Assembly: GCA_945921635.1 (NCBI GenBank)
Contig: CAMEKZ010000003.1
Location: 1-38,683 of the forward strand
Reading direction: 5' to 3'
Length of the DNA: 38,683 nucleotides
Source: an uncultured Clostridia bacterium
GTDB lineage: Bacteria; Bacillota; Clostridia; Oscillospirales; Ruminococcaceae
The notes beneath the pieces were generated by a model. That model was not told the origin of the DNA, did not search any database, and saw nothing but the letters and a program-made list of their open reading frames with translations. Below are positions 1 through 38,683 of this stretch, piece by piece. Positions within the stretch are counted from its first letter, which is position 1. Each line of letters opens with the position of its first letter. Both the position numbers and the translations under genes were made by a program.

Positions 1-2
1 AA

Positions 3-1955
3 ACCGTCACGCAGTACACTATGGGCACGTGAGAGCGGCTCGGACTGCTCAAAATGGACTTTCTCGGACTGCGCTACCTCACCGTCATACAGGACTGCTG
101 TAAGGCGGTGCAAAGGCAATGTCCCGACTTTGAGATAGAAAAAATCCCCGAGGACGATGAAGTGACCTACAGGATGATGTCGGAGGGCGGCACGCTCGGG
201 ATATTCCAATTTGAAAGCGGGGGCATGACGGCTCTGCTGTCGCGCATGAAGCCGCGCTCAATCGAGGATCTGACCGCGGCGCTGTCGCTGTACCGGCCGG
301 GACCGATGGACTCGATACCTCAGTATCTTGAAAACCGCCGCCACCCCGAAAAAATAAAATACAAGCACCCGCTGCTTAAAGATATACTTAATGTCACCTA
401 CGGCTGTATAGTGTATCAGGAACAGGTAATGACTATATGCAGAAAGCTTGCGGGGTATTCTTACGGCAGGGCGGATATTGTGCGCCGTGCTATGTCCAAG
501 AAAAAGCAGGACGTGATGATAAAGGAGCGTGAGACCTTTGTCAGCGGCGCGGAGAATTTTGTTTTAAAGAAGAAGACAGCAAACGAGATTTTTGACGATA
601 TGCTGAGCTTTGCGTCCTACGCGTTCAATAAGTCGCACGCGGCGGCATATTCCGTACTCGCCTACCGCACGGCATATCTGAGGTGTCACCACTACAAGGA
701 ATATATGGTAGCCCTGCTCACAAGCGTGATAGGTCAGAGCGGAAAGACCGCAGAGTATATAAACGATTTGTCGGAGCATGGCATAAAGCTGCTCCCGCCT
801 AATGTAAACAAGAGCATGACCGCCTTTTCTTCGGAGAGCGGCGGGGTGCGCTTCGGCCTGCTCGCGATAAAAAATCTCGGTGAAAACGTGATAACGGGGA
901 TAATTGAAGAGCGCGACGAAAAGCCGTTTTCCAGCCTGTATGATTTTTGCGACAGGATGGCAAAGCGCGGAATAAACAAGCGCGCGGTAGAGTCGCTTAT
1001 AAAAAGCGGTGCGCTCGACTGCACGGGAAGTAACCGCCGCGAGATGATGCTGTCGTTTGAGATGATGCTCGACAGCCTTTCACAGCGGAGGGATATAGAG
1101 GGTCAGCTCGACTTTTTTTCTGATGACGAGGGCGAAAATGACAGCCTTGCGGATTATAAAATGCAAAAAGCGGACGAGTACCCCAAGCAGCAGCTTCTTA
1201 TGATGGAAAAGGAAATGCTCGGAATATATATTTCGGGTCACCCGACCGATGGGTATAAAAAGGTCATACGCGAGCTGTCCTGCACGTTTGTGGCAAACGC
1301 TATCGCTGAGCGGCGGGAGAACGTAAAGGTGAAAATAATCGCGATGCTCTCCTCAAAGCGTATCTATGTCACAAAGCAGAACAAGACAATGTGCTTTCTT
1401 GTGATAGAGGACATAAGCGGCGAGATGGAAGCGATTTTATTTGCGAGCGGGTATGAGACCTACGCTGCAAAGCTTGTCGAGGGCGGTATTTTTCTGTTTG
1501 AGGGAACGCTGTCAAGTGAGGACGACAAGGACGCAAAGCTGCTGATAAACAGTATTTCGGACGTCCCCGAAAAATCGGACGGGAAAGGAGTGCCAGCGGC
1601 ACACGCAGCGCCAGCGGCACACGCAGCGCCTGCGGCGCACGCAGTACACGCTGTACCCGCAGTGCCCGCGGCACCCGCAGTACACGCTGTACCCGCAGTG
1701 CCCGCGGCACCCGCAAAAACCGATGATAAGGGCGGGCAGACGCTGTATATAAAATTTGCGGACAGGCAGGACGAGAAAATCCCTCGGGTAAAACAGCTTT
1801 TAAAGCAGAACAGGGGCGGCACGGCTGTCAAAATCTGCTTTGAAAAAAGCAGGGAAACAATACCGCTTCCGCCGCAGAGTTTTGTTAAGCTTTCACAGGA
1901 ATTTATCACAATCCTAAGTGAAATCTGCGGAAATAGCAATATAATTTTAAAATAA
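3..1955 (+). CDS. dnaE: DNA polymerase III subunit alpha (DnaE), C-terminal part, with an in-frame TGA
   Basis: Replicative polymerase, C-terminal half; the 5' part lies outside the window. The frame is already open from base 3 and reads TVTQYTMGT, then a TGA at 30-32, then ERLGLLKMDFLGLR, which is the conserved run of the DnaE catalytic domain. The stop therefore falls inside a conserved block where Leu is usual. Downstream come the rest of the palm/fingers (YRPGPMDSIPQY, QEQVM), the helix-hairpin-helix region and an OB-fold (about residues 430-500 counted from base 54). A low-complexity Ala/Pro/His/Val linker (bases 1591-1719) precedes the short C-terminal domain. pfkA follows, as is common in Firmicutes. 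The TGA could be a sequence error or a true nonsense mutation. If translation restarted at ATG 54, the product would lack the amino-terminal half. Confidence 0.93.
1644..1715 (+). repeat. Perfect 36-bp tandem duplication inside dnaE
   Basis: Two identical 36-bp units (1644-1679 and 1680-1715) encode the second half of the Ala/Pro/His/Val linker of DnaE. Just upstream, about 1591-1643, is a shorter related 18-bp repeat in about three imperfect copies. All units are multiples of three, so copy changes keep the frame. Confidence 0.9.
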
Positions 1956-1978
1956 ATCGAATTTTGTGAATTTTCCCC

Positions 1979-2007
1979 TTGACTTAATTGCGTTTTAGGA
2001 GTAAACT
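1979..2007 (+). promoter_or_regulatory. Sigma-A type promoter for pfkA
   Basis: TTGACT at 1979-1984, a 17-bp spacer and TAAACT at 2002-2007, starting 24 bases after the dnaE stop. It would give pfkA its own transcript with a leader of about 45 bases. Confidence 0.7.
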
Positions 2008-2059
2008 GAAAGATGTGTAAATAATCTAGGGGTATCCCCAAGGAAGGATGTACGATAAT

Positions 2060-3019
2060 ATGAAAAAAATAGGTGTTTTGACAAGCGGCGGCGACGCTCC
2101 GGGAATGAATGCCGTAATCCGTGCCGTAACAAGAGCAGGTATCTCAAAGGGCATGGATGTAGTTGGCATCCGCAGAGGCTATAACGGCCTTATCAACGGA
2201 GATATTGTCGAGCTTAATGTGAGAAGCGTTTCAGACATTATCCAGCGCGGCGGCACAATGCTTTATACTGCAAGATGCGCCGAGTTCAGATACGAAGAGG
2301 GCCTCCAGAAGGCAAAGCAGACCTGTATTGAAAACGGTATCGAGGGTATTGTAGTTATAGGCGGCGACGGCTCGTTCAGAGGTGCGGCTGACCTTTCTGC
2401 AAGAGGTATTCTCTGCGTAGGCGTACCCGGCACTATCGACAACGATATTTCAATGACAGAATATACCATAGGCTATGACACAGCGATGAACACAGCTATG
2501 GAGATGGTTGACAAGCTGAGAGATACCGCGCAGTCGCACGACAGATGCTCGGTAGTTGAGGTTATGGGCAGAAATGCCGGCTATATCGCGCTGAACACAG
2601 GTATCGCCTGCGGCGCGACATATATCATCACAAAGGAAGAGCCCTACACCATGAATGACGTAATCAACAAGATTATCGCGGGTCAGAAGACGGGCAAGCA
2701 CCACTTTATTATAGTTGTTGCTGAAGGTATCGGAAATTCCGAGCAGATTGCCAAGGAAATCGAGCAGGCAACGGGCGTTGAGAGCCGCGCTACAATTCTC
2801 GGTCACGTTCAGAGAGGCGGCAGCCCGACGGTACGCGACAGAGTAGAGGCAAGCCAGCTCGGCTATTATGCGGTTGAGCTTCTGTCAAACGGCATAGGAA
2901 ACCGCGTTGTAGGTCTCCAGAACAACAAGGTTGTAGACTATGACATTCAGGAAGCGCTGAAGATGACAAAGTCGTTCGACCACAAGCTGTATGAAATTGC
3001 TAACGAAATCAGCTTCTGA
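2060..3019 (+). CDS. pfkA: ATP-dependent 6-phosphofructokinase
   Basis: Phosphorylates fructose 6-phosphate to fructose 1,6-bisphosphate in glycolysis; cytoplasmic homotetramer in known family members. The protein opens with MKKIGVLTSGGDAPGMN, the nucleotide-binding loop. It then carries IGGDGSFRGA, the catalytic PGTIDND segment, MGRNAGYIAL and GHVQRGGSPT, all in family order. Its 319 residues match the usual bacterial length. I chose ATG 2060 because it gives the standard N-terminus. The in-frame ATG at 2048 directly abuts the AGGAAGG ribosome binding site (2041-2047) and is too close to be used. It has its own promoter after dnaE. Nothing unusual is seen. Confidence 0.97.
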   Translation: MKKIGVLTSGGDAPGMNAVIRAVTRAGISKGMDVVGIRRGYNGLINGDIVELNVRSVSDIIQRGGTMLYTARCAEFRYEEGLQKAKQTCIENGIEGIVVIGGDGSFRGAADLSARGILCVGVPGTIDNDISMTEYTIGYDTAMNTAMEMVDKLRDTAQSHDRCSVVEVMGRNAGYIALNTGIACGATYIITKEEPYTMNDVINKIIAGQKTGKHHFIIVVAEGIGNSEQIAKEIEQATGVESRATILGHVQRGGSPTVRDRVEASQLGYYAVELLSNGIGNRVVGLQNNKVVDYDIQEALKMTKSFDHKLYEIANEISF

Positions 3020-3040
3020 TTTAATTGCAGCTTATAGACA

Positions 3041-3072
3041 GCCGTACGACGCATTTTGATGCGTCTGACGGT
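3041..3072 (+). terminator. Hairpin after pfkA, weak terminator
   Basis: GACGCA (3048-3053) pairs with TGCGTC (3060-3065), with weaker outer pairing GCCGT/ACGGT. No long T-run follows, so it may be a processing or weak termination hairpin rather than a strong terminator. Confidence 0.45.
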
Positions 3073-3163
3073 CTTAAAAACATTTTATTTTGTTATCTAT
3101 ATAATAGATATACAGCGGCGCGGATTTCCGCTCCGCACAGAGCATCTGCTCTGTATTTACTGT

Positions 3164-3260
3164 ACAGAGTAGGATAATGCGCGTAAAGTGCCCGAGGGAC
3201 GGGGAGTTGTCCTCGGGACGAACACCACACGGTGGCGGTGCATTGTCCGCATCTCGCTGT
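3164..3260 (+). promoter_or_regulatory. Tetrahydrofolate (THF) riboswitch aptamer
   Basis: The stretch carries the conserved pieces of the folT-type THF aptamer in order: AGTAGGATAATGCGCGT, AAGTG, a stem GCCCGAGGGAC.../GTCCTCGGG with GGGGAG, ACGAA, CGGTGCATT and CCGCATCTCGCTGT. The ends ACAG and CTGT close stem P1, and AATGC pairs with GCATT. It precedes folT, the classical target of this class. Upstream, CTCTGT (3149-3154) can pair either with ACAGAG at 3137-3142 or with ACAGAG at 3164-3169, which is the 5' edge of the aptamer. A lone TATAAT at 3100-3105 may be the -10 of its promoter; I see no good -35. Confidence 0.85.
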
Positions 3261-3309
3261 TGCATAAAAAGAGATAACGCCATATTTATCCCGAGTTATG
3301 CGATTGCGT

Positions 3310-3410
3310 AATACTATTTATTTCTAACTTAAAAAAGCTCCATAGAGCTTTTTTAAGAGTTCTGCCTACGGCAGAACCGATGGGACTTTGTCCTATCGAG
3401 AAATAGTATT
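3310..3410. repeat. Cloverleaf palindrome 1 (outer stem around three hairpins)
   Basis: Outer stem AATACTATTT (3310-3319) with AAATAGTATT (3401-3410). Inside are three hairpins: CTTAAAAAAGCTC/GAGCTTTTTTAAG (3328-3357, 13 bp, loop CATA), GTTCTGCC/GGCAGAAC (3359-3377, loop TAC) and CGATGGGAC/GTCCTATCG (3378-3398, loop TTT, one G-T pair). It lies between the THF aptamer and folT. Confidence 0.85.
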
Positions 3411-3415
3411 GTACA

Positions 3416-3493
3416 TCATTTCAGCCGCCTGCGGCGGCATATTCGGCTTTGCCGAATCCTTAAAAAGGTTAGCACCTTTTTAAGATGAAATGA
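3416..3493. repeat. Cloverleaf palindrome 2 (outer stem around three hairpins)
   Basis: Outer stem TCATTTCA (3416-3423) with TGAAATGA (3486-3493). Inside are GCCGCC/GGCGGC (3424-3438, loop TGC), ATTCGGC/GCCGAAT (3441-3457, loop TTT) and CTTAAAAAGG/CCTTTTTAAG (3459-3484). The last 3' arm, CCTTTTTAA at 3475-3483, can also pair along nine bases (two G-T) with TTAAGGAGG at 3512-3520, the ribosome binding site of folT. Confidence 0.85.
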
Positions 3494-3525
3494 GTATAAA
3501 TCATCGTAGATTTAAGGAGGTAAAT

Positions 3526-4158
3526 ATGGCATTTTTTCTTAATTTCAAAAAATCGTTTGAGGAGCTGAAGTCGGTACGCTGTCTTACGGTGACGGCTCTG
3601 CTTATCGGCGTGTCCATCGCGCTGAAATTTTTGCTTATTCAGCCGTCGGAGACGCTGAAAATAAGCTTTTCGTTTGTGGGGCTTGCCGCTATAGGTATGC
3701 TCTACGGTCCGACAGTTGCGGGTCTTGCGGGAATAGTCACCGATGTGCTCGGCTTTTTAGTAAAGCCAACCGGCGCGTTTTCACCGATATTCACGGTGGT
3801 GGAGCTTACGGGCGGCATAATATACGGAATATTCCTGTATAAGCTGAACCCCGCAAAGCTCGACTTTTCAAGCGGCTCGGCATTTTTGTCGGGACTTAAA
3901 ACAAACAGCTTACAGGTGCTGAGGATAGTGGGCGCAAAATTCACGATAAACCTTGTCTGCAACGTGTTTATGAACACTGCGGCTATGGTTATCATGGGCT
4001 ATTTTGCACCCGAGGTATTCTGGGTAAAGATATGGGAGCGCATAATCAAGAACGCGGTTATGCTGCCTATCGAGGTATTCATCCTACTGCTTGTCCTCTA
4101 CCCTGTTATGATAGCCTACCGCGCAGCGTTCAGACACACGCGCAGTATCGCGAAATAG
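3526..4158 (+). CDS. folT: Folate ECF transporter S component FolT
   Basis: Membrane substrate-binding subunit of an energy-coupling factor transporter, predicted to capture folate and work with shared EcfA/A'/T subunits not seen here. About 210 residues with five to six hydrophobic segments. The pattern ISFSFVGLAAIGMLYGP...AGLAGIVTDVLGFLVKPTG...FSPIFTVVELTGGIIYG is typical of the FolT-type S family. Start ATG 3526 sits six bases behind a strong AAGGAGG; an in-frame ATG 36 bases upstream falls inside cloverleaf 2 and has no ribosome binding site. The THF riboswitch upstream supports folate as substrate. Two cloverleaf palindromes separate the aptamer from the start codon. proC follows after 24 bases, probably co-transcribed. 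Confidence 0.88.
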   Translation: MAFFLNFKKSFEELKSVRCLTVTALLIGVSIALKFLLIQPSETLKISFSFVGLAAIGMLYGPTVAGLAGIVTDVLGFLVKPTGAFSPIFTVVELTGGIIYGIFLYKLNPAKLDFSSGSAFLSGLKTNSLQVLRIVGAKFTINLVCNVFMNTAAMVIMGYFAPEVFWVKIWERIIKNAVMLPIEVFILLLVLYPVMIAYRAAFRHTRSIAK

Positions 4159-4182
4159 ACTGACTGTAGAAAGGTTTTTACT

Positions 4183-4977
4183 ATGACCAGACTTGGCTTT
4201 TTAGGCGCGGGAAATATGGGAAGCGCCATCATGAAGGGTATCAGCGGCGCAGACATCGCCGAAATATACGCATACGACAAGGACGGCGGCAAGCTTGCGG
4301 CGCTGTCGGACATCGGGATTAAGCCGTGCGAAAGCGAAAACGAGCTCGTCCGTACCTGCGAGTATATCCTGCTTGCGGTAAAGCCGCAGGTTTTACCCGC
4401 GGTGCTTGACACCGTTGCAAAGGACATAACCGCGGATAAAATCATTATATCAATCTGCGCGGGCATCTCCGAGGACTTTATCCGCAGCAGGACTAACCCC
4501 GCTGCAAAGGTTATCCTTGTTATGCCTAACACCCCTATGATGCTGGGTCTCGGCGCGAGCGCGATTTCAAAGACCGACAACGTAAGCGAGACTGAATTTG
4601 CCTTTGCAAAGTCGGTTATCGAGAGCTGCGGCATAGCGCAGGAGATACCTATAGACAAGATGAAGGAGATAATCGCGGTAAACGGCAGCTCCCCCGCCTT
4701 TATCTATCTCTTTGCAAAGGGATTTATCGACTATGCGGAGTCAGTAGGTATTGACGCTGACGCGGCGCTTAGACTGTTCGCGCAGTCGCTTATCGGCTCG
4801 GCAAAGATGCTGACCGATTCGGGTATGGCGGTAGCCGAGCTTATAAAGCAGGTATCAAGCCCCGGCGGCACTACGATAGCGGGTCTTGACAGGCTCTATG
4901 CCGGAAAGCTCACCGAGGTTGTCGAGGACTGCTGTAAGGCTTGTACAAACAGAGCGTATGAGCTTGCCGCTAAGTAA
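4183..4977 (+). CDS. proC: Pyrroline-5-carboxylate reductase
   Basis: Last step of proline synthesis: NAD(P)H-dependent reduction of 1-pyrroline-5-carboxylate to proline in the cytoplasm. The N-terminal Rossmann loop is GAGNMG (residues 8-13). Then come AVKPQ, the ICAGI strand, VMPNTP, and in the helical dimerisation half NGSSPAF and SSPGGTT, which form the substrate site. The 264 residues match the family. AAAGG lies nine bases before the ATG. It follows folT by 24 bases and is closed by a good terminator at 5005-5043, so folT-proC looks like one transcript. I see no functional link between folate uptake and proline beyond this arrangement. Confidence 0.96.
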   Translation: MTRLGFLGAGNMGSAIMKGISGADIAEIYAYDKDGGKLAALSDIGIKPCESENELVRTCEYILLAVKPQVLPAVLDTVAKDITADKIIISICAGISEDFIRSRTNPAAKVILVMPNTPMMLGLGASAISKTDNVSETEFAFAKSVIESCGIAQEIPIDKMKEIIAVNGSSPAFIYLFAKGFIDYAESVGIDADAALRLFAQSLIGSAKMLTDSGMAVAELIKQVSSPGGTTIAGLDRLYAGKLTEVVEDCCKACTNRAYELAAK

Positions 4978-5004
4978 TTATTTGGAATAAAAACACTATT
5001 TGCA

Positions 5005-5043
5005 ATCCGTACCGGGCAGAAACGCTCCGGCACGGATTTTTTT
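5005..5043 (+). terminator. Rho-independent terminator after proC
   Basis: ATCCGT-A-CCGG pairs with CCGG-C-ACGGAT around a GCAGAAACGCT loop, followed by a run of seven T. Confidence 0.9.
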
Positions 5044-5061
5044 ATTTATTTGTCTGTAGGC

Positions 5062-5090
5062 TTGACATTTGCGGCTTAAAATGGTACAAT
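5062..5090 (+). promoter_or_regulatory. Consensus sigma-A promoter for the small lipoprotein
   Basis: TTGACA at 5062-5067, 17-bp spacer, TACAAT at 5085-5090. The start codon is about 50 bases downstream. Confidence 0.88.
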
Positions 5091-5140
5091 ATTCCTCACA
5101 GCGTCATGCGGCGCAAATAAAATGAAAAGGAATTATTATT

Positions 5141-5593
5141 ATGAGAAACATGAAGAAAATATTCGTGCTGTTTTTGGCTTTAATCTGCCTTTCGGTTGCC
5201 GCGTGTACGGTAAACACGAGTATGTCATACACCTACAATGTAGAAACCGGTGACGCGATTACCGTAAAGCTGAACACCGCGGACGGCTACAGCATAACCT
5301 CCGAGCTTCCGTTTACCGTTACAAAGGGCGGGGAGACTGTCGGACAGGGTTATTTTATCACCGAGGAGACATATCAGACATACGTCAGCTCGCTTTCCGG
5401 CATGGAGGGCGCAAAAGTAATCGGCACGGGCGAAAGGGCGGATATAGAGTATATTTTCTGGTGCTATAACGACACCGAGTATAATTACGCCGTGCTTGTA
5501 AAGGGTTCAAAGACGGGCGCGGTAGTGGGAAACAATATCTCGCAGGCGTCGGCTGAGGAGTGTATGGGAAGGCTGACGTTCAGTAAGGAATAA
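5141..5593 (+). CDS. Small lipoprotein of unknown function
   Basis: 150-residue protein with a lipoprotein signal peptide: MRNMKK, a hydrophobic core, then the lipobox VAAC with the lipidated Cys at residue 22. The mature part is about 128 residues, rich in Thr, Gly, Tyr and acidic residues, and probably mostly beta strand. I recognise no domain. AAAGGA is ten bases before ATG 5141; ATG 5150 (MKKIF) is an alternative with nearly the same signal. It is monocistronic, with its own consensus promoter (5062-5090) and terminator (5608-5641), so it is probably well expressed. Expected to be anchored on the outer face of the membrane. Confidence 0.8.
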   Translation: MRNMKKIFVLFLALICLSVAACTVNTSMSYTYNVETGDAITVKLNTADGYSITSELPFTVTKGGETVGQGYFITEETYQTYVSSLSGMEGAKVIGTGERADIEYIFWCYNDTEYNYAVLVKGSKTGAVVGNNISQASAEECMGRLTFSKE

Positions 5594-5607
5594 GCGTAAA
5601 ATGAAAT

Positions 5608-5641
5608 ACCGCCGGCGGCTTTTGGCTGTCGGCGGTTTTTG
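5608..5641 (+). terminator. Terminator between the lipoprotein gene and spoIIR
   Basis: ACCGCCG pairs with CGGCGGT around a GC-rich loop, followed by TTTTTGTGTT. It ends the plus-strand lipoprotein gene. On the other strand the hairpin is followed by a looser T-rich stretch, so it may also help stop spoIIR. Confidence 0.85.
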
Positions 5642-5653
5642 TGTTAGGTTTTC

Positions 5654-6409
5654 TTAAATCATCGCTCCGATAACCGACATACCCGCGTAGACGCTGATTT
5701 GTGCCGGTGCGGGGCTGTCCTCTGCCGCCGAAGCGGTGCTTTCCTGCTCCGGATTTTCGGTGCTTTCGTTGCTTTCGTTATTCGCGGCGTTCTCGCTGCT
5801 CTTGCTTTCATTCGTGTCACCGCCGCCGAAAAGGCTGTTCAGCAGTTCAAACAGCGCAAACTTTACCTCTATATCCGCGCTGTTTTCGATATTCTTGCTC
5901 TGCTCCTCGGTGAAAAACTCCCCCGCGGCGGGCAGACAGAGCGGCGGGAACATCACGCACCACCAGTTTTTCCCCTCCGCTTCGCCGATAAGAAAGCGAA
6001 CGGCGGTATAGTTCCCCGCGGGGAGGGTGTAATTCTCATACCGGCGCGTGGTAAAATAAGTATCTGCTATCTCGCACTCAACCGTGTAGTCATGGCCTTG
6101 TGATATAATAAACTTCTGTGCCTTTTCCTGCATCTCGGCTTTGTGCTCTTCTGCCGCTTCTATAGCTTCGTCAAGGTTTCCGCACCCGCCGAACACCTCG
6201 CCAAACTCGGTCAGCATATAATCCCTGAGCCTGTATTTCAGCGCCTGATCCTCCTCGCTGTCAGAGTTTGCGAGGATATGAAGGCGTAAAACCTCGTCGG
6301 GGATATGCTCGCAGTCCTCGGCAAACGCGGAAAAGCCGCTGAATATGATGGCGGCTACCGCGCCGATTATCATAGCTATGTTAGTGATATTATGCTTAAA
6401 CCCTGTCAT
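5654..6409 (-). CDS. spoIIR: Stage II sporulation protein R
   Basis: In known sporulators SpoIIR is made in the forespore, secreted into the intermembrane space, and triggers SpoIIGA to process pro-sigma-E. This protein has a signal peptide (residues 1-30, ending SAFA-ED), then the family core: IPDEVLRLHILANSDSEEDQ, ...LKYRLRDYML, a pattern of YTLPAGNYTAVRFLIGEAEGKNWWC and MFPPLC. After about residue 185 comes a 65-residue Ser/Glu/Asn/Ala-rich tail that is probably disordered and not part of the usual core. GAAAGGA lies eight bases before the ATG. I could not pick out a sigma-F promoter; the upstream gap is filled by cloverleaf palindromes. Its presence says the organism descends from, and probably is, a spore former. 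Confidence 0.92.
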   Translation of the reverse strand: MTGFKHNITNIAMIIGAVAAIIFSGFSAFAEDCEHIPDEVLRLHILANSDSEEDQALKYRLRDYMLTEFGEVFGGCGNLDEAIEAAEEHKAEMQEKAQKFIISQGHDYTVECEIADTYFTTRRYENYTLPAGNYTAVRFLIGEAEGKNWWCVMFPPLCLPAAGEFFTEEQSKNIENSADIEVKFALFELLNSLFGGGDTNESKSSENAANNESNESTENPEQESTASAAEDSPAPAQISVYAGMSVIGAMI

Positions 6410-6461
6410 AATTACAATCCTTTCGTGTCACATCGTGATGTCTGTAAGGTAATTAATGTCT

Positions 6462-6588
6462 GCTCATCAACTTCCGATAGGCTTTATAATAATAAAAAAA
6501 GCCTATCGGAAGTTGCTAAAGTGCGAGGATTTTCATAAATATTCAAGAAATCCTTGCACTTTAGTTCGTCCCTTTGGACGAAATGAGC
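6462..6588. repeat. Cloverleaf palindrome 3 (outer stem around three hairpins)
   Basis: Outer stem GCTCAT (6462-6467) with ATGAGC (6583-6588). Inside: a 17-bp perfect hairpin (6469-6485 with 6498-6514, arm beginning AACTTCCGATAGGC), a second 17-bp hairpin with one G-T pair (6516-6532 with 6548-6564, arm beginning CTAAAGTGC), and TTCGTCC/GGACGAA (6565-6582, loop CTTT). Confidence 0.85.
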
Positions 6589-6599
6589 TTGACATCGAG

Positions 6600-6710
6600 T
6601 AGTGTGTGCGGTGCAAAAGCGCACACAGTGTGATTTTGTGCCAACTCAAAGCCTGCTTTTCGGGCTTTGAGTGAATAACTGTCCTGCGGACAGTTATTCA
6701 GTACACACTA
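6600..6710. repeat. Cloverleaf palindrome 4 (outer stem around three hairpins)
   Basis: Outer stem TAGTGTGT (6600-6607) with ACACACTA (6703-6710). Inside: GGTGCAAAA/TTTTGTGCC (6610-6642, two G-T pairs, with CACA/TGTG nested), ACTCAAAGCC/GGCTTTGAGT (6644-6672) and GAATAACTGTCC/GGACAGTTATTC (6673-6699, loop TGC). It lies 29 bases past the end of nadE and could also act as its transcription stop. Confidence 0.85.
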
Positions 6711-6739
6711 ATTATTGACAGGGTTTCAGGTATTATACG

Positions 6740-8641
6740 TTATTTCAGATTTTCTATTTCATCAAGCCACAGAGCCGCCGAAGCATCGCTCGGCATTCTC
6801 CAGTCGCCGCGCGGCGAGAGCGTGACCGAGCCGACCTTAGGTCCGTCGGGCAGGCAGGAGCGCTTGAACTGCTGTGAAAAGAACCTGCGGTAGAAGGTTT
6901 TCAGCCATTTCAGCACCGTTTCGCGGTCGTATACGTCTTTAAACGCATACAGCGCAAGGCGGAACACCTTCTGCGGCGAAAAGCCCCAGCGTATGCCGTT
7001 GTAGAGGAAAAAGTCGTGCAGCTCGTACGGACCTACCAAGTCCTCGGTTTTCTGCGAGATTTCTTCGCCGTCTGCGGGCAGAAGCTCGGGACTTACGGGG
7101 GTGTCGAGTATATCGCAGAGCGCTTCTTTAAGCTGACTGTTTTCCGATATATTGCTGTAGTATTTTACAAGGTGGCGGATAAGCGTCTTAGGTACCGAGC
7201 AGTTTACGCCGTACATCGACATATGGTCACCGTTGTAGGTTGCCCAGCCGAGCGCAAGCTCGGACAAATCTCCCGTGCCGATTACAAGGCCGCCGGTCTG
7301 GTTTGCGATATTCATAAGCACCTTTGTGCGCTCACGCGCCTGACCGTTTTCAAACACAACATTGAGGTTGTCTATATCGTGGCCGATGTCCTTAAAATGC
7401 TGTTTTACGCTGTCGGTTATGTCAATCTCGCGGAACGTGACACCAATAGCCTCGCACATCTTCTGCGCGTTGGATTTCGTCCGCTTTGTAGTGCCAAAGC
7501 ACGGCATAGTGACCGCGACTATATCGGTCATGGGTCTGCCGAGCAGCTTCATTGCGTCCGCCGCGACAAGAAGCGCAAGACAGCTGTCGAGACCGCCCGA
7601 TATGCCGACTACCGCGGTCTTTGCATTAGTATGCTTTAACCGCTTTTTCAGTCCGTTGCTCTGCATGGCGAGGATAAGCTCGCAGCGCTTGTCCTTTTCG
7701 CTGTCGGAATAGGGAATAAACGGCGTGCGTGATACAAAGCGGGTAAGCTTTGTATCGGACAGAGGCATGGAAAACTCTATCTCATATATGCCGCCGTCGG
7801 GACAAAACGAGGTGTTTTTCCTGCGCTCGAAGGCAAGCTTTGACACATCTATCTCGCTTATCGCGCTGTCTCCCGAAAACAGCTCGCTCTGTGCTAACAT
7901 CGTGCCGTTTTCTGCAATAATATTGTGAGCCGAGAAAACCAGATCCTGCGTGGACTCGCCCTCGCCCGCCGAGGCGTACACATACCCCGCGATAAGGCGC
8001 GCCGACTGATTTTTTATAAGGTCGCGGCGGTACTCCGCCTTGCCCGTCATCTCGTTGCTTGCCGAGAGGTTTACTATGATATTCGCGCCGCCCTGTGCAA
8101 GCGCGCCCGACGGCGGGCACGGCGCCCACAAGTCCTCGCAGATTTCCACACCGAATGCAAAATCCGCAATGTCCGCACATCTGAAAATATATCCCGCGCC
8201 AAAGGGTATCTCCCCGCGCACCGCCGCGCCGTCACACGCGTCCCACGCGGCAAAGTGGCGCATCTCGTAAAACTCGTTGTAATTCGGCAGATACTGCTTT
8301 GGCACAAAGCCGAGGACTTTTCCTTTATACAGTACCGCCGCGCAGTTGTACAGCTTTCCCGCAAAGCGCAGCGGCAGGCCTACCACCGTTATCATATCGA
8401 GGTCGGCAAGCGCGGCGCATATATCATCAAGCGTCTTTTCTGCGGCATTTATCAGCGTGTCCTGAAAAAACAAGTCCTGGCAGGTGTACCCCGTTATGCA
8501 AAGCTCGGGGAAAACCGCAAGCCGCACCCCGCCGCCGGAAAGCTTTTTCGCAAGCGCGATTATGCTGTTTTTGTTGTATTCGCAGTCAGCGACCTTTATT
8601 TCGGGGGTAGCCGCCGCGACTTTAATAAATCCGTCTTTCAT
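6740..8641 (-). CDS. nadE: Glutamine-dependent NAD+ synthetase
   Basis: Final step of NAD synthesis: amidation of nicotinic acid adenine dinucleotide with ammonia cut from glutamine. Two domains are visible. The N-terminal nitrilase-type glutaminase has the Glu-Lys-Cys triad: FPELCITGY (Glu46), FVPKQYLPN (Lys115) and GVEICEDLW (Cys168). The C-terminal synthetase has the ATP pyrophosphatase loop SGGLDS (348-353), plus GTGDLSELALGW and NCSVPKTL. The 633 residues and the C-terminal SQQFKRSCLPDGPKVG match the long two-domain form. AGGAGA is about seven bases before the ATG. It lies 24 bases after the alpha/beta hydrolase gene, so both are probably transcribed from the promoter at 9663-9691. Confidence 0.96.
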   Translation of the reverse strand: MKDGFIKVAAATPEIKVADCEYNKNSIIALAKKLSGGGVRLAVFPELCITGYTCQDLFFQDTLINAAEKTLDDICAALADLDMITVVGLPLRFAGKLYNCAAVLYKGKVLGFVPKQYLPNYNEFYEMRHFAAWDACDGAAVRGEIPFGAGYIFRCADIADFAFGVEICEDLWAPCPPSGALAQGGANIIVNLSASNEMTGKAEYRRDLIKNQSARLIAGYVYASAGEGESTQDLVFSAHNIIAENGTMLAQSELFSGDSAISEIDVSKLAFERRKNTSFCPDGGIYEIEFSMPLSDTKLTRFVSRTPFIPYSDSEKDKRCELILAMQSNGLKKRLKHTNAKTAVVGISGGLDSCLALLVAADAMKLLGRPMTDIVAVTMPCFGTTKRTKSNAQKMCEAIGVTFREIDITDSVKQHFKDIGHDIDNLNVVFENGQARERTKVLMNIANQTGGLVIGTGDLSELALGWATYNGDHMSMYGVNCSVPKTLIRHLVKYYSNISENSQLKEALCDILDTPVSPELLPADGEEISQKTEDLVGPYELHDFFLYNGIRWGFSPQKVFRLALYAFKDVYDRETVLKWLKTFYRRFFSQQFKRSCLPDGPKVGSVTLSPRGDWRMPSDASAALWLDEIENLK

Positions 8642-8665
8642 AAAAAATCTCCTGTAGCGTATCCG

Positions 8666-9622
8666 TCAAAATTCGTAGTTGCCCGTGCGTCCGTTCTTTT
8701 TGCGCTGTATCCATATAAGCAAGTCATCGTAAACTATCTCCTTCATGGTCTCGTTTATAAGCTCGTGGCGCGCACCCGGATACAGCTTTATATCCACGTT
8801 GCAGCCCGCGTTTATAAGCCGCTCGTAGACGTTCAGCACGCCCTTGCCGTAGCCGCCGACGGGGTCTGCGGTGCCCGAGGCTATCAGAATGGGGAGCTTT
8901 TTCGGTACATTCTTCACCCACTCGTCTGAGGACACGCGGCGCAGCAGCGTAGTCAGGTCAACAAAGCCGGACGCGGTGAAGATGAAGTTGCTCTTCTCAT
9001 CGTCCATATATTTTTTTACGACCTCTCTGTCATGGGTAAGCCAGTCGAATACCGTCTGCTTGTCCTCTATCCTGTCGTTGTACACGCCGAAAATAAGTGT
9101 GTTCAGCTTGGTACTGCGGAAGCGCTCGCCTTTAAGCGTTGCTACCGAGCGGGTCGCACGCACGCCGATTTCGGACAGCGCCTTGTCATCACCGGTACCT
9201 AAAATTATCGCGCCGTTAAGCTCGTTCGGAAAGCGGGTAATATAGAGCCTTGCGACAAAGCTGCCCATGCTGTGTCCGAGCAGAAAATACGGCAGGGATT
9301 TGTACTTGTTTTTCATTATAAGCGTAAAGCGGTGCAGGTCGTTTACGAGGTGGCTCCAGCCGTCCTTTTCGGCAAAATAGCCGAGGTCATCGTTTGTCGC
9401 GGCGCTCTTGCCGTGGCCGAGGTGGTCGTTTCCGCAGACAATATAGCCGCGGTTTACGAAAAACTCGGCAAAATGCTCGTATCTCTCTATATATTCGCAC
9501 ATACCGTGAGATATCTGTATAATGCCCTTGTACGGCTCAATCTGCGGGGTGTAGATGCAGTATGCGCACTTATCCACGCCGTTCGACGAATTGAAATGTC
9601 CGCTGTACTTCATATATGCCAT
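8666..9622 (-). CDS. Alpha/beta hydrolase, monoacylglycerol lipase/lysophospholipase-like
   Basis: 318-residue serine hydrolase of the Hydrolase_4 type. The oxyanion segment is QISHGMCEYIERY (motif HGxxE-like) near residue 38. The nucleophile elbow is GHSMGS near residue 118, the acid is in SGTADPVGGYGKGV, and the catalytic His is in PGARHELINE. No signal peptide, so cytoplasmic. The likely substrate is a monoacylglycerol or lysophospholipid, but this is only family-level inference. Start ATG 9622 has AAGAAGG about nine bases upstream and a clear promoter at 9663-9691. It is followed by nadE at 24 bases; no metabolic link to NAD synthesis is evident. Confidence 0.87.
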   Translation of the reverse strand: MAYMKYSGHFNSSNGVDKCAYCIYTPQIEPYKGIIQISHGMCEYIERYEHFAEFFVNRGYIVCGNDHLGHGKSAATNDDLGYFAEKDGWSHLVNDLHRFTLIMKNKYKSLPYFLLGHSMGSFVARLYITRFPNELNGAIILGTGDDKALSEIGVRATRSVATLKGERFRSTKLNTLIFGVYNDRIEDKQTVFDWLTHDREVVKKYMDDEKSNFIFTASGFVDLTTLLRRVSSDEWVKNVPKKLPILIASGTADPVGGYGKGVLNVYERLINAGCNVDIKLYPGARHELINETMKEIVYDDLLIWIQRKKNGRTGNYEF

Positions 9623-9662
9623 AAGGTCAACCTTCTTTCGCGGTAATGTTTATAATGTTATT

Positions 9663-9691
9663 AGTATACCAAATTTTTTACCAAAATTCAA
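9663..9691 (-). promoter_or_regulatory. Promoter for the hydrolase-nadE transcript
   Basis: On the minus strand TTGAAT (9691-9686), 17-bp spacer, TATACT (9668-9663). It is back to back with the mrp promoter, only seven bases apart. Confidence 0.8.
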
Positions 9692-9698
9692 GATTTGG

Positions 9699-9727
9699 TT
9701 GCATTTTGCGCGGGATAGTGGTATAAT
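9699..9727 (+). promoter_or_regulatory. Promoter for mrp
   Basis: TTGCAT at 9699-9704, 17-bp spacer, TATAAT at 9722-9727. The leader to the mrp start is about 75 bases. Confidence 0.8.
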
Positions 9728-9808
9728 ATTCAACAGCGCTTATATCCGCGCTTGCTAACAACAAATATCCCGGCTTATCCATAAGCCGTAAAATAAAGGA
9801 GTCTTATC

Positions 9809-10636
9809 ATGAGTGAATGTACACACGACTGCTCAAGCTGCTCGCAGAGCTGTTCCGACCGGACACAGCCGCAGAGCTTTCTCGAAAAGCCGCATGAGCT
9901 GTCACATATCAAAAAAGTAATCGGTGTTGTCAGCGGAAAGGGCGGCGTAGGAAAATCAATGGTCACCTCGCTTCTCGCTGTAGCCATGCAGAGAAAGGGC
10001 TATCAGACCGCCGTACTCGACGCGGATATAACCGGCCCGTCTATCCCGAAGGCGTTCGGACTTAAACAAAAGGCGATGGGTGACAACAACGGTATCTATC
10101 CCGTAAAGACAAACACCGGTATTGAAGTAATGTCGGTAAACCTGCTGCTCCCCGACGAGACCGACCCCGTAGTATGGCGCGGCCCTGTCATAGCAAACAC
10201 GGTAAAGCAGTTCTGGACGGACGTAATCTGGAACGATGTGGACTATATGTTTGTTGATATGCCCCCGGGAACAGGAGATGTGCCGCTGACCGTATTCCAG
10301 TCGCTCCCCGTAGACGGTATTATCGTGGTTACCTCTCCGCAGGAGCTGGTATCGATGATAGTCGGCAAGGCGGTAAAGATGGCGGAAATGATGGATATTT
10401 CGGTGCTGGGTATTGTCGAGAATATGTCGTATTTTGAGTGCCCCGACTGCAAGGGCAGACACACCGTTTTCGGAGAGAGCCATATCGACGAGGTTGCCGC
10501 TAAGTACGGTATAAAGAATATCGCAAAAATGCCGATAAACCCCAAGCTGTCCGCAGGCTGCGACAAGGGTCTTATTGAGCTTTACGACGGAGACTGGCTG
10601 GACGGCATGACTGATATGCTGGAAAAGCTGGATTAA
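9809..10636 (+). CDS. mrp: Mrp/NBP35-family iron-sulfur cluster carrier ATPase
   Basis: P-loop ATPase thought to hold and pass on Fe-S clusters in the cytoplasm. The N-terminus has four closely spaced cysteines (Cys4, 8, 11, 15), as in proteins with the N-terminal Nbp35-type cluster. It then has the deviant Walker A SGKGGVGKS (42-50), DADITGPS, the Walker B FVDMPPGTGD, and near residue 211 the CPDC pair that bridges a cluster between two subunits in the family. 275 residues is normal. AAAGGAG sits nine bases before ATG 9809. It has its own promoter (9699-9727) and is followed by a hairpin, so it is probably monocistronic. Confidence 0.93.
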   Translation: MSECTHDCSSCSQSCSDRTQPQSFLEKPHELSHIKKVIGVVSGKGGVGKSMVTSLLAVAMQRKGYQTAVLDADITGPSIPKAFGLKQKAMGDNNGIYPVKTNTGIEVMSVNLLLPDETDPVVWRGPVIANTVKQFWTDVIWNDVDYMFVDMPPGTGDVPLTVFQSLPVDGIIVVTSPQELVSMIVGKAVKMAEMMDISVLGIVENMSYFECPDCKGRHTVFGESHIDEVAAKYGIKNIAKMPINPKLSAGCDKGLIELYDGDWLDGMTDMLEKLD

Positions 10637-10649
10637 GGATTAAAGCTTT

Positions 10650-10678
10650 GCCGTACAAAGCCGCGTGTTTTGTACGGC
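10650..10678 (+). terminator. Hairpin after mrp
   Basis: GCCGTACAAA (10650-10659) pairs with TTTGTACGGC (10669-10678). The tail GTTATTAC is only mildly T-rich, so termination may be partial. Confidence 0.55.
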
Positions 10679-10692
10679 GTTATTACGCAGAA

Positions 10693-10726
10693 ATTGTCAA
10701 CTATATTTTAAATATCGGTTGACAAT
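10693..10726 (+). promoter_or_regulatory. BirA operator in front of birA
   Basis: Perfect 9-bp inverted repeat ATTGTCAAC (10693-10701) and GTTGACAAT (10718-10726) with a 16-bp AT-rich spacer. This closely matches the BirA box of Firmicutes (TTGTTAAC, about 15 bases, GTTAACAA type). It ends 14 bases before the birA start, indicating autoregulation by BirA bound to biotinyl-AMP. Confidence 0.85.
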
Positions 10727-10740
10727 AACAGGAGAAGAAA

Positions 10741-11706
10741 ATGAAGGTAAAAGAACAGGTACTGCTTATACTTCGGTCAAATGCGGGCGAATATATTTCG
10801 GGCGAGGAGATGGCGAACAGGCTTTTCGTCAGCCGCAACGCGGTGTGGAAAGCGATACAGAGCCTGCGGCGTGACGGCTTTATTATAGACGCTGTGACAA
10901 ACAAGGGCTATTGCATAAACGACTGCGGCTTTAATCAGTACAGGATAAATACAATGCTGAGCGGAGCGGCGCAGGACTGCAAAATCAGCTGTTATGACAC
11001 GGTAGGCTCGACAAACACGGTGCTGCGTGCCCTTGCTGAGGAGGGTGCGGAGGAAATGACCGTCTGCATAGCCAATCACCAGACCGAGGGCAGAGGCAGG
11101 CACGGGCGGAAGTTCTATTCCCCGCCGGACAGCGGAATATATATGTCTATTCTGCTCCGCCCCGATTTCGGTGCGGAAAACGCCGCGTATATCACCGCCG
11201 CCGCGGCGGTCGCGGCGGTAAGGGCTATCAGGAAAACGACAGGTCAGCCCGCACAGATAAAGTGGGTAAACGATATTCTCTGCGGCGGCAAGAAGATATG
11301 CGGCATACTCACCGAGGCGGTGAGCGACTGCGAGAGCGGCACGCTCCAATACGCGGTAGTCGGACTGGGAATAAACGTCACGCGGCCTAAGGGTGGCTTT
11401 CCGTCCGAGCTTCGGGATATAGCAAGCGCGCTGTACAGCGATGAGGCAGTGCTCAACGACGCACGGTGCGCTATCGCCGCCGAGGTGCTTAACGCGTTTT
11501 TCGATATTTACTCGAAAAGGGATATAATACAGCTAATGGCAGAATACAAGAGCTATTCCGCTGTTATCGGAAAGCGGATAAGGATAATAGCAGGCGGCAA
11601 GGAAATACCCGCGACGGCTATTGATATTGACGAGCGCGCCCGCCTTATTGCCCGCTCCGACAACGGCAAGCTCTACACCCTCTCCTCCGGCGAAATAACC
11701 CTCTAG
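10741..11706 (+). CDS. birA: Bifunctional biotin ligase / biotin operon repressor BirA
   Basis: Attaches biotin to a lysine of carboxylase carrier proteins and, as biotinyl-AMP complex, represses biotin genes. Residues 1-60 form a winged helix (ISGEEMANRLFVSRNAVWKAIQ then a wing with NKGYCI). The ligase core has GRGRHGRKF (biotinyl-AMP loop), KWVNDILCGGKKICGILTEA and the VVGLGINV strand, followed by the small SH3-like C-terminal domain. 321 residues fits the bifunctional form. GGAG lies nine bases upstream of ATG 10741. The perfect operator immediately upstream shows that it regulates itself. No other biotin gene is in the window. Confidence 0.95.
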   Translation: MKVKEQVLLILRSNAGEYISGEEMANRLFVSRNAVWKAIQSLRRDGFIIDAVTNKGYCINDCGFNQYRINTMLSGAAQDCKISCYDTVGSTNTVLRALAEEGAEEMTVCIANHQTEGRGRHGRKFYSPPDSGIYMSILLRPDFGAENAAYITAAAAVAAVRAIRKTTGQPAQIKWVNDILCGGKKICGILTEAVSDCESGTLQYAVVGLGINVTRPKGGFPSELRDIASALYSDEAVLNDARCAIAAEVLNAFFDIYSKRDIIQLMAEYKSYSAVIGKRIRIIAGGKEIPATAIDIDERARLIARSDNGKLYTLSSGEITL

Positions 11707-11817
11707 CAGCCTGCGACTGCGGGCAAAGCCGCATTATAATATCTTTTCGATATTTGCCACCTTGCAAAACGGCAGATATGGCAGATAGTCAGGAATTATC
11801 CATAGAATAACAAAATA

Positions 11818-12097
11818 GCAACGGGTATACCCGTCTCAGACTGTCGATAAACCCACGCACCGCAAAAACGCAGTTTTTTATAATAAATGAGATTGTTTTT
11901 ATAGTTCGCTATTTTTTGTAAGTTTCGGAGAGCCTCAAATCGGCTCTCCGAAAGCGTTTTTGCTTACTTCGTCAAAAGCCGCCTACCGTACCTTTGTACG
12001 CCTACGGCGGCTTTTTCCTCGTCTGCGCGTGTTTCTCGAAGTCTGACAGCTTGTCGAAAAATCACTTTTTCGACAAGCTGCAACGGGTATACCCGTC
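11818..12097. repeat. Complex palindromic element bracketed by an 18-bp direct repeat
   Basis: GCAACGGGTATACCCGTC occurs at 11818-11835 and again at 12080-12097; its core ACGGGTATACCCGT is a perfect palindrome. Between them: possible outer stem TCAGACT (11836-11842) with AGTCTGA (12040-12046); GCAAAAACGC (11862-11871) with GCGTTTTTGC (11954-11963) enclosing the 12-bp hairpin 11923-11934/11942-11953; AAAAGCCGCC (11974-11983) with GGCGGCTTTT (12006-12015) enclosing CGTAC/GTACG; and a 15-bp hairpin 12047-12061/12066-12080. The element fills most of the gap between birA and the converging acetyltransferase gene; two hairpins end in T-runs and may terminate either gene. Bases 11707-11817 hold only two small hairpins (TGCGG/CCGCA at 11718-11733, AATATC/GATATT near 11738). 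Confidence 0.75.
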
Positions 12098-12099
12098 TT

Positions 12100-13101
12100 T
12101 TATCTTAGTTGCTTTTTCGCCATCATAAAATATACGCAGATTTTATACCCCGCATAGCCATACAGCCTGTCAAGACCGGTGTAGGTGTAGCTTAAATACC
12201 CATCTGTCATGCCCGCATCGCGCAGGTGCTTTGTACCGAGCAGGGCGAGATTTGACGCGATGTGCCGTCCTCTGTAGCCGGTTCTGACCGCAGTACAGCC
12301 TATACTGCCGATCGAGTGCCTCGACACGCAGCCGCGTGCCGGAGTTTCCTCTTTTTGAGCGTTTTTCTCTCGCGATGTAAGTTCATTATAAATATTTACG
12401 TCCGGTTCGTTTTCGGAATCGGTGCTGACTATCAGCGCGCCCACGACGGTATCGTTATCCGCGGCTATAAGTACCCGCTCGTCACCATACGGCTGATACA
12501 GGCTGTCATCTCTGTACCAGCGGGTAAACTCCGTGCAAGCGTTGTCGGTGCAGTCGAACACCGCTTTTCTGTCGGACGGCTCCGCCCATCTGTAGACTAT
12601 GCCGTCTATTCTGTCGCCTATATCATGCCCTTTATCGTCAAAATCGCGCAACTTAAACCGCATATCAAAGCAGTCGCAGTCACGGTCGTGGATATAGCCG
12701 CGCTTTGTGAAAAAGTCGCTTGCTGATGCGTCAAGACAATCATAAAGCTCTTCTCCCTGCGCTTCGAAATACCGCCTGCTTGTAGGCACACCGGGCATCA
12801 GATAATCGGTGTCGGAGCTGCCCGTGCCGGCGGTTATTTCGCTGTAGCCGTTCTCCATTACCGCAGTCTCCGAGCGTGACAGAAGCCGCGAGCCGATACC
12901 GCGGTTGCGGTACGGATTATCCACGCAGAGCATAAGTATCGTACCGTTGTTTATCACAGACGCGCCGATAAGCTTGCCGCCGGAGTTATGCTCCTTGAGG
13001 ATTATGTTGTTCTTGTGGCTCAGGATTTCGGTCGCGGTAGCTTTGTCCCGCACTATAAAAGGAAAATTCCTCTCAAACAGTCCGTATAATTCTTCGGTCA
13101 T
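12100..13101 (-). CDS. Two-domain GNAT N-acetyltransferase
   Basis: 333 residues with two GNAT folds in tandem. The first (about 1-150) has the acetyl-CoA loop NPYRNRGIGSRLL. The second (about 165-333) has RTGYRGRHIASNLALLGTKHL and ends with a typical LDRLYGYAGYK strand. Such proteins acetylate small amines or peptides; the substrate cannot be told from sequence. No signal peptide. GGAG is about six bases before the ATG. A TATAAT box lies on the minus strand at 13135-13140, with only a weak -35. It converges on birA across a palindromic gap and sits downstream of the tandem hairpin array, apparently as a single-gene transcript. Confidence 0.85.
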   Translation of the reverse strand: MTEELYGLFERNFPFIVRDKATATEILSHKNNIILKEHNSGGKLIGASVINNGTILMLCVDNPYRNRGIGSRLLSRSETAVMENGYSEITAGTGSSDTDYLMPGVPTSRRYFEAQGEELYDCLDASASDFFTKRGYIHDRDCDCFDMRFKLRDFDDKGHDIGDRIDGIVYRWAEPSDRKAVFDCTDNACTEFTRWYRDDSLYQPYGDERVLIAADNDTVVGALIVSTDSENEPDVNIYNELTSREKNAQKEETPARGCVSRHSIGSIGCTAVRTGYRGRHIASNLALLGTKHLRDAGMTDGYLSYTYTGLDRLYGYAGYKICVYFMMAKKQLR

Positions 13102-13180
13102 AATTTCTCCGTTTTTCTGATTTTATTGTCGTCTATTATACTTAACGTTATATATATACTTAATATTCCGTAAAGTAATC

Positions 13181-13565
13181 AAAAGGTGGAACTGCCTGCA
13201 GGTGCAACCTGCCCGCCGTTTCACTATGTGCAAAATATTTCCAAGTTGTAAAAAGGCGGAACTGCCTGCAGGTGCAACCTGCCCGCCGTTTCACGATGTG
13301 CAAAATATTTCAAAATTGTAAAAAGGCGGAACTGCCTGCAGGTGCAACCTGCCCCGCCGTCACACAAACATTTATATCTTGCAAAGATATTAAAAGGCGG
13401 AACTGCCTGCAGTCGCAGACTGCCCCGCCGTTTCACTATGTGCAAAATATTTCTAAGTTGTAAAAAGGCGGCTCCGCTCGCAGGTGCAACCTGCCCCGCC
13501 GTCACACAAACATTTATATCTTGCAAAGATATTAAAAGGCGGAACTGCCTGCAGTCGCAGACTGC
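13181..13565. repeat. Tandem array of 70-71 bp hairpin units (five full, one partial)
   Basis: Units start at 13181, 13251, 13321, 13392, 13463 and 13534 (partial, ending at the stop codon of the neighbouring membrane protein gene). Each begins AAAAGGCGG and holds an outer stem GGCGG/CCGCC around GCAGGT-GCA-ACCTGC. Units 4 and 6 have GCAGTC-GCA-GACTGC instead, so both arms changed together. The linkers come in only two types: one with CACTATGTGCAAAATATTTC (units 1, 2, 4) and one with ACATTTATATCTTGCAAAGA (units 3, 5). Unit 5 has a changed segment CTCCGCTC in place of AACTGCCT. The array could serve as 3' end of the membrane operon on the minus strand. Confidence 0.88.
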
Positions 13566-14126
13566 CTATTTGTAGAGGATTTTTTGTTTGTCGAATTTCT
13601 GGGTGTAGCCGAAATAAAAGCCGAGGTGGGTGGCTACGGGGATAAGCGCGTAGCAGAGCATAAAGATAACCGGTACGAACACCGCCATGCTGTCTATATT
13701 GCTGTCGGGCACAAGGATAAGCGAGAGCGAGTACACCATACCGTCTATAATACGATAAACCATAGTCATGTCAAAATACCAGCCGCAGAGCTTGTTCAAA
13801 AGCAGCATAACCGATGGTATAAACATAATCAGCATAAGCAGTACACCTATCTTCACCCACTTGTATTCGTTCGGCGGCTCTGCCTTGTGCAGACGCACAT
13901 ACTTCTGTTCCCTGTCACCGTCCTTGTAGCCGGCGGTAAACATAAGCGAGTAGAAGATTGCCAGCGCGAGAATGAACACGATGACCTTTACAAACACAGG
14001 CTCAATAAACGGCGCTGTCGAGATAGTCATAATCGTGCACAGCAGATTTCCGCACACCATATATACAAGTCCGGACAAAAACAGCTTGTACAAGGGCTGT
14101 CTGCCCGATTTTTCAAAATAATCCAT
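13566..14126 (-). CDS. Four-helix membrane protein of unknown function
   Basis: 186 residues with about four to five membrane segments: near residues 13-35, 43-68, 92-112 and 145-172. A polar loop GYKDGDREQKYVRLHKAEPPNE lies between the second and third. I recognise no family. GGAGG sits eight bases before the ATG. It is the last gene of a minus-strand trio with the two paralogous single-pass proteins (14146-14937, 15001-15675), spaced by 19 bases, so it probably acts with them. The stop codon lies directly against the tandem hairpin array. Confidence 0.75.
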   Translation of the reverse strand: MDYFEKSGRQPLYKLFLSGLVYMVCGNLLCTIMTISTAPFIEPVFVKVIVFILALAIFYSLMFTAGYKDGDREQKYVRLHKAEPPNEYKWVKIGVLLMLIMFIPSVMLLLNKLCGWYFDMTMVYRIIDGMVYSLSLILVPDSNIDSMAVFVPVIFMLCYALIPVATHLGFYFGYTQKFDKQKILYK

Positions 14127-14145
14127 AGATATATCCTCCGCAGTT

Positions 14146-14937
14146 TTATTCTTCGGTCTTGATTTCGTGCAGTCGGTTTCCGCTTATGATATTGTTGAAT
14201 ACCTCCTGCGCGCGCTCGTTGTTTTTGAGCGAATTTTCGCTGTAGCTTATCATGCCCTCTTCCTCGCGCCGCACGCACAGTCCGAGTACCTCGGGGCAGG
14301 AGCTTTCCCACTTTGCCTCTGCCGCAAGCGCGGTATCCTTCAGCTTTATCATGTACTGCCCGCTGTACTGCCCGTCACCGGTTATTTTTCCGACATCGAT
14401 GAACATATTCTCAAAATTTTCCTTGGCGGTCTTGTCATCCCCGCCGTTTGCGAAAATCTTGTCATCGCAGATAAACAGCTCGGCTACGCCGCGCTCTATC
14501 TCACCGTAGAACTTTGCGTCATTCGACATCGTATACTGCGTGTCACCGCCGGTCTTGGTAAGGTCGATAAAATACACCGCGACGTGTATGTTTCCGTTGT
14601 TGTCATAGTCGGGGCAATACTGCTCGAGAGCCAGCTCAAGGTCGTGCTGCTTCTGGTAAAAATTCGGTGTGTTTTCGGTGTTGGAGGTTACCAGCATCAC
14701 GGTCAAATCCGCCGCCTCGCGGCTGAAGGTCTGATAAATCAGGAATACGCCTACGGCTATAAAAAACACCGCCATGAAAAAATACCACTTGTTGCGGTAC
14801 ATAAAATCCTCTATCCGTTTAAAGCCGCGCGGCTTTTCAATAACCTCGTGCTTGTTTTCCTCGATAATGTCGCTTTCCTCAATAAGCCCCTGCTTTAATT
14901 TGAGCAGCTCTCTTTTTTCGTCACTTTGCCTTGACAT
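14146..14937 (-). CDS. Single-pass membrane protein, paralogue of the upstream gene
   Basis: 263 residues. A short cytoplasmic N-terminus carries the motif EKRELLKLKQGLIEESD, followed by a basic stretch, one membrane segment (about residues 51-70, FFMAVFFIAVGVFLIYQTF) and a large extracytoplasmic domain starting ADLTVMLVTSN. The N-terminal motif, the membrane segment and the outer domain all resemble the next gene upstream (15001-15675): for example YCPDYDNNG against YCPDFDSDG, and a closing VFNNIISGN against FVGNLISGK. The outer domain has the feel of a small alpha/beta or solute-sensing fold, but I recognise no known domain. AAAGGA lies about nine bases before the ATG. Middle gene of the trio. 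Confidence 0.75.
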   Translation of the reverse strand: MSRQSDEKRELLKLKQGLIEESDIIEENKHEVIEKPRGFKRIEDFMYRNKWYFFMAVFFIAVGVFLIYQTFSREAADLTVMLVTSNTENTPNFYQKQHDLELALEQYCPDYDNNGNIHVAVYFIDLTKTGGDTQYTMSNDAKFYGEIERGVAELFICDDKIFANGGDDKTAKENFENMFIDVGKITGDGQYSGQYMIKLKDTALAAEAKWESSCPEVLGLCVRREEEGMISYSENSLKNNERAQEVFNNIISGNRLHEIKTEE

Positions 14938-15000
14938 TAAAATTTATCCTTTCTGTTGCTTTAAGCCTGTCTTAACAAAACTTGTCAAAAAGACAGACTC

Positions 15001-15675
15001 TCATATATAATTTTTTCCGGAAATAAGATTGCCGACAAATTCTTCAGCGTGCCGCTGACTCTCGTCATCTGTCCTTCTGACAGCAATAAATATCTCGGTG
15101 CTGAATATCTGCGCGTTCTTGCCGAAGGAGGTTTCTCTGATATCGACCGCATATCCGTCCGTGCCGGTAAACGTGCCGAGGTCGGCAAACAAAGCCTCTC
15201 CGGTCGCGCTTTTCACATCGTCATAAAGCGCGGTCAGCTGTTCTTTTGTACCTATAAAAATCTGGGAGTGACCGTTCATCACTTCCTCGTACAAATCGGT
15301 ATTTCCGAGCATCTCGTCCTTTACCGACTGCTCTATCCCAATCACCGTCTCGCCGTCGCTGTCAAAATCCGGACAGTAGTTTTTCATAGTGTTTTCAAGC
15401 ATGGTACGCATCGTCATAGTATAATTGCCTGCCGAGTAAATTGTCATATCCGGCTTTGACCCCGCGAAAAAGGCAAAATATATCACTATGCCGACGCCAA
15501 TCAGCAAAACGGCAAGCACGATAAGTCCGGTGTGGTACCACATCCAGTTTTTCGCCTTTTCGCCTGCGGTAGACGGCATATTTACGTCATAGCCGGTTTC
15601 GTCTATGGCATCGCTTTTATCTATTATTCCCTGCCTGAGCTTTAACAGCTCGCGCTTGTCGTTATCCTGTGACAT
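15001..15675 (-). CDS. Single-pass membrane protein, paralogue of the downstream gene
   Basis: About 224 residues from ATG 15675, preferred over an in-frame ATG 51 bases upstream because GGAG sits at proper distance and the N-terminus then aligns with the paralogue (MSQDNDKRELLKLRQGIIDKS). It has one membrane segment (about residues 49-70) and an outer domain beginning KPDMTIYSAGNYTMTMR, with YCPDFDSDG and ending VGNLISGKNYI. First gene of the trio; a consensus promoter at 15811-15839 precedes it. Function unknown. The pair probably arose by tandem duplication and may form a hetero-oligomer with the multi-pass protein at the end of the operon. Confidence 0.75.
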   Translation of the reverse strand: MSQDNDKRELLKLRQGIIDKSDAIDETGYDVNMPSTAGEKAKNWMWYHTGLIVLAVLLIGVGIVIYFAFFAGSKPDMTIYSAGNYTMTMRTMLENTMKNYCPDFDSDGETVIGIEQSVKDEMLGNTDLYEEVMNGHSQIFIGTKEQLTALYDDVKSATGEALFADLGTFTGTDGYAVDIRETSFGKNAQIFSTEIFIAVRRTDDESQRHAEEFVGNLISGKNYI

Positions 15676-15810
15676 GGCGCACTCCATTCTTTTTGCGGTT
15701 TTGCCGAAATACCGGCGCTTGCTCAAAATTTATACTATCTTAACTCAAAAATATGAAGATAATTTAAACAATCGCGGCTTTCCGCCCTCTTCCTTTGGGC
15801 GTCCATGTAT

Positions 15811-15839
15811 ATTATACTGTTTAGTCCTGATATTGTCAA
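15811..15839 (-). promoter_or_regulatory. Consensus promoter for the three-gene membrane operon
   Basis: Minus strand TTGACA (15839-15834), 17-bp spacer, TATAAT (15816-15811). The leader of about 130 bases contains a CGCCC/GGGCG hairpin. Confidence 0.88.
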
Positions 15840-16001
15840 ATAGCTTTTTTCATCTGCCGGATCGGCGTGTGCATTTTTCTGTTAAGCGCAAGTTTTGATA
15901 ACCAATATTTAGTAAAGTGTCTAAATCTATTCAAATTGCATACTAATTTCATAGTTTTTTGTTCAATAATAACAGTTTTCTTTTGATATGCAGCGCTTAG
16001 A

Positions 16002-16030
16002 TTGACAAAAAAGCGAAACTGTGATACAAT
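16002..16030 (+). promoter_or_regulatory. Consensus promoter for the CAP-domain protein
   Basis: TTGACA at 16002-16007, 17-bp spacer, TACAAT at 16025-16030. It rules out a GTG start at 16021, which lies inside the promoter. Bases 15840-16001 between the two divergent promoters show nothing recognisable. Confidence 0.88.
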
Positions 16031-16071
16031 TACATTATATTTTGTGTTTAGCTATTTCAAAGGTGATAAAT

Positions 16072-17211
16072 GTGAACGATAGAAGCAAAAAAAATATAAT
16101 AAAAACGCTGTGCGCGGCGGCTGCCGTTATCGCGGCGGTCACGCTTGCCGTATGCTGTAAAAGCGATGTCTTACGCACCGCTACCGACAGTCCTGACGGT
16201 ATTTCTACCCCCAAGGCGGCTTCATCGTCAAGCAGTACGCCTGCGGCACAAGACAGCGAAAACTCTGACCTCTCCTCATCCGGCGAGAGCACAATAACCG
16301 AAGCTACGGCCGAAACAACAGCCGTAACAACAGCCGTAACCACAGCAGAAACCACAGCAGAAACCACAGCGGTATCAACTGCCGCAACTACAGCAGCTTC
16401 ATCTGCCGAAGCAACGACAGCCGCAACAACCGCCGCTGCCGTTCAGAGCACGCAGGCTTCCGCCGCTACCACGGCTCCAAAGCCTCTCTGGACTGAGACG
16501 AAGTATAAAAAACAGCTGTACATAACTGTAGACTGCTATTCCAGAAAAGAGGCTCTGATAGGCTCTGAGGCGGTAAAGCTGATGAAATTCGGCGAAAAGG
16601 TAAACACGGTCGCAATAACCGACACCGGCTATTATAAGCTTGAGGACGGTTCTTTTGTGCACGGTGATTATCTCAGCGAGACAAAGCCTGTTGTTACCAC
16701 GGCGGCAACAACAAAAGCACCGTCAACCACGCTAAAGCCGGCATCTGCTACTCCTAAGCCCGCAGTGACGAATCCCCCGTCGGGAAACAGCGGCACTTCG
16801 CAGACACTGTCAAACGCGTCTGAATATGAGCAGGAAGTATTCAGGCTTATAAACGAGATAAGGCGCGACTACGGCCTTGCCGAGTTCAAATGGGATGACG
16901 CGGCATACAGAGTTGCCACAACCCGCGCGGGTGAAATAGTGCATAGCTTCGGGCACACGCGTCCGGACGGAAGCAGTCCCTATTCGCTTTACGGTGTAAG
17001 CAGTATGTGGGATGTATTTTCTTCGGTCGGAGAGAATATCGCGGCAGGACAAAAAACTCCCGCCGAGGTTGTTGATTCGTGGATGAGCTCCACAAAGGGT
17101 CACAGAGAAAACATCTTAAATCCGAATTTTGAAAACCTTGCTGTTGCCTTTTTGCAGGGCGGCGGCAAGTACGGCACCTATTGGGTGCAGGAATTTAACA
17201 CCTATCGCTGA
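16072..17211 (+). CDS. Secreted or membrane-anchored CAP (SCP/YkwD-like) domain protein
   Basis: About 379 residues from GTG 16072, which has AAAGGTGA seven bases upstream. The N-terminus has a basic patch and one hydrophobic segment (signal or anchor) followed by CCK, possibly a lipobox. A long Thr/Ala/Ser-rich linker follows, with repeats of TTAETTA type, then a small beta domain (about 145-205, ending YYKLEDGSFVHGDYLSE) that looks SH3-like. A second Thr/Pro linker leads to the C-terminal CAP domain (about 255-379) with NEIRRDYGLAEFKWD, HSFGHTRPDG, GENIAAG, WMSSTKGHRENIL and a final YWVQEFN. CAP histidines and glutamates are present. Function of bacterial YkwD-type proteins is poorly known; cell-surface location is a safe inference. 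Confidence 0.87.
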   Translation: MNDRSKKNIIKTLCAAAAVIAAVTLAVCCKSDVLRTATDSPDGISTPKAASSSSSTPAAQDSENSDLSSSGESTITEATAETTAVTTAVTTAETTAETTAVSTAATTAASSAEATTAATTAAAVQSTQASAATTAPKPLWTETKYKKQLYITVDCYSRKEALIGSEAVKLMKFGEKVNTVAITDTGYYKLEDGSFVHGDYLSETKPVVTTAATTKAPSTTLKPASATPKPAVTNPPSGNSGTSQTLSNASEYEQEVFRLINEIRRDYGLAEFKWDDAAYRVATTRAGEIVHSFGHTRPDGSSPYSLYGVSSMWDVFSSVGENIAAGQKTPAEVVDSWMSSTKGHRENILNPNFENLAVAFLQGGGKYGTYWVQEFNTYR

Positions 17212-17312
17212 TTGCGCCGAGCCATTACAGGTCATAATGTAACAAACCTGACAGAATTATAGAATTTTGACATATCGGCACTCGGAATAAAAAAAGTACG
17301 GAGGATTTTGCC

Positions 17313-17669
17313 ATGACGTTGACAGATTGCTATAGTTTATTCGGTGGAGACTTTAAAGAGGTATCCGACAGACTGCAAAGTGACGCGCTGATACAGAAAT
17401 ATCTGATAAAATTTGCCGATCTGAATGAGTTTGACACTCTGCGCGATGCGCTGAAGCAAGAGGACTACGGCAAAGCGGCTTTAACCGCGTATTCAATCAT
17501 GGCGTCAAGCCTTCATCTCGGATTTCCTCTGCTGCAAAAGTCCGCTGGACAGCTGTGTGCGGCGCTAGACAGCCATAATATTAAAGATATTGAGCCTCTT
17601 ATGGGCAAGGCACAGGCAGAATATGACACTGTCTGCGACGCGATAAGGCAGTATGCGGTGTCGCTGTAA
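17313..17669 (+). CDS. Stand-alone Hpt-like protein lacking the phosphoacceptor histidine
   Basis: 118 residues, all helical by appearance, aligned by motif with the small single-domain Hpt proteins of Firmicutes. It starts MTLTDCYSLFGGDFKEV and has YLIKFADLNEFDTLRDAL before the key helix. That helix normally reads AHTIKG; here it reads AYSIMASSLHLGF, so the phospho-accepting His is Tyr60 (codon TAT at 17490-17492), Lys is Met and Gly is Ala. It can be predicted not to relay phosphate; it may bind a receiver domain or have another role. AGGAGG is about eight bases before the ATG. Own transcription unit ending at the terminator 17706-17737; no kinase or receiver gene adjoins it. Confidence 0.7.
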   Translation: MTLTDCYSLFGGDFKEVSDRLQSDALIQKYLIKFADLNEFDTLRDALKQEDYGKAALTAYSIMASSLHLGFPLLQKSAGQLCAALDSHNIKDIEPLMGKAQAEYDTVCDAIRQYAVSL

Positions 17670-17705
17670 ATGCTGTAAATAATGATACGAATAATGAAAA
17701 AACAA

Positions 17706-17737
17706 ACCGAGCGGGAGACCGCTCGGTTAATTTTTTT
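17706..17737. terminator. Bidirectional terminator between two convergent genes
   Basis: Nine-bp stem ACCGAGCGG (17706-17714) and CCGCTCGGT (17719-17727) with loop GAGA. T-runs follow on both strands: TAATTTTTTT on plus, TTGTTTTTT on minus. It stops the Hpt-like gene and the AadK-like gene; the stem overlaps the last base of the latter's stop codon. Confidence 0.9.
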
Positions 17738-18575
17738 CGGGAAAATAGCCTTCAAGCAAGCTCATTGCGTACCGCTCCGCTTCTGCCGGATAAGCATATC
17801 CGCACGCCCTCGCGCCGTCCTTTGCAAGCACCCCAAAAAGCTCTGCCGTTGCGAAAAGCGCCGAGATAAGCTCGTCCTTGTCATAGTGTGCAAAGCACTT
17901 TTTAAGCGCGGCAACGGTGTCAGCGTCCGCCCATCTCTCAAAAAATCTGCCGCAGTGCCATACGTCCTTATTATGTAACGCGTGTTCGTACAGCTCGGTT
18001 ATTTTCAGCAGGTGATTTTTGAGATATGCGTCTATACATTGCTTTGCTACCCACAGCTCGCCGCGCAGGATTTTCTTTGCCGCCCAGACGGTATGGAACC
18101 AGAAATCGTTTACCGTGTTTATAAACTCGCCATCGCTGATATAAAAGGCGGGCACTTCTACCGTTACGTTTTCGTCAAGCAGCTGCGTTATTCCCATATC
18201 GTCATAAAGCACTGCGTAGCCGCGGTTCATGACCTCGCAGGCAGTTTTGTCGCATATCAGCTCAGAAAGCCTTTCGGGGGTGAACACGATTAAATCTACA
18301 TCGAGCGAGCCGTCAAATAATATCCTGCGCTCGGTGCCGCCGCCGAGGGTCGGCTCGGCAAACGAGATTTTTACCTCGCCGAGCCTATCCGGCATATCGC
18401 CGTACAGCCACTTATCCGGGCTTTCGCAGGCAAGCACCAGATCTATGTCGGAATATTCATCACTCGATGAATAGCCGCGTGCGGTCGAGCCTATGGCTAT
18501 AACTGCGTGCAAGCCTTCGCCGCTGTGTGCTATAGCCAAAAGGTTTTCCTTTATCTTTGCATATCTGTCCGTCAT
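17727..18575 (-). CDS. AadK-like nucleotidyltransferase (aminoglycoside 6-adenylyltransferase family)
   Basis: 282 residues. The nucleotidyltransferase signature is clear near residue 25: AIGSTARGYSSSDEYSDIDLVL, giving GS and DxD metal ligands, with a third acidic strand in DGSLDVDLIVF. The remainder (FWFHTVWAAKKILRGELWVAKQCIDAYLKN, then WHCGRFFERWAD) matches the helical C-terminal half of AadK/Ant(6) relatives. Those enzymes add AMP to streptomycin-type drugs, but distant chromosomal members are often uncharacterised, so resistance should not be assumed. It lies 44 bases downstream of metH in the same direction and might be read with it. It ends in the bidirectional terminator. Confidence 0.82.
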   Translation of the reverse strand: MTDRYAKIKENLLAIAHSGEGLHAVIAIGSTARGYSSSDEYSDIDLVLACESPDKWLYGDMPDRLGEVKISFAEPTLGGGTERRILFDGSLDVDLIVFTPERLSELICDKTACEVMNRGYAVLYDDMGITQLLDENVTVEVPAFYISDGEFINTVNDFWFHTVWAAKKILRGELWVAKQCIDAYLKNHLLKITELYEHALHNKDVWHCGRFFERWADADTVAALKKCFAHYDKDELISALFATAELFGVLAKDGARACGYAYPAEAERYAMSLLEGYFPEKN

Positions 18576-18619
18576 AAAACCCCTCCGTCCGTACTTCTCT
18601 TTTTTCCTATAATCTGCTT

Positions 18620-21001
18620 TTAACCGATAACCTGCTTTGCGATGTCTACGGTTTCCTTTGCGTCCTTTGCGTAAAAGTCCGCGCCGATTTTCTCGGCGTA
18701 CTCGGGGGTCAGCACCGCGCCGCCTACCACTATCTTGCAGTCGAGATTGTTTTCGCGGATAAGCTTTATCGTTTCTTCCATTGATTTAAGCGTGGTAGTC
18801 ATAAGGGCGCTAAGTCCCACCAGCTTTACCTTGTGCTTTTTCGCCGCGTCCACTACCGCCTGATACTCCACGTCCTTGCCAAGATCTATCACCGTGTAGC
18901 CGTAGTTTTCAAGCAACACTTTAACTATATTCTTTCCTATATCGTGTATGTCGCCCTTTACGGTAGCGAGCACGATTTTTCCCTTGCTTACGGGGGCGGT
19001 GTCGGTCTTTGCAAGCTTTTGTCTTATTACCTCAAAGCAGCTCTGCGCCACGCCAGCAGATAAAATCAGCTGCGGCAGGAAGATTTTGCCCTGCTCAAAC
19101 AGCGTGCCGGTTTTGTCAAGCGCGGGGATAAGGCGGGTATTTATTATCTCCATCGGCTCCTGCTCGGATAAAAGCTGCTCGGTGATTTTACCCGCCTCGG
19201 CTTTTAGTCCGTTGTCTATTGCGTATTCGAGCGTCACGGAGTGGTCGGCGGGCTTTGGCGTATTTGCGGTATTTGCCGCATTGTCCGAGCCGTACGCCGC
19301 GATAAACTCCGTCGAGTTTACATCAATATTCGCAAGCAGCTTGTAGGCTCTGACTGTTCCGGTCATAGCCGCGATATTCGGGTTTATTATCGGTAAATCA
19401 AGTCCGTTTTCAAGCGCCATGCTGAGGAAAATATGGTTTAAAAGCTCTCTGCTGGGCAGGCCGAACGAGATATTCGACACGCCGAGGACGGTTTTTGCGC
19501 CGAGCCGCTCTTTTACCATTCTGACTGCTTTCAGCGTTTCCTTTACCGCCACCTGTTCAGCCGATGCGGTAAGGGGCAGGCAGTCGAGATACACGTCCTC
19601 GCGGGGTATGCCGATTTCTTCTGCGCGCTTTATTATCTTTTCGGCTATCGCAAAGCGCTGTTCGGCCTTGGGCGGGATTCCGTCCTTGTCGAGGGTCAGA
19701 CCTACCACCGCCGCGCCGTATTTTTTTACAAGCGGGAGGATTTTTTGCAGACTCTCCTCCTCGCCGTTTACCGAGTTTACTATCGGCTTACCGTCATACA
19801 CGCGCAAAGCCGTTTCAAGCACCTCGGGGATAGTCGAATCTATCTGTAAGGGCGCGTCGGTAATGCCCTGTATGCGCTTTAGTACCCTTACCATCATCGA
19901 CTTTTCGTCTATGCCGGGCATACCCACGTTTACATCGAGTATATCCGCGCCCGCGTTTACCTGCTCTATCGCCTGATTTAAGATATAATCTATATCATCG
20001 TTTAACAGCGCCTGCTTGAACAGCTTTTTGCCGGTCGGGTTTATGCGCTCTCCAATTATACGCGGCTGATTTATCTCGCATACCCGCGTGCCGCTGCATA
20101 CGGCGCTTATCGGCTTTATATCGCGCTGTACGCGCTTTTTGCCGCTGAGCTTCTTTACTACCGCCGCGATAAACTCCGGTGTAGTGCCGCAGCATCCGCC
20201 GAAGATGCTGACGCCCATGTCAGCCATCTGTACTATATAGTCCGAGAACTCGTCCGCGGTTATGGTATAGCCGCCTGTCTCGGGGTCGGGCAGTCCCGCG
20301 TTCGGCATAACGATAACGGGGAGCTTTGAGATATTGCAGATTTCCTCTACGATAGGCATAAGCTCCTTAGGTCCGAGCGAGCAGTTTACACCCGCCGCGT
20401 CCACTCCCAGTCCCGCGCAGAGCATAAGCTCCGCCGCTACCGGACAGCCGGTAAAGGTACGGCGGTTTTCCTCATAGCTCATACTGCATATAACCGGCAG
20501 GTCGGAATTTTCCTTTGCCGCCAATATAGCCGCTTTCAGCTCGTAGAGATTTGTCATGGTTTCTATTATGATAAGGTCTGCGCCCGCAGATACACCCGCG
20601 ACTATTTCCTCGCGGAAGATGTCGTACGCGTCCTCGAATTTCAGGCTGCCGGTAGGCTCTAAAAGCTGCCCGATAGGGCCTATATCAAGCGCGGCGTAAA
20701 CCGCTTTTCCGCTTTCTTTTATAGCGTCTTTGAGGTTTTTTATTCCTGCCGTGATTATTTCGTTAACGCTGTGACCGCAGTGCTCCAGCTTATAGCGGTT
20801 TGCTCCGAAGGTGTTTGCCGATACCACGTCCGCGCCCGCGTCAATGTACGAGTGGTGTATTTCCTTTAACAGCTCCGGCTCGGTCAGGTTTAAAAGCTCG
20901 GGGGTCTCGCCTGTTTTCAGTCCCTTTGCCTGTAGCTCGGTGCCCATCGCGCCGTCAAATATAATAAATTCTTTTTTGTCAAATAGAGCTTTAAGTTCCA
21001 C
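18620..21001 (-). CDS. metH: Cobalamin-dependent methionine synthase without activation domain
   Basis: Transfers a methyl group from 5-methyl-THF through cobalamin to homocysteine. About 793 residues in three modules: homocysteine domain (1-290) with zinc ligands in GVNCSLGP and GGCCGTTPE; pterin domain (about 305-560) starting RIIGERINPTGKK; and the cobalamin module (about 590-793) with DIHDIGK, whose His binds cobalt. The C-terminal reactivation domain of E. coli MetH is missing and is encoded just upstream as a separate gene. I chose GTG 21001 because CGGAGG lies six bases before it; the in-frame ATG at 21034 lies further inside the upstream gene and has no such site. The start overlaps the upstream gene's stop by 11 bases, suggesting coupling. 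Confidence 0.93.
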   Translation of the reverse strand: MELKALFDKKEFIIFDGAMGTELQAKGLKTGETPELLNLTEPELLKEIHHSYIDAGADVVSANTFGANRYKLEHCGHSVNEIITAGIKNLKDAIKESGKAVYAALDIGPIGQLLEPTGSLKFEDAYDIFREEIVAGVSAGADLIIIETMTNLYELKAAILAAKENSDLPVICSMSYEENRRTFTGCPVAAELMLCAGLGVDAAGVNCSLGPKELMPIVEEICNISKLPVIVMPNAGLPDPETGGYTITADEFSDYIVQMADMGVSIFGGCCGTTPEFIAAVVKKLSGKKRVQRDIKPISAVCSGTRVCEINQPRIIGERINPTGKKLFKQALLNDDIDYILNQAIEQVNAGADILDVNVGMPGIDEKSMMVRVLKRIQGITDAPLQIDSTIPEVLETALRVYDGKPIVNSVNGEEESLQKILPLVKKYGAAVVGLTLDKDGIPPKAEQRFAIAEKIIKRAEEIGIPREDVYLDCLPLTASAEQVAVKETLKAVRMVKERLGAKTVLGVSNISFGLPSRELLNHIFLSMALENGLDLPIINPNIAAMTGTVRAYKLLANIDVNSTEFIAAYGSDNAANTANTPKPADHSVTLEYAIDNGLKAEAGKITEQLLSEQEPMEIINTRLIPALDKTGTLFEQGKIFLPQLILSAGVAQSCFEVIRQKLAKTDTAPVSKGKIVLATVKGDIHDIGKNIVKVLLENYGYTVIDLGKDVEYQAVVDAAKKHKVKLVGLSALMTTTLKSMEETIKLIRENNLDCKIVVGGAVLTPEYAEKIGADFYAKDAKETVDIAKQVIG

Positions 21002-21651
21002 AATGACCTCCGTTTTTTCTGAAATTGCAGACATCCTTCATGCTGCAGCATTCACAGCCGCGGCTTTTTCTGTTTACCTCGCCGTCCGACAGTCCGATAA
21101 ATGCCGTGATCGACTTTTTCGGAGTAAGCAGCTGATTGTCGGTGGCGCACAACCCGATTTTTTTCGGCGCGTCAAGCAGTAAAACGAGCGCCTTTTGTAT
21201 ATCGAGCGGTAAATCCCCGTACCCGGGAGAAAACCGCCATGTGTGCGTATTGTATGACAGCGTGCTTAGTATCTCCTCCTGCGCCCTATCGCAAACCTGC
21301 TCGACAGCTACGCTTGCAAGGCTGTCGGTGATGACCGCCGCTGCCATATCCGATACCTGAAGCTGCCGTATCAGATTGTCCGCGCCCTGTCCTATCGTGG
21401 CGCACATAAGCACAATGCGGCCGCACCCCTCTAAGTGCTGTGCCGCGTCGTTTCCTGTCAGTATGATGTCGCTGTCCGCCATCATCTTCCGGGGTTATTT
21501 CAAACACCCTGTAGAGATACTTCGGCGTAATCGCTTCGAGCAGCTGTTTTTCACATAAATCAAGCAATGCGGTAATCCGCTCGTCGGAGAGCTCACTCCG
21601 ACAGCCGAGATACCGCAACGCTTCGTTTTTATCAAGCCCCGTCAGTTTCAT
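20991..21651 (-). pseudogene. Methionine synthase activation-domain protein, split by a frameshift
   Basis: Separate reactivation-domain protein that in Clostridia accompanies a short MetH and is thought to support reductive methylation of its cobalamin. The first frame starts at ATG 21651 (overlapping metF by ATGA) and gives MKLTGLDKNEALRYLGCR through YLYRVFEITPEDD. The rest of the protein is in another frame from about 21485: DIILTGNDAAQHLEGCGRIVLMCAT, RFSPGYGDLPLD, APKKIGL and a Cys-rich tail CECCSMKDVC. The parts together equal one normal protein of about 220 residues. The shift lies near GATGATGG at about 21480-21487. An ATGATG there could restart the second part, so a split but working gene, real decay or an indel error are all possible. 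Confidence 0.8.
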
Positions 21652-22508
21652 AGCAGCTTGCTTATTGCCTCATATATTTTTGTCGCAACATACGGATTGT
21701 TCATGGTGTAGAGGTGGATACCCTGAACATCGTTTGAGATAAGGTCTACTATCTGGTCTACCGCATAGGCAATTCCCGCGTCACGCAGCGCCTCGGGAGA
21801 GTTTTCGTACCGCTGGAGCATTTTTACGAACTTGTGCGGCAGGCTTGCTCCGCACATAGTCACCATGCGCTCTATCTGCTTTTTGTTGGTAACGGGCATA
21901 ATACCCGCCGCGATAGGCACGTCAATGCCCGCGATTCTTGCCTTTTGCTCAAAGTCATAATACGCGCTGTTGTCGAAAAAGAGCTGTGTGATAAGGTGTG
22001 ACGCGCCGCTGTCAACCTTCTTTTTGAGGTTTAAAATATCCTCTTTCTGGCTCGCCGCGTCAACGTGGGTCTCGGGATAGCACGCGCCGCCTATATCAAA
22101 GTCGCCCTTAGAGCTGATATATGCGCATAGGTCGCTTGCGTGGGGAAAGTCGTCCTTTGGCTCTTCGTCCGGCTTCAGGTCGCCGCGCAGAGCGAGTATG
22201 TTGTCTATGCCGTGCGCTTTAAAATCCTGCAGCATGAAGTCCCCATCATCACGGGTGCTGTTTATGCAGGTGAGGTGCGCCATCGCTTCAATCCCGCAGT
22301 CGTTTTTGATATGCGAGGCTATCTCGCAGGTGGAGCGGTTCGCGCGGTTTCCGCCTGCGCCGTAGGTCACGCTGAAATAGTCCGGCTTTATCTCGGACAG
22401 CTTATCGACGGCGGCATACACCGTGTCGATAGAGCAGGTTTTGTTAGGAGGGAATACCTCGAGCGAGAATACCACCCTGCCCTTGTTGTATAGGTCTTTA
22501 AGTTTCAT
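21648..22508 (-). CDS. metF: Methylenetetrahydrofolate reductase
   Basis: Reduces 5,10-methylene-THF to 5-methyl-THF, the methyl donor for MetH. 286 residues forming one flavin-binding TIM barrel. Family marks in order: FSLEVFPPNKT with the catalytic Glu, SVTYGAGG, EAMAHLTC, DNILALRGD, GGACYPETH, ITQLFFDN, AAGIMPV and GIHLYTMN near the end. AAAGGA is about eight bases before the ATG. It is 27 bases after metG and overlaps the activation-domain gene by four bases, giving a metG-metF-activation-metH operon whose last three members form one methyl transfer route. Confidence 0.96.
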   Translation of the reverse strand: MKLKDLYNKGRVVFSLEVFPPNKTCSIDTVYAAVDKLSEIKPDYFSVTYGAGGNRANRSTCEIASHIKNDCGIEAMAHLTCINSTRDDGDFMLQDFKAHGIDNILALRGDLKPDEEPKDDFPHASDLCAYISSKGDFDIGGACYPETHVDAASQKEDILNLKKKVDSGASHLITQLFFDNSAYYDFEQKARIAGIDVPIAAGIMPVTNKKQIERMVTMCGASLPHKFVKMLQRYENSPEALRDAGIAYAVDQIVDLISNDVQGIHLYTMNNPYVATKIYEAISKLL

Positions 22509-22535
22509 CTATCGTTTTCCTTTCGCGGCGCGGGC

Positions 22536-24464
22536 TTACCTTACAGGACTTCCGTTAGGTGGGTCCTTGTCAAGGCACACGACCTGAACCTTGCTTCCTG
22601 CGTCACACGCAAGCAGCATACCGTTGCTTTCCTCTCCGCAAAGCTTTGCGGGGGCAAGGTTAGCTACGAAAATTATCTTCTTTCCGACAAGCTCCTCGGG
22701 GGTGTAGTATTCGGCTATGCCCGATACTATCTGTCTGCCGCCGCGGCCGTCGTCTACCTGTATTTTAAGCAGTTTTTTGGACTTCTTTATCTTCTCGCAG
22801 GCGGTTATCTCACCGCTTCTGAGCTTTACCTTAGCAAAATCGTCTATCGTGATTATACCCGCCTTGTCAAGATCCTCGTCCTCTTTGATAACTACTGCCG
22901 GCTTCATCATCTCTTCAAGCGCCGCAATCTCGGTCTTGATGTCGATTCTCGGGAACAGCACCTCGCCCTTCTTTACCGTGACATCTGCGGGGAGTACGCC
23001 GAATTTATCCAGTGTGTCATAAGCGGTATCCTCAGCCGCTGCGCCTATCTGCTCCCATACCTTAGGCATTGTGAAGGGCATAAAGGGGTAAAGCAGAGAA
23101 GAGCATATTCTCACCGTTTCAAGCAGGTTGTAAAGTACAGCCGCAAGGCGGGGCTTGTTCGCCTCGTCCTTTGCAAGCACCCACGGAGCGGTCTCGTCAA
23201 TGTACTTGTTCGCACGGGAGATTACCTTGAATATCTCCTCGAGCGCCTTTGAAAGCTGTGCCTGCTCGATAAGCGGGGTTACTGTGCCGCAAAGCGACTG
23301 TGCCATGCCGACAAGCTGCTCGTCAAGCGCGTCTGCCGCCCTGTCTGCGGGGAGCGTGCCGCCAAAATATTTATCCACCATCGCGACGGTTCTTGAAACG
23401 AGGTTGCCCAGGTCGTTCGCGAGGTCTGCGTTTATCCTTGTCAGCATAAGCTCGTTTGTGAAATTGCAGTCGCTGCCGTAGGGCATATCGCGGAGTATCT
23501 GATAACGCACCGCGTCAACACCGTAGCGCTCGGAGAGTACAAACGGGTCTACTACATTTCCCTTTGATTTGCTCATCTTGTCGCCGTTGAAGTTTATCCA
23601 GCCGTGGCCGTAAAGGTGCTTAGGCAAAGGCAAATCAAGCATCATGAGGATAATAGGCCATACGATAGAGTGAAAGCGCACGATTTCCTTTGCGGTCATG
23701 TGCATATCGGCAGGCCAGTATTTGTCAAAATCGCTGTACTTATCATTTCCGTAGCCGAGCGCGCTGATATAGTTTGACAGCGCGTCAACCCATACATATA
23801 CAACGTGACCCTCGTCAAAATCAACCGGCACGCCCCATGTAAAGCTTGTACGCGATACGCACAGGTCTTCAAGTCCGGGCTTTATGAAGTTGTTTACCAT
23901 CTCGTTTACGCGGCTTTTCGGCTGAAGATAATCGGTCTCGGTGAGGAACTTTTCAACCTTGTCGGCAAAATCCGAAAGGCGGAGGAAGTACGCTTCTTCA
24001 TTGGCTTCGATTACCTCTCTGCCGCAGTCGGGGCACTTGCCGTCCACAAGCTGGCTCTCCGTCCAGAAGCTCTCGCACGGAGTACAGTATTTGCCCTTAT
24101 AGGTGCCCTTGTAGATATATCCCTTGTCGTACAGTGCGCGGAAAATCTTCTGCACTGTTTCTACATGATAATCATCCGTGGTTCTGATAAAGCGGTCGTA
24201 GCTTATACCCATAACCTCCCACAGACGCTTGAAGTTTGATACTATCTCGTCAACGTACTCCTTGGGGGTTACGCCCTTTTCCTTTGCTTTCAGCTCGATT
24301 TTCTGTCCGTGCTCATCGGTACCGGTCAGGAACATTACGTCATATCCCTGCATTCTTTTAAATCTTGCGATTGTGTCGCAGGCTACGGTCGTGTAGCAGT
24401 GACCTATGTGCGGATTTCCCGACGGATAATAAATAGGTGTGGTTATATAAAATGTCTTGCTCAT
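22536..24464 (-). CDS. metG: Methionyl-tRNA synthetase
   Basis: Charges tRNA-Met. 642 residues: catalytic core with HIGH (19-22), KMSKSKGN near residue 300, and a zinc knuckle CTPCESFW...CPDCGRE. Then come the anticodon helical domain and a C-terminal EMAP/Trbp111-like tRNA-binding domain (from about 535: VKLRSGEITACEKIKKSKKLLKIQV, ...GKKIIFVANLAPAKLCGEESNGML). AAGGGAG lies about ten bases before the ATG. It leads the minus-strand methionine operon. The leader of about 180 bases carries small hairpins (GTGCAG/CTGCAC at 24540-24553, CGGC/GCCG at 24497-24508), but I found no T-box or SAM riboswitch core. Confidence 0.96.
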   Translation of the reverse strand: MSKTFYITTPIYYPSGNPHIGHCYTTVACDTIARFKRMQGYDVMFLTGTDEHGQKIELKAKEKGVTPKEYVDEIVSNFKRLWEVMGISYDRFIRTTDDYHVETVQKIFRALYDKGYIYKGTYKGKYCTPCESFWTESQLVDGKCPDCGREVIEANEEAYFLRLSDFADKVEKFLTETDYLQPKSRVNEMVNNFIKPGLEDLCVSRTSFTWGVPVDFDEGHVVYVWVDALSNYISALGYGNDKYSDFDKYWPADMHMTAKEIVRFHSIVWPIILMMLDLPLPKHLYGHGWINFNGDKMSKSKGNVVDPFVLSERYGVDAVRYQILRDMPYGSDCNFTNELMLTRINADLANDLGNLVSRTVAMVDKYFGGTLPADRAADALDEQLVGMAQSLCGTVTPLIEQAQLSKALEEIFKVISRANKYIDETAPWVLAKDEANKPRLAAVLYNLLETVRICSSLLYPFMPFTMPKVWEQIGAAAEDTAYDTLDKFGVLPADVTVKKGEVLFPRIDIKTEIAALEEMMKPAVVIKEDEDLDKAGIITIDDFAKVKLRSGEITACEKIKKSKKLLKIQVDDGRGGRQIVSGIAEYYTPEELVGKKIIFVANLAPAKLCGEESNGMLLACDAGSKVQVVCLDKDPPNGSPVR

Positions 24465-24627
24465 AGCATTTGTTCTCCCTTAATATAATTATAGTAAACG
24501 GCGTGAGCCGAGTGTTTTGTCCGGATAAGCCTTACATTCGTGCAGGACTGCACATTCGTCCGTATATGTACTTTACCTTAAATTTTGTCTCAATTTTCAT
24601 CCAGCAATCAGTCCTTCCGAATTATGT

Positions 24628-24645
24628 TATGCAAACGCTTGCATA
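24628..24645. promoter_or_regulatory. LacI-type operator-like palindrome at the metG transcription start
   Basis: TATGCAAACGCTTGCATA is symmetric except for the central ACGC, with the CG centre flanked by GCAAA/TTGC, typical of LacI/GalR family operators. It starts eight bases downstream of the metG -10, so it would overlap the transcription start. No LacI-type regulator is in the window. Confidence 0.6.
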
Positions 24646-24652
24646 CTTTTTT

Positions 24653-24681
24653 AGTATACCACTTTCTCTCCTTTTTTGCAA
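24653..24681 (-). promoter_or_regulatory. Promoter for the metG-metF-metH operon
   Basis: Minus strand TTGCAA (24681-24676), 17-bp spacer, TATACT (24658-24653). The palindrome at 24628-24645 follows immediately. Confidence 0.75.
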
Positions 24682-24729
24682 CAAATCAAAAAAATTTCAA
24701 GTAATTTTTACATTTTGTCTAAAAAACTC

Positions 24730-24758
24730 TTGATTTTTTTCGATTTTTCTAGTAAAAT
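24730..24758 (+). promoter_or_regulatory. Promoter for the PucR-type regulator
   Basis: TTGATT at 24730-24735, 17-bp spacer, TAAAAT at 24753-24758, in a strongly AT-rich stretch. The leader to ATG 24961 is about 195 bases and holds no structure I recognise. Confidence 0.7.
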
Positions 24759-24960
24759 ATATTTGGTGTATTATTTTCAGACATCATACGGCAAAATACA
24801 GACCCGCCTTTCGCGGCTGTTTATGCCCGATTTCCGAACCGAACCGTAAACCCGCGCTTTTTATTCGGACATCCCTATGTCAGAAAAAGCCGCAAAACAA
24901 CCGGATTTTATCCCCGTACATAATCGGGATAACAACAACGATAACAAAAGAGGTAAGAAA

Positions 24961-26046
24961 ATGTCAAACAGATTATTTCAGGGCGTAGTTCATCAGATGA
25001 GAGATACTATCGGACGTGTTATCGGCGTAATCGACGAGAACTCGACGATTGTCGCTTGCAGTGAGCTTTCCAGAATCGGTACAAACAGTGACTTTTTCAC
25101 CATTGACTTAGGCGACTCACACGATGTATTTATCCGTGACGGCTACACATACAAGCCTTTCGGCGTTCATGTAAAGCCGGACTACGCGGTATTCATCGAG
25201 GGTACGGACGACCAGGCGGCAAAGTACGCCGCATTGCTCGCCATTTCGCTGTCAAGCATAAAGCAGTACTATGACGAGAAGTACGACAGAAACAATTTTG
25301 TCAAGAATATCATCCTCGACAACGTGCTCCCCGGCGACATCACGATAAAGGCGAGAGAGCTGCACTTCAACAGCGAAATCAGCCGTGTTGTATTCCTCAT
25401 AAGCATAGTTTCGTCAAACGACGTGTCGGCTTATGACGTAATACAGAACCTCTTTCCGGATAAAAACAAGGACTTTGTGTTCAATATCACCGAGTCCGAG
25501 ATAGTTCTGGTTAAGGAAATCAAGAGCAACATTGACAACAAGGATCTCGAAAAGCTTGCGCGCTCTATCTCCGACACACTGTCGGGAGAGTTCTTCACCC
25601 GCGTAAACGTAGGTATCGGTACGCCCGTAACAGGTATAAAGGATCTCGCGCGCTCGTTTAAAGAGGCGCAGATAGCGATTGAGGTAGGAAAGGTATTCGA
25701 CACCGACAAGACCATAGTAAGCTATGACAACCTCGGTATCGCAAGACTTATCTACCACCTGCCGACTACGCTGTGCGAGACGTTCTTAAAGGAAGTGTTC
25801 AAGAAGGGCTCGATAGAGTCGCTCGACCACGAAACTCTGTTTACCATTCAGAGATTCTTTGAAAACAACCTCAACGTTTCGGAGACCTCGAGAAAGCTTT
25901 TCGTACACAGAAATACACTCGTATACAGATTAGATAAAATCAAAAAGCTGACAGGACTTGACCTGAGAGAATTTGACCATGCGATTATCTTCAAAATTGC
26001 GCTTATGGTTAAAAAGTACCTCTCGGCAGACCCTGCCAAGTTCTGA
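24961..26046 (+). CDS. CdaR/PucR-type transcriptional regulator
   Basis: 361 residues from ATG 24961 (AGAGG about eight bases upstream); this start gives MSNRLFQGVVHQMRDTIGRVIGVID. The frame is open 84 bases further up, but that part is polar and does not look conserved. The N-terminal third resembles a sugar-diacid or small-molecule sensing domain; the middle resembles the GGDEF-like part of CdaR proteins (GIGTPVTGIKDLARSFKEAQIAI). The end is the PucR-type helix-turn-helix: NLNVSETSRKLFVHRNTLVYRLDKIKKLTGLD. It lies just before ftsE, an arrangement I associate with Clostridia. It may sense an unidentified ligand; control of the ftsEX genes is only inference. Confidence 0.85.
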   Translation: MSNRLFQGVVHQMRDTIGRVIGVIDENSTIVACSELSRIGTNSDFFTIDLGDSHDVFIRDGYTYKPFGVHVKPDYAVFIEGTDDQAAKYAALLAISLSSIKQYYDEKYDRNNFVKNIILDNVLPGDITIKARELHFNSEISRVVFLISIVSSNDVSAYDVIQNLFPDKNKDFVFNITESEIVLVKEIKSNIDNKDLEKLARSISDTLSGEFFTRVNVGIGTPVTGIKDLARSFKEAQIAIEVGKVFDTDKTIVSYDNLGIARLIYHLPTTLCETFLKEVFKKGSIESLDHETLFTIQRFFENNLNVSETSRKLFVHRNTLVYRLDKIKKLTGLDLREFDHAIIFKIALMVKKYLSADPAKF

Positions 26047-26180
26047 TTAAAGAAGCTGTAATCACGGATATATTTTATCCTGTCAGTACGACTTCTGAAA
26101 AGGCACATTCAGGGATAGTGAAATTTATTGAAGCAAAAATTGATTGTTGAGTTTTCGCCATGAAAACATTTTGCAAGGTG

Positions 26181-26262
26181 GGTGCAATACCGCGCGGCGG
26201 TATATCGGCTGATTTTCAGACGGACTTGCACTGTTTTGCACCGCCGGAGGATTCCTCCGGCG
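26181..26262 (+). promoter_or_regulatory. Structured leader upstream of ftsE
   Basis: GGTGCAA (26181-26187) pairs with TTGCACC (26236-26242), enclosing an ATACCG/CGGTAT hairpin (26187-26203). Next to it is a perfect 9-bp hairpin CGCCGGAGG/CCTCCGGCG (26242-26262) only 12 bases before the ftsE ribosome binding site. The second stem contains a buried GGAGG. I cannot assign it to a known riboswitch, and see no clear promoter in 26047-26180. Confidence 0.5.
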
Positions 26263-26292
26263 ACGCATAAATCAGGAAGGAATGGTTACTTA

Positions 26293-26985
26293 GTGGTAGA
26301 ACTTAAAAATGTCGATGTCCATTTTAAGGACGGAGGCGGAGTAGACGCACTGAACGGCGTCAATATACGGATAGAGGACGGAGAATTTGTATTTATAGTA
26401 GGCGACAGCGGCGCGGGAAAGTCCACGCTGCTGAAGCTTCTCACGCGCGAAATCGCACCGACCTCGGGACGCGTATTCGTAAACGGCTATAACTTAGCAA
26501 AGATAAAGAGCAAGAAGATACCTTATTTCAGACGTTCGATAGGTATGATATTTCAGGATTTCCGCCTGATACCAGACCTCAACGTCTACGACAACGTGGC
26601 TTTTGTTCTGCGTGTCACAAACAAACCGAAAAGAACGATACGGCACAGGGTTCCTTATGTGCTTAATCTCGTCAAGCTCACAGACAGGGCGAAGGCGTAC
26701 CCCGACAAGCTGTCGGGCGGTGAAAAGCAGCGTGTGGCTATCGCACGCGCGTTTGCCAGCGACCCCGGACTTATCATAGCTGACGAGCCTACGGCAAATA
26801 TCGACCCTGCGCTTTCCTATGATATAGTAAAGCTGCTGAAGGAAATAAACAAGTGCGGCACAACGGTAATCATGGTTACTCACGAGCATAGCCTTGTAGA
26901 ATACTTCGGTGGCAGAATTATCAGCCTCAAATCCGGCGAGGTGGTTTTTGACGACTACATAGGAGGTGCCGGCGAGGATGAATAA
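26293..26985 (+). CDS. ftsE: Cell division ABC transporter ATPase FtsE
   Basis: ATPase of the FtsEX complex, which controls wall hydrolases at the division site. 230 residues from GTG 26293: Walker [10 protein letters not shown] (37-45), Q-loop FQDFRL, signature LSGGEKQ (140-146), Walker B LIIADEP (160-166) and H-loop VTHEH. AGGAAGG lies 12 bases upstream of GTG, the same spacing as in pfkA. An in-frame ATG-like extension upstream reads through the leader hairpins and is unlikely. The closest ATG after the ribosome binding site (26281) stops after three codons. The gene overlaps ftsX by eight bases. Confidence 0.94.
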
Positions 26986-27865
26986 TATCAGCTATCTCAT
27001 AAAGCAGGGCATAGCCTCGGTGTGGAAGAACCGCTTCATGTCGTTTGCGAGCCTGTGCATACTGACCGTGAGCCTGCTGCTGGTCGGACTTTCGGCGCTT
27101 GTCATGCTCGACTGTGGAATCATTCTCGACAGCGTGTCCGACAAGAACGAAATCAGCGTCTACATGGAGGACGGCGCGGATATTGAGCATATAAAGGACG
27201 TGCTTAATTCCAACACGCTTGTGGAAAGCATCTCCTACATATCCCCCGAGGAGGGTCTGGCGGAAATGATGGAGCAGTACAAGGAGCAGAGCTCGCTTTT
27301 TGAGAGCCTGCCGTACAACCCCGTCCCGCCGACCTATATGGTGACAATAAACGACCTTGACAAGATAGATACCGCGGTGGAGCAGTTTTCCGCGATTGAG
27401 GGCGTGTATAAGGTAAACGCGCCGATGGATTTTGCGGGCTTTATCCGCGACATACGCACGACCTTTACCGTTATCGGTATCGTGCTTATAGCTGCGCTCG
27501 GCACGGTAAGCATAATAATCATATCAAACACGACAAGGCTCAGCGTTTTCGCAAGGCGCAAGGAAATAAGCATTATGCGTATAGTAGGTGCGACAAACGC
27601 TTTTATCAAGACGCCGTTTTTTGTAGAGGGTATGTTTATCGGACTGCTCTCGGGAGTATTTTCATGGCTTCTTACAAAGTTTATATATGAAGGCCTTTTC
27701 TCGGTATTTTCCGAAAATCTCGGTATGTGGAGTGCGCTCGGCATGAGCAGCATTTTACAGTTCTCGGATTTCTGCTGGTACGCGCTTGCGGCATACTGCG
27801 TTGCGGGTGCGTTTCTCGGCGCGATAGGCACCGTGTTCAGCACAGGAAAATATCTCAAGGTTTAA
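26978..27865 (+). CDS. ftsX: Cell division protein FtsX
   Basis: Membrane partner of FtsE. 295 residues from ATG 26978, with AGGAGG eleven bases before. Four membrane segments: one after KNRFMSFASL (residues 22-45), then an extracellular loop of about 120 residues (DSVSDKNEISVYMEDGADIEH, then YISPEEGLAEMM and NPVPPTYMV), and three helices in the C-terminal third around IGIVLIAALGTVSIIIISNTTRLSVFARRKEIS. The cytoplasmic ARRKEISIMRIVGAT segment is the classic FtsX signature. It overlaps ftsE by eight bases. The M23 peptidase directly downstream is its expected client, activated through the outer loop. Confidence 0.94.
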   Translation: MNNISYLIKQGIASVWKNRFMSFASLCILTVSLLLVGLSALVMLDCGIILDSVSDKNEISVYMEDGADIEHIKDVLNSNTLVESISYISPEEGLAEMMEQYKEQSSLFESLPYNPVPPTYMVTINDLDKIDTAVEQFSAIEGVYKVNAPMDFAGFIRDIRTTFTVIGIVLIAALGTVSIIIISNTTRLSVFARRKEISIMRIVGATNAFIKTPFFVEGMFIGLLSGVFSWLLTKFIYEGLFSVFSENLGMWSALGMSSILQFSDFCWYALAAYCVAGAFLGAIGTVFSTGKYLKV

Positions 27866-27887
27866 CACTTACGGGAAAGGAGCGTAT

Positions 27888-29195
27888 ATGCACTTTAAAA
27901 AATTTTTGCGCAGAGCGGCGGCATTCGTCACGGTTTGCGCGTTAAATACAGGTATAATAATGTCATACTCCCCTATCGGCGCGGAGGATCTGACGGTTGA
28001 CGAGATAAAGGACAAGATTTCTCAGATACAGGAGGAAAACGCGGCAAGGCGCGAGGAGATAGAGCGCATTGACGGAGATATTTCCGAGCAGAAGGAAAAC
28101 CTTGAAAAGGTAAACGCCCTGCTCGGCGAGCAAAAGCAGCTTGTAGACTACTACAACAACCTTGTTTATTATAAAAAACAGGATATAACAGAGGTCGAGG
28201 GCAAAATCGCAGACCTTGAGCTTGATATAGACGAGCTTGACAGTCAGATAAAGACCGCCGAGAAGGATATAGAGGAGCTTGAGGCGCAGAATGCCGACAA
28301 CCTCGAAAAGTTTGCGCAGATAATCCGTACCATGTACACCACCGGAAATACGGATATGTTCGGCGTGCTTGCCGGCTCAACGGATTTTTACCAGCTCATG
28401 GTAAGCAGCGAGGTAATCGGAAATATCACCGAGAAGAACCTCGAATTTATGAATGCGCTTAAAAAGGATATAGAAAAGCTCAGCTCCGACAAAAAGCAGC
28501 TCGAAACCGACAAAGCGAATTTGCAGGCAAGCGTAGAAAAGCTTGACAGCGAAAAGCAGACCCTGCTTGACGAGCAGACCGAGCTTGAGGGGCTGCTGTA
28601 CGACAGCGCGTCAGCCGCCGATAGCTACAAGCAGGACTATGACAAATACCAGTCGGCGATAGACAGCCTTGAAAATCAGCAGAGCGACTTAAGCTATCTG
28701 ATAAGCGTAAGCGAGGCGGATATCGATGCTTATGAAGAGCAAATAAAAGAGATAATCAAACAGCAGACCAACCCTGACAAGGTTTATCAGGAGGGCGACT
28801 GGATATGGCCTGTGCCCGGACGCTCGTATATCTCCTGCTATTTCGGCTGGGACTATGAGCTCGGCAGATGGCACAAGGGCGTCGATATAGGTGACGCGGG
28901 AATTTACGGCGATTACATACGCGCGTCAAAGGCAGGCACGGTAATAGTGGCGGAAAGCTCATACATACCCGGCTACAGCTACGGAATGTATGTCGTGGTT
29001 GACCACGGCGGCGGATATACCTCTACCTACGCGCACATGAGCGCGGTAAACGTATATGTCGGCCAGGAGGTAGCACAGGGTGATGTGCTCGGCTGTGTAG
29101 GAAATACAGGCTATTCCACCGGACCGCATCTGCACTTTGAAATAAGACTTAACGGCGAGCCGCAGGACCCGTTCGGTTATGTGGAAATAGCATAA
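27888..29195 (+). CDS. Secreted M23 peptidase with long coiled coil (EnvC/PcsB-like role)
   Basis: 435 residues: signal peptide (1-32, ending PIGA-ED), a long Glu/Lys/Leu-rich coiled coil (about 35-285, ISQIQEENAARREEIER and many similar heptads), then a LytM/M23 metallopeptidase domain (about 300-435). Zinc ligands are in RWHKGVDIG (HxxxD) and GPHLHFEI (HxH). This is the layout of FtsEX-activated wall hydrolases or their activators, and the gene follows ftsX by 22 bases. It is predicted to cut peptide cross-links of peptidoglycan during separation of daughter cells. All active-site residues of the M23 type are present, so it should be enzymatic. GGAAAGGAG sits about seven bases before the ATG. 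Confidence 0.9.
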   Translation: MHFKKFLRRAAAFVTVCALNTGIIMSYSPIGAEDLTVDEIKDKISQIQEENAARREEIERIDGDISEQKENLEKVNALLGEQKQLVDYYNNLVYYKKQDITEVEGKIADLELDIDELDSQIKTAEKDIEELEAQNADNLEKFAQIIRTMYTTGNTDMFGVLAGSTDFYQLMVSSEVIGNITEKNLEFMNALKKDIEKLSSDKKQLETDKANLQASVEKLDSEKQTLLDEQTELEGLLYDSASAADSYKQDYDKYQSAIDSLENQQSDLSYLISVSEADIDAYEEQIKEIIKQQTNPDKVYQEGDWIWPVPGRSYISCYFGWDYELGRWHKGVDIGDAGIYGDYIRASKAGTVIVAESSYIPGYSYGMYVVVDHGGGYTSTYAHMSAVNVYVGQEVAQGDVLGCVGNTGYSTGPHLHFEIRLNGEPQDPFGYVEIA

Positions 29196-29231
29196 TTATC
29201 CGTTCGGATAAAACGGCGGTGCGGCTCGGAG

Positions 29232-29252
29232 TATACGGCTGTTCGCCGTATG
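29232..29252 (+). terminator. Hairpin between the M23 and S41 genes
   Basis: ATACGGC pairs with GCCGTAT around TGTTC, followed by GCTTTTGC. A small TTATCCG/CGGATAA palindrome lies at 29196-29211. Termination is probably partial. Confidence 0.45.
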
Positions 29253-29304
29253 CTTTTGCAGAAACTTTTTTCGGGGTTTGACAGACGGAAGGAACAACAT
29301 CCAG

Positions 29305-30495
29305 ATGAATAAAAAAGTATCACTCGGCGTTACGATAAGCCTTGTGGCGGTTGCCTGTGCAATCACCTTTGTGCTTACAATGACCGTATCGCTGAATATG
29401 TAGGATTCGATGTTCGCTGGCGTACAGGAGCGCGAGACTATCAACGCAAAGATAAAGGAGATTGACTCCTTTGTCCGCAGCTCTTCAATATACGAGCTTG
29501 ACGAGTCGGATATACTAATCGGAATCATGAACGGCTATATCAGCGGTGTTGATGACAAGTACGCGAAATATTACACCGCGGACGAATACTACAAGCAACA
29601 GCAGATAGAAAGCGGCGTGATAATAGGCACGGGTGTAGAAACCGAAATAAAAGGTGACTATCTCGAAATCACCAAGGTATACAGCGGCTCGTCCGCAGAG
29701 GTAGCCGGGCTTTCAAAGGGCTATATAATAACCGCGGTCGATAAAAAGAACGTCCTTGAAATCGGTGCTGAAAAGGCACAGGCTATGCTTGACGGCGAGG
29801 AGGGAACGAAAATCTCCCTCACCGTAAAAGCTCCGGACGACAGCGAAAAAAGCGTGACGCTTGTGCGCCAGCAGATAAAGCTTCAGTCCGCTGTCGGCAA
29901 GCTTGTTGACGGATATGCGTATATTAAAATCTATACGTTCAATAATACCACAGGCGAGCAGTTTACACAGCTTATTGATAATTTTGAGTCGCAGTCGGTG
30001 CTGGGCTACATTTTCGATGTAAGAGATGCTTCTGACGGCATCACCGCACCGCTCACCGCTATGCTGAACCGCGTACTGCCGAAGGCGGTGGTTGCTACCT
30101 CAAAGGGCAACGACGGAGTAGAACAGACCCTTGTCGAGACGGACGGCACTACAGTGATTGAAAAACCGATAGCAGTAATCACAAACAACGGCACGGCGTG
30201 CGTTGCAGAGCTTTTTGCGGCGGGTATGCGCGACTTTGCGGGCGCGTCAGTTGTAGGCTCGGTTACATCGGGAAAGGCGGAGCTTCAGACTACGAGGAGC
30301 TTTAAGGACGGAAGCGCTGTTTCCATTTCGACTGCACGCGCTTATCCCACGCAGTCCGAAAGCTTTGACAATGTCGGAATCACGCCGGACTATACCGTTG
30401 ACATTACCGCACAGCAGGCAGAAAACATAAAATTTGCCGACGCGGAGAGCGACCCGCAGCTGCAAAAGGCGCTTGAAGCGGTTGCGGCAAAGTAA
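29305..30495 (+). pseudogene. S41 C-terminal processing peptidase with in-frame TAG and altered active site
   Basis: The natural start is ATG 29305 (GGAAGGA upstream), giving MNKKVSLGVTISLVAVACAITF, a membrane anchor, up to residue 32. TAG at 29401-29403 then stops the frame; without it the protein continues DSMFAGVQERETINAKIKEID, a PDZ domain (about 105-190) and the S41 fold (about 195-375). TAG may replace a Tyr codon. A restart at ATG 29410 would give a product without the anchor. In the catalytic block the usual TAS-A-E reads TACVAE: the nucleophile Ser is Cys (codon 30199-30201), and the usual DLRxNxGG loop is DVRDASDG. The Lys remains in TSGKAE. Together this suggests loss of protease function. 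It follows the FtsEX-M23 genes. Confidence 0.8.
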
Positions 30496-30582
30496 CTTAA
30501 CCGTCATAACAGCCGATTTTCGGCAATAACATAATATCATAATATACCGCGCAAGCGGAAAACACGGAGGTAACAGATAATT

Positions 30583-31059
30583 ATGGCAACTAAACAGACA
30601 GTTTTAACGAAGGAAGGCTTGAAAAGCCTCGAGGACGAGCTTGAACACTTAAAAACCGTCACAAGACGCGAAATAGCGGATAAAATCAAGGTAGCGCTTT
30701 CTTTCGGCGACCTTTCGGAAAACTCGGAGTATGACGAGGCGAAGAACGAACAGGGTATCGTAGAGGCGAGAATTGCAGAAATCGAGGCAACCTTAAAGAA
30801 CGTAAAAGTCCTTGACGCAGACGAGCTTTCGACAGAGCACGTCAGCATCGGTAACAAGGTGGTTTTAGAGGCGGTAGAGGACGGCAGACAGCTCAACCTG
30901 CTGCTTGTAGGCTCTAAGGAGGTCGATGTAAAGAACGGCAAGATTTCCGATGAGTCGCCTATCGGCAAGGCGTGTCTGGGCAGAAAGCTGGGCGAGACTA
31001 TTGAAGTCGAAGCACCCGCCGGCATAAAGAAATATATCATCAAGGAAATCAACAAGTAA
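30583..31059 (+). CDS. greA: Transcription elongation factor GreA
   Basis: Binds the secondary channel of RNA polymerase and helps cut backtracked RNA. 158 residues: an N-terminal coiled-coil hairpin (MATKQTVLTKEGLKSLEDELEHL, with acidic tip GDLSENSEYDEAKNEQ) and a C-terminal FKBP-like domain with ESPIGKACLGRKLGETIEVEAPAG. These are hallmark GreA segments and the length is normal. GGAGG lies about 12 bases before the ATG. It is followed by lysS after 94 bases containing a CGCGGGG/CCCCGCG hairpin (31077-31106) without T-run; greA-lysS adjacency is common in Firmicutes. Confidence 0.96.
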   Translation: MATKQTVLTKEGLKSLEDELEHLKTVTRREIADKIKVALSFGDLSENSEYDEAKNEQGIVEARIAEIEATLKNVKVLDADELSTEHVSIGNKVVLEAVEDGRQLNLLLVGSKEVDVKNGKISDESPIGKACLGRKLGETIEVEAPAGIKKYIIKEINK

Positions 31060-31153
31060 TTTTTCGGCACGCTTTACGCGGGGCGGCTATTTCGGATTAC
31101 CCCGCGGCAAAACGCGCTGTGGTTATGCGACAAAATGGGAAGGACGAAAACAA

Positions 31154-32662
31154 ATGGAAAACAACGCACAGCAGGACGCTATGCTTACAGACGAGGAGCT
31201 GCTCGCGCAGCTTGACGAACAGCACCGTATAAGAATTGAAAAGCTGAACGAACTTAAAGCATCGGGAAAGAACCCCTACGAAACCACCAAGTTCGACGTT
31301 ACACACAAGGCGGAGGAAATAAGAGAGAATTTTGACGCGCTTGAAAACAGCGACGTGACGATTGCCGGCAGAATCACGAGCTGGCGCGACATGGGCAAGG
31401 CCAATTTTATCGACATACGCGACGGCAGCGGAAGAATGCAGGTGTATGTAAGGATTGACGATGTCGGAGAGGAAGCGTTCAAGGAGTTCAAGAAGTGGGA
31501 TTTAGGCGATATTGTAGGTATCACGGGCTTTGTATTCAGGACGAGGCGCGGCGAAATCTCGGTACACGCAAAGAGCATAAAGCTGCTGTCTAAGTCGCTT
31601 CTTCCCCTCCCTGAAAAATGGCACGGACTGAAGGACAAGGAGGAGCGCTACAGAAAGCGTTATCTTGACCTTATCGCAAACCCCGAGATAAAGGACACAT
31701 TTGTAAAGCGCTCGATGATTATACGCGAGATACGCAGCTTCCTTGACAGCAAGGGCTATATCGAGGTTGACACCCCCGTTCTGCACACGCTTGAAATCGG
31801 CGCGGCGGCAAGGCCGTTTGTTACGCACCACAACGCGCTTGACATTGATATGTATCTGCGTATCGAGACCGAGCTTTACTTAAAGCGCCTTATCGTGGGC
31901 GGATTTGACCGCGTATACGAGGTAGGACGAATATTCAGAAACGAGGGCATGGACTCGACCCACAACCCCGAGTTCACATCGATAGAAATGTACCAGGCGT
32001 ACACGGATTATTACGGCATGATGGATCTTATCGAGGAGCTTTACCGCACGGTAGCGATAAAGGTATGCGGCACCGACACGGTTATGTATCAGGGCAAAGA
32101 GATTGCGATAGGCAAGCCGTGGGAGCGCATGACTATGATTGACGCGGTGAAGAAGTACGCGGGCGCGGACTACAACGAATGGGCGGACGACGCGGCGGCG
32201 CGCGCTGTCGCAAAGGAGAAGCACGTCGAGATAAAGGACAACGCAACCAAGGGAGATGTGCTTATCGCGCTGTTTGAGGAGTTTGTAGAGGGTGAGCTGA
32301 TTCAGCCGACCATTATTTACGACTACCCCGTTGAGAACTCTCCGCTTGCAAAGAGAAAGCCCTCCGACCCCGCTTTTACAGAGCGTTTTGAGTACTTTAT
32401 AAACGCCTGCGAGTTCGGCAACGCGTTCTCGGAGCTTAACGACCCGATAGACCAGCGCGAGCGCTTTGCAAAGCAGGTCGAGGAAAAGAGAAAGCAGGGC
32501 GCAAACGCAGAAATCGACGAGGACTTCATCACCGCGCTGGAGTACGGCTTACCTCCTACGGGCGGACTCGGAATGGGTCTGGACAGATTTGTTATGCTGC
32601 TGACGGATAGCGCTAGTATAAGAGATGTGCTGTTGTTCCCGACGATGAAGCCGGAGAAGTAA
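31154..32662 (+). CDS. lysS: Lysyl-tRNA synthetase, class II
   Basis: Charges tRNA-Lys. 502 residues: an N-terminal helix, an OB-fold anticodon-binding domain (about 55-160, VTIAGRITSWRDMGKANFIDIRD) and the class II core. Motif 1 surrounds IEVDTPVLH, motif 2 is YEVGRIFRNEGMDSTHNPEFTSIE, and motif 3 is GLGMGLDRFVML. The length and ending LLFPTMKPE are standard. GGAAGGA is about ten bases before the ATG. A strong terminator follows at 32745-32780, marking the end of the conserved core of the window. Confidence 0.97.
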   Translation: MENNAQQDAMLTDEELLAQLDEQHRIRIEKLNELKASGKNPYETTKFDVTHKAEEIRENFDALENSDVTIAGRITSWRDMGKANFIDIRDGSGRMQVYVRIDDVGEEAFKEFKKWDLGDIVGITGFVFRTRRGEISVHAKSIKLLSKSLLPLPEKWHGLKDKEERYRKRYLDLIANPEIKDTFVKRSMIIREIRSFLDSKGYIEVDTPVLHTLEIGAAARPFVTHHNALDIDMYLRIETELYLKRLIVGGFDRVYEVGRIFRNEGMDSTHNPEFTSIEMYQAYTDYYGMMDLIEELYRTVAIKVCGTDTVMYQGKEIAIGKPWERMTMIDAVKKYAGADYNEWADDAAARAVAKEKHVEIKDNATKGDVLIALFEEFVEGELIQPTIIYDYPVENSPLAKRKPSDPAFTERFEYFINACEFGNAFSELNDPIDQRERFAKQVEEKRKQGANAEIDEDFITALEYGLPPTGGLGMGLDRFVMLLTDSASIRDVLLFPTMKPEK

Positions 32663-32744
32663 AAACGGCTTTGTGAAGCGGTTTTCGTGGCGCAGAGGGC
32701 AGAATTTACGACCGATTTACGACCGAATACAGATGTTTAAGACA

Positions 32745-32780
32745 GAACCTTGGACTTGTGTAGTCCGGGGTTCTTTTTTT
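32745..32780 (+). terminator. Strong terminator after lysS
   Basis: GAACC-TT-GGACT pairs with AGTCC-GG-GGTTC around TGTGT, followed by a run of eight T. It lies about 80 bases past the lysS stop; the 80 bases hold nothing else clear. Confidence 0.88.
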
Positions 32781-32839
32781 TGCATATTTGAAGCAGGAAG
32801 CGATTATGGATATACTGTAATCGAATGGAGGGACTACAA

Positions 32840-32932
32840 ATGAAGAAGTATTATATCAATCTGACCGAGCAGGAACGCTCTCAAATCATACATTCGCTTC
32901 AAGTCGGAGCAAAGCGTGATAAGCTCGCTTAA
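32840..32932 (+). pseudogene. Transposase N-terminal remnant (IS630-like), 30 residues
   Basis: ATG 32840 has a good GGAGGG eight bases upstream and gives MKKYYINLTEQERSQIIHSLQV, which resembles the N-terminus of IS630-type transposases. After about 25 residues the similarity ends and a stop follows inside a palindrome (TGATAAGC/GCTTAATCA, 32917-32935). No other transposase sequence or terminal inverted repeats are seen nearby. The identification rests on a short motif and is tentative. Confidence 0.45.
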
Positions 32933-33061
32933 TCACGCCGCGACGGCTGCAACCGCGCAGCGGAGCTTTGCTCCGACGGGTTTCAGTGGGGGATTATTGT
33001 CCCCCATTGAAAGACGTATATGTCCTCTGCCGCCTAAGAGGCGGAGGAGATCTGCGCTTTG
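32910..33061. repeat. Multi-hairpin palindromic element with outer stem
   Basis: Outer stem CAAAGCG (32910-32916) with CGCTTTG (33055-33061). Inside: TGATAAGC/GCTTAATCA (32917-32935), GCTGC/GCAGC (32946-32961), CGGAGC/GCTCCG (32961-32975, loop TTT), TTTCA-G-TGGGGGA/TCCCCCA-T-TGAAA (32981-33012) and CCGCC/GGCGG (33030-33044). It resembles the cloverleaves at 3310-3493 and 6462-6710 but has five internal hairpins and interrupts the transposase remnant. Confidence 0.75.
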
Positions 33062-33135
33062 TTATAGATAAGAATAACGCACTTATGGCTAAAAGCAGAT
33101 ACACCGACGCTGTTGATGAAGTCATCTTAAAATCC

Positions 33136-33164
33136 TTGACAATAAAATATATAAATGTTACAAT
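33136..33164 (+). promoter_or_regulatory. Consensus promoter in front of the truncated response regulator
   Basis: TTGACA at 33136-33141, 17-bp spacer, TACAAT at 33159-33164. It would read through the regulator remnant into the first Rhs cassette. Confidence 0.87.
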
Positions 33165-33221
33165 TTAATCATCGGATCATTATGCTTATTGCGTGATACG
33201 AATTTTAAAGGGCGATGATAT

Positions 33222-33440
33222 ATGAAAATAGCAATATGCGATGATGAGCGGATATTTACGGATATTTTCCGTGAAAAGCTTGAAATGACCGCCGAAAAAT
33301 GCGGTATAGAATGTACTGTTTCAGCTTTCTTAAATGGTGCTGAAATGATAAGTATGCGTATACAACCTCGACCGCACTCGGCACTGCAACAGCTACAAAC
33401 ACCTACACCTGCGGCGACAGCAACTGGAAAGACAAGCTGA
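33222..33440 (+). pseudogene. Truncated response regulator receiver domain (LytTR-type)
   Basis: ATG 33222 with AAAGGG upstream gives MKIAICDDERIFTDIFREKLE and on to FLNGAEMIS, the start of a receiver domain of the AgrA/LytTR regulator kind, with the acidic pair DD at residues 8-9. At about base 33353 the sequence changes to Rhs core DNA read in the wrong frame, ending at 33440. The phospho-acceptor Asp and the DNA-binding domain are gone. The junction shares AGTATGCGTATAC with the second Rhs cassette (35107-35119), so it sits exactly at the Rhs edge. Confidence 0.8.
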
Positions 33441-34561
33441 CCGCTTACAACGGTACTGCGATCACCTATGACAGCATAGGCAATCCGCTCAGCTACCGCA
33501 ATGGTATGAGCTTTACATGGAAGAACGGCAGACAGCTTGCGTCGTTTGAAAATTCTTCGAACTGGATTGACTATACCTATAACGCCGATGGCGTGCGCAT
33601 AGGCAAAAGCGGTACGAAAAATATCACCTATGAGGTATCGGGAACGCAGATACTCAGCGAGAAAAACGGTACAAACACTACCTACTATCTCTATGATGAA
33701 AGCGGCTCGCCGGTAGGACTTACCTACAAAGGTACTACATATTACTACCGCAAGAACCTGCAGGGCGATATTATCGCAATACTCAACAGCTCGGGAACGG
33801 AAGTTGTAAACTACTCCTACAATGCGTGGGGCAGATTGGTATCAATGACCGGAAATATGGAGCTGGGCGGTAATAACCCTTTCAGATACAGAGGGTACTA
33901 TTACGATACCGAAAGCGGACTTTATTATCTGAATAGCAGATATTATGACCCGGTGACGGGTAGGTTTATAAATGCGGACGGATATGTTTCTACCGGTCAA
34001 GGTATCGTTGGAAATAATATGTTTGCGTATTGCGGAAACGACCCGGTTAATAAAATCGATAATAATGGGCATCAATCGCAGCGCATTTACGATATTGCAA
34101 ATTCAATTATTACAGTTAGCAAAAATATCATTACTAATATATGTAATGAAATCAAGATAAAGAATACAACAGGGCTATACTTAGATAGTCTTCCTAAGAC
34201 TGGTCAACCAAATTCAAAAGGTACTTTGTACAATCCTGATGGAACAATAAAACAGAAGCGTTGGTATGGTCCAGATGGTGTTGCTGTAAGAGACAGAGAT
34301 TATAATCATCCGGGAAATATGGAATTTCCACATGACCATCAATGGACTGACGGCAAAAGAGGAACAGACCATCTACCACCTTCGCCTGAATTTGAATTCA
34401 GGTGGGAACCTATAGTAGGTGTAGGGTTATCTTCTGCTTGTGTGATAGGAATAATAATTGTTGCGGCAGATGATATTACAGTTTTTGGAATTTCTGATGA
34501 TTTTCTGTTTGGTCCACTTGCTGGTGGTTTTAGTGGTGGATTAACTTTGATTATGGGTTAA
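33353..34561 (+). pseudogene. Orphan Rhs/YD-repeat tip cassette 1 with toxin-like C-terminus
   Basis: The Rhs frame is open from 33344 but begins without a start codon or ribosome binding site; the first ATG is 33506 inside the core. The core has YD-type repeats (YTYNADGVRIGKSG, YYLYDESGSPVG) and ends in the Rhs signature RYRGYYYDTESGLYYLNSRYYDPVTGRF. After NNMFAYCGNDPVNKIDNNG comes a tip of about 150 residues with GTLYNPDGTIKQKRWYGPDG, DRDYNHPGNMEFPHDHQW, a His/Asp-rich motif that suggests a nuclease-like toxin of the polymorphic kind. A hydrophobic C-terminal tail of about 50 residues follows. The bulk of a normal Rhs protein is missing upstream. Probably a silent donor cassette. Confidence 0.8.
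33412..33869 (+). repeat. Rhs core direct repeat, copy 1
   Basis: About 458 bp that appear identical by eye to 35167-35624, offset 1755 bp; flanking Rhs sequence is also similar but diverged. It provides homology for recombination that would delete or swap the tip and immunity gene between the copies. Confidence 0.85.
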
Positions 34562-34598
34562 TTATAATAAGATAAACTGGTTTAGAAAGGAAATAAAT

Positions 34599-35039
34599 AT
34601 GTGGAATGAAATTAATAATGAAAATGACTTGAACGATTTTTTGAATATGCTTTACTTTTTTCATGACAGTTGTATAAAAGAATTGAAATACACAAGCGGG
34701 GCGTATGTAGAAGAAACATTAGCAATGTATCCTGTAAATGATGTCAGAAAATTAAATCTGTTAATACAGCGGCAATTTGAGGATAACTCTGTTATAGAGA
34801 TGGAGTTCAGCAGACTGAAATATATGAAATTGCTTCCGGCTGATGATAATTATACCTGTGAGATATTGGACGCAACTATGATTTTGAAATCGGACTGCAT
34901 CTACTGGTGCGACTGCGGCGGTCTGACCGAAGAAGACATCGATAAATACAACGGTACTGTTATCTGTGCGGAAAAGGTCAGATGGCGCCCGGTTGAAAAC
35001 TGCCTGGGAGAAAAGGAAGTATACGGCTTGAGGTTATGA
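34599..35039 (+). CDS. Probable immunity protein for Rhs tip 1
   Basis: 146 residues, acidic, no signal peptide: WNEINNENDLNDFLNMLYFFHD, CIKELKYTSGAYVEE, LIQRQFEDNSVIEMEFSRLKY, and IYWCDCGGLTEED. I recognise this as the kind of small protein that follows Rhs tips in Clostridia, but cannot name a family with certainty. AAAGGA is about eight bases before ATG 34599 and the gene starts 37 bases after the tip's stop, which is the standard toxin-immunity order. It looks intact. The second Rhs cassette begins nine bases after its stop codon. It is expected to bind the tip in the cytoplasm. Confidence 0.7.
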   Translation: MWNEINNENDLNDFLNMLYFFHDSCIKELKYTSGAYVEETLAMYPVNDVRKLNLLIQRQFEDNSVIEMEFSRLKYMKLLPADDNYTCEILDATMILKSDCIYWCDCGGLTEEDIDKYNGTVICAEKVRWRPVENCLGEKEVYGLRL

Positions 35040-35047
35040 GATTATGA

Positions 35048-35953
35048 TTTGACTTTACCTATGTATATGCTTATAACAAAGGCGGAAACATAACCGCTGT
35101 CAAGGAGTATGCGTATACTACCTCGTCAACGCTCGGCGATGTAATAAAGACCACAAGCTATACCTACGGCGACAGCAACTGGAAAGACAAGCTGACCGCT
35201 TACAACGGTACTGCGATCACCTATGACAGCATAGGCAATCCGCTCAGCTACCGCAATGGTATGAGCTTTACATGGAAGAACGGCAGACAGCTTGCGTCGT
35301 TTGAAAATTCTTCGAACTGGATTGACTATACCTATAACGCCGATGGCGTGCGCATAGGCAAAAGCGGTACGAAAAATATCACCTATGAGGTATCGGGAAC
35401 GCAGATACTCAGCGAGAAAAACGGTACAAACACTACCTACTATCTCTATGATGAAAGCGGCTCGCCGGTAGGACTTACCTACAAAGGTACTACATATTAC
35501 TACCGCAAGAACCTGCAGGGCGATATTATCGCAATACTCAACAGCTCGGGAACGGAAGTTGTAAACTACTCCTACAATGCGTGGGGCAGATTGGTATCAA
35601 TGACCGGAAATATGGAGCTGGGCGCGAATAACCCTTTCAGATACAGAGGGTATTATTACGATACCTAAAGCGGATTGTATTATCTGAATAGTAGGTATTA
35701 TGACCCGGTGACGGGTAGGTTTATTAGCCCTGAACCAAATGTTGATACGGCAAAGTTTGATGAGGGTGCCGGATTAAATGGATACAATGTGTTTGCTTAC
35801 TGTGCTAATAATCCGGTCATGTTCAAAGATGATAGCGGAGAATTTGTTATTTCTATATCTATAGGAATTGGCTCGCTTCTTACATGAGCAGCTTATGGTA
35901 TTGCTACAGCGGTTGGTGTTGGTGCAGGTGTTGCGAAAGGAAATTTATTATGA
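35048..35953 (+). pseudogene. Orphan Rhs cassette 2, with two in-frame stops
   Basis: Begins abruptly at 35048 with FDFTYVYAYNKGGNITAVKEYAYTT, no start codon, then the same core as cassette 1. The frame is stopped by TAA at 35666-35668 exactly where cassette 1 has GAA (DTESG against DT-stop-SG). It then continues in the same frame as YYLNSRYYDPVTGRFISPEP, NVFAYCANNPVMFKDDSGEF and a short hydrophobic tip. TGA at 35885-35887 interrupts the tip (ISIGIGSLLT-stop-AAYGIATAVGVGAGVAKG). The original end TGA at 35951-35953 overlaps the ATG of the next gene. Both internal stops are single-base differences from sense codons. Confidence 0.82.
35167..35624 (+). repeat. Rhs core direct repeat, copy 2
   Basis: Partner of 33412-33869. 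The first difference after the identical stretch is GT to CG (33870-33871 against 35625-35626), changing Gly-Gly to Gly-Ala in the MELGGNN segment. Confidence 0.85.
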
Positions 35954-36354
35954 AAAAAATAGTTAAAGTAACAGTTGCCATTTTTATGTTAATCGCATTA
36001 ACGGTTAATGCTTATGCTGCATCAACAATTACTAAGGACGGTTACTGCGGTAAAGTTGATTCTACAATATACGCAACATCCCAATATTCAAGGACTTTTA
36101 AAACAAGAACAACAACTCTTAAAGCTATTGATATTGACAATATAAATACCGGTATAGCACTGGCCGAAACATCAAGTGGCATAACCCTTGAAGATTGGCT
36201 GATTAAAGGTTATAGTACAAGAGAAGTTATTGCTGAATCCCATCTTTCGTATTCATCTCCTATAAATGCTGTTACGGTTTATGGCTCGCATAGTGCATAT
36301 CATAATAACGTATGTGAATTCTATCAGTTCACAAATAGACAGTTTAACTGGTAA
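35950..36354 (+). CDS. Small secreted protein linked to Rhs cassette 2
   Basis: 134 residues with a clear signal peptide (MKKIVKVTVAIFMLIALTVNAYA, cut before AST). The mature part of about 110 residues has one Cys pair (KDGYCGKV and NNVCEFYQF), is rich in Thr, Ser and Tyr, and belongs to no family I know. AAAGGA is about nine bases before ATG 35950. The ATG overlaps the last stop of the Rhs frame as ATGA, the form of translational coupling expected for a tip and its partner. It could therefore be an exported immunity protein for a tip acting outside the cytoplasm; this is inference. It is followed by a terminator. Confidence 0.68.
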   Translation: MKKIVKVTVAIFMLIALTVNAYAASTITKDGYCGKVDSTIYATSQYSRTFKTRTTTLKAIDIDNINTGIALAETSSGITLEDWLIKGYSTREVIAESHLSYSSPINAVTVYGSHSAYHNNVCEFYQFTNRQFNW

Positions 36355-36384
36355 ATATAACAAAGCGGAGCAACAGTAGTCCAA

Positions 36385-36427
36385 GTAGCACCGTTGAGCA
36401 AGCTTGGCGGTGCTACTATATTTTTCG
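36385..36427 (+). terminator. Terminator after the secreted protein
   Basis: GTAGCACCG (36385-36393) pairs with CGGTGCTAC (36408-36416), followed by TATATTTTTC. It sits just before the next ribosome binding site. Confidence 0.8.
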
Positions 36428-36436
36428 GAGGTAATC

Positions 36437-38617
36437 ATGAAAACTAAATTCCAAAAAGTACTTGCCATTTCACTTATCGCAATAATGCTTTGTTCCTGTG
36501 CAACAAAAGAAAAAGATAATTTTGACAGTGCTTCAAACCCATTTGATACAAGCGCACAGGAGAATATGCCGCCGGATTCCGATAATGCAAAAGAGGTTTA
36601 TGAAAGGTATCAGACAGGCGGTGCAAGTGTGGATTTTTCCAAAATGGACGGCAAAGATACTTTAGAATATAACGGCAGTCCGATTGAAATAACCTTTTCA
36701 TTTGATACAAGCGAAAATGAGTATGATATGACTGAGGGATTTGTGGCGTTTATTTGCGGCGTGCCGCAGATGATTTCGGCTGACGGCGGAGAAACTTCCG
36801 AAATGGCTAAGGTTACATACGAAAAGAAAACAACCACCGAAACCACATTAACCGTCAATCCGAGAATCACCGAGGATTTGAAGGGACAGGACGAGCTTAC
36901 GCTTATGATAGCAAGTTTGCACAGCGTTGATTATGTGCCTCAGGGAAAATATGCCGGATATGGATTTAACAACATTCATTCAAGCAGTCCTCTTTGCTAT
37001 TATAAGCTGAAGATAAATGCTCAGCCTGAGATTATAAACCTTGACGGCAAGATCGAATTTGAGAATGTAAATGCTTCCGATAAGTCACTTGAAAACTATA
37101 ATCTTAAAAATGCAGGGGAAATCGGTGACGACTGCATGATGAAAATGTACAGTGTAGAAAACCAATCTCCGCGCCTTGTCCTTGACGGCAGTAAGCAGAG
37201 CTTAGATCTGGTTTTTAACGGTATGAACGCCGACAGGTTCTATGTATATTTGTATGTAAATATGCAGCGTGTAAAATTTGACGGTTCGGATTATGCGGTT
37301 GTTAATTCAAAATCGGGTTTTGTTCCGAAATTAACCGTGACACTTGATAATCTCAGTTCAAGAGATGTGATATATGCAATAGCTGTTTCGCCTGATTCTG
37401 AAAGTAAATTTCCGGCATACACAAAGACTATGAGCAGTTTGTGTTTTGCTCCGGATGATGAGATCCTTTCAGCAGGAAGCAACAGTGCAGGTGAGCAGAC
37501 CGAAGCAGTGACTACCGATATATCAAAACCTGGCGACGCTCCCGATAATACCTCAACAGCGGTTTCGGACAACCCGATTTATAAATTTAAGCCCCTCGGA
37601 TATCTGGACGATGACCAAAACCTTCTGCTGATGTATATTGATAATGACTTTAAAGTTTACGGCGAAGACAACGGTACATATTTTACTGTTTATGATGTAA
37701 AGGCAAAAGAATTTATAAGCGGAAAATTTTTGCCTTATCAGCAGACTTTCACTGTTACTTACGGACAGGGCTGTTTTACGGTAATTGAAGGTAAAGCGTC
37801 TGAAGACAATCGCAGCCTTGCCGAGTGTATGGCAGTTACTTATAATGAAAAATTCGAAGAAATTCAGCGGGCGCATAATATGCCGATGTATTCAGGCGGT
37901 AATCAGTCTATATACAGTGCTTATTACTGCAAGGATATCGACAAATATCTCTGTGCTTATAAAGAAGAAATCAGCTCTTCTGAATATCTGACGGTACTGC
38001 TTAATACAGACGGCTCGGTTTACAAAGTGATTAACACAGACAGCGAAACAAGCGTATACAGCTTTTCTGTTGACGATGATAAAATCATATTGGGACGAAG
38101 ATATGACGACTACCGCACAAAGATTCAGGTTATGGATTTTGACGGAAATATAATCGATGAAAAAACTATGTCAGCGGAATATGCAAATCTTGATGTAAAC
38201 CGTTTCGGAAAATATATCGCTTTTCTTTCGTTAAAAAGATACGGTGAAGATGAAAATCCGGGTTCGGACAGCTTTGCGGTTCTTTATGATACAGAAACTG
38301 ACAAACTTATGGAATTTACGCCTGAAACCGCTGACGAGGCAGGATGTATGGGTATTTCGCCTGACGGCAAAATTGCGGTAACTATGGATTATGAGGAAGT
38401 TGATGACGATGGTATTGTAACAGGTCAGAAACAAACTCTGAGATATTATGATATCGAAAGCGGTAAAGTAATCAAAACCGTAAACGCCGATGACAAGCCG
38501 ACTTTGAATAATTTTGTAGTATATGATGATGGCATTATTCAGACGGTACCGGGCTACAATAAGGAAAAGAATGAAAGAACGGAAACAGTTGTATTCTTTG
38601 ACCGATTTGACGATTAA
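36437..38617 (+). CDS. Large lipoprotein of unknown function with a propeller-like C-terminal half
   Basis: 726 residues from ATG 36437 (CGGAGG five bases upstream). The N-terminus MKTKFQKVLAISLIAIMLCSC is a lipoprotein signal; lipidation is most likely at Cys19 or Cys21. A polar linker follows, then an N-terminal beta-rich half to about 345, a Thr/Ser/Asp linker (about 345-375), and a C-terminal half with repeated strands of the VYDVKAKEF, NTDGSVYKVI, VMDFDGNII and RYYDIESGKVI kind, suggestive of a beta propeller. No family is recognised. An ABC transporter ATPase starts nine bases after its stop, so it may be the outer subunit or substrate sensor of that transporter. The region has visibly lower GC. 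Confidence 0.75.
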   Translation: MKTKFQKVLAISLIAIMLCSCATKEKDNFDSASNPFDTSAQENMPPDSDNAKEVYERYQTGGASVDFSKMDGKDTLEYNGSPIEITFSFDTSENEYDMTEGFVAFICGVPQMISADGGETSEMAKVTYEKKTTTETTLTVNPRITEDLKGQDELTLMIASLHSVDYVPQGKYAGYGFNNIHSSSPLCYYKLKINAQPEIINLDGKIEFENVNASDKSLENYNLKNAGEIGDDCMMKMYSVENQSPRLVLDGSKQSLDLVFNGMNADRFYVYLYVNMQRVKFDGSDYAVVNSKSGFVPKLTVTLDNLSSRDVIYAIAVSPDSESKFPAYTKTMSSLCFAPDDEILSAGSNSAGEQTEAVTTDISKPGDAPDNTSTAVSDNPIYKFKPLGYLDDDQNLLLMYIDNDFKVYGEDNGTYFTVYDVKAKEFISGKFLPYQQTFTVTYGQGCFTVIEGKASEDNRSLAECMAVTYNEKFEEIQRAHNMPMYSGGNQSIYSAYYCKDIDKYLCAYKEEISSSEYLTVLLNTDGSVYKVINTDSETSVYSFSVDDDKIILGRRYDDYRTKIQVMDFDGNIIDEKTMSAEYANLDVNRFGKYIAFLSLKRYGEDENPGSDSFAVLYDTETDKLMEFTPETADEAGCMGISPDGKIAVTMDYEEVDDDGIVTGQKQTLRYYDIESGKVIKTVNADDKPTLNNFVVYDDGIIQTVPGYNKEKNERTETVVFFDRFDD

Positions 38618-38626
38618 GGTGGAAAA

Positions 38627-38683
38627 ATGAAACTTGAAATCAATCAACTCACAAAATCCTACTCAAAAGGCAAAAAAGCCCTC
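38627..38683 (+). CDS. ABC transporter ATP-binding protein, start only
   Basis: ATG 38627 with AAGGTGG upstream gives MKLEINQLTKSYSKGKKAL, the usual opening of an ABC transporter ATPase. The gene runs off the window before the Walker A motif. Its closeness to the preceding lipoprotein gene suggests one operon. Confidence 0.7.
   Translation, partial: MKLEINQLTKSYSKGKKAL

Follow-up and report, generated by a model that had tools for sequence, protein, structure and literature searches.

The ends are what usually define a miniature mobile element, which often forms one long hairpin. PATEs and IS200-IS605-derived miniature elements have ends in secondary structure and insert with polarity at a preferred target. 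BOX, RUP, and SPRITE elements are intergenic, structured, and modular or mobilized in trans, sometimes in transcribed regions, and we know of none with a double cloverleaf. A review of prokaryotic MITEs (PMC10969869), in which the BOX, RUP, and SPRITE elements of Streptococcus pneumoniae are named, describes short, non-coding, dispersed elements with AT-rich targets and direct repeats, as well as stable stem-loops in transcripts. A search of the open-access literature returned no relevant paper on cloverleaf MITEs or on MITEs in ruminococci.

The window analyzed here, a 38,683-nucleotide stretch of contig CAMEKZ010000003.1 from an uncultured Clostridia bacterium, contains two pairs of neighboring cloverleaves. 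Each pair is a single insertion, with E1 and E2 forming element F1 and E3 and E4 forming element F2, and is very probably a short, non-coding, non-autonomous, MITE-like mobile element. F1 and F2 resemble the MITEs of the review in length, lack of coding capacity, dispersal, AT-rich targets, and direct repeats, and they share inverted terminal repeats with MITEs. Unlike MITEs, they do not fold into a single long hairpin from end to end but contain two three-hairpin cloverleaves, one closed by each end; in addition, the terminal repeats of F2 are imperfect, those of a third family, F3, are lacking, and the parental element was not found. PATEs and IS200-IS605 derivatives are similar in having ends in secondary structure and polar insertion at a preferred target, but the target duplications of F2 are genuine and variable, and its ends are inverted. 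The likeness to BOX, RUP, and SPRITE elements, drawn by description only, lies in being intergenic, structured, and modular or mobilized in trans.

Paired cloverleaves in the window

The original prediction, that four elements each consist of one outer stem enclosing exactly three hairpins, was reproduced by RNAfold with coordinates right to within a few bases. On the forward strand, E1 (3310-3410) has a 10-bp outer stem, AATACTATTT/AAATAGTATT, and hairpin stems of 13, 8, and 9 bp, and E2 (3416-3493) has an 8-bp outer stem, TCATTTC/GAAATGA, and hairpin stems of 6, 7, and 11 bp. The 6-bp outer stem of E3 (6462-6588; hairpin stems of 18, 18, and 7 bp) is lengthened via a bulge to 6456-6595, and this full stem, ATGTC-t-GCTCAT / ATGAGC-tt-GACAT, corresponds to helix 1 of the consensus of an alignment of 45 full F2 copies (A1). 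E4 (6600-6710) has an 8-bp outer stem, TAGTGTGT/ACACACTA, and hairpin stems of 14, 12, and 12 bp, corresponds to helices 6-9 of the A1 consensus, and has its final two bases within a target duplication. A CTTAAAAA hairpin is common to E1 and E2, both within one element, and is absent elsewhere in this genome.

When 835 kb from this genome and two relatives were scanned for structure without regard to sequence, E1-E4 were the matches of top stability, and the folding energies of the pairs lie far below those of dinucleotide shuffles (z = -11.5 for F1 and -21.3 for F2). A strict filter applied to a separate 783-kb sample retained six three-hairpin elements, and none after the sequence was shuffled. 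Strong cloverleaves are rare in this genome, another 400 kb of which yielded none of comparable strength, and nearly all strong three-hairpin elements from the sequence-blind scans belong to F1, F2, or F3, with one of the two samples being F2-enriched. A loose RNAfold scan returned hundreds of ordinary multiloops. The view that the elements are not ordinary terminators was upheld, as was the remark that no named element of such a form is known: an Rfam search gave no family above the gathering score inside F1 or F2.

Insertion sites and dispersed copies

F1 and F2 are dispersed in multiple copies and have defined ends, target duplications, and empty orthologous sites. F1 (3312-3496, forward strand, 185 bp) is flanked by the 3-bp duplication TAA at 3309-3311 and at 3497-3499. 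Relatives of F1 number ~12 in the sister species G062, at 74-81% identity, and one in another species, G003. The element is absent from the orthologous site in four genomes (G032, G001, G050, and G051), and the empty site of G032, GCGTAAGC, holds TAA once where the window has TAA, F1, and TAA. The family is represented by eight nearly full copies, and TAA is present on both sides in seven of these eight; as so short a repeat shows little variety, this duplication alone would be weak evidence, and the empty site backs it. The terminal inverted repeat, TACTA at both ends, is short and imperfect and also occurs in other elements of 83-196 bp. No ORF of at least 80 amino acids lies inside F1, and the folT ORF merely overlaps it from 3490.

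F2 (6456-6708, forward strand, 253 bp) lies in the 5' leader of the host gene spoIIR (5654-6409, reverse strand; PF09551, 1.1e-44) between TAATTA duplications at 6450-6455 and 6709-6714. Among 14 relatives compared, the spoIIR leaders of G032, G001, and G053 are empty and hold TAATTA once. Three more nearly full copies, 88-92% identical, lie in this genome, G053 contains two copies, and many copies at ~70% identity occur elsewhere, with 40-50 in some rumen relatives. The inverted ends are short and imperfect (consensus ATGTCTGCTCA on the left and ATGTGTCCTCA on the right, other strand; 9 of 11 positions match), and no ORF of at least 80 amino acids is found inside. The target resembles TATAATTA and would be duplicated over 6-7 bp, and insertion is polar relative to it. 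An exact 6-bp duplication flanks 28 of the 45 full-length copies, compared with 7.5 expected from permuted flanks (maximum of 17 in 10,000), and leaving out TAATTA sites gives 18 of 34 versus 4.9 expected. Viral contigs probed with one exact 20-mer contained no copies.

The four cloverleaves had been presented as members of one family. They do belong to repeat families, with further copies in this genome and in relatives, but as parts of two double-cloverleaf elements whose families are unrelated. Additional copies occur, and the elements are not fixed in conserved transcripts of all relatives, as the empty sites show; the opposite outcome on either point had been set in advance as counting against the prediction. 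The proposed comparison of filled and empty orthologous sites gave target sequences present once in empty sites and duplicated around the elements.

Fold conservation and competing explanations

The unsupervised consensus of the 45 F2 copies consists of two cloverleaves with three hairpins apiece. Two-sided compensation is observed at 43 of its 89 pairs, and 97.0% of alignment cells are paired, versus 87.2% after shuffling and at most 43% when slid; for helix 1, the outer stem of E3, the value is 99.2%. The double-cloverleaf fold of F2 is thus maintained by compensatory change, which bears out the claim that shape stays constant while hairpin sequences differ. The accompanying claim of diverging sequence holds for the hairpin stems but not for the ends and outer stems, which are highly conserved within a family, as expected if they are recognized for mobility. 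Selection at the RNA level is unproven because strand bias among the wobble pairs is not significant (p = 0.26; 23 of 38 columns): the asymmetry is 111 versus 60 cells but 23 versus 15 columns, and it runs opposite to the usual transcript direction.

Individual copies of the third family, F3, also have the double-cloverleaf fold; they are ~155 bp long and in some cases arranged in tandem. F1, F2, and F3 have no meaningful sequence similarity to one another. This elaborate plan is common to three or more repeat families of unrelated sequence, all from a single genus of rumen bacteria, and in at least one of them it persists as the stems change. F3 lacks terminal inverted repeats. The duplication that seems to flank it, ATTATA, is nearly invariant at both ends without the two sides varying in concert. 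Its mode of movement is therefore uncertain, and without MITE-like ends or duplications we class it simply as a repeat, both dispersed and tandem, that folds in this way.

For F1 and F2, a transposase acting in trans would bind the conserved ends, these doubling as the outer cloverleaf arms, and would make a staggered cut in an AT-rich target (TAA for F1 and the TATAATTA-like sequence for F2) that then receives the element. Within a leader, the inserted element would fold on itself, such that flanking signals, for example the hairpin of the folT anti-Shine-Dalgarno and Shine-Dalgarno strands, could still meet and leader insertions would survive. The shared plan may reflect selection for elements that fold independently of their surroundings, a part played by folded single-stranded DNA when the element moves or replicates, or correction of hairpin arms by template switching. 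None of eight DDE_Tnp_1 loci from 12 genomes has F1 or F2 ends, no long F2 end pair encloses a transposase ORF in the fetched loci, and no autonomous element was found. Long F1-type end pairs with duplications at three loci (L219, L105, and L108) contain ordinary genes between separate insertions and were rejected as transposons.

If the elements were conserved structured leader RNAs proper to folT and spoIIR, whether cis-regulators or small RNAs, and acted via RNA structure, their position in 5' leaders, very stable folds, and compensatory changes would be accounted for. However, the same leaders occur in relatives without the elements, the elements lie beside many other genes with duplications at their flanks, the wobble pairs are without significant strand bias, and no Rfam family matches. 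The empty sites and the dispersal largely refute this reading, which is hardly credible, but elements may have been co-opted at single loci. An association with promoters was striking at first, as F2 and F3 flanks read TATAAT(TA) followed by the element, many with a TTGACA-like -35 box at the right spacing, and 37 of 50 F2 copies and 12 of 13 F3 copies point into a gene's leader. If the elements targeted active promoters and inserted at the -10 box, the RNA would begin with the cloverleaf and the message would be stabilized. Such targeting is very improbable and fails against matched intergenic TATAATWA sites: a -35 box with at least 5 of 6 matches occurs at 35% of ordinary sites versus 21% at elements, gene orientation is alike (70% versus 75%), and the target sequence of F2 alone suffices for its association.

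Derivation from IS200/IS605-type or other single-strand transposons (PATE-like), with folded single-stranded DNA ends, a fixed target, and no true duplication, would fit the strong secondary structure around both ends, the polarity of F2 insertion, and the ends of F3. We consider this origin unlikely for F1 and F2, whose ends are inversely repeated, as the F2 duplications are real: they vary, and their two sides match far more often than permuted flanks. The elements may also be mobile with perfect pairing as a functionless mutational by-product, in which template switching or whole-hairpin exchange rewrites both arms. Hairpin variants do appear in blocks within copies that are otherwise almost identical (such as L172:2962 and L343:4661), and in other genera left and right cloverleaves are paired with different partners, but the same two-by-three plan in three unrelated families is left unexplained, and on balance this proposal is doubtful. 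It is also improbable that the double three-hairpin cloverleaf itself, as folded single-stranded DNA or RNA, is recognized by shared mobilizing or replicating machinery; if it were, unrelated sequences would have converged on one shape and would represent a structure-defined class of mobile element. Whether elements need the fold in order to move or to reside harmlessly in leaders, or whether it is merely a product of hairpin DNA mutation, is a testable question.

F1 within the folT riboswitch leader

A THF riboswitch aptamer (3163-3261, forward strand; RF01831, 93 bits) adjoins F1 on the upstream side. This host regulatory RNA, conserved upstream of folT in relatives, is intact and is not part of the element, which sits within its expression platform. 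The downstream gene encodes a folT-like ECF transporter substrate-binding component (3490-4158, forward strand; PF12822, 2.9e-12), for which 3490 is the start of the longest ORF and the ATG at 3526 is the likely translation start; given the riboswitch, the substrate is probably folate. The anti-Shine-Dalgarno strand of the platform, TATTTATCC (3283-3291, forward strand), is predicted to pair with the Shine-Dalgarno region of folT, GGAGGTAAATA (3516-3526, forward strand). In the spoIIR leader, insulation by F2 failed its test, with Shine-Dalgarno accessibility no better than with shuffled inserts. For folT, the predicted pairing measure is 0.997 with F1 and 0.998 without it. Shuffled inserts give 0.882 +/- 0.228, and 5% of them do as well as F1. 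The pairing is thus predicted to survive the insertion, making folT a natural experiment in which 185 bp were inserted into the loop of a riboswitch platform that, by prediction, is unbroken.

Paired cloverleaves as dispersed repeats

Folding of the window reproduced, to within a few bases, the four predicted elements with one outer stem enclosing exactly three hairpins: E1 (3310-3410) and E2 (3416-3493), with a folding z-score of -11.5 for the pair, and E3 (6462-6588) and E4 (6600-6710), with a z-score of -21.3. These elements took the top ranks of a sequence-ignoring structural scan, which required a perfect outer stem and an interior folding only into near-perfect hairpins, of 835 kb from the genome of the window and two relatives, and the scan found no comparable cloverleaves in another 400 kb of the window's genome. 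The four cloverleaves are not chance products.

Both regions were then used as queries against 71 genomes of the genus. The original prediction of four elements held in that they are repeats with further copies, but the unit is the pair, and each pair is one dispersed repeat (F1, 185 bp, 3312-3496; F2, 253 bp, 6456-6708). Relatives of F1 number about a dozen in G062 (73-81% identity), most covering both cloverleaves, and G003 has one. Three further near-full copies of F2 are present in the window's genome (88-92% identity); G053 has copies with 81-84% identity, and other species have many that are about 70% identical. G030 contains about 50 occurrences of the F2 left end and G048 contains 44; these frequently coincide with the ends of contigs, as repeats that break assemblies would be expected to do. 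Named records carrying F2 are MAGs of uncultured rumen Ruminococcus, Ruminiclostridium, and Clostridia. In a sample of 398 genomes of the wider family, F2-like sequence was found in 10 genomes from six genera, frequently as one cloverleaf without the other; therefore, the halves can have different partners. Four F2 deletion derivatives of 39-154 bp (L183, L197, L199, and L207) have lost whole hairpins, and the three longer ones retain matching 6-bp flanks.

Target duplications and element ends

Comparison of empty and filled orthologous sites, as originally proposed, showed that the empty sites hold the target once. F1 is flanked by TAA (3309-3311 and 3497-3499); the same leader in G032 reads GCGTAAGC, with a single TAA and no element, and F1 is also absent from this leader in G001, G050, and G051. 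F2 is flanked by TAATTA (6450-6455 and 6709-6714), and in each of G032, G001, and G053 the spoIIR leader contains a single TAATTA (CAATAATTAC) without F2. Identical 6-bp flanks border 28 of the 45 full-length F2 copies, compared to a mean of 7.5 and a maximum of 17 in 10,000 trials with right flanks permuted among copies; without TAATTA sites, 18 of 34 match (4.9 when permuted). F1 and F2 have thus inserted with target duplication and dispersed. Because the F2 duplications vary in sequence (TAATTA, TATTTA, TTATTA, TACTTA, and GAATTA), they speak for staggered cutting.

F2 has the ends ATGTCTGCTCA and ATGTGTCCTCA, the latter read on the opposite strand. The TACTA ends of F1 are common to several other short elements in the genus (83-196 bp), likewise with 3-bp TAA or TTA duplications. 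A transposase binding the element ends would mobilize F1 and F2 in trans; none with F1 or F2 ends was found among the transposase loci and F2-ended loci examined. Several elements of 83-159 bp with different interiors (L214, L220, L222, L228-L232, L234-L236, and L242) share the TACTAA ends of F1 and TAA/TTA duplications, suggesting that one mobilizer may serve several TACTAA-ended families.

Conservation of the fold and a third family

A consensus fold derived independently of the original structural model from 45 F2 copies, which are related to one another and were partly collected via a conserved 20-mer at the junction, contains two cloverleaves of three hairpins each and 89 pairs, 43 of them with compensating changes on both sides. 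Of the cells, 97.0% pair versus 87.2% after shuffling within pairs, and the covariation score is 0.305 versus 0.125; with slid partners, at most 43% of cells pair. The left outer stem is almost invariant, whereas in hairpins 1, 4, and 5 both arms have changed in sequence. Architecture is therefore kept while hairpin sequence changes, as predicted, with sequence conserved at the ends, and maintenance of the fold is strongly shown for F2. Two cloverleaves also emerge from the F1 consensus (eight copies), in which 7 of the 67 pairs are compensated. Wobble pairs have no significant strand preference and lend no support to RNA-level selection.

A third family, F3 (about 155 bp), was discovered via a G032 cloverleaf (L096:7134-7210) in the sequence-blind scan and is present in G032, in G001, and twice in the window's genome. 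Folded one by one, most full F3 units form two cloverleaves of three hairpins each. Since F3 lacks inverted ends and its target is nearly invariant, it possibly moves by a different mechanism than F1 and F2. Some G001 units are arrayed in tandem, repeating about every 162 bp; those at L378, L385, and L387 are head-to-tail, so F3 also expands in tandem. A 783-kb sample drawn from three genomes contained six strong three-hairpin elements, five of which belong to F2 or F3, and shuffled sequence yielded none. A larger, F2-enriched sample yielded strong three-hairpin elements that, with three exceptions, were recognized as F1-F3; the exceptions are visibly F2 variants. A strong three-hairpin element not assigned to any of these families (L423:7112-7213, in G033) contains ATGTTCCACATGGAACAT and is possibly a partition-like site.

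No meaningful sequence similarity was found among F1, F2, and F3. Their shared plan may reflect either selection or the way in which hairpin DNA is biased in its mutation. MITEs with stable stem-loops are already known (PMC10969869); in our search of the open-access literature and Rfam, neither a double cloverleaf with three hairpins in each half nor unrelated families sharing this plan were found to be described.

Promoter and leader context

F2 and F3 are flanked by sequences resembling -10 boxes, in many cases accompanied by a -35 box, and most of the elements are oriented into the leader of a gene. At ordinary intergenic TATAATWA sites of these genomes, however, -35 boxes are no rarer and gene orientation is nearly the same. 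Promoter targeting is therefore not supported, and the association is explained by the target sequence.

A THF riboswitch aptamer (3163-3261) and an ECF transporter gene lie on either side of F1, which occupies the loop separating the anti-Shine-Dalgarno strand of the riboswitch platform (3283-3291) from the Shine-Dalgarno region with which that strand is predicted to pair (3516-3526). The riboswitch has a translational platform with a 185-bp insertion in its loop. Predicted regulatory pairing at this folT leader is 0.997 with F1 and 0.998 with F1 removed; shuffled inserts give 0.882 ± 0.228, and 5% of them perform equally well. A similar test of the spoIIR leader revealed no advantage for F2, so insulation by self-contained folding is plausible at the F1 site but unproven as a general property.

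Another dispersed hairpin repeat in this genome, with a 15-bp stem (CAGCTTGTCGAAAAA-loop-TTTTTCGACAAGCTG), is near-identical at its two locations, 12047-12080 of the window and L066:4620-4655.
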